From NCBI GenBank assembly GCA_030649895.1, contig JAUSEX010000032.1, positions 1-53,641 on the forward strand: 53,641 bases of DNA. The letters run 5' to 3'. This DNA comes from Candidatus Omnitrophota bacterium. Its GTDB lineage: Bacteria; Omnitrophota; Gorgyraeia; Gorgyraeales; Gorgyraeaceae. This document shows positions 1-53,641 of the stretch, in pieces. A program made the translations under genes and the position numbers. The first letter of the stretch is position 1, and every line of letters starts with the position of its first letter. Below the pieces are notes generated by a model. That model was not told the origin of the DNA and made no database searches. It saw only the letters and a list, made by a program, of their open reading frames with translations.

Positions 1-45
1 CGGCGTAAGTTTTATGCGTTCTTTCTTTATATTCATAAGTTCCAA
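1..45 (-). CDS. 5' end of an unidentified CDS, truncated by window edge (TTG start, MELMNIKKERIKLTP...)
   Basis: AAAGGAGG ribosome-binding site (revcomp of 51-58) 5 nt before TTG; in-frame ATG at 36. Confidence 0.45.
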   Translation of the reverse strand, partial: MELMNIKKERIKLTP

Positions 46-95
46 TGTGACCTCCTTTGAGCATTATACTCTTTTTAGGTATAATACACTTAAAG

Positions 96-437
96 TTAAT
101 TAAACCTTCTGTTTGAGGTCACTGTCGCTGAAAAAACGGGAACTCCGTGGTTATCAATTTTAGCTATTGCGAGAGGTGTTTTAATATTTGAATCCCGGAT
201 AATGCCTTTTGCGTCTATCTTACAGGCATTTAAAAGCTCAACAGCAAAATCGCCTAACAGATCCTTGCCTACTCTGTTTAAAAGAGCTGTCTTCAGGCCT
301 AATTTGGCGCTTATAATAGATGAATTAGTGATAGAACCGCCAACAGAAGCCATGAATACAGGAGCGCTTCCCTTGTATCGGTTTTCTTGAATAAGGTCTA
401 TAGATGTACCGCCTAAAAATAGCGCATCTGTCGGCAT
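96..437 (-). pseudogene. N-terminal fragment of PfkB/ribokinase-family sugar kinase, truncated
   Basis: 113 aa with PfkB N-terminal features (FLGGTSIDLI...ASVGGSITNSSIISAKLGLKTALLNRVGKDLLGDF) but stops before the ATP-binding C-terminal half. Confidence 0.6.
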
Positions 438-441
438 ATAG

Positions 442-633
442 TTAATGGATGAATCTTATAACAAAAAATAAGTATATAAAAAATCCTAAAATATACAGCA
501 TTATAAGAGTTGATATAAGATTGCAGAGTTTATGGTTTTTATATATTGCGTAGAATACCAGGAGAATTAATACGGGTATTGATAGTAATAAAAAATTAAA
601 AAAGCCGGAGGCACTATAAGATATAAATAGCAC
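442..633 (-). CDS. small hypothetical membrane protein
   Basis: 63 aa, two hydrophobic stretches; adjoins next ORF. Confidence 0.45.
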   Translation of the reverse strand: MLFISYSASGFFNFLLLSIPVLILLVFYAIYKNHKLCNLISTLIMLYILGFFIYLFFVIRFIH

Positions 634-842
634 TATTTTTTATCGGAATGCTTTGTTACCGTTAACCAAAAGGCAGTTGCCCACACGAGAAGTATTATAG
701 TTAACATGTTTGTTGTTATACGTTGCTTGCCGGGATAGGCGCCTCCTATGTGCAAGAGATTTATAATAATGAGGATGCCCACCATGATAAAGATAGCAAT
801 TTTTAGCAGCTTGAAAAAGCCCGACTTTTTTCGTGGTATCAT
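633..842 (-). CDS. small hypothetical membrane protein
   Basis: 69 aa, basic N-terminus and two hydrophobic segments. Confidence 0.5.
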   Translation of the reverse strand: MIPRKKSGFFKLLKIAIFIMVGILIIINLLHIGGAYPGKQRITTNMLTIILLVWATAFWLTVTKHSDKK

Positions 843-862
843 AGTATTCAGTATTAATGAGC

Positions 863-1216
863 CTAAAAGAGTTTCTTTTTTAAAAGATTTACGCCTGTTT
901 CGTATCTGATCGCCTCAGAATCTTCTTCCCCGGAAAATTCTTCAAGCCAAACCACCCTTCCTCTTAATAACATAGACTTATTGCTGTTCGGGTCTTCTAT
1001 CTGTATATCCAGGAGCGAGCCTTTCGGGAGCCTTGAATTTACCTGGAATCTTAGGCCGTTTTTGGATATGTTTTTTGTGAGACTTTCTTCGGAATATTTT
1101 GTTTCAGGGCAGGAGTAATTTAACTTCAGCATTATGTCATATCTTTTAGAATCGCGGCGGTCATTGATAAAATCAGGGGCTTTTTTAAACTCAAACAGAT
1201 TTTTGAATAACTTCAT
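863..1216 (-). CDS. PilZ domain protein
   Basis: RDSKR (RxxxR) and NISKNG (NxSxxG) PilZ motifs. Confidence 0.85.
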   Translation of the reverse strand: MKLFKNLFEFKKAPDFINDRRDSKRYDIMLKLNYSCPETKYSEESLTKNISKNGLRFQVNSRLPKGSLLDIQIEDPNSNKSMLLRGRVVWLEEFSGEEDSEAIRYETGVNLLKKKLF

Positions 1217-1217
1217 G

Positions 1218-1589
1218 TTATCGCGCCAATAGGCTGTTTTTTTCTAAAGAGTCTATTAATTTTCCAATGCAGAGAAGATCTGGATTTATAAATTTTATAC
1301 CTGCCTCGAAAATATGGTTTTCTTTTGCGTCAGAAGGGGCATCCCATGCCCACATTACTTTGCCCATGCACCTGAAAGCGATATCTGTATTATGCTTGAA
1401 GACCTCCATGTTCAGCATTGAACCTGGTTTCAGTTTTTTTAATAGAGGCATTCTTATGCCGCCGCCGCTTATATTTCTGGTAGTGCTGCAGAATTCTCCG
1501 TCAGTGCCTTGCGGACTGTACCTTACTGCAAGTTCTCCGCTTACTCTTTCAAACAGCCTGTTATTGGTTTCGGCAAGCATAGAATACAC
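1218..1589 (-). CDS. PilZ domain protein
   Basis: RLFER and NISGGG motifs. Confidence 0.85.
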   Translation of the reverse strand: MYSMLAETNNRLFERVSGELAVRYSPQGTDGEFCSTTRNISGGGIRMPLLKKLKPGSMLNMEVFKHNTDIAFRCMGKVMWAWDAPSDAKENHIFEAGIKFINPDLLCIGKLIDSLEKNSLLAR

Positions 1590-1669
1590 CTCCCCTTCTT
1601 TAAACAGCTGTTAATCTGCGCAAGGTTATTTTTAGCAGCCTTGCGCAGATTGGTTAAGGAAATTTTAAG

Positions 1670-2584
1670 TTACTCCATTTTTGTCCCATCATATGGACAG
1701 AATTTTACAGTTCCAGGAAATATTCTTCTGCATTTCCGGCACATGACTTTTAGCGGACGATCAGAGGAATTATTTGCTACAACCTGCGTAGCGATATTGG
1801 CGCCTGAATTTTGGATACCCTGCTGAGCCTTGGCGTTTACCTTAGATATTATAGCGGGTATTTCTTTTTCCATCATTTTAATTCTATTGGATGTATATGG
1901 ATGACTGCGAAGAAAAATAGGACCCATATCGCTTTTATCCTTTTCATTTAATTTTTTTAGAAACGAGACCATTGCGTAAGGGTTGTAACCGGCTTTATAG
2001 GCGTATTTTACGCCAAGCCTGTCAGACAGAAGTTCGTCTTCTCTTGAATACCCCAGCTCTACAAGATTGAACGTGACGCCTATTGCCTGCTGCATTTGCC
2101 TGACGCTTGCGTTCCGAAGAGCTATGTTCATTAAAATATCATAGCCTAGTTGAGTTTGAAGTTTTTTGGCAATATGCCTCGCAGCAACATGGCCTATTTC
2201 GTGACCTATCACGCATGCCAGCTCATCGTCGGTTGTCATATCGATAAGCCCTGAATTAATATAAATATATGCGCCTGGCATTGTAAAGGCGTTAATTTCC
2301 TTATCTTCAACTACGGCAAAGTGATACTTAAGGTCAGTCCTGTCTGATACCTTTGCCAGTTTCTCCCCTATCTCTGTAATTTTATTTACCTGCTGGGGGT
2401 CTTTTATAAAAGTATACTGTTTTGCTACCTGCATTGCCGTGTTTTGTCCGAGCGCTACCTCCATAGGCGTTGTGATAAACACAAGCTCTTTTCTTTCGGT
2501 CGCGGGATTGTATGACGTGGCGCAGCCAGGGGTTAAAAAGGAAACCGCAATTAATAGTATAGTAAAAAGCTTAGCAACTTTCAT
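1670..2584 (-). CDS. M48 family metallopeptidase lipoprotein with C-terminal zinc-ribbon-like tail
   Basis: lipobox FLTPGC; HEIGH zinc motif; C-terminal CRKC-x10-CPYDGT. Confidence 0.9.
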   Translation of the reverse strand: MKVAKLFTILLIAVSFLTPGCATSYNPATERKELVFITTPMEVALGQNTAMQVAKQYTFIKDPQQVNKITEIGEKLAKVSDRTDLKYHFAVVEDKEINAFTMPGAYIYINSGLIDMTTDDELACVIGHEIGHVAARHIAKKLQTQLGYDILMNIALRNASVRQMQQAIGVTFNLVELGYSREDELLSDRLGVKYAYKAGYNPYAMVSFLKKLNEKDKSDMGPIFLRSHPYTSNRIKMMEKEIPAIISKVNAKAQQGIQNSGANIATQVVANNSSDRPLKVMCRKCRRIFPGTVKFCPYDGTKME

Positions 2585-2952
2585 TCTTCTTTTTTTATCG
2601 CTCCTGTTTTTGCATACATAAGGTTACATAAAAATTTTAAAAAAGTGTTCTTATTGTCTTCTTCTATTTTCTCAAAATCAATGCCCGAACTATGGCAATG
2701 TCTTTTGGCAATGCCTGATTCCCCTGACCAGACCACAACACCTCTTATGTGAACAGGGTTAGGCGCTTCCGGCACAAATATCTTCAGATCAACTTTATCG
2801 CCTGTCTCCATCTTCTCTTCAGTCAATAATTGCATGCCCTGGGCGCTTATATCTTTAGTTGTCCCGGTTTTTTCTGCCTTAAGTTCTTTTCGAATAATGT
2901 AAGAAACCTTTAAGGCTATATCAAATCTTATGAATCTTCTTTTTTCTCTCAT
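2581..2952 (-). CDS. PilZ domain protein
   Basis: RRFIR and DISAQG motifs. Confidence 0.85.
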   Translation of the reverse strand: MREKRRFIRFDIALKVSYIIRKELKAEKTGTTKDISAQGMQLLTEEKMETGDKVDLKIFVPEAPNPVHIRGVVVWSGESGIAKRHCHSSGIDFEKIEEDNKNTFLKFLCNLMYAKTGAIKKEE

Positions 2953-2961
2953 TAAAACTCC

Positions 2962-3453
2962 TTAATCCAGCTTTGTTATGCTAAGCTTTGAGTTTTCTAT
3001 CTTTTTATATTCTATGCCGGCTTCTTTAAACAACGCCTCAAAGCTTTTATCCGCGTACTGGCCGCATGTAACGAATTTCTTTATCCGCGCGTTCACTATC
3101 ATCTTTGCGCAAAGGATGCATGGGGAATGAGTGCAATATATTATACTGTCAGCAATGGTTATTCCGTGTAGCCCTGCCTGTATTATAGCGTTCTGTTCCG
3201 CGTGTATTGCCCTGCATATCTCATGCCTTTCGCCTGAAGGAATCCCCTTTTCGTCTCTTAAACAGCCTAATTCCAGGCAATCTTTTACGTTTCTGGCCGC
3301 TCCATTATATCCGGTGGTAAGTATCCTCTTGTCTCTCACGATGACTGCCCCCACATGATGCCTTAAGCAGGTAGATCTCTCAGCCACAAGATATGACATC
3401 TTTAAAAAATATTCATCCCATTCAGGTCTTTTTAATCTTTGCGATTGCTTCAT
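2962..3453 (-). CDS. deoxycytidylate (dCMP) deaminase
   Basis: RPEWDEYFLKMSYLVAERSTC, HAEQNAI, SPCILCAKMI deaminase zinc motifs. Confidence 0.92.
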   Translation of the reverse strand: MKQSQRLKRPEWDEYFLKMSYLVAERSTCLRHHVGAVIVRDKRILTTGYNGAARNVKDCLELGCLRDEKGIPSGERHEICRAIHAEQNAIIQAGLHGITIADSIIYCTHSPCILCAKMIVNARIKKFVTCGQYADKSFEALFKEAGIEYKKIENSKLSITKLD

Positions 3454-3970
3454 CTATTTTTTTGTGAAAATCCTCCAGGCTGGAATTATTCGCGATTAAG
3501 ATATCAGCTGATTTTAAGCAATTTTCCAGCTGCTGGTTCGTGGAGCTCCGTATGTTTTCCTTTTTTTCTTTTTCTATAAAATCTTTTATGGTCTTAGGAT
3601 CTCCAGGCCTTTTTCTTTCGATAGCCCGCCTGAATCTTATTTCTACGGGGGCTTCTATGCCTATAAGGGTAAAGCCTTTTAATTTCCTGAGAGCTTTTAT
3701 TTCAAAAGGATTCCTTATGGAATCAATCGCGCAGTTTTTTTTACCTTCAATCCTTTTTACAGCAAGACTTGCAAGTACCGAAGGGCCTTTTTTTCTTCTT
3801 AATTCATTACCCAGCTTTATCAGGTTTTCGCGCGATGGCTCTATTTTTTTGAGCCTGGCTTCTTCCCTTAATATATCAGAGAGCGAATAATATTCGAAAC
3901 CTTTTGACTTTAAATAACTGGCCGCTTCGCCTTTTCCGGAAGCATTTGCGCCTGTTAAGCCGATAATCAT
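3422..3970 (-). CDS. P-loop nucleoside/dephospho-CoA kinase-like protein
   Basis: GLTGANASGKGEA Walker A; 32-nt overlap with downstream dCMP deaminase ORF. Confidence 0.7.
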   Translation of the reverse strand: MIIGLTGANASGKGEAASYLKSKGFEYYSLSDILREEARLKKIEPSRENLIKLGNELRRKKGPSVLASLAVKRIEGKKNCAIDSIRNPFEIKALRKLKGFTLIGIEAPVEIRFRRAIERKRPGDPKTIKDFIEKEKKENIRSSTNQQLENCLKSADILIANNSSLEDFHKKIDEAIAKIKKT

Positions 3971-4287
3971 TTAACAATGCTTCCTGGAGCAACAGGCCTG
4001 TCAGGCGACAGAACAGCTAATGTTTCTCCGTCTTGGGTTGCCAGGATCATGCCCTTACTTTCCACGCCTCTTATTATAGCGGGCTCAAGGTTTCCAACCA
4101 CAACCACTAGTTTATCCACGAGTTCTTCTTTGCTGTAGCTTTTTTTTATTCCGGCTACTACCTCTCTCTCCTCTTCTCCTATTGCCAGCCGCACAACATA
4201 AAGCCTGTCAGCATTTGGATGATCAGCTACGCTTTTTATCCTGGCTATTCTTATATCTAGCTTCTTAAACTCTTCTATGTTTATCAT
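3967..4287 (-). CDS. tRNA-binding (EMAP/MetG-beta-like) domain protein
   Basis: FKKLDIRIARIKSVADHPNADRLYVVRLAIGEEEREVVAGI typical of the MetRS C-terminal tRNA-binding domain. Confidence 0.88.
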   Translation of the reverse strand: MINIEEFKKLDIRIARIKSVADHPNADRLYVVRLAIGEEEREVVAGIKKSYSKEELVDKLVVVVGNLEPAIIRGVESKGMILATQDGETLAVLSPDRPVAPGSIVK

Positions 4288-4296
4288 CAGATCCTC

Positions 4297-4770
4297 CTAA
4301 GGCCTTCTTAATGTGTTCAGGTGCGTTGTTAATACAGCTTCCGCCTCAGGGTTTATTTTTTCAAACTGCAGGCCTGTATAAAACATTCTTCTGCCCTGCT
4401 TATCAGGAGAAGGCAGTTCTTTTACCCACATAACGCACCCTGTCAGTTTTATTGGTTTTGGAAAACCAGGCACTTCTATTTCTATCGCCAGGCTGTCTTT
4501 TTCTTTGAGCTTCTCGTAGGTAGAAATGCAAAGGCCTCTTCTGGATATGTTGAGCATCCTGGCGTCGTCTCCGCCTGGATTAGAGCCGATGTGGCTGTAT
4601 CTTATTTTCATGTCCTCTTGAAACCTTACAAATTTCCTTTTTTCTTTCAATACCCAGTATTTATTTGCAATGCCGTGCGTTAGCCCCTTCCTGGTTTTCA
4701 CTTCCTCCGTCAGCGTTATAAGCAGTATAAAAATCAATAACAGGAGAATAACAGCGTATATCAGGTACAT
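4297..4770 (-). CDS. membrane-anchored PilZ domain protein
   Basis: N-terminal TM helix; RKFVR and NISRRG motifs. Confidence 0.85.
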   Translation of the reverse strand: MYLIYAVILLLLIFILLITLTEEVKTRKGLTHGIANKYWVLKEKRKFVRFQEDMKIRYSHIGSNPGGDDARMLNISRRGLCISTYEKLKEKDSLAIEIEVPGFPKPIKLTGCVMWVKELPSPDKQGRRMFYTGLQFEKINPEAEAVLTTHLNTLRRP

Positions 4771-4773
4771 TTT

Positions 4774-5868
4774 TTAAATCTCCAACAGTTCGTACTGGCC
4801 AGTGCCCAGTTTGATCTTTTCAGCATGTTTTATCTGGATAAGAAGGTCTATATCTGGAAATTGCTCCTTAAATTTGTCTATGCCTATAAGATCCATAGAG
4901 GCCTTGTCTACTGCCACAGGATCTGTGCCGCATATTATGCCTATATCGGGCGCAATAGGCGTTTCATTTTTTGACATACAGTCGCAATTTTTGGTCACGG
5001 TTTCTAAAAAGTTTAAATACGCTATTTTAGAGCTTAAGGCCTTTTTTACGCCTAGAGCATATTCTACCATTTTTTCCTGAAATTTTACAACATTTTCGTC
5101 GTATTTTATATCAATAGCGCCTGTCCTGCAGGCTACTGTGCATTCTCCGCAACCTATGCACCTTTCATTTACCAGTATAGCCTTTTTCTTTTTTATGCCT
5201 ATGGCGTTTGCAGGGCACACGCTCATGCATGCGCCGCAGCCAGCGCATTTATCAATTATTATCTCAGGGAGAGTGCCTGAATGCTGCAAAAGTTTTCCCT
5301 GTCGGGAGGCGCAGCCCATGCCTAGGTTTTTAAGAGCTCCGGCAAAACCTGATTGCATATGGCCTGTCACATGCGATATGCAAATCATATTATCGCTTTC
5401 GCATATGCCCCTTGCGATTTTAACGTTTTCAAAATGGTCTCCGCGTATTGATATGGTTTGCCCATCCCTGCCGCGCAACCCATCAGCTATAATTACAGGG
5501 ATACCTATTTTATCCAGGCTGTAACCATGGCTATTTGCCACGTGAAGATGGCCAACGGCATTTGACCTCTTTTCCCTGTAAAGCGTATTAGTTTCTACTA
5601 TAAAAATGTTTTCCGTCTTTTGTTTTAAGGAATTTAAAATGCCTGCGAGCCATACCGGCTTAATGTATCCAGACGTATCTTCTTCCCCGAATGTTAATTT
5701 TATTGCAGTAAAGCTATTTTTGTCTATAAAATCAAGCGTCGGCTCCAGGCATTGCCATGCAGATAGAACAGTTTCGTTTATTTGCTGGTCGTCGGACCAG
5801 TCCCGAAGCCTTTTGACGTAAACCTTACTCGGGGTTGTTTTTGGCGCTGCCTTTGAGTGATTCTGCAA
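4774..5868 (-). CDS. DUF362 domain 4Fe-4S protein
   Basis: two CxxCxxCxxxCP ferredoxin clusters (CAGCGACMSVCP, CIGCGECTVACR) within DUF362-like sequence. Confidence 0.85.
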   Translation of the reverse strand: MQNHSKAAPKTTPSKVYVKRLRDWSDDQQINETVLSAWQCLEPTLDFIDKNSFTAIKLTFGEEDTSGYIKPVWLAGILNSLKQKTENIFIVETNTLYREKRSNAVGHLHVANSHGYSLDKIGIPVIIADGLRGRDGQTISIRGDHFENVKIARGICESDNMICISHVTGHMQSGFAGALKNLGMGCASRQGKLLQHSGTLPEIIIDKCAGCGACMSVCPANAIGIKKKKAILVNERCIGCGECTVACRTGAIDIKYDENVVKFQEKMVEYALGVKKALSSKIAYLNFLETVTKNCDCMSKNETPIAPDIGIICGTDPVAVDKASMDLIGIDKFKEQFPDIDLLIQIKHAEKIKLGTGQYELLEI

Positions 5869-6943
5869 GAGCTATCCTCCTGGATATTGGCGGATGGTCA
5901 TAAAGCATTATTTCGTAAAATCTGCCGGGATTTACATCTGCCAGGTTTTGTTCTCCAAGCCTTTTCATGGTAGCCATGAACGCGCTGACATCGCCCGTAG
6001 CCTTTAAGGCGAATTTATCAGCGTCTTTTTCCATGCGCCTGGAGAGAGCGTTTGCCGCGGGTATTAACGGTATGCTTAGGATTGTCGTAGCGAAATAAAT
6101 AAGCACTATTGATTCGTAATCATGAATTAATCTGTAACCAAAAAAAGTATGCAATTTTAAGAATATGGTATTTGCGAAGAAGAATGTTACGAAAGTAAAA
6201 AATCCTCCTGATAGTATAAGTTTCCACATGTGGTTCAGCTTATGGTGTCCAAGCTCATGAGCCATTACAGCTTCTATTTCGCTGTGGCTGAAATTAGAAA
6301 GGAGCGTATCGCAAAGCACTATCCTTTTCTGTCTTCCTAGTCCTAATAGCGCAGCGTTGGCTTTTTTTGTGTCTTTGCTTATGTTTAGTTCATATACGCC
6401 GCTTGCCTTGAACCCGAATCTTGCCACAAGCCGGCCAAGCCTTTGCGATAAATCAGCGTCTTTTACAGGAGAATATTTATAAAAAAGAGGCACTATTATT
6501 GCGGGTGCAAATTTTGCAAGTATAATTGAAATAAAAAACCATAAAAAAGCCGTCCATAGCCACCAGTTTAAAGGCGATATTTTTAAAAAGGCGTACAGCG
6601 ATACAACCAAAGGCGCGCTTATTATGAAGGCAATGATACTTTTCTTGGCCTCCATTATTATCCAATCTTTCAACGACTGATTGGAGAGAGAAAACCTGTG
6701 CTCCAGCATGAATCCCGAGTAAAATTCCAAAGGCAGGCTTATTGCATAATAGAGCGTCCCGGTGAGCGCATAAAATATAATAAGGCTGACGTATTCTTTG
6801 CCGGAAATAAGAAACGCCGCATTTTTAAAATAAGTTGGAATCCCGATAATTAACAATACCCATAGCGATATAGGGGTAAGAAAAATACCTATTATTGCGA
6901 TCCTGTGTTTTATTGTAGAGTATTGTTTAGCTTTATCCCGCAC
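5825..6943 (-). CDS. M48 family (Ste24/CAAX protease-like) membrane metallopeptidase
   Basis: VMAHELGHHKLNH; multiple TM segments. Confidence 0.9.
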   Translation of the reverse strand: MRDKAKQYSTIKHRIAIIGIFLTPISLWVLLIIGIPTYFKNAAFLISGKEYVSLIIFYALTGTLYYAISLPLEFYSGFMLEHRFSLSNQSLKDWIIMEAKKSIIAFIISAPLVVSLYAFLKISPLNWWLWTAFLWFFISIILAKFAPAIIVPLFYKYSPVKDADLSQRLGRLVARFGFKASGVYELNISKDTKKANAALLGLGRQKRIVLCDTLLSNFSHSEIEAVMAHELGHHKLNHMWKLILSGGFFTFVTFFFANTIFLKLHTFFGYRLIHDYESIVLIYFATTILSIPLIPAANALSRRMEKDADKFALKATGDVSAFMATMKRLGEQNLADVNPGRFYEIMLYDHPPISRRIALAESLKGSAKNNPE

Positions 6944-7457
6944 GATTTTTCATGAAGTTATGCCTTATCTCGTTTAAAATGCGTATATATTTTTTGCTTC
7001 TATAGTCAGGGTATGTCCATTCGAATGGTTCAAAGCTATGTTTGCGCCACTTAAGCGTGATTTCCGCGTATATGCCGCGGGTAAGATATATCCTGTGAAA
7101 ATAATCCTTTGTTGTGGCAAGGACGAGTTTTGAATCAGATATGTATCCGGGGTCTATATTTACTTGCCGATTATTGTTTACGCTGAATTTTTTTTCAATG
7201 GAATTGGTGAGGAGTTTTATTTCCGCAATTTTTTCTTGAGAAATGAGCGTTTCAAAGGATATAAATTTTCTCTTGAGGCAACTGCCCATCTCTTTTTTAT
7301 AGTAGGTTGTATATTTAAAAGTAATTGCGGGGCTTTGGTAATCTATAGCTCCGAATTCTTTAATAAAAAACTCTTCGGCTTTTTCGAAGAGTTTTTTATT
7401 TTTGGCGAGCATTCCTATGATAAGTTTTACTGCATTTGGCTTTTTAGCGCTGCCCAT
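6933..7457 (-). CDS. DUF4416 family protein
   Basis: AKKPNAVKLIIGML...FKYTTYYKKEMG...DPGYISDSKLVLATTKDYFHRIYLTRGIYAEITL. Confidence 0.85.
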   Translation of the reverse strand: MGSAKKPNAVKLIIGMLAKNKKLFEKAEEFFIKEFGAIDYQSPAITFKYTTYYKKEMGSCLKRKFISFETLISQEKIAEIKLLTNSIEKKFSVNNNRQVNIDPGYISDSKLVLATTKDYFHRIYLTRGIYAEITLKWRKHSFEPFEWTYPDYRSKKYIRILNEIRHNFMKNRAG

Positions 7458-7470
7458 TTATACCTGTGCG

Positions 7471-7851
7471 TCATTGGCTTATCTGTATTTCAGCCGGGTC
7501 CATATTGCCGGAAGCCACATACTCCTCTGCTATTTTCTGGTCTCTTTTGGATATATCTGTGAAAAATATAGCTATATTGTAATGAGCCTTATCAGAGTCT
7601 CTTACTATTGCAGGTTCTGTCCTGACTACAACCCCTTTGCATTTTATTTTTTTTGTAGGGCTTTCAAGATTTTTACCCGGGATCAAGAGCGCAACCTCTA
7701 TCTTTGACATAGGGGGAAGATTTCTGGTGACCCTGCAATAAGCGCCGGACGAACTAATATCAGCTGTTTCTGTTATAATATCAAAAACAGAGTCTGCAAG
7801 TTTGACGGGTATATTTTTTCTTGCCCTTATATTTCTGCGGCGCTCAATCAT
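7471..7851 (-). CDS. PilZ domain protein
   Basis: RRNIR and DISSSG motifs. Confidence 0.85.
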   Translation of the reverse strand: MIERRRNIRARKNIPVKLADSVFDIITETADISSSGAYCRVTRNLPPMSKIEVALLIPGKNLESPTKKIKCKGVVVRTEPAIVRDSDKAHYNIAIFFTDISKRDQKIAEEYVASGNMDPAEIQISQ

Positions 7852-7855
7852 ATGA

Positions 7856-8035
7856 CTATGCTTTTTTCTCTTTTTTAGCAGCTTGGGCTTTTACAGCCTG
7901 TTGCCAGCAGCCTTTAGAACAATAATAACCGTTATTTTTATAATACCACGTTTTCCTGCTTAATCTTTTATTGCATTTCATGCAATTTGTAGGTTTTTCT
8001 GCTGCTTCCGGCGTTTTCTTTGTTTCTTCTGGCAT
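7856..8035 (-). CDS. 59-aa Cys-rich zinc-finger-like protein (not in the ORF track)
   Basis: Manual translation MPEETKKTPEAAEKPTNCMKCNKRLSRKTWYYKNNGYYCSKGCWQQAVKAQAAKKEKKA*; CxxC...CxxxC; fills the gap between flanking genes. Confidence 0.7.
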   Translation of the reverse strand: MPEETKKTPEAAEKPTNCMKCNKRLSRKTWYYKNNGYYCSKGCWQQAVKAQAAKKEKKA

Positions 8036-8036
8036 C

Positions 8037-8699
8037 TTATTTCCTCCGTATTTTTCTTATGGGGCACATGTTGCACAAAGGTTTCTTAGACTTACAGACT
8101 GACTTTCCTAACTCGACTATTAATGCGTGAAACTCGTTGAATAATCTCTCGTCCTTCTTAAGGTTATTCATAAACAAGGATTGCGCCTCTTTATAAGTAG
8201 CCTCTTCGTTTATGAAGCCATGCCTTGACAATATCCTTTTTGTATAGGCGTCTACTACAAAAACAGGCTTATTTCCGGCATATAAGAGAATGCTGTCAGC
8301 CGTTTCCTGGCCGATGCCTTTGACCGACAGAAGCTTTTCTCTTAATTTATAAAGATCCGACCTGAACATTTTGTTAATAGAACCATTGTAACACATGTTC
8401 AGGAATCTTAAAAAGTTTTTTATCCGGTTCGTTTTTATATTATAATAACCGGAAGGCCTTATAAGTCTCGCCAGTTTTTTCTCGCTAATATCGGATAGTT
8501 TGTTTACGCTCAGGGCCTTTTCTCTTTTTATGTTTCTAATGGCTTTTTCTACATTGGTCCAGGCTGTATTTTGCGTGAGTATCGCGCCTATTATTATTTC
8601 AATTTTAGTATCGCCCGGCCACCAATGCCTTGGACCGAACTTGGCGTATAGCAAATTATATATTGTTAACAAAGATCTGGTTAATTTTTTATTCTTCAA
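8037..8699 (-). CDS. endonuclease III domain protein (HhH-GPD, 4Fe-4S)
   Basis: LSVKGIGQETADSILLYAGNKPVFVVDAYTKRI; C-terminal Cys cluster CKSKKPLCNMCP. Confidence 0.9.
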   Translation of the reverse strand: MKNKKLTRSLLTIYNLLYAKFGPRHWWPGDTKIEIIIGAILTQNTAWTNVEKAIRNIKREKALSVNKLSDISEKKLARLIRPSGYYNIKTNRIKNFLRFLNMCYNGSINKMFRSDLYKLREKLLSVKGIGQETADSILLYAGNKPVFVVDAYTKRILSRHGFINEEATYKEAQSLFMNNLKKDERLFNEFHALIVELGKSVCKSKKPLCNMCPIRKIRRK

Positions 8700-9574
8700 C
8701 GCTCTGTGCGTTCTTTTATTCTTGAAGCCAGCTCCACCAAAAGGTTGTAATATTTTGAATCCCTTATAATTGGAAATTTAACCTGTTTACCTTTTTGGGT
8801 ATGCTCTTTAAAAGAACCTACGATTAATTCGGTGCCTCTGTTTTTGTCTTTTATTTCAAGGGATGTGACTATTTTATGTTCAATTGATGCGTTGGAGTCA
8901 GCCCATAGCTCTTTCATGAGGGTAAGTTCTATGGGCCTCGTGGCTAAGATATTACCTATTACCCTGTTAGAAAAAATAACAGAATACCCGTTTTCTCTCA
9001 ACACTATCAGCGCATAAGAGAATACAGTGCTTGAATCCGCGTCTATTTCAGCTTTTACAATGCTTGATTCCCTGGAAACCGCGATTTTTTCAAGGCTCAG
9101 GGCATCTCTCGCAGTAGATTCGTATCCGGAAGCGGCGTATCCTGAAGTTACGGTTTCTACGGGCGCTAGCGACCTGGCCTGGCTAGCGGATCCTAAAAGG
9201 GTCTTCCATTTGGATCTTTTCGGTTCTTGATATACAGCGCTTTCTTCCTCTGTCTGAACGTCTTTTATTTTTTTGACAATAAGGATATTGTCTCCTTCTC
9301 TGATTTCTTCCTCGGCGTTTAATATTTCTGCGGCAGCCACGTCATCCCTGACTTCCACGATCTGGGCCTCCGCTATTTTTTCGGCATTCCTATGCACAAT
9401 AAGGCCATCGCCTATTTCTACCCCGTCATTTTCACCCGCCTTGATTATTATGTACTCCTTGTCAGGATTTACGCTCATTATCTGCGAATCAATCTCTATT
9501 TCATCCTGAGAAAAAGCGATTCCGGAGAGAAGCGCGCAGAAAGCGTATAAAACAAAAATGTTTTTTATCATCAC
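8696..9574 (-). CDS. exported hypothetical protein
   Basis: signal peptide; N-terminal SH3-like segment (NPDKEYIIIKAGENDGVEIGDGLIVHR). Confidence 0.7.
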   Translation of the reverse strand: MMIKNIFVLYAFCALLSGIAFSQDEIEIDSQIMSVNPDKEYIIIKAGENDGVEIGDGLIVHRNAEKIAEAQIVEVRDDVAAAEILNAEEEIREGDNILIVKKIKDVQTEEESAVYQEPKRSKWKTLLGSASQARSLAPVETVTSGYAASGYESTARDALSLEKIAVSRESSIVKAEIDADSSTVFSYALIVLRENGYSVIFSNRVIGNILATRPIELTLMKELWADSNASIEHKIVTSLEIKDKNRGTELIVGSFKEHTQKGKQVKFPIIRDSKYYNLLVELASRIKERTER

Positions 9575-9580
9575 AAGCGC

Positions 9581-9609
9581 ATTCTAATACAAAAAAATAA
9601 AAAATACAA
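9581..9609 (-). promoter_or_regulatory. predicted sigma70-type promoter of the 8696..9574 gene
   Basis: minus strand TTGTAT - 17 bp - TAGAAT. Confidence 0.45.
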
Positions 9610-9634
9610 GAAAAATTTAATCTAAATTGTGCTG

Positions 9635-9651
9635 TTTGAATAGTCAGGTAA
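9635..9651 (-). repeat. 17-bp repeat copy 1 (minus strand TTACCTGACTATTCAAA)
   Basis: identical to 43779..43795. Confidence 0.85.
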
Positions 9652-9800
9652 GGCGTTAAGTAATCGCCAGCCTTGGCAGCCCTGAAGATTTCTGCCGAAA
9701 GGCCCCAACCGGCTTTAGCGTGTGCCATGCCCGCTCAAATCAACGGGGCTTTTATCAGAACCTGCCAGGATTAGTAAGAGCTTCTCATAGTTTTACATAA
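9652..9800 (-). ncRNA. possible structured non-coding RNA, family unidentified
   Basis: GC-rich non-coding block in an AT-rich gap; hairpin potential on minus strand (GCCCCG...CGGGC, GGCAG...CTGCC, GGCG...CGCC); TTGACA at 9829-9834 upstream. Confidence 0.3.
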
Positions 9801-9846
9801 CGTTGTTAATTTACAAGGTGTTTGGATTTGTCAAGTTAATAGAGGA

Positions 9847-10278
9847 TTAATGAAGGGAGTATTTGCAGCCTTTGTCAAAAGTTTCTCTGAAGTCGTACCT
9901 GTCGTGGAAATCTTCCCTGCGATCTTGCTCTGTCTTGCCTAGTAAGCCCGAATCTATGAGATTAAAAACTATCTCTCCAAAGTCATTAGTTGATTTAACG
10001 CCCCATTTCTCAAGCACAAGCCTTGCCATTGGCCCGAATTGTTCGAGGCAATAGTCTTTTACGCCGTCAGAGAGCTCCTGTCCGCTCACATGGCCTTTTC
10101 TATTCAGCCTTTTCATGGTATAATCCAGGCTCGCCATGATAAAAGAATACACTTCCGGATCATATCTTTTATCCTTGTCCAGTATCTTTAATAAGGCAAA
10201 GACCTTATTCAGACTTTGTTTGTTTTTAGTTTCAGCCATAAGTGGTAAAAGTATACCCTGCGATATTGGTTTTGTCAA
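9847..10278 (-). CDS. Minf_1886-like conserved protein
   Basis: KRYDPEVYSFIMASLDYTMKRLN...GHVSGQELSDGVKDYCLEQFGPMARLVLEKWGVKSTNDFGEIVFNLID; likely start at internal MAETKNKQ. Confidence 0.75.
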   Translation of the reverse strand: MTKPISQGILLPLMAETKNKQSLNKVFALLKILDKDKRYDPEVYSFIMASLDYTMKRLNRKGHVSGQELSDGVKDYCLEQFGPMARLVLEKWGVKSTNDFGEIVFNLIDSGLLGKTEQDRREDFHDRYDFRETFDKGCKYSLH

Positions 10279-10318
10279 GATGGCGGGGATAAATCCGGTT
10301 CTTAAAAAACTGAGGTAT

Positions 10319-10618
10319 CTATGTAATGCCTGTTAGCGGGCTCAGAAATCTCGCGCCTACTTCAAATTTTTCGGAATAAGGCTGATTTGAGATCCACACG
10401 ACTTTTGCAGTTGCCTGGATTGGCTCTGCGCGCCATGGAGGGCGCAATTCAAATATGAGCTTTGAATTTTTCGGGATGAATTCGTTGGAAATAAACCTTA
10501 TGCCGCTAGTGCTTATATCTTTGCCTGTTGTATCGCTGTAGCGCTGAAGCCCTTCCTGGCGATAGCGGACAGGCGAATCAAATGATATTCTTGGGACAAC
10601 CCTTCTTTCCTCTTCCAT
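10319..10618 (-). CDS. PilZ domain protein
   Basis: RVVPR and DISTSG motifs. Confidence 0.85.
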   Translation of the reverse strand: MEEERRVVPRISFDSPVRYRQEGLQRYSDTTGKDISTSGIRFISNEFIPKNSKLIFELRPPWRAEPIQATAKVVWISNQPYSEKFEVGARFLSPLTGIT

Positions 10619-10657
10619 ACCATAACTTTATCATGTAAGTCCATACTTGTCAATAGG

Positions 10658-11041
10658 TTATTGAGTTTCTACAACCTTTTCCACTATAGAATTTATCCTT
10701 ACAGCGTCTTTTCTTTTCAAAGTCGTAAACTCCAGGCCTGTATCAAAAGATTCTTTTTTTCTATCTTCTTTACTAGCTATAACCCACGCTACTGTGCCGT
10801 CGCATTCTATGGTAGGCTGGCCGTCCAATAAGTCCAGGCGTATCTCTACGGGAGCAAAAATTCCCAGATCTTTTGGCAGCATAACGCATATGCCGCCCAA
10901 ACCTATGTTTTCAGTCTGCGTTGATATGTTATCTGCCTGGTCTTTTCTCTTTACTGATAAAACGCACGGGTAACTGGCTCTCGGAAACTTCCTTCTATTT
11001 ATCCCGCCCCACATAAAAACCTCCTTGTTATTTTTAAACAT
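10658..11041 (-). CDS. PilZ domain protein, variant second motif
   Basis: RKFPR present; NIGLGG instead of (D/N)xSxxG. Confidence 0.75.
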   Translation of the reverse strand: MFKNNKEVFMWGGINRRKFPRASYPCVLSVKRKDQADNISTQTENIGLGGICVMLPKDLGIFAPVEIRLDLLDGQPTIECDGTVAWVIASKEDRKKESFDTGLEFTTLKRKDAVRINSIVEKVVETQ

Positions 11042-11117
11042 TATACGCTAAACAATAACATATTTCAAGAAAATTATAACATGTAAAATTTTACTTTTAT
11101 TAAAGCGCTATTGGTGC

Positions 11118-11123
11118 TATAAT
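11118..11123 (+). promoter_or_regulatory. extended -10 element (TGCTATAAT) 9 nt before ATG
   Basis: TG-n-TATAAT directly upstream of the 11133 start; no Shine-Dalgarno between. Confidence 0.5.
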
Positions 11124-11132
11124 TTCGGTAAT

Positions 11133-11954
11133 ATGTACATCGATTTCTATAACTTAAAAGAAAAGCCTTTCAGCGTTACCGCTGACCCTAATTTCCTCTA
11201 TCTTAGCAAAAAACATAAAGAAGCCATCTGTCACATGCAGTACGGGATTCAGGAGCGCATGGGGTTTTTGGAGATTACGGGCGAGATAGGCGCAGGAAAA
11301 ACTACTGTATGTAAGGCTCTTCTGAACCAGCTGGATAGTCACACAAAAACAGCTTTTATATTGAACGGGAACCTTTCGGAAAATCAGTTGCTGCAGGCTA
11401 TCATAGAGGATTTTGGCATACAGGTAAAGACAAAGAATAAGATAACGATGATCAATGAGCTCAACAGGTTTTTGCTTGAGCAGCTGGGGCACAGGAATAA
11501 TGCGGTGCTTATTATAGATGAAGCTCAGAATTTGAAACCATCGCTCTTAGAGCAAGTAAGGCTTCTGTCAAACCTTGAAACAGAAAAAGAAAAATTATTG
11601 CAGATTATCTTGGTTGGTCAGCCTGAATTAAGGGAAAAACTTGCTTCCGGAGAGCTGAAACAATTGCGCCAGAGGATAGCCATAAGATATCATATCTCCT
11701 CTCTATCAAGACATGAAGTAGCCTGTTATGTCTCGCATAGAATGAAGGTTGCGGGCGCAAATAACAGAGAGATTTTCAACAAGGACGCTCTTGAGGAAAT
11801 ATTTAAATTTTCAGGGGGTATACCAAGGTTGATAAATATAGCTTGCGACAAATCGCTTCTCGCGGGTTATACCGCAGATAAAAAAATAATAGATTCCGAT
11901 ATAGTAAAAAAATGCGCTAAAGAAATAGAGGGGGTGTTTGATGAGCATTGTTAA
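11133..11954 (+). CDS. ExeA/GspA-like AAA ATPase
   Basis: MYIDFYNLKEKPFSVTADPNFLYLSKKHKEA; GEIGAGKTT Walker A; LIIDEAQ Walker B. Confidence 0.9.
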   Translation: MYIDFYNLKEKPFSVTADPNFLYLSKKHKEAICHMQYGIQERMGFLEITGEIGAGKTTVCKALLNQLDSHTKTAFILNGNLSENQLLQAIIEDFGIQVKTKNKITMINELNRFLLEQLGHRNNAVLIIDEAQNLKPSLLEQVRLLSNLETEKEKLLQIILVGQPELREKLASGELKQLRQRIAIRYHISSLSRHEVACYVSHRMKVAGANNREIFNKDALEEIFKFSGGIPRLINIACDKSLLAGYTADKKIIDSDIVKKCAKEIEGVFDEHC

Positions 11955-12426
11955 CGACGCTTTAAAAAAGGCGGGCAAGGAATTTGACTACAAGAATCGG
12001 GATGCAGATACGAGCGCTACCGCGTTGGTTATGGAAACCTATCAAAGCTCTAATAGAAAATGGACAGCCATCATAACCGTATCTCTTATTATCATAGCAT
12101 CTCTTTTCGGGTCTCTCGTTTTATATAAAAACATGTCTAAGATAGACACTGATTATGTTTCAGACGGGACTGATAAATCCATTTCCGTTATTCAGTCTGC
12201 GCTTAACAGCATGGAGCAAAAAACTGTTCTAAAGGCTATGAGGTCGCATGATTTCGCGAAACTGAACGGCATTGTTTACGGCGACGAAGGCAAATGGGCT
12301 ATTGTTAACGATAAAATCGTCAAGGAAGGCGACAAGCTTATCGGCGGAGAGATTATAAGCATAACCAGGGATATTGTGAAGATTCAAAAGAATGACGGGA
12401 GCGAGGTAATCCTTAGCTTAAAGTAG
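11941..12426 (+). CDS. GspB-like membrane protein
   Basis: MSIVNDALKKAGKE N-terminus, single TM, C-terminal KLNGIVYGDEGKWAIVNDKIVKEGDKLIGGEIISITRDIVKIQ. Confidence 0.7.
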   Translation: MSIVNDALKKAGKEFDYKNRDADTSATALVMETYQSSNRKWTAIITVSLIIIASLFGSLVLYKNMSKIDTDYVSDGTDKSISVIQSALNSMEQKTVLKAMRSHDFAKLNGIVYGDEGKWAIVNDKIVKEGDKLIGGEIISITRDIVKIQKNDGSEVILSLK

Positions 12427-13149
12427 TTCTTTTTCTGATCCCAGCGCAGAAAGCGCTTCTTTGGCAGACGCTTGTTCTGCGCTTTTTTTGTTTGAGCCAG
12501 ACCCTATGCCATATCTTTTGCCGGTCACTACCGCTTCTACTATAAAATGTTTTTTATGGTCAGGCCCTATTTCCGAAAGTATCCTGTAGGAAGGCGTTGT
12601 TTTGAATTTTCTGAGAGCTATTTGCTGGAATATTGATTTATAATCTTTGGATCCTTTTCCTTCTTTTACAAGCTGTATTTCGGGTTTAAAGACCTTTGTT
12701 ATAAAATTATGCGAAACCTTTATCCCTCCGTCCAGGAATATGGCCCCTATTATAGCTTCAAGGGCGCACATTAGGTTGGATACGTGCTTTCTTCCACCGG
12801 ACGCCTCTTCGCCTTTGCCAAGCAAGATATAGTCCCCTATGCCAAGTTCTTTGGCTATCTTGCCAAGCGTTTCTCCGCTGACCAATTGAGATTTATAACG
12901 CGTAAGAACCCCCTCGTCTTCTCCGGGGTATTCGCTATAAAGCATATGGCTGATTATCAGGCCAAGCACGGAATCCCCCAAAAACTCCAGCCTTTCGTTG
13001 TCGCTGGACTGCCCCATATTTTTTTCGTTGGCGTAAGACTTATGAATAAGCGCCTGGTTTAGCAGGGATTTATTCCTAAAGCCGTAACGTATAAATTTTT
13101 CAAAAATTCTTAGCTTTTTAAGCCTGTTTTTGTCTTTTTTCAGGTCCAT
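12418..13149 (-). CDS. rnc: ribonuclease III
   Basis: NERLEFLGDSVLGLIISHMLY signature; C-terminal dsRBD. Confidence 0.96.
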   Translation of the reverse strand: MDLKKDKNRLKKLRIFEKFIRYGFRNKSLLNQALIHKSYANEKNMGQSSDNERLEFLGDSVLGLIISHMLYSEYPGEDEGVLTRYKSQLVSGETLGKIAKELGIGDYILLGKGEEASGGRKHVSNLMCALEAIIGAIFLDGGIKVSHNFITKVFKPEIQLVKEGKGSKDYKSIFQQIALRKFKTTPSYRILSEIGPDHKKHFIVEAVVTGKRYGIGSGSNKKSAEQASAKEALSALGSEKELL

Positions 13150-14233
13150 AAAGATTTTGTATGGCTTTTTTTACCAGGTGTTCCGGAACCCCTTCTCTGA
13201 CCACAACCCTGCCTATCCCGGTGGGCAGGACAAAACGGTTTTTGCCGTGGATAAATTTTTTATCGCGGCTCTGAGCGGATAAGATATTTTTTAAACTTAC
13301 ATTTTTCAATTTTACCGGGAGGCCTGTGTTTTTAATTAGATTTTTTATTCTCTGGCTGGTAGCGCCCGCCAGCAGCCCTGTATTTTCAGCTATATAAGCG
13401 CTTGACAATATGCCGAGCCCTACCGACTGGCCATGATTATAAGATTTGCGGTAATTGGCCGCCGCTTCTATGGCGTGGCCTACGGTGTGCCCGAGATTAA
13501 GGATCACGCGCACATTTTTATTGTCCATTTCGTCTTTTTCAACAACGAAGGCTTTTATAAAGCTGCATTCGCAAACAACGCGATACAAGGATTTTTTATC
13601 GCGTTCCAGGATTTTTGCATAGTTTTTTTCTAAAAAACTGAAGAGGCCCGGAGATTTTATTATCCCGTACTTAATAACTTCTGCAAGGCCTGACACGAGC
13701 TCTTTTTCCGGCAGGCATTTCAGAAATGATATGTCGCTAAAAACAAGTTTCGGCTGATAAAATGCGCCTGCTAAATTTTTCCCAACTTTTAAATCTATCG
13801 CGGTCTTGCCTCCTATTGCTGAATCTACCTGGCTAAGAAGCGTAGTGGGAACCTGCACGTATGGAACGCCTCTTTTGTAAATGCTAGCCGTGAATCCTGC
13901 CAAATCTCCTACCACCCCTCCTCCGAGCGCTACAATAAACACCTTGCGCTGAATGTCAAATTTAGAAATATTGTTCAAAAGCCTGAGGCACTCTTTTTCT
14001 GATTTGGCTTTTTCTCCATCCGGGACTGTCTCAAATCTTACATTGAAACCGCTCGGAACAAGCGCCTTTTTTATTTTTTCCCCGAAAAGCTTTTTTATGC
14101 CGGGATTCGTGACTATGATGGCGTCCTTGCCTATATTCAGCCGCTTTAGGCGCGGCCCAAGCTTCTCAAGTTCATCAGAGCAGATCAATATATCGTAGCT
14201 GTTTTTTCCGAGATTAACCTTAATTTTTTTCAT
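13118..14233 (-). CDS. aroB: 3-dehydroquinate synthase
   Basis: GGGVVGDLAGFTASIYKRGVPYVQVPTTLLSQVDSAIGGKTAID. Confidence 0.97.
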   Translation of the reverse strand: MKKIKVNLGKNSYDILICSDELEKLGPRLKRLNIGKDAIIVTNPGIKKLFGEKIKKALVPSGFNVRFETVPDGEKAKSEKECLRLLNNISKFDIQRKVFIVALGGGVVGDLAGFTASIYKRGVPYVQVPTTLLSQVDSAIGGKTAIDLKVGKNLAGAFYQPKLVFSDISFLKCLPEKELVSGLAEVIKYGIIKSPGLFSFLEKNYAKILERDKKSLYRVVCECSFIKAFVVEKDEMDNKNVRVILNLGHTVGHAIEAAANYRKSYNHGQSVGLGILSSAYIAENTGLLAGATSQRIKNLIKNTGLPVKLKNVSLKNILSAQSRDKKFIHGKNRFVLPTGIGRVVVREGVPEHLVKKAIQNLYGPEKRQKQA

Positions 14234-14265
14234 AATTGGAATCTCTATATAGCGGCGCTATACGC

Positions 14266-14883
14266 TTACATGCTGAAATTTATACCAAGCAGGCTTGCCA
14301 GAAAAATAACAGCCGGCCAGATTAAGGTATTTATAGCGCCCATCCACAAGAGCGCAAATATTATTATAAAACCATAAGGCTCTATTTTAGCGTATTCTGC
14401 GCCTAAATGATAAGGCAATAGCCCCATTAATACTCTTGATCCGTCCAGCGGAGGTATTGGCAGTAAGTTAAATACCGCTAATACCAGGTTTGCCATGACA
14501 GCTGTTGTTATCACAGATACGGCAAGGTAACTGGCTATTAATAAAGGTATTTTTAATAATAAGGATAAAAGGATCGCAAAAATTATATTTGCCGCAGGGC
14601 CTGCCAGGCTTACCCATATCATATCTCTCTTTGGATTATTTAAGTTAGAGAAATCTACAGGCACAGGTTTCGCCCATCCAAAAAGCACAGGAGAATGCGT
14701 CATAATGAGAATAAGAGGAAGAAAGACGGTCCCTACGGGATCTATATGGGCAAGAGGATTCAGCGTTAACCTTCCCATGAATCTCGCAGTAGAGTCGCCT
14801 AATTTCCACGCAACCCATCCATGAGAATACTCATGGATAATTACCGCAAAGAAAAATATGCAAAGGCTTAATAATACGCTCAT
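14266..14883 (-). CDS. site-2 protease family (M50) membrane protein
   Basis: HEYSHGWVAWKLGD; NLLPIPPLDGSR. Confidence 0.92.
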   Translation of the reverse strand: MSVLLSLCIFFFAVIIHEYSHGWVAWKLGDSTARFMGRLTLNPLAHIDPVGTVFLPLILIMTHSPVLFGWAKPVPVDFSNLNNPKRDMIWVSLAGPAANIIFAILLSLLLKIPLLIASYLAVSVITTAVMANLVLAVFNLLPIPPLDGSRVLMGLLPYHLGAEYAKIEPYGFIIIFALLWMGAINTLIWPAVIFLASLLGINFSM

Positions 14884-15536
14884 CTATTATTTTTTGTAGA
14901 AGTGGTTATGGATAGATTTCCCTTAGCCGGGGGATAATTCGCGCCAAGCCTTACGGTAGAAGAGTTCGCTGTCTCTTTTTTCTGGGCTGCGACAGGAACG
15001 GTAGGCGCAACCTTAGTTTCTTTTGTTGCGCTTTTTTGTTTGGTATTATCTGGCTCTTTTTCTTCCGCCAGTGCTATTTGACTGGAGAGTATCCATCCCG
15101 CTGTTCCATAAGGCGCCTCTATCTTATACCACCCTGCTTCTTCTGACAATATTGAAATCTTTTCGGGTTTAGATACCTGGCCTATTATTGAATATCTGGT
15201 GCCAGCGCCTGCCCTGAGATTTACATTGTTAGCGTTTATTATGCCCACGCCCTTTTCGTCAGAGGTAAGAATGACGTAGTCTTTGTTTATATATAAAGGC
15301 GCTTTTCTGGGCAATAAAATCTTGAACCAGCTGTATCGTCTTTCTATGACTTTCACGGCGTCGGATTTTGATAAGATACAAAGATCCTCAAAATTAGCGT
15401 TGTCCCCTGCTTTTACTGTTGCCTTGTCACTTTTTACATAACCGGCCTTTGGAAATTTTTCTTTAGTTTCTTCCTGCGCATAGGCTGTTAAAATGAATAA
15501 TGAAAAAATAACTAGAAAGCTTTTAACGTATTTCAT
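14880..15536 (-). CDS. exported SH3-domain protein
   Basis: signal peptide; NNVNLRAGAGTRYSIIGQVSKPEKISILSEEAGWYKIEAPYGTAGWI bacterial SH3. Confidence 0.85.
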   Translation of the reverse strand: MKYVKSFLVIFSLFILTAYAQEETKEKFPKAGYVKSDKATVKAGDNANFEDLCILSKSDAVKVIERRYSWFKILLPRKAPLYINKDYVILTSDEKGVGIINANNVNLRAGAGTRYSIIGQVSKPEKISILSEEAGWYKIEAPYGTAGWILSSQIALAEEKEPDNTKQKSATKETKVAPTVPVAAQKKETANSSTVRLGANYPPAKGNLSITTSTKNNR

Positions 15537-15600
15537 AGGACCTCCTTTTAATCGCGTAATTACGCTGAAGCTAACCGCCGGCTTTTATATAGAGCCGCAA

Positions 15601-15903
15601 TTATTTCTTCTTTTCTTCTTTACCCGCTGTTTTACCTGCCGCCTTAGGAGCGGCTTTTGTTGCTGCGGTTGCGGATGCAGGAGCAGCTGTTGCGGCGGCT
15701 ACCTCTCCACCTTCCGGTTTTTCTTCTTTAACTTCCTTCTTTATCTTAATCCTTACTATTTTTAGCTTAGGCATTCCAAAAACAGAATCATCGTCTTTCA
15801 GGATGCCCTTTTCTTTTAAGACAGCCAATCTTTCGTATCTCTTTAAAACAGTCCTGTGCTTCTTACCTGCTTTTGATGTTTTTAGGCTTGGATGTAGCGA
15901 CAT
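15601..15903 (-). CDS. small basic protein (PVC-type, TIGR04137-like) with low-complexity Ala/Lys tail
   Basis: MSLHPSLKTSKAGKKHRTVLKRYERLAVLKEKG N-terminus; Ala/Pro/Lys C-terminus. Confidence 0.75.
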   Translation of the reverse strand: MSLHPSLKTSKAGKKHRTVLKRYERLAVLKEKGILKDDDSVFGMPKLKIVRIKIKKEVKEEKPEGGEVAAATAAPASATAATKAAPKAAGKTAGKEEKKK

Positions 15904-16210
15904 TTGACGCTCCTTTTTTTAGTTCTGGTTTAGGTTGAGATTGCGCATCGCGCGCTATCTGCTGTTGTAGCGAAACAGCTTCCCGCTTTTTCTTCTCGTC
16001 ATGCCTTCCTTTTTCCACTCCGAGAGAAAAAGTCGCTATGCACACCATTAAAAAACCGATCATCGTAAAAAGCATGGTTTCGTAGGAAACAGCGATACTG
16101 TTTCTTACGTCTGGGAGGAGAAGCCTGGTTTTTCTCCTCATTTTTTTATCTACCGACTGACCCTGTTCAAAAAGGTCATTCTGAGTTTTTTCCTGTGTTT
16201 TTATATTCAT
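15863..16210 (-). CDS. hypothetical single-TM protein
   Basis: one TM segment (TMLFTMIGFLMVCIATFSLGV). Confidence 0.6.
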   Translation of the reverse strand: MNIKTQEKTQNDLFEQGQSVDKKMRRKTRLLLPDVRNSIAVSYETMLFTMIGFLMVCIATFSLGVEKGRHDEKKKREAVSLQQQIARDAQSQPKPELKKGASNVATSKPKNIKSR

Positions 16211-16235
16211 ACAACCTTTAATTATAACACAAACC

Positions 16236-16499
16236 TTACATATTTTTTAGATATTTCTCTATCTTTTTTATGATTTCTTTATTGTTTGTATAAGCGTATG
16301 CGTTGGTGGAAGCTGTCCTGTGACATACGATTATTCCTTCTTTTACCAGTTGATTCAGGACCTTTTGCGTATTGTTTATGTCTCCGCCTATCCACAGCGA
16401 AATGCCTTTTGCGGTATCTATGCAATTAGGATTTTCGTTAAAAAAAAGCAGTATCTTTCCGGAAAGACCTTTCTTAAATAAATGTTTTATGTTTTTCAT
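16236..16499 (-). CDS. small winged-helix-like protein
   Basis: 87 aa; LWIGGDINNTQKVLNQLVKEGIIVCHR resembles a wHTH; abuts HD-GYP gene. Confidence 0.5.
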   Translation of the reverse strand: MKNIKHLFKKGLSGKILLFFNENPNCIDTAKGISLWIGGDINNTQKVLNQLVKEGIIVCHRTASTNAYAYTNNKEIIKKIEKYLKNM

Positions 16500-18007
16500 G
16501 CCGAAACCCCAAGCATATTTTTAAATTTCGGTTTTTTGGTAACCTCTATAAAAGCGTCAACTGCTTCCGGGTCAAACTGAGAACCTTTATTCTTTTTTAT
16601 TTCTTTTATTGCCTGGGATACGCTTATTTTTTTGCCTTTATAAGGCCTGGCGGATACCATTGCTTCAAAGGCGTTTGCCACGGCCATTATTCTGGCGCCT
16701 ACCGGGATTTCCGCGCCTTTAAGCCCGTCAGGATAGCCTGCGCCGTCATATCTCTCATGATGGTGCTTTATTATAGGCATGGCATGTTTCAAGAACCCCA
16801 TGTGCTCTATTATCTTAAGGCTTTCAATATGCTGTTTTTTTATGATAGCGTACTCCTTGCTGGAAAGGCACCCTGGTTTTTTAAAAATTTCTTCCGGGAT
16901 GCTGAATTTTCCGGTGTCCGGCAAAAGCGCTGAATAATGAAGATTAACTATATCCTCCCTGGGTAATTTCATTTCTTCGGATATAGCCAGGACTATTTTT
17001 ACAAACTGGTCGGAATGGGTAAATGTATTCGGAGACTTTGAGTCAAGGAGCGCCGCCAGGGTCTTTATGCTCCCGTAAGCCATCTTTTCCTGTTCTTCGT
17101 ACATCTGCGCATTTTTTATAGCGATAACAGCCTGCTCCGCCAGTGTTATTAAAATCTCTAGTTCGAATTTGTCAAAAGGCGCGCCGTTTGTCTTGTCTCT
17201 GGCGCTAATGACGCCTATTACGTCTTCTTCTACGAGGGGCACGCAGATAGAATTATGCGAAAAAACAGTCTTGTATGTCTTCGCAACTCCTCCCTCCAGC
17301 TTAGCCCCGAGCTTTATTTTTTTATACTGCAGGCCTGTTTTTGGTATTTCTTTATCCAGATCAATTACAGCCTTCGGGACAAGATATCTTTTTGATTCGT
17401 CTAAAAGCATTATTGAACAATGCCTTGATCTCATAACCTGCAGGGTCAGCCTCGCGATGCGTTCTATCAGCTCATCCATGTTAAGCGTAGAGCTTAAAAG
17501 CCTGTGGATAGTGTGTATCGTGGAAAGCGCTATTGCCCTGGGCCTGATTGTTTCGTACAGCTTGGTTAATTCCTGTTCTTTTTGAAATTCTCTTAGCGCA
17601 AGGTCCATGCATATCCTGACGGAATCTACGATAGCTTTCCCGGGTTCTTTGTCTAAGTGTGTAAATAGCACATAGCCGTAAACGCTTGAACCCTGCATTA
17701 TAGGAAGAGAAAGGCAGATCTTGTCGCAGCTGCACTTAAAGATCATGTATTCTCTTAAAGGGCCGGCCTTTATCTTTGCCAGGTATTTGCCGAGCTTAAG
17801 ATGGTTGCATTTCTCCCTTCTGCATTTAAATTTAACAGGCGCGTATTCTGCGTCAAGAAACGCGCAGCGGTTTTTTTTGAGTATCTTTGAGCAAAAGGCC
17901 CTGAAAGCGGAAACCGAACTGCTTTTCGGAAATTTTATTAAAAACGCCTGTTTTTCTTTTTTTTCAGACTCTTTCATATGGGTCGAATAGTTTTTTATAT
18001 TCATCAA
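16496..18007 (-). CDS. GAF + HD-GYP domain protein (putative c-di-GMP phosphodiesterase)
   Basis: GAF region; LPDTGKFSIPEEI; HHERYDGAGYPDGLKG HD-GYP motif. Confidence 0.88.
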   Translation of the reverse strand: MMNIKNYSTHMKESEKKEKQAFLIKFPKSSSVSAFRAFCSKILKKNRCAFLDAEYAPVKFKCRREKCNHLKLGKYLAKIKAGPLREYMIFKCSCDKICLSLPIMQGSSVYGYVLFTHLDKEPGKAIVDSVRICMDLALREFQKEQELTKLYETIRPRAIALSTIHTIHRLLSSTLNMDELIERIARLTLQVMRSRHCSIMLLDESKRYLVPKAVIDLDKEIPKTGLQYKKIKLGAKLEGGVAKTYKTVFSHNSICVPLVEEDVIGVISARDKTNGAPFDKFELEILITLAEQAVIAIKNAQMYEEQEKMAYGSIKTLAALLDSKSPNTFTHSDQFVKIVLAISEEMKLPREDIVNLHYSALLPDTGKFSIPEEIFKKPGCLSSKEYAIIKKQHIESLKIIEHMGFLKHAMPIIKHHHERYDGAGYPDGLKGAEIPVGARIMAVANAFEAMVSARPYKGKKISVSQAIKEIKKNKGSQFDPEAVDAFIEVTKKPKFKNMLGVSA

Positions 18008-19118
18008 GGGCGTATCTGTCTGTCATCCCGGCTATATAATCGCAGATAGCCCTATGGCTTCCAGCTTTATGTATTTTTTTCTGGTCAGACGGAGGAAGTT
18101 GCTCAGGTTTTTCAAGATATACTTTAAACAGGCCTGTAATAAACCTCCTGGCTTTATCTGACATGCGCATTACCCTGAAATTTTTATATAGATTATCCAT
18201 TAAAAATATCCGGAGCTCTTTTCTGTTTTTCTGCATGTCTTCGGAAAACGTGACAAGCCTTTTTTTATGTTTCTTTACATCGGCTAAATTTTTTATATTG
18301 CCGGCCTTGATATTTTTATCAGATGCAAGCAGGAGATCTTCTATCTGCGTGTCTATCAGGCGCCTTATTATCTGGTATTTTCTTATTTTGTCGGGCAGGT
18401 CTTTTTTTTCTTTTTCCACAAACCTGGCAGCGTTTTTCCATAGTCTTAGCTGCTGAAGGTCTTTTTCTTCTATGAGGCCTGACATTAATCCGTCGTCTAT
18501 ATCGTGGTTGTCGTAAGCGATTTCGTCCGCCACGTCCACAACCTGCGTCTCCATCGTAGGCGAAGATCCGGGCTCAAACTCTTTTAACCGCTGAGCCCTG
18601 TCAAACATAGTAGTGTGTTTGTTTATGCCTTCCCTGGATTCCCATGTAAGGTTTAATCCGGAAAAATCAGGATACCGCTGCTCCAGTTCTTCCACTACCC
18701 TTAATCCCTGAAGATTATGATCAAAACCGCCGTTATCTTTCATAAGCGTCCTTAAGCTCTCTTCGCCAGCATGGCCAAAAGGAGGGTGCCCTATATCGTG
18801 GGAAAGCGCTATTGCCTCTACCAGGTCTTCGTTTAAAGACATTGTCCTGGCAATAGACCTTGCGATCTGGCTTACCTCCATGGTATGGGTGAGCCTTGTC
18901 CTGTAATAATCGCCTTCATGATTTACAAAAACCTGCGTTTTGTATTCCAGCCTTCTGAAAGCGGTAGAATGTATGATCCTATCTCTGTCCCTTTGGTATA
19001 CCGACCTGTATTTAGGCTCTGGCTCGGGGTATTTCCTGCCCTTGGTATCTTTGGAGTGCATTGCGTAAGGGGCAAGCAAATCGCCTTCTCTTTTTTCTAG
19101 ATCTTTACGCGTTAACAT
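17964..19118 (-). CDS. dgt: deoxyguanosinetriphosphate triphosphohydrolase-like protein
   Basis: IHSTAFRRLEYKTQVF, RTRLTHTMEVSQIARSIAR, SHDIGHPPFGHAGE. Confidence 0.95.
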   Translation of the reverse strand: MLTRKDLEKREGDLLAPYAMHSKDTKGRKYPEPEPKYRSVYQRDRDRIIHSTAFRRLEYKTQVFVNHEGDYYRTRLTHTMEVSQIARSIARTMSLNEDLVEAIALSHDIGHPPFGHAGEESLRTLMKDNGGFDHNLQGLRVVEELEQRYPDFSGLNLTWESREGINKHTTMFDRAQRLKEFEPGSSPTMETQVVDVADEIAYDNHDIDDGLMSGLIEEKDLQQLRLWKNAARFVEKEKKDLPDKIRKYQIIRRLIDTQIEDLLLASDKNIKAGNIKNLADVKKHKKRLVTFSEDMQKNRKELRIFLMDNLYKNFRVMRMSDKARRFITGLFKVYLEKPEQLPPSDQKKIHKAGSHRAICDYIAGMTDRYALDEYKKLFDPYERV

Positions 19119-19209
19119 TAGATCCTTCTCTTTTGCCTGGCAAGCATGAAGAAAAGCCTCGCCGATTCGAGTGGCGCGGCGTCCTGTCAGCCAAGGTAAA
19201 GCTATTTAT

Positions 19210-19677
19210 TCAGCTTGCTTTAGAAAGAAGTTTATATAGCTCTCTCAGCGACTGTGGCACTACTTTTGTCTCAGCCACTACAGGCATAAAATTAGAGTCG
19301 CCTTTCCATCTTGGAACTATGTGCACATGCAGATGATCTTTATATCCCGCCCCGCCTGCCTTGCCTGTATTTATGCCTATATTGAAGCCATGCGGTTTTA
19401 GTTTTTTTTCAAGCAAAACCTGCATATCTTTCGTAAGCTTTATTATATCCAGAAGTTCCGCATCATTCAACCCTTTTAAATCTTTCACATGCCTGAAAGG
19501 CGCTATCATTACATGGCCATTATTATAAGGGTAGATATTAAGCATGGCGAATGAGTGCCTGGAGCGTTTGACAATAAAAATATCCTTATCGTTTTTGCCT
19601 TTAACGCAGAATATACAGCCTTTTATTCTCCTGATTTTTATAAACGCGTTCCTCCACGGAGCCCATAGTCTATCCAT
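19210..19677 (-). CDS. HIT family hydrolase
   Basis: CIFC; HLHVHIVPRW histidine triad. Confidence 0.93.
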   Translation of the reverse strand: MDRLWAPWRNAFIKIRRIKGCIFCVKGKNDKDIFIVKRSRHSFAMLNIYPYNNGHVMIAPFRHVKDLKGLNDAELLDIIKLTKDMQVLLEKKLKPHGFNIGINTGKAGGAGYKDHLHVHIVPRWKGDSNFMPVVAETKVVPQSLRELYKLLSKAS

Positions 19678-19680
19678 AAT

Positions 19681-20172
19681 TTATAATTTAAATATCCTGG
19701 CTTTTATCCCCCCGGCCTTGTTTATTTCTATCAAGCCGTAGGACCGGTATGGCGCGTATGTGGTATCAGTAGCGCTTCCGGGATTAAAAAAAAGCACGCC
19801 GTCTATATACTCGTTTTTTGGATTATGAGAATGTCCGAATATTATAACATCAGGTTTTTCCGGAAAAAGTTCATTCTTTAAAACGCTTACCAGATTATCC
19901 GGATGGCCACGCCCGTGCATCACGCATATCTTTTTCCCTTCTATATTAAAAATCTTTTTATCTTCCAGTTTAGGATTCATATTGCAGCTGTCCATATTTC
20001 CGCAAACAGCCTCTGTCTTTACTATCTTATTGAGCGCCTCTAATACGCAGATATCCGTAAGGTCTCCGGCATGAATTATAAGATCGCATTTTTTAAAGGC
20101 TGCTATTAATTTTCCGGGTAACTCACAGTTGTCCTTGGATAGATGCGTGTCCGATATGACTCCGATTTTCAT
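19681..20172 (-). CDS. YfcE/MJ0936-type metallophosphoesterase
   Basis: GVISDTHL, HAGDL, VCGNMD, HGRGH, FGHSH motifs. Confidence 0.93.
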   Translation of the reverse strand: MKIGVISDTHLSKDNCELPGKLIAAFKKCDLIIHAGDLTDICVLEALNKIVKTEAVCGNMDSCNMNPKLEDKKIFNIEGKKICVMHGRGHPDNLVSVLKNELFPEKPDVIIFGHSHNPKNEYIDGVLFFNPGSATDTTYAPYRSYGLIEINKAGGIKARIFKL

Positions 20173-20179
20173 AGCCTGG

Positions 20180-21802
20180 TCACTCCGATATGTGCGGCTT
20201 GCCGTACAGATCCATTAACACATTCAAGTCTTCTGTGTTCCACGTCCAGAATTTCGCTTCTTTTGCTATAAGGTACGCGTTTTCATTTACTCCGGAAAAG
20301 GCTAGCACTATATTTCTGTTAATCTTCGTGTTCTTTTTCCGTTTCTGCGCGGTTTTTATTATATTCAGCATATCGTTTTCAGTTATATTTTCTTTTTTAA
20401 TCAGGCATAGCCATTTTTGCCTGCCATTGGTAGCCAGTATAGCGTTTTGAGCGCTTTCTTCTCCCTCAAGTTTTTCCACATTTGTAAAGGAGATGAATTT
20501 ATGTTTTTTCCCGTTTAACTGGATTATATCGTTCTTGAATAACTTGAATAACTCTATGATCCTGGAAGAAAGTTCTTTTTCAAATTCCTGGCTAAATACA
20601 TTAAACTTAAACAATACGTCTTTTTTAAAAGACTCCTCTTCCGCGTGTTCGTCCATGCTAAAAGAAGAGATTCTTTTTATATACACCGACTTAAGCCAGA
20701 ACCTGAATAATCTGTCAGTGAATCTGTAAAACGTGCCGTTGCGCGCAATAATGTCCAGCTCGATCATGCTATTTAATATTTTGGAGGCTTCGCCTGACTG
20801 CATCCTGGCGGCTTTTGCGATGTCGCCCTGTTTTTTATTCTCGGAAGAAAGCGCGATAAGCACTGATATGGATTTGGACAACAGCCTTCCTCCGGAAAGC
20901 TTTAAAAGGAGGTTATAAAAATGTTGGTTCAAGACGCTATTTTTTTTGAACAGCGTATTTGCGAATGAATGCTCTATCAAGCCCGGGTGATTTTCCTGCG
21001 CCATTCTTTTGGAAAATACGGACCTCTCTATTTCGTCGCATATTGACTGCATATAAAAAGGCTTATTGTCTGTAAGCGAGGCAATAAAATCCAGGTAAAC
21101 CTGGGGCAGCGCAATGTTTTTTAGATTATTTTGCAGAAATGCCCTGCTCGCTGGCGCATCAAAGGGCTTTAAGAAAAATTTCTCAAAATTGCCGAATAAA
21201 AGCGCTAATTTTTCATTTACCAGGCGCAGGGATAACGTAGTCCGGGAGCTTATAAGCACGTACATTGTATCTTTTTGTATCATTATCTTTTTTCCAACCG
21301 TGCCGAACGGATTTTTAAGCGTGAAATTATCCAGATTATGAAATTCATCTAGAATAAGCACGCAGCGTTTTTTTGTTTCTTCCGATAAGGCGCTCGGGAT
21401 ATCTAACATAAACGAAAACGCCTCGTCTATTTTAGCCCTTTCTATATCCTGAAGAACCCTTGTGCAGATCTGGGCTGTTTTTGGGTAGTCTCGCGCCAGG
21501 TCTTCCATCAAAAGAACCGCATCCTGGTGCACAGTAAGGAGCGGGTCTGATTTTACAACCTGCGATAACAGTGCTTTTATGAATCTTTTTGCGCAAAATT
21601 CAAAAGGCTCTATTTTTATCTCAAGGTATATGGGTATGATTGCTTCTTTTCTCAGTGACTCCGAAGAAAAAAGATTTTTTATGATAGAGGTTTTTCCTAT
21701 GCAAGGCTCTCCGAATATGGCTATGTTCTGCCTGTATCCTTCGCTAAAGGAATTTACCCTGCGTATGAGCGTGCTTAATATTTCTTCTCGGTTATTCGAC
21801 AT
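20180..21802 (-). CDS. AAA ATPase (archaeal-ATPase-like) with wHTH region
   Basis: FGEPCIGKTSI Walker A; VLILDEFHNL Walker B. Confidence 0.75.
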   Translation of the reverse strand: MSNNREEILSTLIRRVNSFSEGYRQNIAIFGEPCIGKTSIIKNLFSSESLRKEAIIPIYLEIKIEPFEFCAKRFIKALLSQVVKSDPLLTVHQDAVLLMEDLARDYPKTAQICTRVLQDIERAKIDEAFSFMLDIPSALSEETKKRCVLILDEFHNLDNFTLKNPFGTVGKKIMIQKDTMYVLISSRTTLSLRLVNEKLALLFGNFEKFFLKPFDAPASRAFLQNNLKNIALPQVYLDFIASLTDNKPFYMQSICDEIERSVFSKRMAQENHPGLIEHSFANTLFKKNSVLNQHFYNLLLKLSGGRLLSKSISVLIALSSENKKQGDIAKAARMQSGEASKILNSMIELDIIARNGTFYRFTDRLFRFWLKSVYIKRISSFSMDEHAEEESFKKDVLFKFNVFSQEFEKELSSRIIELFKLFKNDIIQLNGKKHKFISFTNVEKLEGEESAQNAILATNGRQKWLCLIKKENITENDMLNIIKTAQKRKKNTKINRNIVLAFSGVNENAYLIAKEAKFWTWNTEDLNVLMDLYGKPHISE

Positions 21803-21853
21803 AATACCTTTATCTTTGATCCTTCGAATACCCCCCTGCTAGGTTGTATTTAT

Positions 21854-21880
21854 TCTCAAGATCGATTTTGCCTTCGGCAA
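21854..21880 (+). repeat. 27-bp direct repeat copy 1
   Basis: TCTCAAGATCGATTTTGCCTTCGGCAA. Confidence 0.95.
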
Positions 21881-21911
21881 GGTCTTTCGATTGCTCCTTA
21901 TTCAGTCGCAA

Positions 21912-21938
21912 TCTCAAGATCGATTTTGCCTTCGGCAA
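21912..21938 (+). repeat. 27-bp direct repeat copy 2
   Basis: identical to 21854..21880, 58-bp period. Confidence 0.95.
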
Positions 21939-21943
21939 AATCG
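21921..21943. repeat. perfect inverted repeat, 10-bp stem / 3-nt loop
   Basis: CGATTTTGCC TTC GGCAAAATCG, immediately 3' of the tRNA gene. Confidence 0.95.
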
Positions 21944-21944
21944 G

Positions 21945-22015
21945 AGCGGGTGATGGGAATCGAACCCACGCTGCGAGCTTGGGAAGCTCGTGTTCTACCA
22001 TTGAACTACACCCGC
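21945..22015 (-). tRNA. tRNA-Gly (anticodon CCC)
   Basis: GCGGGTG...CGAGC TTCCCAA GCTCG...GTGGGTTCGATTCCCATCACCCGC cloverleaf; CCA not encoded. Confidence 0.96.
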
Positions 22016-22037
22016 GAAATTTACTTTGTAAATTTCG
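22015..22037. repeat. perfect inverted repeat, 10-bp stem / 3-nt loop
   Basis: CGAAATTTAC TTT GTAAATTTCG, on the 5' side of the tRNA gene. Confidence 0.95.
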
Positions 22038-22060
22038 TCCCGGGCCGCCCTTTATTTACG

Positions 22061-22963
22061 CTATGCGACGAGGGACTTTTTAAACTCCCCGTATCTTTTA
22101 TCGATATCTTTTTTAGTTACCTTTAAAAATTTATTTACGCTAAAGTCTTCCACTGCAAAAGAGGCCATTACGCTTCCCCATAAAAGTGCATTTTTTATAT
22201 TTTTTTCGTTTATCTTGTTCGTCTTCGCGAGGTATCCCATGAACCCGCCTGCAAACGTATCTCCGGCGCCTGTCGGATCCTTGACGTCTTCCAGCAGGCA
22301 TGCAGGCGTCATTAATGTAAAATCTTTGGAAAATAGTATGGCCCCGTATTCCCCTCTTTTGACTACTGCAAATTTGGGCCCAAGAGAAAGAAGATATTTC
22401 CCGGCTTTCAATATATTAGATTCGCCCGACAGCATCCTGGCTTCCATATCGTTCAGGAATATTATGGAAGTCTTTTTTATCATTTTTTTGAGGGAACTGT
22501 TTTTGTTTTTAATCCAGTGGTTCATTGAATCGCAGCCTATAAATCTTTTTCCGGAAAATCTTTTAAGCGTAAAAATCTGCAGGTCAGGGTCTATGTTTGC
22601 CAAGAAAATATATTTGCTTTTTTCGTATCCTTTTGGCAGGCAGGGTTTGAATTCCGCGAATACGTTTAATTGCGTTTCAATCGTTTCCGCGCAATTCATA
22701 TCTTTTACATAAGATCCTTCCCATCTGAAGGTCTTGCCTTCTTTTACCTCCAGCCCTTTTAAATCTACGCCAAAGGACGCTATGATCTTACGGTTCTCTT
22801 CAGGGAAATCCGCGCCTACCGTCGCGACCAGGTTTACGCGAGAAAAGAAACTGGCGCTTATTGAAAAATAAGTCGCAGACCCGCCCAGTATCTCTTTTGA
22901 ATACCCGGCCGGCGATTTGATCGTATCAAGCGCTACCGACCCTATAACAAGTATCTCGCTCAT
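22061..22963 (-). CDS. PfkB family carbohydrate kinase
   Basis: MSEILVIGSVALDTI; DPTGAGDTFAGGFMGYL; start set at internal ATG overlapping the thiC stop. Confidence 0.9.
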   Translation of the reverse strand: MSEILVIGSVALDTIKSPAGYSKEILGGSATYFSISASFFSRVNLVATVGADFPEENRKIIASFGVDLKGLEVKEGKTFRWEGSYVKDMNCAETIETQLNVFAEFKPCLPKGYEKSKYIFLANIDPDLQIFTLKRFSGKRFIGCDSMNHWIKNKNSSLKKMIKKTSIIFLNDMEARMLSGESNILKAGKYLLSLGPKFAVVKRGEYGAILFSKDFTLMTPACLLEDVKDPTGAGDTFAGGFMGYLAKTNKINEKNIKNALLWGSVMASFAVEDFSVNKFLKVTKKDIDKRYGEFKKSLVA

Positions 22964-24249
22964 GATTTCTCCGCGTCTAGGCATCTTTCCATGATTTTCA
23001 TGGAGCAATAATCGCTGCACATGGTGCAGAAGTCTTTATCTACGGATATGGAAGATTTTCTGTATTTTGCCGCTTTAACGGGATCTATGGATTTTTTGAT
23101 CTGGCCCTTCCAGTCTCTCTTTAGCCTTAGCTCAGACATGGACCTGTCCCAGTCTATGGCGCCTGGCAGGCGCTTCGCTATATCAGCTGCGTGGCCGGCT
23201 ATCCTCGAAGCGATAACCCCGTTTTTGACATCCTCTTCGTTCGGTATTCTTAGGTGTTCAGACGGGGTTACGTAGCACAAAAAATCCGCGCCGTAAAAAG
23301 CAGCTATGGCGCCTCCTATAGCCCCTGTTATGTGATCATATCCCGGAGCTATGTCCGTTACGAGCGGGCCAAGGACATAAAAAGGCGCATTATTGCAAAG
23401 CCTTTTCTGTAAGATTATATTCGCCTCTATCTGGTCAAGGGGTACGTGCCCCGGGCCTTCTATTATGACCTGAACATTATTTTTTCTCGCTCTATCGCTA
23501 AGCTCGCCCAGCATAATGAGCTCTTGTATCTGAGGCCTGTCGGTCGCGTCTACTAGAGAACCCGGCCTTAGGCCGTCCCCCAGGCTCAAGGTCACGTCGT
23601 ATTTTCTTGCAATCTTTAATATGTCGTCGAAGTATTCATAAAAAGGATTTTCTTTTTTATTTACGATCATCCACTCCGCCAGAAAAGAGCCTCCTCTTGA
23701 AACTATGCTTATAAGCCGCTTTTGTTTTTTAAGCCTTTCTATGACGCCCTGGGTTATTCCCGAGTGTATAGTAAAAAAGTCTACGCCGTCTGCCGCCTGC
23801 GCCTCCAGGGTCTCCAGGATATCCTGCGGTTTTATCTTGGAGATATGGCCTCTTTTTTTTGCAGCCATAATAGCTACCTCATATATCGGAACGGTGCCAA
23901 CCGGCACCGTTGAGTTCTTTAAAACTAATTTGCGGATTTTTTTTAGATCCCCTCCCGTACTAAGATCCATTACCGCATCTGCGCCGGATTTTATGGCTAT
24001 AGCCATTTTTCTCAGCTCTTTATTGATATCCGGGCTATTTTTGGATGTGCCGATATTTGCATTGACTTTTACCCGCAGGCCTTCTCCTACTGCGCAAGGA
24101 TCAACCTTTCTTTTTATGTTTTTTATTAAGACTATTTTGCCTTCTTTTATACGGGTCTTTAATAAGTCTGCGGGAATATGCTCATTTTTTGAAACATATT
24201 GCATTTGAGGCGAGATTTTATTCAATTTTGCAAGATCTACCTGAGTCAT
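22960..24249 (-). CDS. thiC: phosphomethylpyrimidine synthase
   Basis: NANIGTSK, GADAVMDLSTGGDL, C-terminal CTMCSDYCSMK cluster motif. Confidence 0.97.
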   Translation of the reverse strand: MTQVDLAKLNKISPQMQYVSKNEHIPADLLKTRIKEGKIVLIKNIKRKVDPCAVGEGLRVKVNANIGTSKNSPDINKELRKMAIAIKSGADAVMDLSTGGDLKKIRKLVLKNSTVPVGTVPIYEVAIMAAKKRGHISKIKPQDILETLEAQAADGVDFFTIHSGITQGVIERLKKQKRLISIVSRGGSFLAEWMIVNKKENPFYEYFDDILKIARKYDVTLSLGDGLRPGSLVDATDRPQIQELIMLGELSDRARKNNVQVIIEGPGHVPLDQIEANIILQKRLCNNAPFYVLGPLVTDIAPGYDHITGAIGGAIAAFYGADFLCYVTPSEHLRIPNEEDVKNGVIASRIAGHAADIAKRLPGAIDWDRSMSELRLKRDWKGQIKKSIDPVKAAKYRKSSISVDKDFCTMCSDYCSMKIMERCLDAEKS

Positions 24250-24290
24250 TTCAGATTCTTTTCAATAAAATTCCGCTTTTGAGGGCGCTG

Positions 24291-24728
24291 CTATCTATTG
24301 CAAGATATAAGCCCGGCTTTCTTAACAACGCTTTTTTCGATATCATAGGCATCAAACCTGAGCTTTCTGTATCCCCGGCTTATTTTTTCATCCACCGGCT
24401 TAAAACATTCCTCGAGGACCCTCAGGGATTCCTTGACGCGCTCTATATTGGCCATAAAAATATCAGAGATGCCTGTTTCCTCTCCAGGCCGGAAATCTAT
24501 AAACTTTGTCTTGTCGCTGGAAATATCTCTTCCGGATAAAAGCCCGGCCAGGGATATTTTTTTTGATTTTAAAATCAAGTCTGTTGCGCTATGCCTTGTT
24601 GCCTTTAAAGATTTAGTAACGCTTTTATTTTCCAGGCTAAACCTTGCTATGTCCTCGCAGACCCTTAATCCTTCCCGGGCCCTGTTTAGATTTGCGTCTA
24701 TAATCCGCAATAGTTTATTTTCTAGCAT
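24291..24728 (-). CDS. stand-alone ThiD2-like domain
   Basis: RIIDANLNRAREGLRVCEDIARF, GRDISSD, ERVKESLRVLEE. Confidence 0.75.
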   Translation of the reverse strand: MLENKLLRIIDANLNRAREGLRVCEDIARFSLENKSVTKSLKATRHSATDLILKSKKISLAGLLSGRDISSDKTKFIDFRPGEETGISDIFMANIERVKESLRVLEECFKPVDEKISRGYRKLRFDAYDIEKSVVKKAGLISCNR

Positions 24729-25207
24729 ATCTCGTTGTTCTGGATCTTGGCTATAAGGCCGCGGGTAGAAAAACCTTTTATATAGGTAACGCTTTTTACT
24801 TTACCGCCGCGCGATTCTATAAAATCAGAGCCTACTATGTTTTCTTTTTTCCAATCCCCGCCTTTAACAAGCACGTCTGGTTTCAGCGCCTTTATGAGTT
24901 TTAACGGAGTCGGGCCGTTAAATATGACTACAAAATCCACGGCCTCTAGCGCAGCGAGCAAAATCGCCCTGTTTCTTTGGGTGACAATAGGCCTGGATTT
25001 TCCTTTTAGCTTTTTTACTGAGCCGTCGCTATTAAGGCCTATGACCAGCACATCACCCAAAGACTTTGCCTTTAATAGATAGCTTATATGACCGGCGTGT
25101 AAAATATCAAAGCAGCCGTTCGTGAACACAATTTTTTTGTTTTTTTGTTTTAGTTTCTTTATAGCGCTTATTGCGCGAGAAAGGGTTTTTATTTTATCAG
25201 AAAGCAT
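24722..25207 (-). CDS. rfaE2: D-glycero-beta-D-manno-heptose 1-phosphate adenylyltransferase
   Basis: VFTNGCFDILHAGHISYL nucleotidyltransferase motif; VKGGDWKKENIVG. Confidence 0.93.
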   Translation of the reverse strand: MLSDKIKTLSRAISAIKKLKQKNKKIVFTNGCFDILHAGHISYLLKAKSLGDVLVIGLNSDGSVKKLKGKSRPIVTQRNRAILLAALEAVDFVVIFNGPTPLKLIKALKPDVLVKGGDWKKENIVGSDFIESRGGKVKSVTYIKGFSTRGLIAKIQNNEIC

Positions 25208-25760
25208 CTTCTATCAGCTCGCATACAATATGACCTATTGCAATATGAGCTTCCTGTATCCTGGGAGTATTGATGGAAGGGACCCTCACGATTATATCTG
25301 CCGCCTTGAAAAGCCCCCCCTTTTTTTCTCCTGTCAGCGCAGCTGTTTTAAGACCCATCTTGGAAGCTTTTAATATCCCAGCCACTACATTCCTTGAGTC
25401 GCCGCTCGTAGATATGCCTATTGCCATATCGCCTTTATTGCCGAACGCCTCTACCTGCCTTTCAAAAATATATTCAAAATTGTAATCATTGCCAAGCGCG
25501 GTGAGGGTAGAGATATTAGCTGTGAGGGCTATTGCGGGAAGGGCTTTTCTTTCTTTTTTGAACCTGCCCACAAGTTCCGCTGCAATATGCATGCTGTCAG
25601 CTGCGCTGCCGCCGTTTCCGAATAACAAGATCTTGCTGCCCGATTTTAGCGTCTTAAGCATGGCGCTTGCGAGCTTTTCAATTTCTCCAATTTGCGATTC
25701 AAGCAGTTTATTTTTTACTTCTATGCTTTCTTTTAAAAGCTTTACTATCTTTTTTTTCAT
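25197..25760 (-). CDS. gmhA: SIS-domain phosphoheptose isomerase
   Basis: LLFGNGGSAADSMHIAAELVGRF; GISTSGDSRNV. Confidence 0.9.
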   Translation of the reverse strand: MKKKIVKLLKESIEVKNKLLESQIGEIEKLASAMLKTLKSGSKILLFGNGGSAADSMHIAAELVGRFKKERKALPAIALTANISTLTALGNDYNFEYIFERQVEAFGNKGDMAIGISTSGDSRNVVAGILKASKMGLKTAALTGEKKGGLFKAADIIVRVPSINTPRIQEAHIAIGHIVCELIEDAF

Positions 25761-25814
25761 CTTCTCTTGATTCTGTTCGGCGATCGGAAAAACAGATCTC
25801 CGGCCGGAAAACGG

Positions 25815-26870
25815 TTATCCGAATAGGATCTTTACAATATTGTAAAGATCCATATCAACGGTTTTTAATTCGCTGACGGCTGCTTCCAGCGGGACAGCTA
25901 TTATTTTATTGCCTGCGAGACTTGCCATTTTGCCGTAATCTTTTTTCAGCACTAATTCCATCGCTTTTATGCCGAATCTGGTGCCAAGCACTCGATCAAA
26001 TGCAGTCGGAGTTCCGCCTCTTTGTAGATGCCCTAACACCGTCACTCTTGTTTCATTGCCGGTCCTTTTTTCTATCTCATCCCCGATTCTCTGGCCTATG
26101 CCGCCTAACCTTACATGGCCAAATGCATCAAGCTTTTCTTCCTGGGTAACCATGGTGCCTTCTTTGAACTGAGCGCCTTCAGCTACAACTACTATGCTGA
26201 AATTTTTTCCTCCGGAATGTCTTTTTCTTATAGCGCTGCATACTTCATCAAGGTCTACCGGAACCTCCGGTATCAGGATAACGTCTGCTCCACCCGCTAT
26301 TCCTGACTCGAGGGCTATCCATCCCGCGTGCCTGCCCATTACCTCTACTACCATTACCCTGTGATGAGACTCTGCGGTCGTGTGAAGCCTGTCAATCGCA
26401 TCCGTTACAATGTTTATTGCGGTGTCAAACCCAAACGTGACATCTGTGCAGCTCAGATCATTATCTATTGTTTTAGGCGCGCCTACCACATTGAAACCTT
26501 CTTTAGACAGTTTATTAGCGACGCCAAGCGTGTCTTCTCCTCCAATTGCTATAAGGGCTTCAAGCCCCATAGCTTTAAAATTTTCCCTGACTTTTTTTAT
26601 ATCATTTTCTTTCTTGTAAGGATTGGTCCTTGATGTGCCGAGTATGGTCCCGCCTTTAGGCAATATCCCTGATATCGCCTTAAGACCTAATTCCATGGTG
26701 TCATTTTCAACAAGGCCTTTCCAGCCGTTTTTTATGCCTACTGCCTGATAGCCTTCCTTAACCGCGTATTTTACAGCAGCCCTTATCACGGGATTTAATC
26801 CAGGGCAATCTCCTCCGCCGGTCAATATTCCTACTTTCTTCATGATTCTAAAGTCCTCCTTCTTTTTCAT
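25815..26870 (-). CDS. pfkA: 6-phosphofructokinase
   Basis: GILTGGGDCPGLN; PKTIDNDL; EVMGRHAGWIA. Confidence 0.95.
   Translation of the reverse strand: MKKKEDFRIMKKVGILTGGGDCPGLNPVIRAAVKYAVKEGYQAVGIKNGWKGLVENDTMELGLKAISGILPKGGTILGTSRTNPYKKENDIKKVRENFKAMGLEALIAIGGEDTLGVANKLSKEGFNVVGAPKTIDNDLSCTDVTFGFDTAINIVTDAIDRLHTTAESHHRVMVVEVMGRHAGWIALESGIAGGADVILIPEVPVDLDEVCSAIRKRHSGGKNFSIVVVAEGAQFKEGTMVTQEEKLDAFGHVRLGGIGQRIGDEIEKRTGNETRVTVLGHLQRGGTPTAFDRVLGTRFGIKAMELVLKKDYGKMASLAGNKIIAVPLEAAVSELKTVDMDLYNIVKILFG
25826..25851. repeat. 26-bp perfect palindrome in 3' end of pfkA
   Basis: GGATCTTTACAAT/ATTGTAAAGATCC. Confidence 0.97.
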
Positions 26871-26893
26871 TCGCTTGTCCCTAAAAGTTTTTC
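26869..26893 (+). repeat. 25-bp near-identical duplicate of the accC 3' end
   Basis: ATTCGCTTGTCCCTAAAAGTTTTTC vs ATTCGCTCGTACCTAAAAGTTTTTC at 26979..27003 (2 mismatches). Confidence 0.9.
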
Positions 26894-26914
26894 AAATTTG
26901 CAAAGCAAATTTGA
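26892..26914. repeat. perfect inverted repeat, 10-bp stem / 3-nt loop
   Basis: TCAAATTTGC AAA GCAAATTTGA. Confidence 0.95.
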
Positions 26915-26971
26915 TACTGAGGTAGCGTTAAAAAATGTGAGCAAAGCGAACATTTTAGCTACCGAAGTATC
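26913..26971. repeat. composite hairpin with paired GA/GA mismatches
   Basis: GATACTgaGGTAGC...GCTACCgaAGTATC enclosing AAAATGTgaGC AAA GCgaACATTTT. Confidence 0.85.
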
Positions 26972-26976
26972 TTCTT

Positions 26977-28326
26977 TTATTCGCTCGTACCTAAAAGTTT
27001 TTCTACATAATCTGTGGCGAAATCCCCTCTTAAAAATAATGTATCGCTCATTACGTGCTTATGAAAAGGCACGGTGGTTTTTATAGGAGATATCATAAAT
27101 TCATCCAGCGCCCTTTGCATTGTTTTTATAGCCTCTTGCCTGGAATTTCCATAACAGATAAGCTTAGCTATCATAGAGTCGTAATACGGAGATATCGTGT
27201 AGCCTGAATAAACATGCGAATCCACTCTTACTCCCGGGCCGCCTGGCGCCAGGAACATCTCCACTTTTCCCGGGCATGGCATAAAATTTTTCTCCGGGTT
27301 TTCCGCGTTTATCCTGCATTCTATGGCGGCGCCTTTTATTTTTATATCGTCTTGTTTGAATCCAAGCTTCATTCCGCTGGCTATCTTTATCTGCTCTTTT
27401 ATCAAGTCGATGCCTGTTACTATCTCTGTTATAGGGTGTTCAACCTGTATCCTGGTGTTCACTTCAAGAAAATAGAAATTCTCGTGCCTGTCAAAAAGAA
27501 ATTCTACTGTACCGGCATTTAGATAATTGCAGGCTTTTGCCGCCTTAATAGCCATATCGCTTATTTTTTTTCTTAATTTTGAATCTATTACAGGGGATGG
27601 AGCTTCTTCTATTAATTTCTGGTGCCTCCTCTGGATAGTGCAATCTCTTTCCCCAAGCGATACAATATGGCCATATTTATCAGCCAGTATCTGCACCTCT
27701 ATATGCCTTGGCCTTTCAACATATTTTTCAAGGTACACGTCCGCATTTCCAAAAGCAGCATCCGCTTCCTGCTGAGCTGTTATTAACGAGCTGATCAATC
27801 TTACGTCGTTATGGCATACCCTCATGCCTTTTCCGCCGCCGCCCGCGGACGCCTTGATTATTACGGGATATTTTAATCTTTTAGCCGTCTTTACCGCGTC
27901 TTCTTTTGTCTTTATAATGCTTTGGCTGCCTGGGATAACAGGTATGCCTACCTTTTGCATCGTAAGCCTGGCTGTCATCTTATCGCCCATCATTCTCATG
28001 TTTTCAGGCGTAGGCCCTATAAAGGTTATGTCGCAGGATTCGCAAATTTCCGCAAAATGGGCGTTTTCCGCAAGAAATCCATATCCGGGATGTATTGCAT
28101 CAACGTCTGTAATTTCAGAGGCGCTTATAATAGCGGGAATATTAAGATAACTTTCGGAACTCTGGGCGGGGCCTATGCATACGGCTTCATCGGCAAGCTT
28201 TACGTGCAGCGAATCCGCATCCGCTTCCGAATAAACAGCCACGGTCTTTATGCTCATTTCCTTGCAGGCCCTTATGATTCTTACCGCAACTTCTCCGCGA
28301 TTAGCAATTAGAATTTTCGAGAACAT
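26977..28326 (-). CDS. accC: acetyl-CoA carboxylase, biotin carboxylase subunit
   Basis: ILIANRGEVAVRIIRAC; KASAGGGGKGMR; FLEVNTRIQVEHP. Confidence 0.97.
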   Translation of the reverse strand: MFSKILIANRGEVAVRIIRACKEMSIKTVAVYSEADADSLHVKLADEAVCIGPAQSSESYLNIPAIISASEITDVDAIHPGYGFLAENAHFAEICESCDITFIGPTPENMRMMGDKMTARLTMQKVGIPVIPGSQSIIKTKEDAVKTAKRLKYPVIIKASAGGGGKGMRVCHNDVRLISSLITAQQEADAAFGNADVYLEKYVERPRHIEVQILADKYGHIVSLGERDCTIQRRHQKLIEEAPSPVIDSKLRKKISDMAIKAAKACNYLNAGTVEFLFDRHENFYFLEVNTRIQVEHPITEIVTGIDLIKEQIKIASGMKLGFKQDDIKIKGAAIECRINAENPEKNFMPCPGKVEMFLAPGGPGVRVDSHVYSGYTISPYYDSMIAKLICYGNSRQEAIKTMQRALDEFMISPIKTTVPFHKHVMSDTLFLRGDFATDYVEKLLGTSE

Positions 28327-28340
28327 AGTGAATATTTTCC

Positions 28341-28796
28341 TTATATCGGCTCTAACATGAACAATACCTGGCCGTATTCAATGGATCTGGCGTTCTCTAC
28401 GAGTATTTCTACTACTCTGCCTTTAACCTCTGATTTTATTTCATTCATAAGCTTCATCGCTTCAATGATACATACCACCTGGCCTACATCTACATTCTGG
28501 CCTATCTCAATATAAGGTTTCGTCTCCGGGCTGGCTGACCTGTAAAACGTGCCTACCATCGGCGCCTTTATCGCTATAACATTTCGTTCTGGCTTAACAG
28601 GCTCGCTAATTTTTTCGGCCGGCCTGACAACCTGATGAGCTGTGCCGAGCGCAATGCGCTCTTCTGTGATGCTTTCTATTTTTCCAGAAGCGGATTTTCT
28701 GAGCCTGATCTTCATCCCGTCCCGCTCAATCTCAAGCTCCATGAGTTCATTTTCGTTCATAAGCGTTATTAATTCTTTGATCTCTTTCAAGTTCAT
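28341..28796 (-). CDS. accB: acetyl-CoA carboxylase, biotin carboxyl carrier protein
   Basis: VCIIEAMKLMNEI biotinylation motif. Confidence 0.96.
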   Translation of the reverse strand: MNLKEIKELITLMNENELMELEIERDGMKIRLRKSASGKIESITEERIALGTAHQVVRPAEKISEPVKPERNVIAIKAPMVGTFYRSASPETKPYIEIGQNVDVGQVVCIIEAMKLMNEIKSEVKGRVVEILVENARSIEYGQVLFMLEPI

Positions 28797-28831
28797 GATT
28801 AGCTCCCCCGTCTTAATGGTTCCGCGACTTA

Positions 28832-29389
28832 TTATACCCTGCCTATATACTCTTTTGTTCTTGTGTCTATGCGCACCACATCCCCTTCGATTACAAACAA
28901 AGGCACTGACACGATAAAGCCTGTTTCCGTCTTTGCTGGTTTATTGCCGGATTTGGACGTATCTCCCCTTACCCCAGGTTCAGTAGATACTATTTTTAAA
29001 TCTATAAATATAGGAGGTTCAAGGGTGAGCACCTGGCCTTTGTAAACAAGGGCTGTTACTTCCATGTTTTCTTTAAGGTAATTTTCCACCTGCCCTACCT
29101 GATCGCGGTGGAGAGCCATTTGATCATACGTATCGTGGTCCATAAATTCATACGTGTCGCCGGACTTATATAAATACAAAAACGTTTTTTTGTCTATATC
29201 TACCGCTTCTATTTTTTCATTCCTGAAAGTTCGCTCCAGTATCGCGCCTGTTTTTATATTCTTTAATCTTGCGCGAACAAATGCGCTGCCTTTCCCGGGC
29301 TTTACATTTTCATAGCTTACCACATAATAAACCTCGCCTTCCAACTCTATGCTTAAGCCGTTTTTTATAGCGTTAATTCCTACCTGCAT
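28832..29389 (-). CDS. efp: elongation factor P
   Basis: KPGKGSAFVRARLKNIKTGAILERTFR; typical EF-P length. Confidence 0.96.
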   Translation of the reverse strand: MQVGINAIKNGLSIELEGEVYYVVSYENVKPGKGSAFVRARLKNIKTGAILERTFRNEKIEAVDIDKKTFLYLYKSGDTYEFMDHDTYDQMALHRDQVGQVENYLKENMEVTALVYKGQVLTLEPPIFIDLKIVSTEPGVRGDTSKSGNKPAKTETGFIVSVPLFVIEGDVVRIDTRTKEYIGRV

Positions 29390-30452
29390 ATTTTACCGCT
29401 CCTTTTGTCAAAATTTCGCAACCATTTTTAGTGATAAGCACAGTGTCTTCTATTCTTACCCCGCCCCAACCTGGGATATAAACCCCAGGCTCAACAGTTA
29501 TAACCATGCCCTTTGCGAGCCTTATCTTGCTGTTCTGGGAAATAGCCGGGATTTCGTGGGTTTCGCGGCCTATGCCGTGACCCAGGCTGTGAAGAAAAAA
29601 GCTTCCCATGCCTCTATCTGATATATACTGGCGGGAAACAGCGTCTATATCTTTTGCGTAAACTCCGGGCTTCAGATTCTCGATAGCTATGCTCTGGGCA
29701 GCCAGGACTATTGTGTATATATGCAAATACTTATGATTAATTGTACCCAAGAAGACCGTCCTTGTCAAGTCGGAATTATACCCGCAATACATGGCTCCAA
29801 GGTCTATTGTAACCATTTCGCGCCGGTTTATAATCTTATCAGATGCGGATGCGTGCGGCATGGACGAGTTTTTGCCGGAAGCCACTATTATATTAAAATC
29901 TGCCAGCTTTAAATTGTTTTTCAGGGCGTATCCTTCTATGCTGCGCTTTACGCTGTTTTCGCTGACGTCCGGTTTTATAATCTTAACTGCATAGTTCATT
30001 AGCTTTGCCCCGTCATCGCAGGCCTGTCTTATGTTTTGTATCTCGCCCTCGTCCTTTATTGCCCTGATATTTTCTATGACATTTGTTAACGGGATTAATT
30101 TCCTGCTGCCCAGTAACTTTTTTGCGCTCGCATAACCCTGATAGCTAAAATGATCCGCCTCGAAACCTATGGCCCTGGAATTAGTTTCAGCGCATAAGTC
30201 TGCCATGACCTGTCCCGGTTTCTTATTTTTGGTTATCCTGATGGAGCATTTTACTGCGGATTTTTTATATTCTTCTTCATATCTTGAGTCAGTTATCAGG
30301 GTATTCTTTTCCGGGGACATAAAAAGAATAGAGTCGTCGCCTCTAGCGCCGCTAAGGTATGCTATGTTTTCTTTTTTTCTGATCAGAAAAGCGTCCAACC
30401 GCTCGTTGATTAAAAATTTAATCAACTTTTTCTGCCTGTCCTTGTATTTCAT
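29373..30452 (-). CDS. M24 family Xaa-Pro peptidase
   Basis: VTIDLGAMYCGYNSDLTRTVF; HSLGHGIGRETHE; ATG start (MKYKDR) chosen over the TTG at 30479. Confidence 0.93.
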   Translation of the reverse strand: MKYKDRQKKLIKFLINERLDAFLIRKKENIAYLSGARGDDSILFMSPEKNTLITDSRYEEEYKKSAVKCSIRITKNKKPGQVMADLCAETNSRAIGFEADHFSYQGYASAKKLLGSRKLIPLTNVIENIRAIKDEGEIQNIRQACDDGAKLMNYAVKIIKPDVSENSVKRSIEGYALKNNLKLADFNIIVASGKNSSMPHASASDKIINRREMVTIDLGAMYCGYNSDLTRTVFLGTINHKYLHIYTIVLAAQSIAIENLKPGVYAKDIDAVSRQYISDRGMGSFFLHSLGHGIGRETHEIPAISQNSKIRLAKGMVITVEPGVYIPGWGGVRIEDTVLITKNGCEILTKGAVKYAGRN

Positions 30453-30477
30453 AAGCACTATCCTGTTTACGTTTCTC

Positions 30478-30520
30478 AAATAACTAAATAAACCGGCATT
30501 GCCGGTTTATTTAGTTATTT
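30478..30520. repeat. perfect inverted repeat, 20-bp stem / 3-nt loop, terminator-like
   Basis: AAATAACTAAATAAACCGGC ATT GCCGGTTTATTTAGTTATTT; one arm includes the aroQ stop codon. Confidence 0.97.
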
Positions 30521-30953
30521 TCTTTGCAAGGTTGATCGCGGCATCAAGGCCGTACAGGTAACTATCCGCCCCAAACCCTGATACCTGGCCTTTTGCAACA
30601 GGGGATATCAGCGAAATATGCCTGAAGTCTTCTCTCGCGTAAATATTAGAGAGGTGAACCTCTACGGCAGGTATATCAATAGCCGATATGGCGTCTCTTA
30701 TGGCAACGCTTGTATGCGTATACGCAGCCGGGTTTATAAGAAGGGCGTCGTATTTATTTCCTGCCTTTCCTATTTTATCCACTATTTCGCCTTCGTGGTT
30801 TGATTGGAAAATGTCCACCCCAGCTTTTTTCTTAATGGCCATCTCTTTCAGTTTTTTATTAATACCTTCGATAGTGACCTTTCCGTATATTCCGGGCTCT
30901 CTCTTGCCGAGTAAATTCAGATTTGGTCCATGGATAACTAATATTTTAATCAT
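30507..30953 (-). CDS. aroQ: type II 3-dehydroquinate dehydratase
   Basis: [37 protein letters not shown]. Confidence 0.97.
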
Positions 30954-30966
30954 TGCAGCTCCTTTT

Positions 30967-31122
30967 TTATCCCTCTGCCTCCTCTATAAGCATTACGGGT
31001 ATTCCGTCCCTGATAGGGTATTTTTTTCCACACTTTACGCAACAAATCTTGTTATCCTTTAATTCCACGTTCTGTTTGCACGCAGGGCACGCTAATATAG
31101 ACAACAATTCTTTGTCAATCAT
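30967..31122 (-). CDS. Trm112-like (UPF0434/YcaR) zinc-ribbon protein (not in ORF track)
   Basis: Manual translation [51 protein letters not shown]. Confidence 0.92.
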
Positions 31123-32080
31123 TTATATTTTCTCCTTTGGTTTTCACCGGATATATCAACTGATATATCCCTCCGATCAAACTGTATATCATTATCAATC
31201 CAAGCCATAAAAGAGATATGGCGAATGCCTTTTCCGGCCCTATATAGCCCTTAAGAAAATATATAAACGACCCTTCCCTGACTCCAAGCCCGTTTATAGA
31301 AGGAAGCATGCTCACAGCCCACACAAGCGGAATTATAAGAAACAGCCTGAATAAAGGCATATTGCCGCCTACGCATAATATAAATAGATAGATGCTAATT
31401 ATAGATAGCACCTGAAGCAGAAGAGACAGCGCTATGCCTTTTACCAATATTACCGGGCTATTTCTGTAGAGATTTACAGCCCTATATAGTTTTAATAATT
31501 TTTCTTTTATTTTATTGAATAGCCCTTTCCCAGCAGGAGAAACTTCCGACAGCCTGTTATTTTTTCTAAGCAGAAAAAAGATCGCTAGCGCTACCAGGAT
31601 AAATGCAAACGGCACCACCCATAATATAAACTTATTATCTATACTTTTTCCTATAAAAAGAAGGCCTGTCAGGGCCACCAGTAAAGTGGCTATAAGGCCC
31701 AGAAGCCTGTCAGCCACCACAGCGGCGTAAGAAGCAACCTTGTTATTGGTTTTTTTGGAAGCGTAATAAGCCTTTGCTATATCCCCTCCTATCGCTGTAG
31801 GCAAAAAATTGTTAAAGAAGTACCCTATAAACGTAAGGTAGATAGCGTCTTTCATGGACAATAAAATTTTCTGACCGGACATGAGGAGTTTTAGCCTGTA
31901 AGCAACAGACACGGAAAGAGGTATATTAACAAGGACCGCAAATAAAAGCAGCGTTTTATCAGAGTTTTTAAAAATGCCTATCACCTCTTTCGCGTCTTTT
32001 CTCATTATCCACGCCAAAAGAAAAAGCAGGCCGAAGCTTACAATAAATCTCAATATAACAGACAGCTTGTTTTTTACCAT
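31115..32080 (-). CDS. flippase-like / lysylphosphatidylglycerol synthase TM family protein
   Basis: multiple TM segments; NNFLPTAIGGDIAKAYYASKK; SINGLGVREGSFIYFL. Confidence 0.88.
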   Translation of the reverse strand: MVKNKLSVILRFIVSFGLLFLLAWIMRKDAKEVIGIFKNSDKTLLLFAVLVNIPLSVSVAYRLKLLMSGQKILLSMKDAIYLTFIGYFFNNFLPTAIGGDIAKAYYASKKTNNKVASYAAVVADRLLGLIATLLVALTGLLFIGKSIDNKFILWVVPFAFILVALAIFFLLRKNNRLSEVSPAGKGLFNKIKEKLLKLYRAVNLYRNSPVILVKGIALSLLLQVLSIISIYLFILCVGGNMPLFRLFLIIPLVWAVSMLPSINGLGVREGSFIYFLKGYIGPEKAFAISLLWLGLIMIYSLIGGIYQLIYPVKTKGENIND

Positions 32081-32877
32081 ATAATCATCCCTGCGTACCC
32101 TACCACGGAACTATAGTCTCCTGATGTGTCCCCGCTTGTCTGGTATTTTACCAGGCCTGACTTGGTAGCGCCTAATTTCTTGCATAAGCTTATAAGCGCG
32201 CATGTGGGCGCAACGCCGCACATGGATATATTTTCCTGCTTTACTGCATTAAACAGCTTTTCCTCGTCCATAGCCAATATAGCGTCTATGGCAAGCCTGT
32301 CTTTTTGTTTTGCAACCTCTTCTGATTCGTAATGAGTCATATCGGTGCTGGCCATAAATAAACCTGACCTGCCGACCTTCTGAAAGCCGCTGGCTATTTC
32401 CTCTCCCAGTTTTCGGTATTCCGCCAGGCTTCCCTGCGAAATAACTATCGGCACTATTTTTATATCATTTTTCAGGTATTGTATAAAAGGCAGTTCCACT
32501 TCTATTGAATGTTCATACATATGCGCGATAGTATCTTTTTTTAACAGGGCGCTTTCTTTCAGGATAGACTCTGCGATCTCTACGTCTATCTTCACTTCTC
32601 CCATGGGAGTAGCCCAAATGCCTTCCGTCATGATGCTGAATCTTTCTCCCGCGGCAGCATGATTAGTGCCAAGGATAATAACTGTTTTTTTAAGCGCCAC
32701 CTTTGATATCGTGAGGCCTGCCACATGACCGGAATACACATAACCGGCATGCGGCATTATTATGCCTATTGCGTCCTGTTTTTCCGAAGCAGTGTCCAGC
32801 AATCCAGAGAGCATTTTTCTGAGGCTAATCTCGGTCTGAGGATAAAATTGCCCGGCTACAACCGGTCTCCGTATCAT
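32074..32877 (-). CDS. amrB: AmmeMemoRadiSam system protein B (Memo-like)
   Basis: RRPVVAGQFYP; IMPHAGYVYSGHVAG; STDMTHYE; CGVAPTCALI. Confidence 0.93.
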   Translation of the reverse strand: MIRRPVVAGQFYPQTEISLRKMLSGLLDTASEKQDAIGIIMPHAGYVYSGHVAGLTISKVALKKTVIILGTNHAAAGERFSIMTEGIWATPMGEVKIDVEIAESILKESALLKKDTIAHMYEHSIEVELPFIQYLKNDIKIVPIVISQGSLAEYRKLGEEIASGFQKVGRSGLFMASTDMTHYESEEVAKQKDRLAIDAILAMDEEKLFNAVKQENISMCGVAPTCALISLCKKLGATKSGLVKYQTSGDTSGDYSSVVGYAGMIIW

Positions 32878-32887
32878 AAGCTGTGTT

Positions 32888-35479
32888 TTACCTGCCTTGT
32901 AAAATCAGTATTGCGTGCTTATCAAGCGTTAAGATTTTTTTTGCCGCCCGTTTAACATCTTCAACGCTAACGCTGTCTATGTTTTTATCAAAATTTTTAT
33001 AGTCGCTATACCCGAGCCCGTACAGTTCATCCATTGTTACGCTGGAAATAAAGCTGGAGTTTGACTGCATCCCGACCTTGCGCATAGCCTTTATATAATT
33101 TTTAGCTTTATCTATATCTTCTTTTTTTACGCCGTTTTTTTGGAGCAACGCCAGCTCTTTAAACATTCTTTCTTTCACCTTGGCGATGTTTTGCTTCGAG
33201 GTTAAAGCGTATATGGCCAGGTATCCCTGGTCTATGCCCGATACGTTAAAGGCCCCGACTGCGTAGGTAAGGCCTTTTTCCTCGCGAATGCTTTTAAATA
33301 ATACGCCCGAAGGGCTTGACAGGATATTTACCAGTATTTCCGCGGCGTATTTGTCTTTATCGTAAATGTCTATACCATGAAATCCTGCAAGCACAAGCGA
33401 CTGGCTTTTATCTGTCTCTACCGAGCTTTCCCTTATTTTTTCAATAGCGGGTTCTTTTTCCGGGTCTGAAAAATTTGATTTATCCGGCCTTATTTTTGAG
33501 AAATATTTCTCAAACAATCCTTCTATTTCCTCGTTTTTAAAATCCCCGGAGACGCCTATGGCGATATTTTCCAGAGAGGCCATATTTTTATAAAAATCCT
33601 TTATATCGTTTCTTGTGATCTTATTTACGCTGTCCAAAGCGCCTATTGCCTGAAATCCATAAGGGTGCCTTTTAAAAAGCAGCTCTTTTAATAACCTGTG
33701 GCCCTGATTGATTATTTCATTATCCTGCATCTTAATCGCTTCTATGGCCTCATTTTTTTCTCTCTTGAACTCTTCTTCCGGAAAAATCGGGTTGGCGCAG
33801 ATGTCGGAAGCGAGCTTTAGCGAGTCCTCTAGATGCTCCTTAAGGCACTCTATATTTATACCCGCGCTGTTATTGCCGGAATAAGCGTCGAGCGATATAG
33901 CCTTTGATTCGTAAAACCTGGCCATTTCGCTTCTCGACATAGAACTTGTTCCGTCCAGGAGCATCCGGCTTAATAGCATTGATATACCGTTATTGTTTTT
34001 GTTCTCAATCCTTACCCCGCCTTTAAACAAAATAGAGATCGCTACTACGGGCAAGCTATGGTTTTCAGAAATAACCAGCGGGATCCCGTTGGACAGCAGA
34101 ACCTTCCTGGTGCCATCTTTGTCTTTTTCAAGACCGGCGTCATCCTCTTTCTTTAAAGATTTTCCAGACTTACTGAGGATCGCGACAGTCATGTTCTGCG
34201 TCTTAAGATATTTTGAAGCCGCCCGCTTTACATCATCCCTGCTTACAGCTTTTATATTTTCTGCGTATTGCTTAAAAAAATCAGGGCTGCCTGTCAATAT
34301 CTGGCTTTGCGCCATATCATTCGCCTGGGCCTCTATTGTTTCTTTCTGGAATATATAATCTGCTATAAGGTTATTTTTTGCTTTTAAAAGATCGTCTTCG
34401 CTGACCCCGGCCTCTTTCAGGTTTTCTATCTGATTCAGTATTGCGCTGATCGCCCTGCCGACGTTTTCTTCTTTTAATACGCCGGAGATAATAAAAAGCC
34501 CCGGGTCTTTCGGCGTATAGTTATAGGCGGCAATGGAAAGCGCTATCTGATCTTTTATCCGCAGGCTTTCGTTCAATATGGAACTCTCTCCCTGCCCCAT
34601 AATAAAAGCCAGCAGGTCCATTGCGTATAAATCGTTATCAAGGATGCCGGTGGAATGAAAGCTTAGATTTATATACGCGCCGTCTATGTCGACTTTTTCC
34701 TCTAAAAGCCTCTCTGTTATCTGGGGCCGTTCTTCAGGCCTGATAATAGTTTCGCTGCTGCCTCGCTGGATCCGCCCAAAAGACGTTTTTATTTTATCAA
34801 GCGTTTCTCCGGCGCTTATATCCCCGACAACGGATATGGTCATTTTCTCAGGGGCATACCGGGACCTGAAAAATTTCACAAGATCCGCTCTCCCTAATTT
34901 TTTGAAGTTCTCTTTATAGCCTATGGGCGGGATGCGGTAAGGATGCTCCATAAAAGCTGTCTCAAACGTAATCCTGGAAAGTCTTCTACCGGGGTTGTCC
35001 TTATTCATATCCATTTCCCGCTCTATGACTGCCATTTCTTTTTTAAGTTCTCCGGGGTCAAAAACAGGCACAGTGAGCATTTCTTTTAATACGTCAATCG
35101 CTACATCTAAATGCTCCTTAAGTATGGTTATGCTATAGCCCGTGTAATCATAAGACGTAAATCCGTCTATATTGCCCCCATATCTATTTAATATATCTTC
35201 TATAGAGCCGGTTGGATATTTTCTGGTCCCCTTAAAAAGCATGTGCTCGACCAGATGGCTTACGCCGGTACCTGAATATTCGCCTTCGGAAGCAGACCCG
35301 GAATCAATAAAAACAGAGAAGACCACAAGGGGGCTTCTGTGGTCTTCTCTTATAACGGCCTTTAGTCCGTTATCCAGCGTTATTGCGTCCTGGGCATTTA
35401 AAGGCGCGTTTATAAAAGCGCCTAAAACAAAAAATGCCAAGACAGAAAATATAGTAATTTTTTTTATCATCTTGGGCAC
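32888..35479 (-). CDS. M16 family metallopeptidase (two-domain insulinase-like)
   Basis: HLVEHMLFKGT (HxxEH); two M16 halves. Confidence 0.95.
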   Translation of the reverse strand: MPKMIKKITIFSVLAFFVLGAFINAPLNAQDAITLDNGLKAVIREDHRSPLVVFSVFIDSGSASEGEYSGTGVSHLVEHMLFKGTRKYPTGSIEDILNRYGGNIDGFTSYDYTGYSITILKEHLDVAIDVLKEMLTVPVFDPGELKKEMAVIEREMDMNKDNPGRRLSRITFETAFMEHPYRIPPIGYKENFKKLGRADLVKFFRSRYAPEKMTISVVGDISAGETLDKIKTSFGRIQRGSSETIIRPEERPQITERLLEEKVDIDGAYINLSFHSTGILDNDLYAMDLLAFIMGQGESSILNESLRIKDQIALSIAAYNYTPKDPGLFIISGVLKEENVGRAISAILNQIENLKEAGVSEDDLLKAKNNLIADYIFQKETIEAQANDMAQSQILTGSPDFFKQYAENIKAVSRDDVKRAASKYLKTQNMTVAILSKSGKSLKKEDDAGLEKDKDGTRKVLLSNGIPLVISENHSLPVVAISILFKGGVRIENKNNNGISMLLSRMLLDGTSSMSRSEMARFYESKAISLDAYSGNNSAGINIECLKEHLEDSLKLASDICANPIFPEEEFKREKNEAIEAIKMQDNEIINQGHRLLKELLFKRHPYGFQAIGALDSVNKITRNDIKDFYKNMASLENIAIGVSGDFKNEEIEGLFEKYFSKIRPDKSNFSDPEKEPAIEKIRESSVETDKSQSLVLAGFHGIDIYDKDKYAAEILVNILSSPSGVLFKSIREEKGLTYAVGAFNVSGIDQGYLAIYALTSKQNIAKVKERMFKELALLQKNGVKKEDIDKAKNYIKAMRKVGMQSNSSFISSVTMDELYGLGYSDYKNFDKNIDSVSVEDVKRAAKKILTLDKHAILILQGR

Positions 35480-35503
35480 GTAAAATTATCGGACTTTATT
35501 GTG

Positions 35504-35683
35504 CTAATACCTGCTGCCGACTGATTTGGGAGAGCGCTGCTTCCTTCTTCTTTTCTCGCTTGGCTTTTCGTAATGTTTTCTGGCTTTTAATAACTTCAAT
35601 AAACCATCGCGCTCTATTTTCTTCTTAAAACGCCTTAAAGCTTTTTCCAGGGACTCCCCTGGAGCTATTTCTATCCTTGACAT
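35504..35683 (-). CDS. rpsU: 30S ribosomal protein S21
   Basis: MSRIEIAPGESLEKALRRFKKKIERDGLLKLLKARKHYEKPSEKRRRK; SD GGGGGTG upstream of internal ATG. Confidence 0.95.
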   Translation of the reverse strand: MSRIEIAPGESLEKALRRFKKKIERDGLLKLLKARKHYEKPSEKRRRKQRSPKSVGSRY

Positions 35684-35711
35684 TCGTTTTTCACCCCCTA
35701 AATATAGTTCA

Positions 35712-35740
35712 ATTTTATATAAAACACCTGTTAGTGTCAA
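35712..35740 (-). promoter_or_regulatory. predicted rpsU promoter
   Basis: TTGACA - 17 bp - TAAAAT on minus strand. Confidence 0.75.
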
Positions 35741-35746
35741 GCACTA

Positions 35747-35908
35747 TTAGTCTTTTTTCGGAGTGGCGTCATCATCCTTCACGCCTTTTTTGAACTCGCC
35801 TATTGCCTTTCCAAGGCTTCTTCCTATTTCAGGCAGTTTGGAAGCCCCGAACACTAAAAGACATATTACTAATATTAAAATCAATTCCGGCATGCCTATA
35901 CCAAACAT
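35747..35908 (-). CDS. tatA: Sec-independent translocase TatA/E-like (not in ORF track)
   Basis: Manual translation [53 protein letters not shown]. Confidence 0.95.
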
Positions 35909-35919
35909 ATCAAGCCTCC

Positions 35920-37017
35920 TTATTTTATCTTTTCCAGTATCCTGTCTACGTCCACGTAATCCATGACAAGATTTTCAGCTATCCTGGCTTTCCCTTTGTC
36001 CAAAGGCCCTATCTTTATCGCAATATCATGTATCTCTGAAGCAACTTTATACGTGTGTTTTTTGCTTAACAGGACCGGTATTTTCGCGTTTTCTATTAAC
36101 TTTATTATATTATTATTCGGGACGATGCCTCCTGTCAGTATAATGCCGGATATTGATATTTTTCTTTTTGATTTTTTTAAGAGGTGCTCCTTCAATACCG
36201 TCATTATAATATCTTCCCTGTCCCCGGGCGTTATTAAAAGAGAGTCTGTTTCAATAAAACCAATCGCGGCGTGAGGCTCCATTGCGCCTACAAAAATATT
36301 GCGCACCACATTTGTTAGCCCTACTTTTTTAGATATAAGCTGCAGGTCGGTTTCTTCTATGATGTTCTGGATTGTAGGATTTGAAAGTTTTGAGAAATAC
36401 GGGATTACCCCCAGCACGTCAATGCCTTTTCTCTTAAGCCCTAATTTCAGCATGTCTTTTACTTTTTTATACTTGGACATGATAACCTTGTTTATTATAA
36501 CGCCTATTACATCCACGCGTTCTTTTTCAAATAACGCCATATTCAATTCTATCTCATCCATGGGCTTACCTATGCCGCCGGAAGCTACGAGTATCACCTT
36601 GGCATCCAGAAGATTTGCCACCTTTGCGTTGGAAAGATCAAATATGGAGCCTACGCCAGCGTGGCCTGTTCCTTCTATCACCACAAGGTCTTTTCTTTTT
36701 GATATGCGATTGAAAGAGGAAATTATGCTATTGACTAATTTTCTATGATCACCTCTTTTTATGTAATTTTCCGTAAAGCCTTTGTCTATAGCCACAGGGC
36801 TCATATCTTTTATAGAGCTTCTCATGCCGCAGACCTTTTCGATAAGAACAGAGTCTTCGTCTACCTTATGTCCGCGTTCAAACACGTATCTCTGGCCAAC
36901 CGGCTTTATAAAACCTACCCTCTTGAACCTTTTCTTGAAGGCCTTAATGAGGCCTAAGGATATCGTCGTCTTCCCGTCGTTTTGCATTGTGGCTGCTATA
37001 AATATCCTTCTCTGCAT
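35920..37017 (-). CDS. BioD/CobQ-like P-loop + DRTGG domain protein (Pta N-terminal-like)
   Basis: [28 protein letters not shown]; no phosphotransacetylase catalytic domain. Confidence 0.8.
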
Positions 37018-38303
37018 TATCTTTTCTCCCACTTCAACAATTCCGTAACTTTAGCAAGAGTGGAGCCTTCGTCGATTTCTTTCCTAAGGCGGTTCTCCGT
37101 TTCCATTACGCTCATTGCCCTGTTCGCGAATTCCGCAGCCTTGTCTTTTGGCACGACAACTACCCCGTCGTCATCCCCCAGTATCCAGTCTCCGCTGAAG
37201 ATCCTTACGCCCCCCGCATTCACGCTCACGCCTATTTCTCCGAATCCTTTAGGCTCGCCGGCTGAAGGAGAGATTATTTTCGCGAATGCAGGAAACTTAA
37301 GGGCCCTTATTTCCTTAACATCGCGTATGGCGCCGTCTATCACAACGCCAGCTATTTTTTTCTGGATAGCTCCGTGGGTCGCCAGTTCTCCCCATATTGC
37401 AGGCCCTACGCCTCCTGCGTCAATAACTATAACCTGGCCTTCCTGCGCCATTTCAATCGCCTCCACGGGCTTTGCCCAGTCTCCGGGATAAGTCCTTACC
37501 GTCAAGGCCTGGCCGCACATCTTTAATCCCGGATTAACGCTTATTATGTCCTTCAGCGAGCCCTGCCTGTGCATTGCGTCTGAAAGATTAGAAGCGGAAA
37601 CTCTCATTAAAATTTTTGCAATATCTTTCTCGGAACCCCTTTTAAAAAGCGCTGTTTTTATTTTTTTCAATTGAGCTATCGAGCGCTTTATTTCTTCCGT
37701 AGCTTTTTCTGCGTCCTTTGATTTATTGATTGCCCCGCCTACTATGATTATGTCTGCGCCTGCTTTTACGGCTTCGGAAGCTGTTTCAGAGTTTATTCCC
37801 CCTGCTACAGCTACCGGGATCGTTACGCATTTTGCTATCTCTTTTAGTTCGTTAAAAGGATTTTTGCCATGCATCTGGTCGTCAATAGGGCAATGCACTC
37901 CGATATAATCAGCCCCGAGCTTTTCCACCTCCATGGCCCTCTTTTTCGCGTCTTTTATCGCGATAAGGTCTACCTGTATCTTTGCCCCGTAATTATGAGC
38001 CGCATCTACGCATTCTTTTATAGTAGCGTCGCTTGCTGCGCCTAGTACGCATACGATATTTGCGCCTGATTTTGCCGCAATCTCGACCTCTATACGGCCG
38101 GCGTCCATTATTTTCATGTCAGCTACGATTGTTTTGCCGGGAAATTTTTCACGTAATTTTCTTACTGCGGCCAGGCCTTCGCTTTTTATTAAAGGTGTGC
38201 CTGCTTCCAGCCAGTCAATCCCTCCTCTGACTGATTCCTCCGCGCATTTTATCGCGCGGCTCAAATCCACAAAATCTAAAGCTACTTGTAATATCGGCTT
38301 CAT
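37017..38303 (-). CDS. 3-hexulose-6-phosphate synthase / RraA-like fusion
   Basis: N-term LQVALDFVDLSRA...DWLEAGTPLIKSEG...VADMKIMDAG; C-term RVSASNLSDAMHR...AWGELATHGAIQKKIAGVVIDGAIRD-type RraA. Confidence 0.9.
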   Translation of the reverse strand: MKPILQVALDFVDLSRAIKCAEESVRGGIDWLEAGTPLIKSEGLAAVRKLREKFPGKTIVADMKIMDAGRIEVEIAAKSGANIVCVLGAASDATIKECVDAAHNYGAKIQVDLIAIKDAKKRAMEVEKLGADYIGVHCPIDDQMHGKNPFNELKEIAKCVTIPVAVAGGINSETASEAVKAGADIIIVGGAINKSKDAEKATEEIKRSIAQLKKIKTALFKRGSEKDIAKILMRVSASNLSDAMHRQGSLKDIISVNPGLKMCGQALTVRTYPGDWAKPVEAIEMAQEGQVIVIDAGGVGPAIWGELATHGAIQKKIAGVVIDGAIRDVKEIRALKFPAFAKIISPSAGEPKGFGEIGVSVNAGGVRIFSGDWILGDDDGVVVVPKDKAAEFANRAMSVMETENRLRKEIDEGSTLAKVTELLKWEKR

Positions 38304-38331
38304 ATATCTCTTACCCCTACCCGATTGTCAA

Positions 38332-38787
38332 TCATTCCCCTATTATTTGTACTATTATTTCCCTCTCCCTTGGCCTATTGTCAAAATCTATAAAGACTAT
38401 CTGCTGCCACTTGCCTAACAGCATTTGATTGTTTACGAAAGGCACTGTTATGCCGGGCCCTAAAAAAGACGCCCTTACGTGAGAATATCCGTTTCCATCC
38501 TGCCATCTGATATTATGCTGGTATTCGCCTTTTTTTGGAGCTATCTTTTCAAAATACGTCTGGAGGTCTTCTACAAGGCCTGGTTCGTATTCAAGGGTCG
38601 TGATGCCGCCCGTAGAACCTGACACAAAAACAGTCACAGACCCGTTTTCCAGGCCGGAATTTAAAACAGCCGACGCTGTTTCCGCTGTAATATTTATTAT
38701 ATCCGTATCGCCCTTGGTGGAGAGTTTTATTTTTTTTGTTATAATAGCCATTATTTTTTTCTGTAAGCCTCCAGGTATGAATCGCAA
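38332..38787 (-). CDS. YjbQ/UPF0047 family protein
   Basis: GSVTVFVSGSTGGITTLEYEPG...GPGITVPFVNNQMLLGKWQQIVFIDFDNRPREREIIVQ. Confidence 0.92.
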   Translation of the reverse strand: MRFIPGGLQKKIMAIITKKIKLSTKGDTDIINITAETASAVLNSGLENGSVTVFVSGSTGGITTLEYEPGLVEDLQTYFEKIAPKKGEYQHNIRWQDGNGYSHVRASFLGPGITVPFVNNQMLLGKWQQIVFIDFDNRPREREIIVQIIGE

Positions 38788-39545
38788 TACAATTGCTTTT
38801 CCATTAAAAGTTCTGCTGTGATCAAGCTGTCCATTAATTCTTTGTCAGTCACGTCCAATATTGCTGCGTCCAGGCCGTTTGCTATAGCCATTGCTAAAAA
38901 AGTCCTGTTGATTAAATTTTTATATTGCGCAGGGGAACCCTGCGATACATTTGACAGCCCCAGCACTGTTTTAGGGGCAGGATCAGCCAGCATCTTTGAA
39001 TCCCTGATAGTCCTGAGGACTTCTTTTGCGTGCGGCTGCGCAACGTTTACCGGCAATATGACTGCGTCTAAATAAAGACTTGATGCGTCGATCCCGTATT
39101 CTACGCAAGATGCGACTAATTTCATCGCCAATTCCATCCTGCCTTCGCTGTCTTTTGGTATGCCCGCCTTATCCATTGTGAGCCCGATAATAGAGGCGTT
39201 ATGCTTTTTGGCAAGGCCGAAAAGATTTTTCATCTTTTCTTCATTTGCGTTTACTGAATTTATTATGGGCCTTGACTTGCAAATGCCTAGGCCTGTTTCC
39301 ATTACATCCTGTTTTGTGGTGTCTATCGACAAGGATATATCGGTGACTTCCTGGATAGTTTTGACGAGCCATTCCATGGCCTCTTTTGGATTGCCGGAAG
39401 CCGGGCCGACATTCACGTCAAGAGCATTTGCTTTGCAGGAAACCTGTTTCAGCGCAAGAGCCTGTATAACAGCCTTGTTTTTTTCCTTGATAGCTTTTGC
39501 CACATCCTTAAACATCCCGTTTATTCGTTCGCCTATAAGAAACAT
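38751..39545 (-). CDS. acsE: methyltetrahydrofolate:corrinoid/iron-sulfur protein methyltransferase
   Basis: FLIGERINGMFKDV; NALDVNVGPAS; SIDTTKQDVMETGL; LGLSNVSQG. Confidence 0.93.
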   Translation of the reverse strand: MFLIGERINGMFKDVAKAIKEKNKAVIQALALKQVSCKANALDVNVGPASGNPKEAMEWLVKTIQEVTDISLSIDTTKQDVMETGLGICKSRPIINSVNANEEKMKNLFGLAKKHNASIIGLTMDKAGIPKDSEGRMELAMKLVASCVEYGIDASSLYLDAVILPVNVAQPHAKEVLRTIRDSKMLADPAPKTVLGLSNVSQGSPAQYKNLINRTFLAMAIANGLDAAILDVTDKELMDSLITAELLMEKQLYCDSYLEAYRKK

Positions 39546-39605
39546 ATGTACTCCTGTTTGGCTCGAGGCTGCAGGTTCCAGGTTGAAGGGAAATCTCGCA
39601 ACTCC

Positions 39606-40511
39606 TTAAGCTTTTAGCCTGTGCACTGTTTTTTTAATTTCCTCTACTGCCTTTGGATGGTTCATCACAATTATATCAGCGCCTGAATTCAGATATGCTG
39701 TAGCAGTGGCCGTTTCCCATAATACGCCCGTGTCCTTTTGGCCTGTTTTCGCTTCTTTTGTGCGCCAGGCTTCCTGGCCCACGAAATTTATCATTGGCAT
39801 AGACAGCATCTTGTCTCCGGAAAGTCCGGCAAGCCGGGTTCTTTCCATTATAGAATAAGTATATTCAAGGCCATACCCAAGCGCTCCTGTTGCGTGATGT
39901 ATTACTATTCTATCAGCCTGGAATTGCATATCGCAGATAAGTATATTCAATTGTTTTGCTATGTTTATATCTATAGGCGCTTCTGAAATTATGGAGTGGC
40001 CAGAACTTAAACATGCGGCGGCAAGCGTCTTGTAATTGTTTTGCGTAGCGATTCCAAACAGGCAATTCTCGCCTTTTGCGACATTTGCGCAATACGCCAT
40101 CACGTCGTTATCTTTTTCAGGGGCAGAGCTTCCTATTACTATCAAAGGTACTGAAATCACTTTCAGGATGTTCTCCACGACTTTGCCGGCTTCTTCCCGG
40201 GAAGTATTTTTTGTATCAGGATGAGTGCTCGCGAGCCTCAAACATATAAGATCAGCTGAAAACTTATCCGCGCAAAGTTTAGCCCACTCAACAGGGTCAT
40301 TGAGGGCTTTTCCGAAGCTTGATCTCAGCGCCTCTGGCCAGGCTTCCGGATCCATGTCCCATACCTCCATTGCTACGCGAGGAGGGTTCGGACACTTGTC
40401 TTCGCCGTCTATAAAATAAATGCCTGTTTCCCCGCCTATCTTTATAGGTTTTTTTGCGCCAATTGTAACTTCGCTGATCTTATCCTGCCACTTCTCGATT
40501 AATCTTTCCAT
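39606..40511 (-). CDS. acsD: CO dehydrogenase/acetyl-CoA synthase delta subunit (corrinoid Fe-S protein small subunit)
   Basis: GGETGIYFIDGEDKCPNPPRVAMEVWDMDPEAWPEAL; IVIHHATGALGYGLEYTYSIMERTRLAGL. Confidence 0.93.
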   Translation of the reverse strand: MERLIEKWQDKISEVTIGAKKPIKIGGETGIYFIDGEDKCPNPPRVAMEVWDMDPEAWPEALRSSFGKALNDPVEWAKLCADKFSADLICLRLASTHPDTKNTSREEAGKVVENILKVISVPLIVIGSSAPEKDNDVMAYCANVAKGENCLFGIATQNNYKTLAAACLSSGHSIISEAPIDINIAKQLNILICDMQFQADRIVIHHATGALGYGLEYTYSIMERTRLAGLSGDKMLSMPMINFVGQEAWRTKEAKTGQKDTGVLWETATATAYLNSGADIIVMNHPKAVEEIKKTVHRLKA

Positions 40512-41281
40512 TATCTCTCCTCTGAGGTTTTAACTAATTCAAGAATTGCCTCTAAGCCATTCTCTGTTTCGCTTGAATAATTTTTTACAGGGTTTCCCGA
40601 TTCGCTATTTTTCTGTATCTCCTCCTGAAAACCTATATATCCGCCTATTTTTAAACCGGCTTTTTCTATTAATTTTAATTTCTCCTCTTCCAGGGCGTTT
40701 TTTGATTTGTTTATAACCAGCTTTATATTTTTTATTTTTATGCCTGCGCTTTTGGCTGTGTTAAATGCGTTTATCGCAGAATTAATACCTACCATAGTAG
40801 CGTCGCTGACAAGCAAAAGCAGGTCTATCTCAGCCGCTGTTCGCCTGGAAAGATGCTCCATCCCGGCCTCGTTGTCAATAACGACAAATTTATATTTTCT
40901 GGATATCCCGGCCAGGTATTCTCTTAATATATTATTTACAGCGCAATAACAGCCTGGGCCTTCAGGCCTGCCCATGACTAAAAGATCAAACCCGCTTCCT
41001 TCGCTAATAGCCTCTTCCAGCTTTAACCCGAAAAATTCGCTCTTAGAAAAATTATCCGGGGTTTGTTTTTTTACTTTTTCCCTTACATCAGCTATGGTTT
41101 CTTCATACTCGACGCCAAGCGCTGCATTTAAATTAGAATTCGGGTCCGCGTCAACAGCTAAAACAGGCTTGTCTATTTTCAAAAGATAATGCACGAGCAT
41201 TGCGGAGATTGTCGTTTTCCCAACCCCGCCCTTGCCTGCCACTGCAATAATACGCGTCATAAATAATTCCTGGGCCTGCAA
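40511..41281 (-). CDS. CooC/AcsF-type nickel-insertion ATPase
   Basis: AVAGKGGVGKTTISAMLVHYLL deviant Walker A; MGRPEGPGCYCAVNN. Confidence 0.9.
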   Translation of the reverse strand: MQAQELFMTRIIAVAGKGGVGKTTISAMLVHYLLKIDKPVLAVDADPNSNLNAALGVEYEETIADVREKVKKQTPDNFSKSEFFGLKLEEAISEGSGFDLLVMGRPEGPGCYCAVNNILREYLAGISRKYKFVVIDNEAGMEHLSRRTAAEIDLLLLVSDATMVGINSAINAFNTAKSAGIKIKNIKLVINKSKNALEEEKLKLIEKAGLKIGGYIGFQEEIQKNSESGNPVKNYSSETENGLEAILELVKTSEER

Positions 41282-43225
41282 CTATACGGTATTTAAAATT
41301 TTCTTTACGCTTGGAAACATCTCTATATCAGTATGCGGCAAAAACAACGCAGCGCTGTAATTATTCATAAAAGACGCGCTGGTGCTCAAATCAAGATAGG
41401 TCATTTTATTCGCAATGGTCTCCGCCGCCTCCATCGCCTCGCTTGATAAAAGGCACGTCTTTGCGCCTGCTACCGATGTGTTGCCCAGAAAAACAAAGTT
41501 TTCTTCGGGCAGATCCGGCAGCAGCCCTATATTAATTGCTGAGCGAATATTCAAAGCTGTCCCCAATCCCCCTGCGATAAAAATATGCTTTATGTCCGAC
41601 TTTTTTAAACCAGCTTCTTTTAATAGAACCTCTATGCCGGTATAAATAGCGCCTTTTGAGTGTATTAAATTTTTTATATCGTTTTCGTCTATGGTAATAT
41701 CTTTATTAATAGCCGAATCTTTTGCCTCAACCAGCACGATTTCTTTTGCGCCTTCGGAGTCCCTGATATTGTAAATTTTATTGTTTTTTATTTTTCCGGA
41801 CCGGTCTATTATTTTATTTTTCAATAATTCGCTTATAATATCCACTATGCCTGAACCGCATATGCCTTTTGGAGGCAGATCTCCTATGGTCTGGCATTTA
41901 ATCAGGTTATTTTTTATAGAAATATTCTGGATGGCGCCTTTCATAGCCCGTATACCGGACTTAAGGCCGCCTCCTTCAAAACAAGGGCCTGCTGACGTAG
42001 AGCAGGACATCAGCCATTCTTTATTGCCAAGGACAACCTCGCCATTTGTTCCTAAATCTATAAAAAGCGAAAGATCTTTTATTTTGTCCATGCCTGACGC
42101 AAGCACGCCTGCCACTATATCGCCTCCTACATAGCTTCCTATGCACGGAAGGCACGCCAAAAGGCCTCTTGGGTTTATTTTTACGCCAGCCTCAGCGGCT
42201 CTTATCACAGGCATAAAATTTACAGCCGGTATATAAGGCTCTTTTCTTATGTAAGCTGGGTCTATTTTTAAAAGCAGGTGCGTCATCGTGGTATTACCCG
42301 CGCATATAACAGCTGTTACGTCATCCAGGGTCAGCTTGACTTCTTTTATAAGGCTGTCTATCAGGGTATTTACGGTATCTATGACTGCGTGGTGCAGTTT
42401 CTCCAGGCCTTTTTCATGCTGGGCGAAAATAATCCTGGAGATAACATCTTCCCCGAAGTCTACCTGAGGATTATAGCTTGCTTTTGAGCCAAGCACTTTT
42501 TGAGAGTCCAGGTCTACCAGGTAAGCCACGATAGTAGTGGTGCCTATATCCACGGCCACTCCGAAATTTTTCTTGGATCGGTCTCCGGATTCAATCAGCA
42601 CGACCTCCGTAGTTTTATTTCTGTTGCCGATAGTCGCAGTGACTTCCCACCCGCTTTCTCTTAAAAGCCTGGGCAGCTTTTTTATATTGCTCAAACCCAT
42701 CTGTATTATATTTATTTCCTTGTGGCGCTTTTTTATCTCTCCGAGCAGCCTGTCCGCGTCTCCTGAATTATCGTCAATAGTCGGGTTTGGGAGCTTTAAA
42801 AATATCTTTGTGGATAAAGGCCCATGTTTAAAAATCTTAGCGGTAGCTTTGTGGCGCTCTTCTTCTATTTCTTCAACAGGCGTATAGAGCCCTGCCAGGC
42901 GCTTTGCCTTTATCTCCTCCGTGAGTATCTCGAGGTCTCCCAGCATGGATTCTTCCGGCACCAATATTTCCATATCTGATTCAGGAGTAGTTCTGCAGGC
43001 GAGCACATATCCTTTTTCTCTCTCTATTTCTGTAATCCTTCCGCTGCCTTCGGTTATATAATCGCCTTTCTTGACTATGACCTTGCATCTGCCGCACACG
43101 CCCTCTCCTCCACAGCTATTATATATATGTATGCTAGTCTTTAAAGCAGCTGTCAAAAGGTCTGTGCCCCTATCTATATGAACAGACTTATTTTCCGGCA
43201 AAAACGTTATCTTGAATTCTTCCAT
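41282..43225 (-). CDS. acsV: corrinoid activation/regeneration protein (AcsV/RamA-like, 2Fe-2S + ASKHA DUF4445)
   Basis: CGGEGVCGRCKV 2Fe-2S motif; AVDIGTTTIVAYLVDL ATPase motif. Confidence 0.9.
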   Translation of the reverse strand: MEEFKITFLPENKSVHIDRGTDLLTAALKTSIHIYNSCGGEGVCGRCKVIVKKGDYITEGSGRITEIEREKGYVLACRTTPESDMEILVPEESMLGDLEILTEEIKAKRLAGLYTPVEEIEEERHKATAKIFKHGPLSTKIFLKLPNPTIDDNSGDADRLLGEIKKRHKEINIIQMGLSNIKKLPRLLRESGWEVTATIGNRNKTTEVVLIESGDRSKKNFGVAVDIGTTTIVAYLVDLDSQKVLGSKASYNPQVDFGEDVISRIIFAQHEKGLEKLHHAVIDTVNTLIDSLIKEVKLTLDDVTAVICAGNTTMTHLLLKIDPAYIRKEPYIPAVNFMPVIRAAEAGVKINPRGLLACLPCIGSYVGGDIVAGVLASGMDKIKDLSLFIDLGTNGEVVLGNKEWLMSCSTSAGPCFEGGGLKSGIRAMKGAIQNISIKNNLIKCQTIGDLPPKGICGSGIVDIISELLKNKIIDRSGKIKNNKIYNIRDSEGAKEIVLVEAKDSAINKDITIDENDIKNLIHSKGAIYTGIEVLLKEAGLKKSDIKHIFIAGGLGTALNIRSAINIGLLPDLPEENFVFLGNTSVAGAKTCLLSSEAMEAAETIANKMTYLDLSTSASFMNNYSAALFLPHTDIEMFPSVKKILNTV

Positions 43226-43269
43226 AGTAAGTTAAATTTTAACATGTCCGGTATGCGTGGTCAATAAAT

Positions 43270-43321
43270 AAAAAAACCGCCCTTTCTTAACATGTAATAA
43301 GCTCATGGCAAGAAAGGGCGG
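43270..43321 (-). terminator. intrinsic terminator of the glycine-zipper gene
   Basis: 12-bp perfect stem CCGCCCTTTCTT/AAGAAAGGGCGG followed by TTTTTTT on minus strand. Confidence 0.85.
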
Positions 43322-43341
43322 GATAAAACCGCTGTAGCCAG

Positions 43342-43644
43342 TTACTTCTGTATGACCTTTAACTCTGTTCCATCTGCCGGGCAATATTGGACATCTGATC
43401 CAAACTGCTGGCCGCATACAGGGCAGAACTTCGCATCCGTTGCGTCGCCAATCAACGCTCCGCCGCCAGCGCCAGCTGCTCCGCCTATCAGAGCGCCTTC
43501 AGCCGCATGCCCTGACTGATGACCTATGATAGCGCCTGCGCCTGCGCCGATAAGCGTACCTATGCCAGCGCCTTTCTGCGTGCCTGTGCAGCCTGCTGTG
43601 ACAACCAATAACAGCAATAGCGCTACTACTGTATATTTTTTCAT
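43342..43644 (-). CDS. glycine-zipper lipoprotein with C-terminal zinc-ribbon-like tail
   Basis: MKKYTVVALLLLLVVTAGC lipobox; Gly-rich IGTLIGAGAGAIIGHQSGHAAEGALIGGAAGAGGGALIG; CPVC-x10-CPADGT; SD GGGAGG before this ATG. Confidence 0.85.
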   Translation of the reverse strand: MKKYTVVALLLLLVVTAGCTGTQKGAGIGTLIGAGAGAIIGHQSGHAAEGALIGGAAGAGGGALIGDATDAKFCPVCGQQFGSDVQYCPADGTELKVIQK

Positions 43645-43727
43645 TCTACGCCTCCCAGATTTTGTGAAACAAAATTTAATCCAGAGTCTCGCCGCCAAAG
43701 GTAGCGGACAAAGGACTATTTTTTATA

Positions 43728-43755
43728 ATTATAGCATTTTTTGAAGCGCAGTCAA
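43728..43755 (-). promoter_or_regulatory. predicted sigma70-type promoter of the glycine-zipper gene
   Basis: minus strand TTGACT - 16 bp - TATAAT. Confidence 0.8.
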
Positions 43756-43778
43756 GCATAATTGTTGCTTTTATACTA

Positions 43779-43795
43779 TTTGAATAGTCAGGTAA
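43779..43795 (-). repeat. 17-bp repeat copy 2 (minus strand TTACCTGACTATTCAAA)
   Basis: identical to 9635..9651. Confidence 0.9.
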
Positions 43796-43830
43796 CGGCA
43801 TTATGCGATAAAAGCATTACAAATGCATAG

Positions 43831-44373
43831 CTATTTAATCATCTTTATTCTATTTGGCGGCCAGTATATCAAAAACGCCTTGCCTAACAGATACTTTTTA
43901 GGCATAAAACCCCAGTATCTTGAATCCCGGCTTGAAATACTATTGTCTCCCAGCACGTAATAGGCGTCGTTAGGCACTTTAATATCCTGATCTTCTGCGC
44001 CAAAATCTCCCCTGTTGTAATAATGCTGCTTTTTTAAGACAGAGCCCTCATCCGCAGGATTATTGTTAATCAAGATACCGCCGTTTGAAATCCTGATATT
44101 TTCATTCGGCAACCCTATAAGCCTTTTTATAAAATCCTTTTTCTTGTCTTCGGGAGATATGAATACAATTACATCGCCTCTTTTAGGCTCTGTAAATCTG
44201 TATATAAACTTACTTACGAGGATCCTGTCTCCTTCCATCAGAGTAGGCCTCATCGATCCGGTAGGTATCTTGAACGCCTGCACCACAAATGTCCTTATTA
44301 TCAGCGCCAGCACGACAGCTATAATTATCGGCTCAACCCATTCCTTCATCAAATAACGCATCTTATCGTTCAT
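43831..44373 (-). CDS. lepB: signal peptidase I
   Basis: FKIPTGSMRPTL; GDVIVF; KRLIGLP; YVLGDNSISSRDSRYWG. Confidence 0.97.
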   Translation of the reverse strand: MNDKMRYLMKEWVEPIIIAVVLALIIRTFVVQAFKIPTGSMRPTLMEGDRILVSKFIYRFTEPKRGDVIVFISPEDKKKDFIKRLIGLPNENIRISNGGILINNNPADEGSVLKKQHYYNRGDFGAEDQDIKVPNDAYYVLGDNSISSRDSRYWGFMPKKYLLGKAFLIYWPPNRIKMIK

Positions 44374-44385
44374 GTAAGCTCCCTA

Positions 44386-44460
44386 TTATTGTTCGAGCGA
44401 GCGAAAGCGGGTCGAGAACTTCTCGACCCGGCTGTTTCACAGCTTCGCTTGAAGATTATT
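44386..44460. repeat. composite intergenic palindromic element, copy A
   Basis: outer arm TTCGAGCGA...TCGCTTGAA; inner CGGGTCGAGA ACT TCTCGACCCG and GCTGT TTC ACAGC. Confidence 0.85.
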
Positions 44461-44463
44461 ATG

Positions 44464-46257
44464 TTAAATTTTTAATACAGCCAGAAAAGCCTCTTGAGGT
44501 ATCTGCACTTTTCCAAACTGCTTCATGCGTTTTTTTCCCTCTTTTTGTTTCTCCCAGAGCTTGCGTTTTCTGGATATGTCGCCGCCGTAACATTTTGCGG
44601 TCACATTTTTACCTATCGGCCTGACGGTTTCTCTTGCTACTACATTATTTCCTATTGCCGCCTGTATCGCTACTTCAAACATCTGCCTCGGTATAAGTTG
44701 CTTGAGCTTATCTGCCAGTATCCTGCCCCTGTATTGAGATTTTTCCTTATGGACGATTGAAGAAAGCGCGTCGCATGGATCGCCGTTTATCAATATATCA
44801 AGTTTCACAAGCTGCCCTGGCCTGTATTCGCTTATTTCATAGTCCAGAGAGCCGTATCCTCTTGTCATCGATTTTATTTTATCGTAAAAATCAACTATAA
44901 GTTCTGACAGAGGCATTTGAAAGGTAAGTTTTATCTTTTCCTGAGAAATATATTCCGTTGATTTGTATTCTCCGCGCCTTGATTTCGCGAACTCTATTAC
45001 TATGCTTAACGCATCCTGGGGAACCATTATGTAAGTAATTGCAAATGGCTCTGAGATTTCTTCTATATTCTGAGGTTCCGGCAGTTTACTGGGATTATCG
45101 ACTTCCGTGACCTTGCCTTTTTTGTCCTTAACCCTGTAAACAACGCTCGGCGTGGTGATAACCAGGTTCAGGTCGTATTCTCTCTCCAGTCTTTCCTGCG
45201 CTATCTCCATGTGTAAAAGCCCGAGAAAACCCGCCCTGTATCCGAAGCCCAATGACGGAGAATTTTCAGGCTCATACACAAAAGATGAATCGCTTAATTC
45301 TAATTTTTCAATGGCGCTTTTCAGAAAGTCAAAATCCTTTGAATTGACGGGGTATATGCCGCAGAACACCATGGGCTTTAGCTGTTTATAACCTATCAAA
45401 GGCTTGTCCGCAGGCTTTTTAGCGTCGGTAATAGTATCGCCGTTTTTTACTTCCTTTGCTTTTTTTATCTGACAGATGACGTAACCAACCTCTCCGCACG
45501 AGAGGCTCTCGATAGGCTCCATCTGGGGCTTGAACATGCCCACTTCCTGAACCTCGTATTTTTTAGAGCTGGCCATCATAAGGATATTCATGCCTTTTTT
45601 AATAACGCCGTTTACGACCCTTACGTAAACTATTACGCCCCTGTAAGTATCATACGCTGAATCAAATAATAATGCCTGAAGCGCTTCGTCTTTATTTCCG
45701 CTCGGCGGCGGCACGTCTTTTATTATCCTTTCAAGAAGCTCAACGGTTCCGGTGCCTTCCTTGGCGCTAGCGAGTATTATTTTATCTTCTTCAACGTTCA
45801 AAATGCCTTTTATCTCGCCTTTGACTCTTTCAGGATCTGCGTTTTGCAGGTCAATTTTATTTATGACAGGGATTATAGTGAGCTTTTTATCAAGCGCGTG
45901 CTGCAGGTTTGCCACTGTCTGGGCTTCTACGCCCTGAGCCGCGTCCACTAAAAGCACTGCGCCTTCGCACGCCGACAAAGATTTTGAAACCTCGTAACTG
46001 AAATCCACATGGCCAGGCGTATCAATAAGGTTCAATTCATAAATCTCGCCGTCCCTTGCCTTGTAAGACATCCTTACGGCGCTCGCTTTAATAGTGATGC
46101 CGCGCTCCCGCTCCAGATCCATATCGTCCAGCAGCTGCTCCCTGAACTGCCTTTTATTTACCGTATCTGTAAGCTGAAGCAGCCTGTCCGCGAGCGTGGA
46201 CTTCCCATGGTCTATATGAGCGATAATACAAAAATTTCTTATATTTTCTTTGTTCAT
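44464..46257 (-). CDS. lepA: elongation factor 4
   Basis: NFCIIAHIDHGKSTLADRLL; DTPGHVDFSYEVSRSL-type G3; full-length 597 aa. Confidence 0.98.
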   Translation of the reverse strand: MNKENIRNFCIIAHIDHGKSTLADRLLQLTDTVNKRQFREQLLDDMDLERERGITIKASAVRMSYKARDGEIYELNLIDTPGHVDFSYEVSKSLSACEGAVLLVDAAQGVEAQTVANLQHALDKKLTIIPVINKIDLQNADPERVKGEIKGILNVEEDKIILASAKEGTGTVELLERIIKDVPPPSGNKDEALQALLFDSAYDTYRGVIVYVRVVNGVIKKGMNILMMASSKKYEVQEVGMFKPQMEPIESLSCGEVGYVICQIKKAKEVKNGDTITDAKKPADKPLIGYKQLKPMVFCGIYPVNSKDFDFLKSAIEKLELSDSSFVYEPENSPSLGFGYRAGFLGLLHMEIAQERLEREYDLNLVITTPSVVYRVKDKKGKVTEVDNPSKLPEPQNIEEISEPFAITYIMVPQDALSIVIEFAKSRRGEYKSTEYISQEKIKLTFQMPLSELIVDFYDKIKSMTRGYGSLDYEISEYRPGQLVKLDILINGDPCDALSSIVHKEKSQYRGRILADKLKQLIPRQMFEVAIQAAIGNNVVARETVRPIGKNVTAKCYGGDISRKRKLWEKQKEGKKRMKQFGKVQIPQEAFLAVLKI

Positions 46258-46297
46258 AAATAAATTGAGCGGGACTGTTTTAAACCGTTCCGCGCCT

Positions 46298-47704
46298 TTA
46301 CATGCTGAGGGCTAGTTTTTTGCCGAAATCCAGGTATGACAGGGCTGTTTTTTCGCTGGAGGCTTCCGCGTATATTCTCAAGATTGGTTCCGTGCCTGAC
46401 AATCTTAAAATTAACCAGCTATTGTCTCCCATTATAAACTTATGACCGTCAAAAGATTTTATTTCTTTTACGTCTTTTCCGCAGACTTGTTTCGGCGGAT
46501 TGGTTTTTAACATTTCCATCAATTTTTTCTTTTTCTCGTCAGAATAATCCATATCGATTCTTTGATATTTGAAAGCGCCGTATTCTTTTTCAACGTCTTT
46601 CAATATTTCCAGTATGCCTTTTTTTCTATACGCCATCATCTCTATCAGAAGCGCGCCGAGAAGCATGCCGTCCCTTTCGGGCATATATCCTTTCACCCCT
46701 ATGCCGCCAGACTCTTCTCCTCCGATAAGAATGTCTTTGTCCAGCATAAGCCTGCATATGTACTTAAACCCAACAGGCGTTTCGTACAATTTTAAATCGT
46801 ATTTCTTGGCAATAAGGTCTATGAGGGTGGTATTGGATACGGTTTTCACTACCCCGCCTTTCCATTTTCTGTCTTCTATAAAATGCAGCAACAGCAAGGC
46901 CATTATCTGGCCCGCTCCCATGAATTTCCCGCCGGGTATAACCGCGCCTATTCTGTCGGCATCCCCGTCATTTACGATACAGATGCCGTATTTTTCTTTT
47001 TTATCTTTCATTGCGCTGAAAGACGCCTCGAGATTTTTGGGAATAGGCTCGGGATTTACCCCTCCGAACAATGCGTCCCTCCCTGTTCTCATCTGAGTGA
47101 TTTTTATCTTCGTGCCTTTAAGCATCTCAGGAATATAACCGTCTCCTACGCCATGCATGCAGTCAATCAGCACGTTGACCTTCGCGTTTTTTAAACATTT
47201 TAGGTCAATATAGGATTTTGCGAATTTCATATAGTCTTTTTTAAAATCGCTAAGCGCTATCATCCCTGACTCAATACCCTTTTTAAATTCCATAGACTGC
47301 ACGGGATTTTTTCCAAGCAGCGCCTCCACTGACCTCGTAATCCCTTCATCAGCGGTGCCAGCGTAAGGCGCTTTTATTTTCAGGCCGTTATAATAAGGAG
47401 GATTATGGCTTGCCGATAACATCAGGCCGCCTGATAGTTTTTTATTTTTTATAGAAAAACTTACGAGCGGCGTCGGGATGGCTTTATCCGAAAGCAGGAC
47501 CTTGATCCCGTTTCCGGCTAAAACCTCCGCCACAAGCTCGGCATATTTTTCGGATAAAAATCTCCAATCGTAGCCGATCGCAAAAACCGCATCCTTTGCT
47601 TTAAAATGGTCCGCCACTGCCTGAGAAGCTATTCTTACGTTTTCAAATGTAAAATCCTGAGATATTATCGCTCTCCATCCGTCTGTTCCAAATTTAATGC
47701 CCAT
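46298..47704 (-). CDS. phosphoglucomutase/phosphomannomutase family
   Basis: KFGTDGWRAII; LSASHNPPYYNGLK; NDGDADRIG; GGEESGGIG. Confidence 0.95.
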   Translation of the reverse strand: MGIKFGTDGWRAIISQDFTFENVRIASQAVADHFKAKDAVFAIGYDWRFLSEKYAELVAEVLAGNGIKVLLSDKAIPTPLVSFSIKNKKLSGGLMLSASHNPPYYNGLKIKAPYAGTADEGITRSVEALLGKNPVQSMEFKKGIESGMIALSDFKKDYMKFAKSYIDLKCLKNAKVNVLIDCMHGVGDGYIPEMLKGTKIKITQMRTGRDALFGGVNPEPIPKNLEASFSAMKDKKEKYGICIVNDGDADRIGAVIPGGKFMGAGQIMALLLLHFIEDRKWKGGVVKTVSNTTLIDLIAKKYDLKLYETPVGFKYICRLMLDKDILIGGEESGGIGVKGYMPERDGMLLGALLIEMMAYRKKGILEILKDVEKEYGAFKYQRIDMDYSDEKKKKLMEMLKTNPPKQVCGKDVKEIKSFDGHKFIMGDNSWLILRLSGTEPILRIYAEASSEKTALSYLDFGKKLALSM

Positions 47705-47725
47705 TCTGTTGTCCTTTCTAGTTCA

Positions 47726-47832
47726 ATATTGTTCGAGCGAGCCCCGACTTATGTCGGGACGAGTCGAGAACCATTATACGCTTCTCGACTTTACTTACAT
47801 ACATGCATCGCTATTTCCGCTCGAAGAGTATT
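47726..47832. repeat. composite intergenic palindromic element, copy B
   Basis: shares TATTGTTCGAGCGAGC left end and CGCTCGAAGAGTATT right end with copy A; inner CCCGAC TTAT GTCGGG and AGTCGAGAA...TTCTCGACT. Confidence 0.85.
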
Positions 47833-48586
47833 AAATTATGCGCAATTTTCTTACGGCTTCTTTCTTATCCTCTGCTCCAAAGAAGTATGACCCCGCCACA
47901 AGAATATTTGCGCCTGCATCAATAACTAATCGGGCGTTCTTGTCATTTATACCGCCGTCTACTTCCACGTCTCCTGAATAAATTTTCCTCAACGCCTTTA
48001 TCTTCGGCAAAACGCCTTCAATAAAGCCCTGGCCTCCAAAGCCAGGATGCACCGACATAAGTAGAATCATGTCCGTATCTTTTAATATCCCGTCCACGCA
48101 TAAAGGCGAATCAGGATTTAAAGATATCCCGGTTTTTTTTCCGAAATGTTTTATCTGTTTCAGCGTTTCTTTTATTTTTTCCTCGTCCAGTTTATCTATT
48201 TTTTTTGACACGCCTTTCGTGAGATTGTTTTGCCTTGAGCCTTGACTGTCCCGGGGGAAGCCGGGGGAAGCCGGGGGAAGCCTTGAGCCATCGTACGCTT
48301 CAGCGTGTATTGTAATAATATCGCTTCCCGCTTCCACAAAAGCTTTAATAAATTTATGCGGATCCTCTATCATCAAGTGCACATCCAGAACCATTTTAGT
48401 GCATCTTCTGGCCGCCTCTACTATCAGCGGGCCTATCGTTATATTAGGGACAAAATGTCCGTCCATCACATCGAGGTGTATCATATCAGCGCCGGAATCC
48501 TCAATTTTTCTTATCTCGTCTTTAAGCGTTAAAAAGTCCGCTGACAGTAAACTGGGAGCAACTAATATTTTTTTATTCATAATCAC
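47831..48586 (-). CDS. rpe: ribulose-phosphate 3-epimerase with low-complexity insertion
   Basis: APSLLSADFLTLKDEI; HLDVMDGHFVPNITIG; MSVHPGFGGQGFI; VDGGIN. Confidence 0.95.
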   Translation of the reverse strand: MIMNKKILVAPSLLSADFLTLKDEIRKIEDSGADMIHLDVMDGHFVPNITIGPLIVEAARRCTKMVLDVHLMIEDPHKFIKAFVEAGSDIITIHAEAYDGSRLPPASPGFPRDSQGSRQNNLTKGVSKKIDKLDEEKIKETLKQIKHFGKKTGISLNPDSPLCVDGILKDTDMILLMSVHPGFGGQGFIEGVLPKIKALRKIYSGDVEVDGGINDKNARLVIDAGANILVAGSYFFGAEDKKEAVRKLRII

Positions 48587-48589
48587 CCC

Positions 48590-49858
48590 TTATAATGCCA
48601 ATTCTTTTTCTATCTCTTTGCACTCTTTGTCTTTGAACTCCCCTATTATAGCGATATTCAGGCCGGAAGTTTTAAATATGCCTTGAGCCACCCGCTTTAT
48701 ATCATCCGCAGTTACGGCGTCAATCTTTTTTATAATCCCTTCCCTGTCCGGAAGCTTATTCAAAGAAGTAGCGTAATCTCCGAGCCACAACATGCGGCCC
48801 ATTGTATCCTCCAAGGCCATCAGAAGCTGGACCTTGAAAAATTCCTTCGCCCTTTTTAATTCGCCTGCAGTAACATGACTTTCTTTTATCTCTTTCAGCT
48901 CTTTCAGTATGCACATTATCGCCTCTCTGGCCTTTTTATGCTCAGTGCCAGCGTGCACCACAAAGGCGCCTGTTTCCTTATATTTTTTAACATCCGCGCC
49001 TATTTCATAAGCAAGCCCTTTCTTCTCTCTTATGTTTTCAAACAGCCTGGATGACATATTTGCGCCTAAAATAATATGTAGAAGGCCGAGGCCGTATCTG
49101 TCCTTATGAGACCTTCCGAAAGAATGCAGCCCTATCGCTATATGAGATTGCTTTGTATCTTTATCCACGATCTTTATGCGCGGTCTCGACTGACTGTTGC
49201 TGAAGGACTCCACGGGCCCGGTTTTCCCTTTTGCAGCCCTGGAAAATATCTTTTTAACCCTTGATTCTAGCGCTTCGTGATCCAGATTGCCGCATAAAAC
49301 AATAACCATGTTTCCGGATATGTAATTTTCATCCCTGTATTTAACTATGTCCTTTCTTAAAATAGCGCTTGCCGACTCTATGCTGCCCGCTATAGAAAAA
49401 CCTAAAGGATTGCCCCGCCACATAATTTCAGCCAGCATATCGTGAACATAGTGATTAGGAAGATCCTGGTACATCTTTATCTCTTCTATTATTACCCCTC
49501 GTTCGCGGTCAAGCTCATCCTGCTTAACGCTTGCGTTCAAAACCATGTCGGATAAAACCTCCAAGGCCACGTCCATATGTTTACAGCTTACCTTTGCCAG
49601 AAAACAGGAAACCTCTTCCGAGGTAAAGCCGTTTAACGAACCGCCTCTGCCCTCAATCTCTTCCTTAAGTTTCCTGCAATCCCTGGACGGCGTGCCTTTA
49701 AAAAGCATATGCTCCAGAAAATGCGAGATGCCGGAATTTTTTTCATTTTCATTCCTGGAACCCGTCCTTATCCATATGCCCGCAGCCAGGGATTCCATAT
49801 TAGGCATATGGTTTGTTACAAGCGTTAAGCCATTGGCAAGTTCTGTTTTTTTATACAT
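48590..49858 (-). CDS. M16 family peptidase (processing-peptidase-like)
   Basis: SGISHFLEHMLFKGT HxxEH motif. Confidence 0.95.
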   Translation of the reverse strand: MYKKTELANGLTLVTNHMPNMESLAAGIWIRTGSRNENEKNSGISHFLEHMLFKGTPSRDCRKLKEEIEGRGGSLNGFTSEEVSCFLAKVSCKHMDVALEVLSDMVLNASVKQDELDRERGVIIEEIKMYQDLPNHYVHDMLAEIMWRGNPLGFSIAGSIESASAILRKDIVKYRDENYISGNMVIVLCGNLDHEALESRVKKIFSRAAKGKTGPVESFSNSQSRPRIKIVDKDTKQSHIAIGLHSFGRSHKDRYGLGLLHIILGANMSSRLFENIREKKGLAYEIGADVKKYKETGAFVVHAGTEHKKAREAIMCILKELKEIKESHVTAGELKRAKEFFKVQLLMALEDTMGRMLWLGDYATSLNKLPDREGIIKKIDAVTADDIKRVAQGIFKTSGLNIAIIGEFKDKECKEIEKELAL

Positions 49859-49894
49859 ATTAATCGCACCTATTCCTTTCGGCGATCGGAACCT

Positions 49895-50326
49895 TTAAAA
49901 GGATTTCTCATGACTGTGCAAATCCAGATAACTCTGCAATATCAGCTGCGCCGCTATTTTGTCTAAGTTCTTTTTTCTGTTTTTTCTGGACATATCCGCT
50001 TCCAAAAAAATCCGCTCGCCCTGACGGGTAGTAAGGCGCTCATCCAGCATTTCCACTTCAACCGTTATTTCTTTTTTTAACGCGCTTACGAAATCTATAG
50101 CGCGATTTGCGCTTTTGCCTTCAGTGCCATCCATATTCAGCGGGAGCCCCACGATTATCTTTTCTGCCCCGTATTCTTTTACAAGTCCCCCTATTTTTTC
50201 TAAATCGTTCTTTATGCCCTTGCGCTCTATGGTGCCCACGGATTGCGCTATTATATTCAATGAATCGCTTACTGCGACCCCTATCCGTTTTTCCCCGAAA
50301 TCAAGCGCAAGTATTCTCGATCTCAT
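49895..50326 (-). CDS. ruvX: Holliday junction resolvase-like RuvX/YqgF
   Basis: LALDFGEKRIGVAVSD; VGLPLNMDGTEG; DERLTT. Confidence 0.95.
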   Translation of the reverse strand: MRSRILALDFGEKRIGVAVSDSLNIIAQSVGTIERKGIKNDLEKIGGLVKEYGAEKIIVGLPLNMDGTEGKSANRAIDFVSALKKEITVEVEMLDERLTTRQGERIFLEADMSRKNRKKNLDKIAAQLILQSYLDLHSHEKSF

Positions 50327-51384
50327 TATTCAAAAGCCCTGAAAGTTTTTACCAGATCCTTTACTTCCTGAGCCCTGTTTTTGTTGCAGACTAGCGTGCC
50401 TGATTTTGTCTGAACGATGATTATATCCTTAAGCCCGATAGCGCCTATTTTATGGCTTCTATCGCCCACTATAATGCAACCTTTAACGTCTATGACGCTG
50501 GAATCGGAAAGTATGATATTCCCGTCCGCGTCTTTATCGTATATTTCTTCGATACTTGACCATGACCCTATATCCGCCCAGTCAAAATTAGCCTTTATGC
50601 AGAATAGCCTGTTATGTTCATTCATGGAAACAGGTTCCATAATAGCGTAATCTATGGAAATCGGTTTAAGGTTAGAATATTCATTTTTTAACCTTATATT
50701 ATATCCTGCCTTCCCTTCAAATTTGCAAGCGTCTTCGAGGCTGTAATATAAATCCGGCATATATTTTTTCATCATGCTCAAAATAACCTCTGTCTTCCAG
50801 ACAAATATGCCGCTATTCCATAAGTATTTTTTGTTTTTATAAAACGCCTCCGCTTTTGCCTTTTTAGGCTTCTCGATAAATCTTTTTACGACATAATGCC
50901 TCTGGATTTTTTTTCCAGCCTCTATGTATCCATAGCCAACGGACGGATACCTTGGCTTTATGCCTATTGTCAGAAGATTTGGGCCTGATTCAGCGATCTT
51001 TCCAGCGGACGCCAGGTCCTTAAAAAATACCTTTGTGTTTTTTATTATATGATCCGCCGGCAATATCACCATTGTCGCATCCCCGAATCTTTTTTTCAGT
51101 ATAAGCGCGGCCAGGCATATCGCAGGAGCAGTATCTTTGCCAAACGGCTCCAGTATGATATTTTCTTTTTTCAAGCCGGCTATGTAAGGTTTCAGGCTGG
51201 ACAATTGGTTTTTGGTAGTTACTATGAGTATGTTATCTATCGATAAGTTTTCTTTTAGCCTTTTTATGGTCTCCTGTATCATGACATTTCTCGTGCCAAG
51301 AGATATTATATGCTTTGCTTTTCCGGCCGTGCTCTTTGGCCATAGCCGCTCGCCTTTTCCGCCCGCCATTATCACCGCATACAT
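50326..51384 (-). CDS. mannose-1-phosphate guanylyltransferase
   Basis: VIMAGGKGERLWPKS; FIEKPKKAKAEAF; WNSGIFVWK; WADIGSW. Confidence 0.94.
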   Translation of the reverse strand: MYAVIMAGGKGERLWPKSTAGKAKHIISLGTRNVMIQETIKRLKENLSIDNILIVTTKNQLSSLKPYIAGLKKENIILEPFGKDTAPAICLAALILKKRFGDATMVILPADHIIKNTKVFFKDLASAGKIAESGPNLLTIGIKPRYPSVGYGYIEAGKKIQRHYVVKRFIEKPKKAKAEAFYKNKKYLWNSGIFVWKTEVILSMMKKYMPDLYYSLEDACKFEGKAGYNIRLKNEYSNLKPISIDYAIMEPVSMNEHNRLFCIKANFDWADIGSWSSIEEIYDKDADGNIILSDSSVIDVKGCIIVGDRSHKIGAIGLKDIIIVQTKSGTLVCNKNRAQEVKDLVKTFRAFE

Positions 51385-51387
51385 AAA

Positions 51388-52179
51388 TTAAGCCCCCTTT
51401 AAAATTTTTATAAACCTTCCGACTTTTTTCACCAAGTCCTTTTTGCCTGCGTTATTCTCTACAATTTTTATTATCGCGCTTCCGACTATCGCGCCGTCAG
51501 CGTGTTTCTGAACTTCTTTTACCTGGGCAGGCGTTGAAATCCCAAAGCCCACGCAAACCGGCATGCGGGTTATTTTTTTTATATTTCTCAAGTTTTCGCC
51601 AAGCTCTTTTGGCAATTTTTTTCTCGCGCCTGTCGTCCCGGTAAGCGAAACGTAATAAATAAAACCTGACGCAGCGCTGGAAACTTTTTTTATCCTGTCG
51701 ACAGGGCTTGTCGGGGCCAGTAAGGGTATTACTGAAAACCTGTTTTTCTTCGCGATCTTACGCAGCTCTTTTGATTCCTCAGGAGGGAGATCAGGTATAA
51801 CAACTCCATCGACGCCGCTTTGCGTAGCGTCTTTTACGAACTTTTCCAGCCCGTAATGAAAAACTAAATTATAATAGATTAAAAATACTATCGGGGTTTG
51901 CGTTTGAATCCTGATGTTTTTAACCATGTTAAGAACGCCGGCAAGGGTCGCCTTGCTCTTTAATCCGCGCCCAGATGCCTTTTGTATCGCAGGGCCGTCT
52001 GCGATAGGGTCGGAAAACGGCACGCCAAGCTCAATAATATCTACGCCCGAATCAACCATTTCAAATACCAGTTGTTTTGTAATAGCCAGAGACGGGTCTC
52101 CCGCCATTATAAAAGCGATAAACGCTTTTTTATTTTTCTTCTTCAATTCCTTGAATTTCAAATCTATGCGATTAATCAT
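51388..52179 (-). CDS. trpA: tryptophan synthase alpha subunit
   Basis: [20 protein letters not shown]; start at internal ATG gives a 4-nt overlap with trpB. Confidence 0.96.
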
Positions 52180-53360
52180 ATGCCCTTCAGCCTCGAGCTT
52201 TTTATTATATCTATATCCTTGTCCCCTCGCCCCGAAAGGCATACCGCTATTATTTTATCCTTGCTTACCTTTGGAGCTAATTTCTTAATCGCGTAATATA
52301 TCGCGTGGCTTGACTCCAAGGCAGGTATTATGCCTTCAAGCTCTGTAAGCATTTTAAATCCCTCTAGCGCTTCTTTATCTGTAATAGCCGCGTATTCAGC
52401 CCTGCCAGTTTCCTTATAATACGAATGCTCCGGACCTGTGCCTGGATAATCCAATCCCGCGGATATTGAATGCGCTATTTTTACCTGGCCAAATTTATCC
52501 TGCAAGAGATAGCTTTTGGTCCCATGCAGAATCCCCACGGAACCTTTACAAAGGCTTGCCCCGTGCTTTTCCGTATTAAGGCCTAAACCGGCAGCTTCCA
52601 CGCCGATAAGTTTTACGCCTGTTTTAAAAAACGGGTGAAAAAATCCCATTGCATTGCTTCCTCCGCCAACGCAAGCAACCATATAATCAGGAAGCCTTTT
52701 TTCATATTTCATAAACTGTTTCTTTGTCTCTTTACCTATTACTGACTGAAAATCCCTGACTATCATTGGATACGGGTGAGGGCCTATAGCGGAGCCTATA
52801 ATATAATATGTGGTTCTTACGTTCGTAACCCAGTCTCTTATTGCCTCGCTTGTAGCGTCTTTCAAGGTCTTGCTTCCCGTACTAACAGGAATCACCCTTG
52901 CGCCAAGAAGCCTCATCTTAAACACATTAAGCGCCTGTCTTCCGATATCTTCTTCGCCCATATACACATCACAGGAAAGCCCGAATAACGCAGCGCTCGT
53001 AGCAGTAGCTAAGCCGTGCTGGCCTGCGCCAGTCTCTGCGATAATCCGCTTTTTCCCCATCCTGACAGCCAGAAGCGCCTGCCCCAAAGTATTATTTATC
53101 TTATGCGCGCCGGTATGAAGAAGGTCTTCTCTTTTTAAATAAATTTTCCTTCCGGATTTTTTAGATATATTTTTAGCTAGGTAAAGCGGGGTAGGCCTGC
53201 CTGCGTAAACCTCTAAAAGGGAATTTAATTCTTCTTTGAATTTCGCGTCTTTTTGCGCTATCCTGTACTCTTTTTCAAGCTCCTCAAGAGCCATCATAAG
53301 GGTTTCAGGCACAAACTTTCCGCCAAATACGCCAAATTTCCCAAATTTATCAGGCAACAT
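52176..53360 (-). CDS. trpB: tryptophan synthase beta subunit
   Basis: [34 protein letters not shown]. Confidence 0.98.
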
Positions 53361-53386
53361 TCTTATGTCTCCAATATAGATTATAA

Positions 53387-53415
53387 ATTATATAGAAAAA
53401 ACAGGCTGGTGTCAA
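53387..53415 (-). promoter_or_regulatory. consensus sigma70-type promoter of trpBA
   Basis: minus strand TTGACA - 17 bp - TATAAT. Confidence 0.9.
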
Positions 53416-53452
53416 ACAAAAACCCCCGCACCTTTTTTAAAAGGTGCGGGGG
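53416..53452 (-). terminator. intrinsic terminator of the gene upstream of trpB
   Basis: 14-bp perfect stem CCCCCGCACCTTTT/AAAAGGTGCGGGGG followed by TTTTTGTTTG on minus strand. Confidence 0.92.
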
Positions 53453-53504
53453 CGATGTATGCTTGAAACTTTAATCTACGAATCTAACCAGGCCAGGCTC
53501 CAGC

Positions 53505-53641
53505 TTATACAGCTCCTGCTAAGCCTTCTACTGCATCCTTGTTATTAAGAATATCTTCCGCTCTAAAATTACGCAAAATATCCCCGCCTCCTGCATTAAA
53601 TAACTTCTCAAAGGCCTCTGCAGCAGGAGTCTTAAGCTGTA
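53505..53641 (-). CDS. 3' end of unidentified CDS, truncated by window edge
   Basis: open frame ...QLKTPAAEAFEKLFNAGGGDILRNFRAEDILNNKDAVEGLAGAV* upstream of the terminator. Confidence 0.55.
   Translation of the reverse strand, partial: QLKTPAAEAFEKLFNAGGGDILRNFRAEDILNNKDAVEGLAGAV

Follow-up and report, generated by a model that had tools for sequence, protein, structure and literature searches.

The 53,641-nucleotide window, a whole contig of an Omnitrophota bacterium, contains what we read, with a probability of roughly 0.55, as an old inherited array of distinct PilZ c-di-GMP receptors, the oldest core of which is tied to an envelope machine resembling type IV pilus (T4P) and type II secretion (T2SS) systems. 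Seven PilZ ORFs lie within about 10.2 kb (positions 863-11,041), all on the minus strand and at the coordinates assigned to them in an earlier note on this DNA (Table 1). All seven exceed the PF07238 gathering threshold of 22.5 bits, with scores of 32.5 to 49.9 bits, which confirms the family assignment made in that note. Its reading of the ligand motifs is also correct, with RxxxR in 7/7 copies and the second motif, [DN]xSxxG, in 6/7 (Z1-Z6), the exception being Z7 with NIGLGG. The description of all copies as single-domain holds for six, as Z4 carries an N-terminal membrane helix ahead of its PilZ domain, a hydrophobic feature common to the Z4 type across the class. Omnitrophota have small genomes and are mostly uncultured, as is the present host with its genome of 1.68 Mb. 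This genome encodes 12 PilZ matches over the cut-off, seven of them in the array, and the upper bound on the chance that 7/12 random positions fall inside 10.2 kb is about 3e-10, so that chance scatter can be rejected.

Table 1. Genes of the PilZ array and of its surroundings, with the evidence for each assignment
Feature	Position	Strand	Evidence
Z1, single-domain PilZ, RDSKR / NISKNG	863..1216	-	PF07238 41.8 bits; family clade support 0.97
Z2, single-domain PilZ, RLFER / NISGGG	1218..1589	-	PF07238 32.5 bits; clade support 0.995
M48 peptidase, lipoprotein-like; 4 bp overlap with Z3 stop	1670..2584	-	PF01435 122 bits
Z3, single-domain PilZ, RRFIR / DISAQG	2581..2952	-	PF07238 49.3 bits; motif in 14/14 orthologues
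dCMP deaminase	2962..3453	-	PF00383 92 bits
P-loop nucleotide-kinase-like protein; overlaps deaminase gene	3422..3970	-	PF13207; NF006226 / NF041025 below cut-off
Stand-alone tRNA-binding domain	3967..4287	-	PF01588 100 bits
Z4, membrane-anchored PilZ (N-terminal hydrophobic helix), RKFVR / NISRRG	4297..4770	-	PF07238 38.1 bits
DUF362 ferredoxin-like protein	4774..5868	-	PF04015 + Fer4
CAAX prenyl protease (M48, Ste24-like)	5825..6943	-	PF01435 + PF16491
DUF4416 protein	6933..7457	-	PF14385 209.7 bits
Z5, single-domain PilZ directly upstream of DUF4416, RRNIR / DISSSG	7471..7851	-	PF07238 39.0 bits
HhH-GPD (endonuclease III-like) protein	8037..8699	-	PF00730
Predicted secreted protein without family	8696..9574	-	Pfam: zero matches at E<=1
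Minf_1886 family protein	9847..10278	-	TIGR04138 147 bits
Z6, single-domain PilZ, RVVPR / DISTSG	10319..10618	-	PF07238 44.0 bits
Z7, PilZ, Ser-to-Gly second motif and conserved Cys, RKFPR / NIGLGG	10658..11041	-	PF07238 49.9 bits; alignment; predicted PilZ fold
GspA/ExeA-like AAA ATPase	11133..11954	+	PF13401 99.5 bits; TIGR03015 328.4 bits (cut-off 324.5)
GspB-like membrane protein (putative)	11938..12426	+	Position and C-terminal sequence
GAF + HD-GYP, degenerate metal-binding motif; in wider conserved neighbourhood	16496..18007	-	Pfam HD_5/HD + GAF; motif comparison

Judged from sequence comparison, the array is old and vertically inherited across the whole family, and its core keeps a constant set of unrelated neighbour genes through much of the class. 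Gene order, compared on maps built from mechanical ORF calls, is colinear in three loci of the same genus and three others of the same family, with 7-9 PilZ genes, so the clustering is present in relatives. The copies are as divergent as the earlier note supposed, being at most ~32% identical in significant alignments, and in a tree with their orthologues Z1, Z2 and Z4-Z7 each form their own family-wide clade (support 0.97-1.0); Z3 is the one copy without a resolved clade. This low identity, together with the separate clades, rules out recent tandem duplication, and the repeatedly duplicated adaptor proposed in the note does not stand as a set of recent copies. The array copies are under purifying selection similar to that on neighbouring genes (dN/dS 0.06-0.33). 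For each of Z2-Z6, few if any orthologues have lost a ligand motif; for Z1 the canonical second motif is found in 6/9 and missing in 3/9. As an old, family-inherited set whose core neighbours are kept, the array can be taken as a signalling locus with several outputs that is open to testing, and not as genes scattered by chance. The PilZ domain itself is well known; the arrangement is new and specific to the phylum.

Ancient tandem duplicates could also have stayed together because their order was merely inherited, with no function in their position and with proteins that act elsewhere in the cell. In line with such passive clustering, a mild grouping of PilZ genes is also seen in other phyla, where 11/67 lie within 3 kb of another. 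The excess is far larger in 13 contiguous Omnitrophota genomes, where 43/126 PilZ genes have another one within 3 kb and 4.4 would be expected, which argues against a purely passive origin, and we consider that origin rather unlikely. The control for PilZ clustering comprised 14 genomes, reached through loci already in the comparison set.

Two contexts make up the class-wide core: a Z5- or Z4-type PilZ gene upstream of DUF4416 and a Z7- or Z6-type PilZ gene divergent from a GspA-like ATPase gene. A PilZ gene lies immediately upstream of DUF4416 in 68/102 class-wide loci and immediately downstream in 0/102, and by hand count the pairing occurs in 23/35 sampled families. The median gap of 13 bp is close to zero and is a further point against passive clustering. 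The paralogue preceding DUF4416 is of the Z5 type in 50/73 cases and of the Z4 type in 19/73. A PilZ gene directly upstream is missing in 34/102 loci, and throughout four families, which counts against the preferred reading. Outside Omnitrophota a PilZ gene stands beside DUF4416 in 1/39 loci, which rules out DUF4416 as a general PilZ partner and would be expected if the clustering were passive. Since the PilZ neighbour is almost never present in other phyla, DUF4416 is not an obligate PilZ partner, and the upstream arrangement belongs almost solely to Omnitrophota. The DUF4416 protein of the array is a clear, single-copy member of its family (209.7 bits against a PF14385 threshold of 27). Its predicted structure is confident (pLDDT 95), and a fold search of the model against the PDB gave no match at E < 0.001, with weak HPPK/ferredoxin-like folds at best; a sequence search of the PDB likewise gave no match and no solved relative. 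In one family the ORF upstream of DUF4416 (o138) was considered as a divergent PilZ gene and left out of the PilZ counts because its sequence reads as a YjbQ-type protein.

Among the best 30 GspA matches, a divergent PilZ gene lies less than 700 bp from the ATPase gene in 23 loci, and the paralogue in this position is Z7 in 20/22. As with DUF4416, neighbourhood and paralogue type go together. The Z7 type is a subfamily of PilZ proteins whose altered second motif is well defined and fixed in different families: NxGxxG replaces [DN]xSxxG in 11/11 family orthologues, and the canonical second motif occurs in 2/22 GspA-divergent PilZ proteins across the class. An AlphaFold2 model of Z7 (pLDDT 85.4) has the PilZ fold, with MrkH, MotI, Alg44 and YcgR as the top PDB matches (E 1e-5 to 1e-4). 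The tandem of ATPase and small membrane protein is that of GspA/GspB (ExeA/ExeB), and the ATPase matches the family; what differs from those systems is that a divergently oriented PilZ gene accompanies the ATPase gene through much of the class. The GspB-like protein is named from its position and sequence resemblance, no Pfam or NCBIfam model exceeding its cut-off. A literature search for GspA/GspB together with PilZ returned nothing relevant.

As the ATPase also passes, narrowly, the TIGR03015 model for XrtA/PEP-CTERM-associated ATPases, exopolysaccharide/exosortase (PEP-CTERM-type) export has to be weighed as the process served by the array in place of pili or type II secretion. Exopolysaccharide synthases are commonly controlled by PilZ domains, which is in keeping with this alternative. 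We nevertheless think it improbable, since no exosortase or polysaccharide synthase was recognised on reading the window ORFs and the genome is rich in T4P/T2SS genes with c-di-GMP-type domains.

The remaining neighbours, in contrast to these two contexts, are exchanged between families. Within the family, the M48 proteases, DUF362, dCMP deaminase and other adjacent enzymes could be cognate partners each gated by its own PilZ adaptor, as their order is fixed and their spacing from PilZ genes runs from -4 to 9 bp (a 4 bp overlap for Z3/M48, gaps of 3 bp for DUF362/Z4 and 9 bp for both Z4/tRNA-binding and dCMP deaminase/Z3). Outside the family the neighbour counts give each 1-3 PilZ-adjacent cases, DUF4416 and GspA alone recur, and CAAX-M48 and DUF362 stand beside or near DUF4416 in families without PilZ there, which makes gating of these enzymes very doubtful. 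The neighbour-partner idea of the earlier note is thus supported in part, by the class-wide associations Z5/Z4-DUF4416 and Z7/Z6-GspA. The dCMP deaminase, tRNA-binding, HhH-GPD, DUF362 and M48 genes look mostly like operon companions. That most interleaved genes are housekeeping genes exchanged between families would also fit passive clustering; that the Z7-GspA and Z5/Z4-DUF4416 contexts are kept through the same exchange speaks against it.

In our preferred reading of an inherited receptor array, each paralogue would most likely bind c-di-GMP and relay the signal to a target of its own, and a single c-di-GMP pool would therefore steer several outputs from one locus. The many parallel outputs proposed in the earlier note fit an array of divergent paralogues conserved in relatives, with the c-di-GMP receptor role predicted from sequence. 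The oldest and most conserved part would consist of the Z7 and Z6 genes, oriented divergently to those for the GspA-like ATPase and the putative GspB-like partner, plus the Z5/Z4-DUF4416 pair with its membrane-anchored Z4-type proteins. At least this part is probably linked to the assembly or the working of an envelope machine of the type IV pilus or type II secretion kind. The array genes are presumably co-transcribed. A bolder proposal, which we regard as unlikely, is that the inherited unit is a dedicated c-di-GMP distribution locus. In it the Cys-bearing, Ser-to-Gly Z7 type would gate the GspA-like ATPase directly and might integrate redox with c-di-GMP signalling, and in Omnitrophota DUF4416 would act as a novel effector that depends on PilZ.

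Descriptions of stand-alone PilZ genes mostly concern one gene at a time. Single-domain PF07238 receptors such as PA4608/MapZ, and the PilZ domain of Alg44, share the Pfam family with the present proteins, six of seven of which have both ligand motifs and the seventh, Z7, a predicted PilZ fold; the difference is that here seven ancient paralogues form one 10 kb array. A search of the literature on PilZ or c-di-GMP in Omnitrophota found nothing relevant. Myxococcus xanthus has 24 PilZ proteins, 14 with the PilZ domain alone, that act in several independent pathways. One of them, PixB, is a c-di-GMP binder even though the second motif of its PilZ domains has no Ser (PMC8316039), the residue likewise missing in Z7. 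In contrast to M. xanthus, the small genome here has the majority of its PilZ genes in one conserved neighbourhood. The array is a concrete gene set with fixed neighbours, and the function of DUF4416 and the splitting of one messenger among stand-alone receptors therefore become testable.

The source of c-di-GMP would be GGDEF proteins encoded elsewhere in the genome. As noted earlier for the window, GGDEF is absent from the contig; eight matches lie elsewhere in the genome. T4P/T2SS loci are abundant (PilM, PilN, T2SSF and T2SSE, including MshEN domains), and a GAF-GGDEF gene adjoins pilus ATPases with MshEN domains. The pilus ATPases and GGDEF genes lie outside the array itself, a point against the preferred reading. 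The HD-GYP gene reported in the earlier note is real, with a degenerate HD motif: LLPDTGK and ANAFEAM in the window and one further locus correspond to LLHDTGK and ADAFEAM in other families. Two metal ligands have thus been lost in the host genus, where, on these motifs, the protein is now probably a non-catalytic receptor or regulator.

All seven minus-strand PilZ genes that an earlier note had read from the sequence (Z1 to Z7) are present, each scores above the Pfam PilZ gathering score, and the motif claim holds, with RxxxR in every copy and [DN]xSxxG in six. Their description as single-domain proteins is not strictly right for Z4, which carries an N-terminal membrane helix common to Z4-type proteins throughout the class. 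The source genome (1.68 Mb, 59 contigs, 97.7% complete; the window is all of contig C1) has 12 PilZ matches over the cut-off, with seven in this array, and the chance that seven of twelve random positions fall within 10.2 kb is about 3e-10 as a simple bound. In 13 contiguous Omnitrophota genomes, 43 of 126 PilZ genes lie within 3 kb of another vs 4.4 expected; the trend is weaker in 13 PilZ-bearing genomes from other phyla (11/67), and the 7-9 genes per array in the source family are the extreme among those seen. Judging from the mostly tiny gaps in the 17-gene run (11 of 16 at most 13 bp, overlaps counted; two above 100 bp), the array is likely transcribed as one to three transcripts.

Features of the array and of other loci
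Feature	Position	Strand	Character
Z1	863	minus	RxxxR + [DN]xSxxG
Z2	1218	minus	RxxxR + [DN]xSxxG
Z3	2581	minus	RxxxR + [DN]xSxxG
Z4	4297	minus	RxxxR + [DN]xSxxG; N-terminal membrane helix
Z5	7471	minus	RxxxR + [DN]xSxxG
Z6	10319	minus	RxxxR + [DN]xSxxG
Z7	10658	minus	RxxxR; NIGLGG instead of [DN]xSxxG
Kinase-like and dCMP deaminase genes	2962-3970		P-loop nucleotide-kinase-like gene overlapping a dCMP deaminase gene
DUF4416	6933-7457	minus	
Secreted protein	8696-9574		predicted
GspA-like ATPase	11133-11954	plus	
HD-GYP	16496-18007	minus	GAF-HD-GYP
Apparently split pilus-type ATPase	L361 10421-12028		
Histidine kinase	L365 4788-6755		PAS domains; C-terminal PilZ domain

The copies share at most about 32% identity with one another and are far nearer to their own genus counterparts (in L076, 92% for Z5 and 90% for Z7). 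A FastTree built on 291 PilZ domains places every ortholog group of the family in a single clade with support of 0.97-1.0, Z3 excepted (0.08). Clustering is kept in relatives: loci of the genus (L078, L079, L080) and of the family (L086, L087, L090) are colinear for Z7-Z6-...-Z5-DUF4416-...-Z4-...-Z3-M48-Z2-Z1. One or two extra PilZ genes occur in some family members (maximum nine in total, L090), the L077 array is rearranged or lacks some members, and contig ends interrupt the array in some relatives compared. Pairwise dN/dS of the seven genes is 0.06-0.33, much like that of the interleaved genes. The main rival explanation is an old tandem array, passively inherited.

Sorting of class PilZ proteins into family ortholog groups by HMM points to specific contexts. 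Across the class, 105 of 147 genomes carry a single copy of DUF4416, and a same-strand PilZ gene lies immediately upstream at 68 of 102 loci, immediately downstream at none, and within three genes at 75; the median distance to the nearest upstream same-strand PilZ is 13 bp (75 loci). As these loci share descent, the family count (23/35, by hand) is fairer. The arrangement occurs at 48 of 60 Omnitrophota loci vs 1 of 39 from other phyla (a named genome collection plus further phylum loci, partly the same genomes as the 102-locus set), the sole exception being labeled Planctomycetales. Among 73 immediate upstream neighbours, 50 are Z5-type and 19 Z4-type, and the second PilZ before DUF4416 is chiefly Z6 or Z5. 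The nearest named relatives of the source genome are 'Candidatus Omnitrophica/Omnitrophota' MAGs (best 80% identity over DUF4416). The DUF4416 model is confident (pLDDT 95) and had no significant match among solved structures; the protein may be an enzyme, given its many invariant charged residues.

Of the 30 best class matches to the GspA-like ATPase, 23 have a divergent PilZ gene within 700 bp. The PilZ divergent from GspA is Z7-type in 20/22; when the same gene is also the second PilZ ahead of DUF4416, it is Z6-type in 14/14. Because paralogue type tracks context (DUF4416, GspA) across the class, the core of the array is older than the families. Z7 conserves MWxGI(N/D)RR(K/R)FPR at its N-terminus and TENIGxGGIC class-wide. 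Two of its cysteines, Cys26 and Cys52, never vary and Cys80 occurs in 90% or more, and its model has a PilZ fold (top PDB matches MrkH, MotI, Alg44, YcgR). The PilZ domains of M. xanthus PixB likewise lack the second-motif Ser, and PixB binds c-di-GMP (PMC8316039), so the Ser loss in Z7 would be compatible with binding. Most likely, the array keeps a long-established group of distinct receptors, all for a single second messenger, together at one locus, where at least two associations have lasted, with the GspA-like ATPase and with DUF4416. The observation of the earlier note is confirmed, and its reading (parallel outputs, or a duplicated adaptor serving the neighbouring genes) is supported in part. 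The array was not found described in the literature searched on PilZ/c-di-GMP in Omnitrophota or on GspA/GspB with PilZ.

As had been noted, the window contains no GGDEF cyclase; eight GGDEF matches lie elsewhere in the genome. The proposed HD-GYP is present as a GAF-HD-GYP gene, with two metal ligands lost in the source genus (HD to PD and a later Asp to Asn, in the window and L076), and is likely non-catalytic by its motifs; it is under purifying selection despite this loss (dN/dS 0.10), and in other families its counterparts, likewise close to this core, have mostly intact motifs. The genome has ten T2SSE-family matches. PilM, T2SSF, a T2SSE bearing MshEN domains and a GAF-GGDEF gene are neighbours at one locus; at another, PilN, T2SSF and a MshEN-T2SSE lie close to a PilZ gene. 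These loci, all outside the array, make pilus or secretion output plausible. An exosortase-type role for the array's ATPase is a possible alternative, since it passes the TIGR03015 cut-off, narrowly.

The predicted secreted protein has no family match; members of the source family retain it within the array at 40-76% identity. The kinase-like gene and the dCMP deaminase gene share a 32 bp overlap, and their order matches that of the domain pair in anti-phage dCTP deaminase. The kinase part reaches 61.8 bits with NF041025, far under the cut-off of 400, and the pair is probably metabolic, because it is conserved in the family. The pilus-type ATPase of L361 is apparently split into MshEN-only and T2SSE-only ORFs beside a GAF-GGDEF gene, and the histidine kinase of L365 ends in a PilZ domain.
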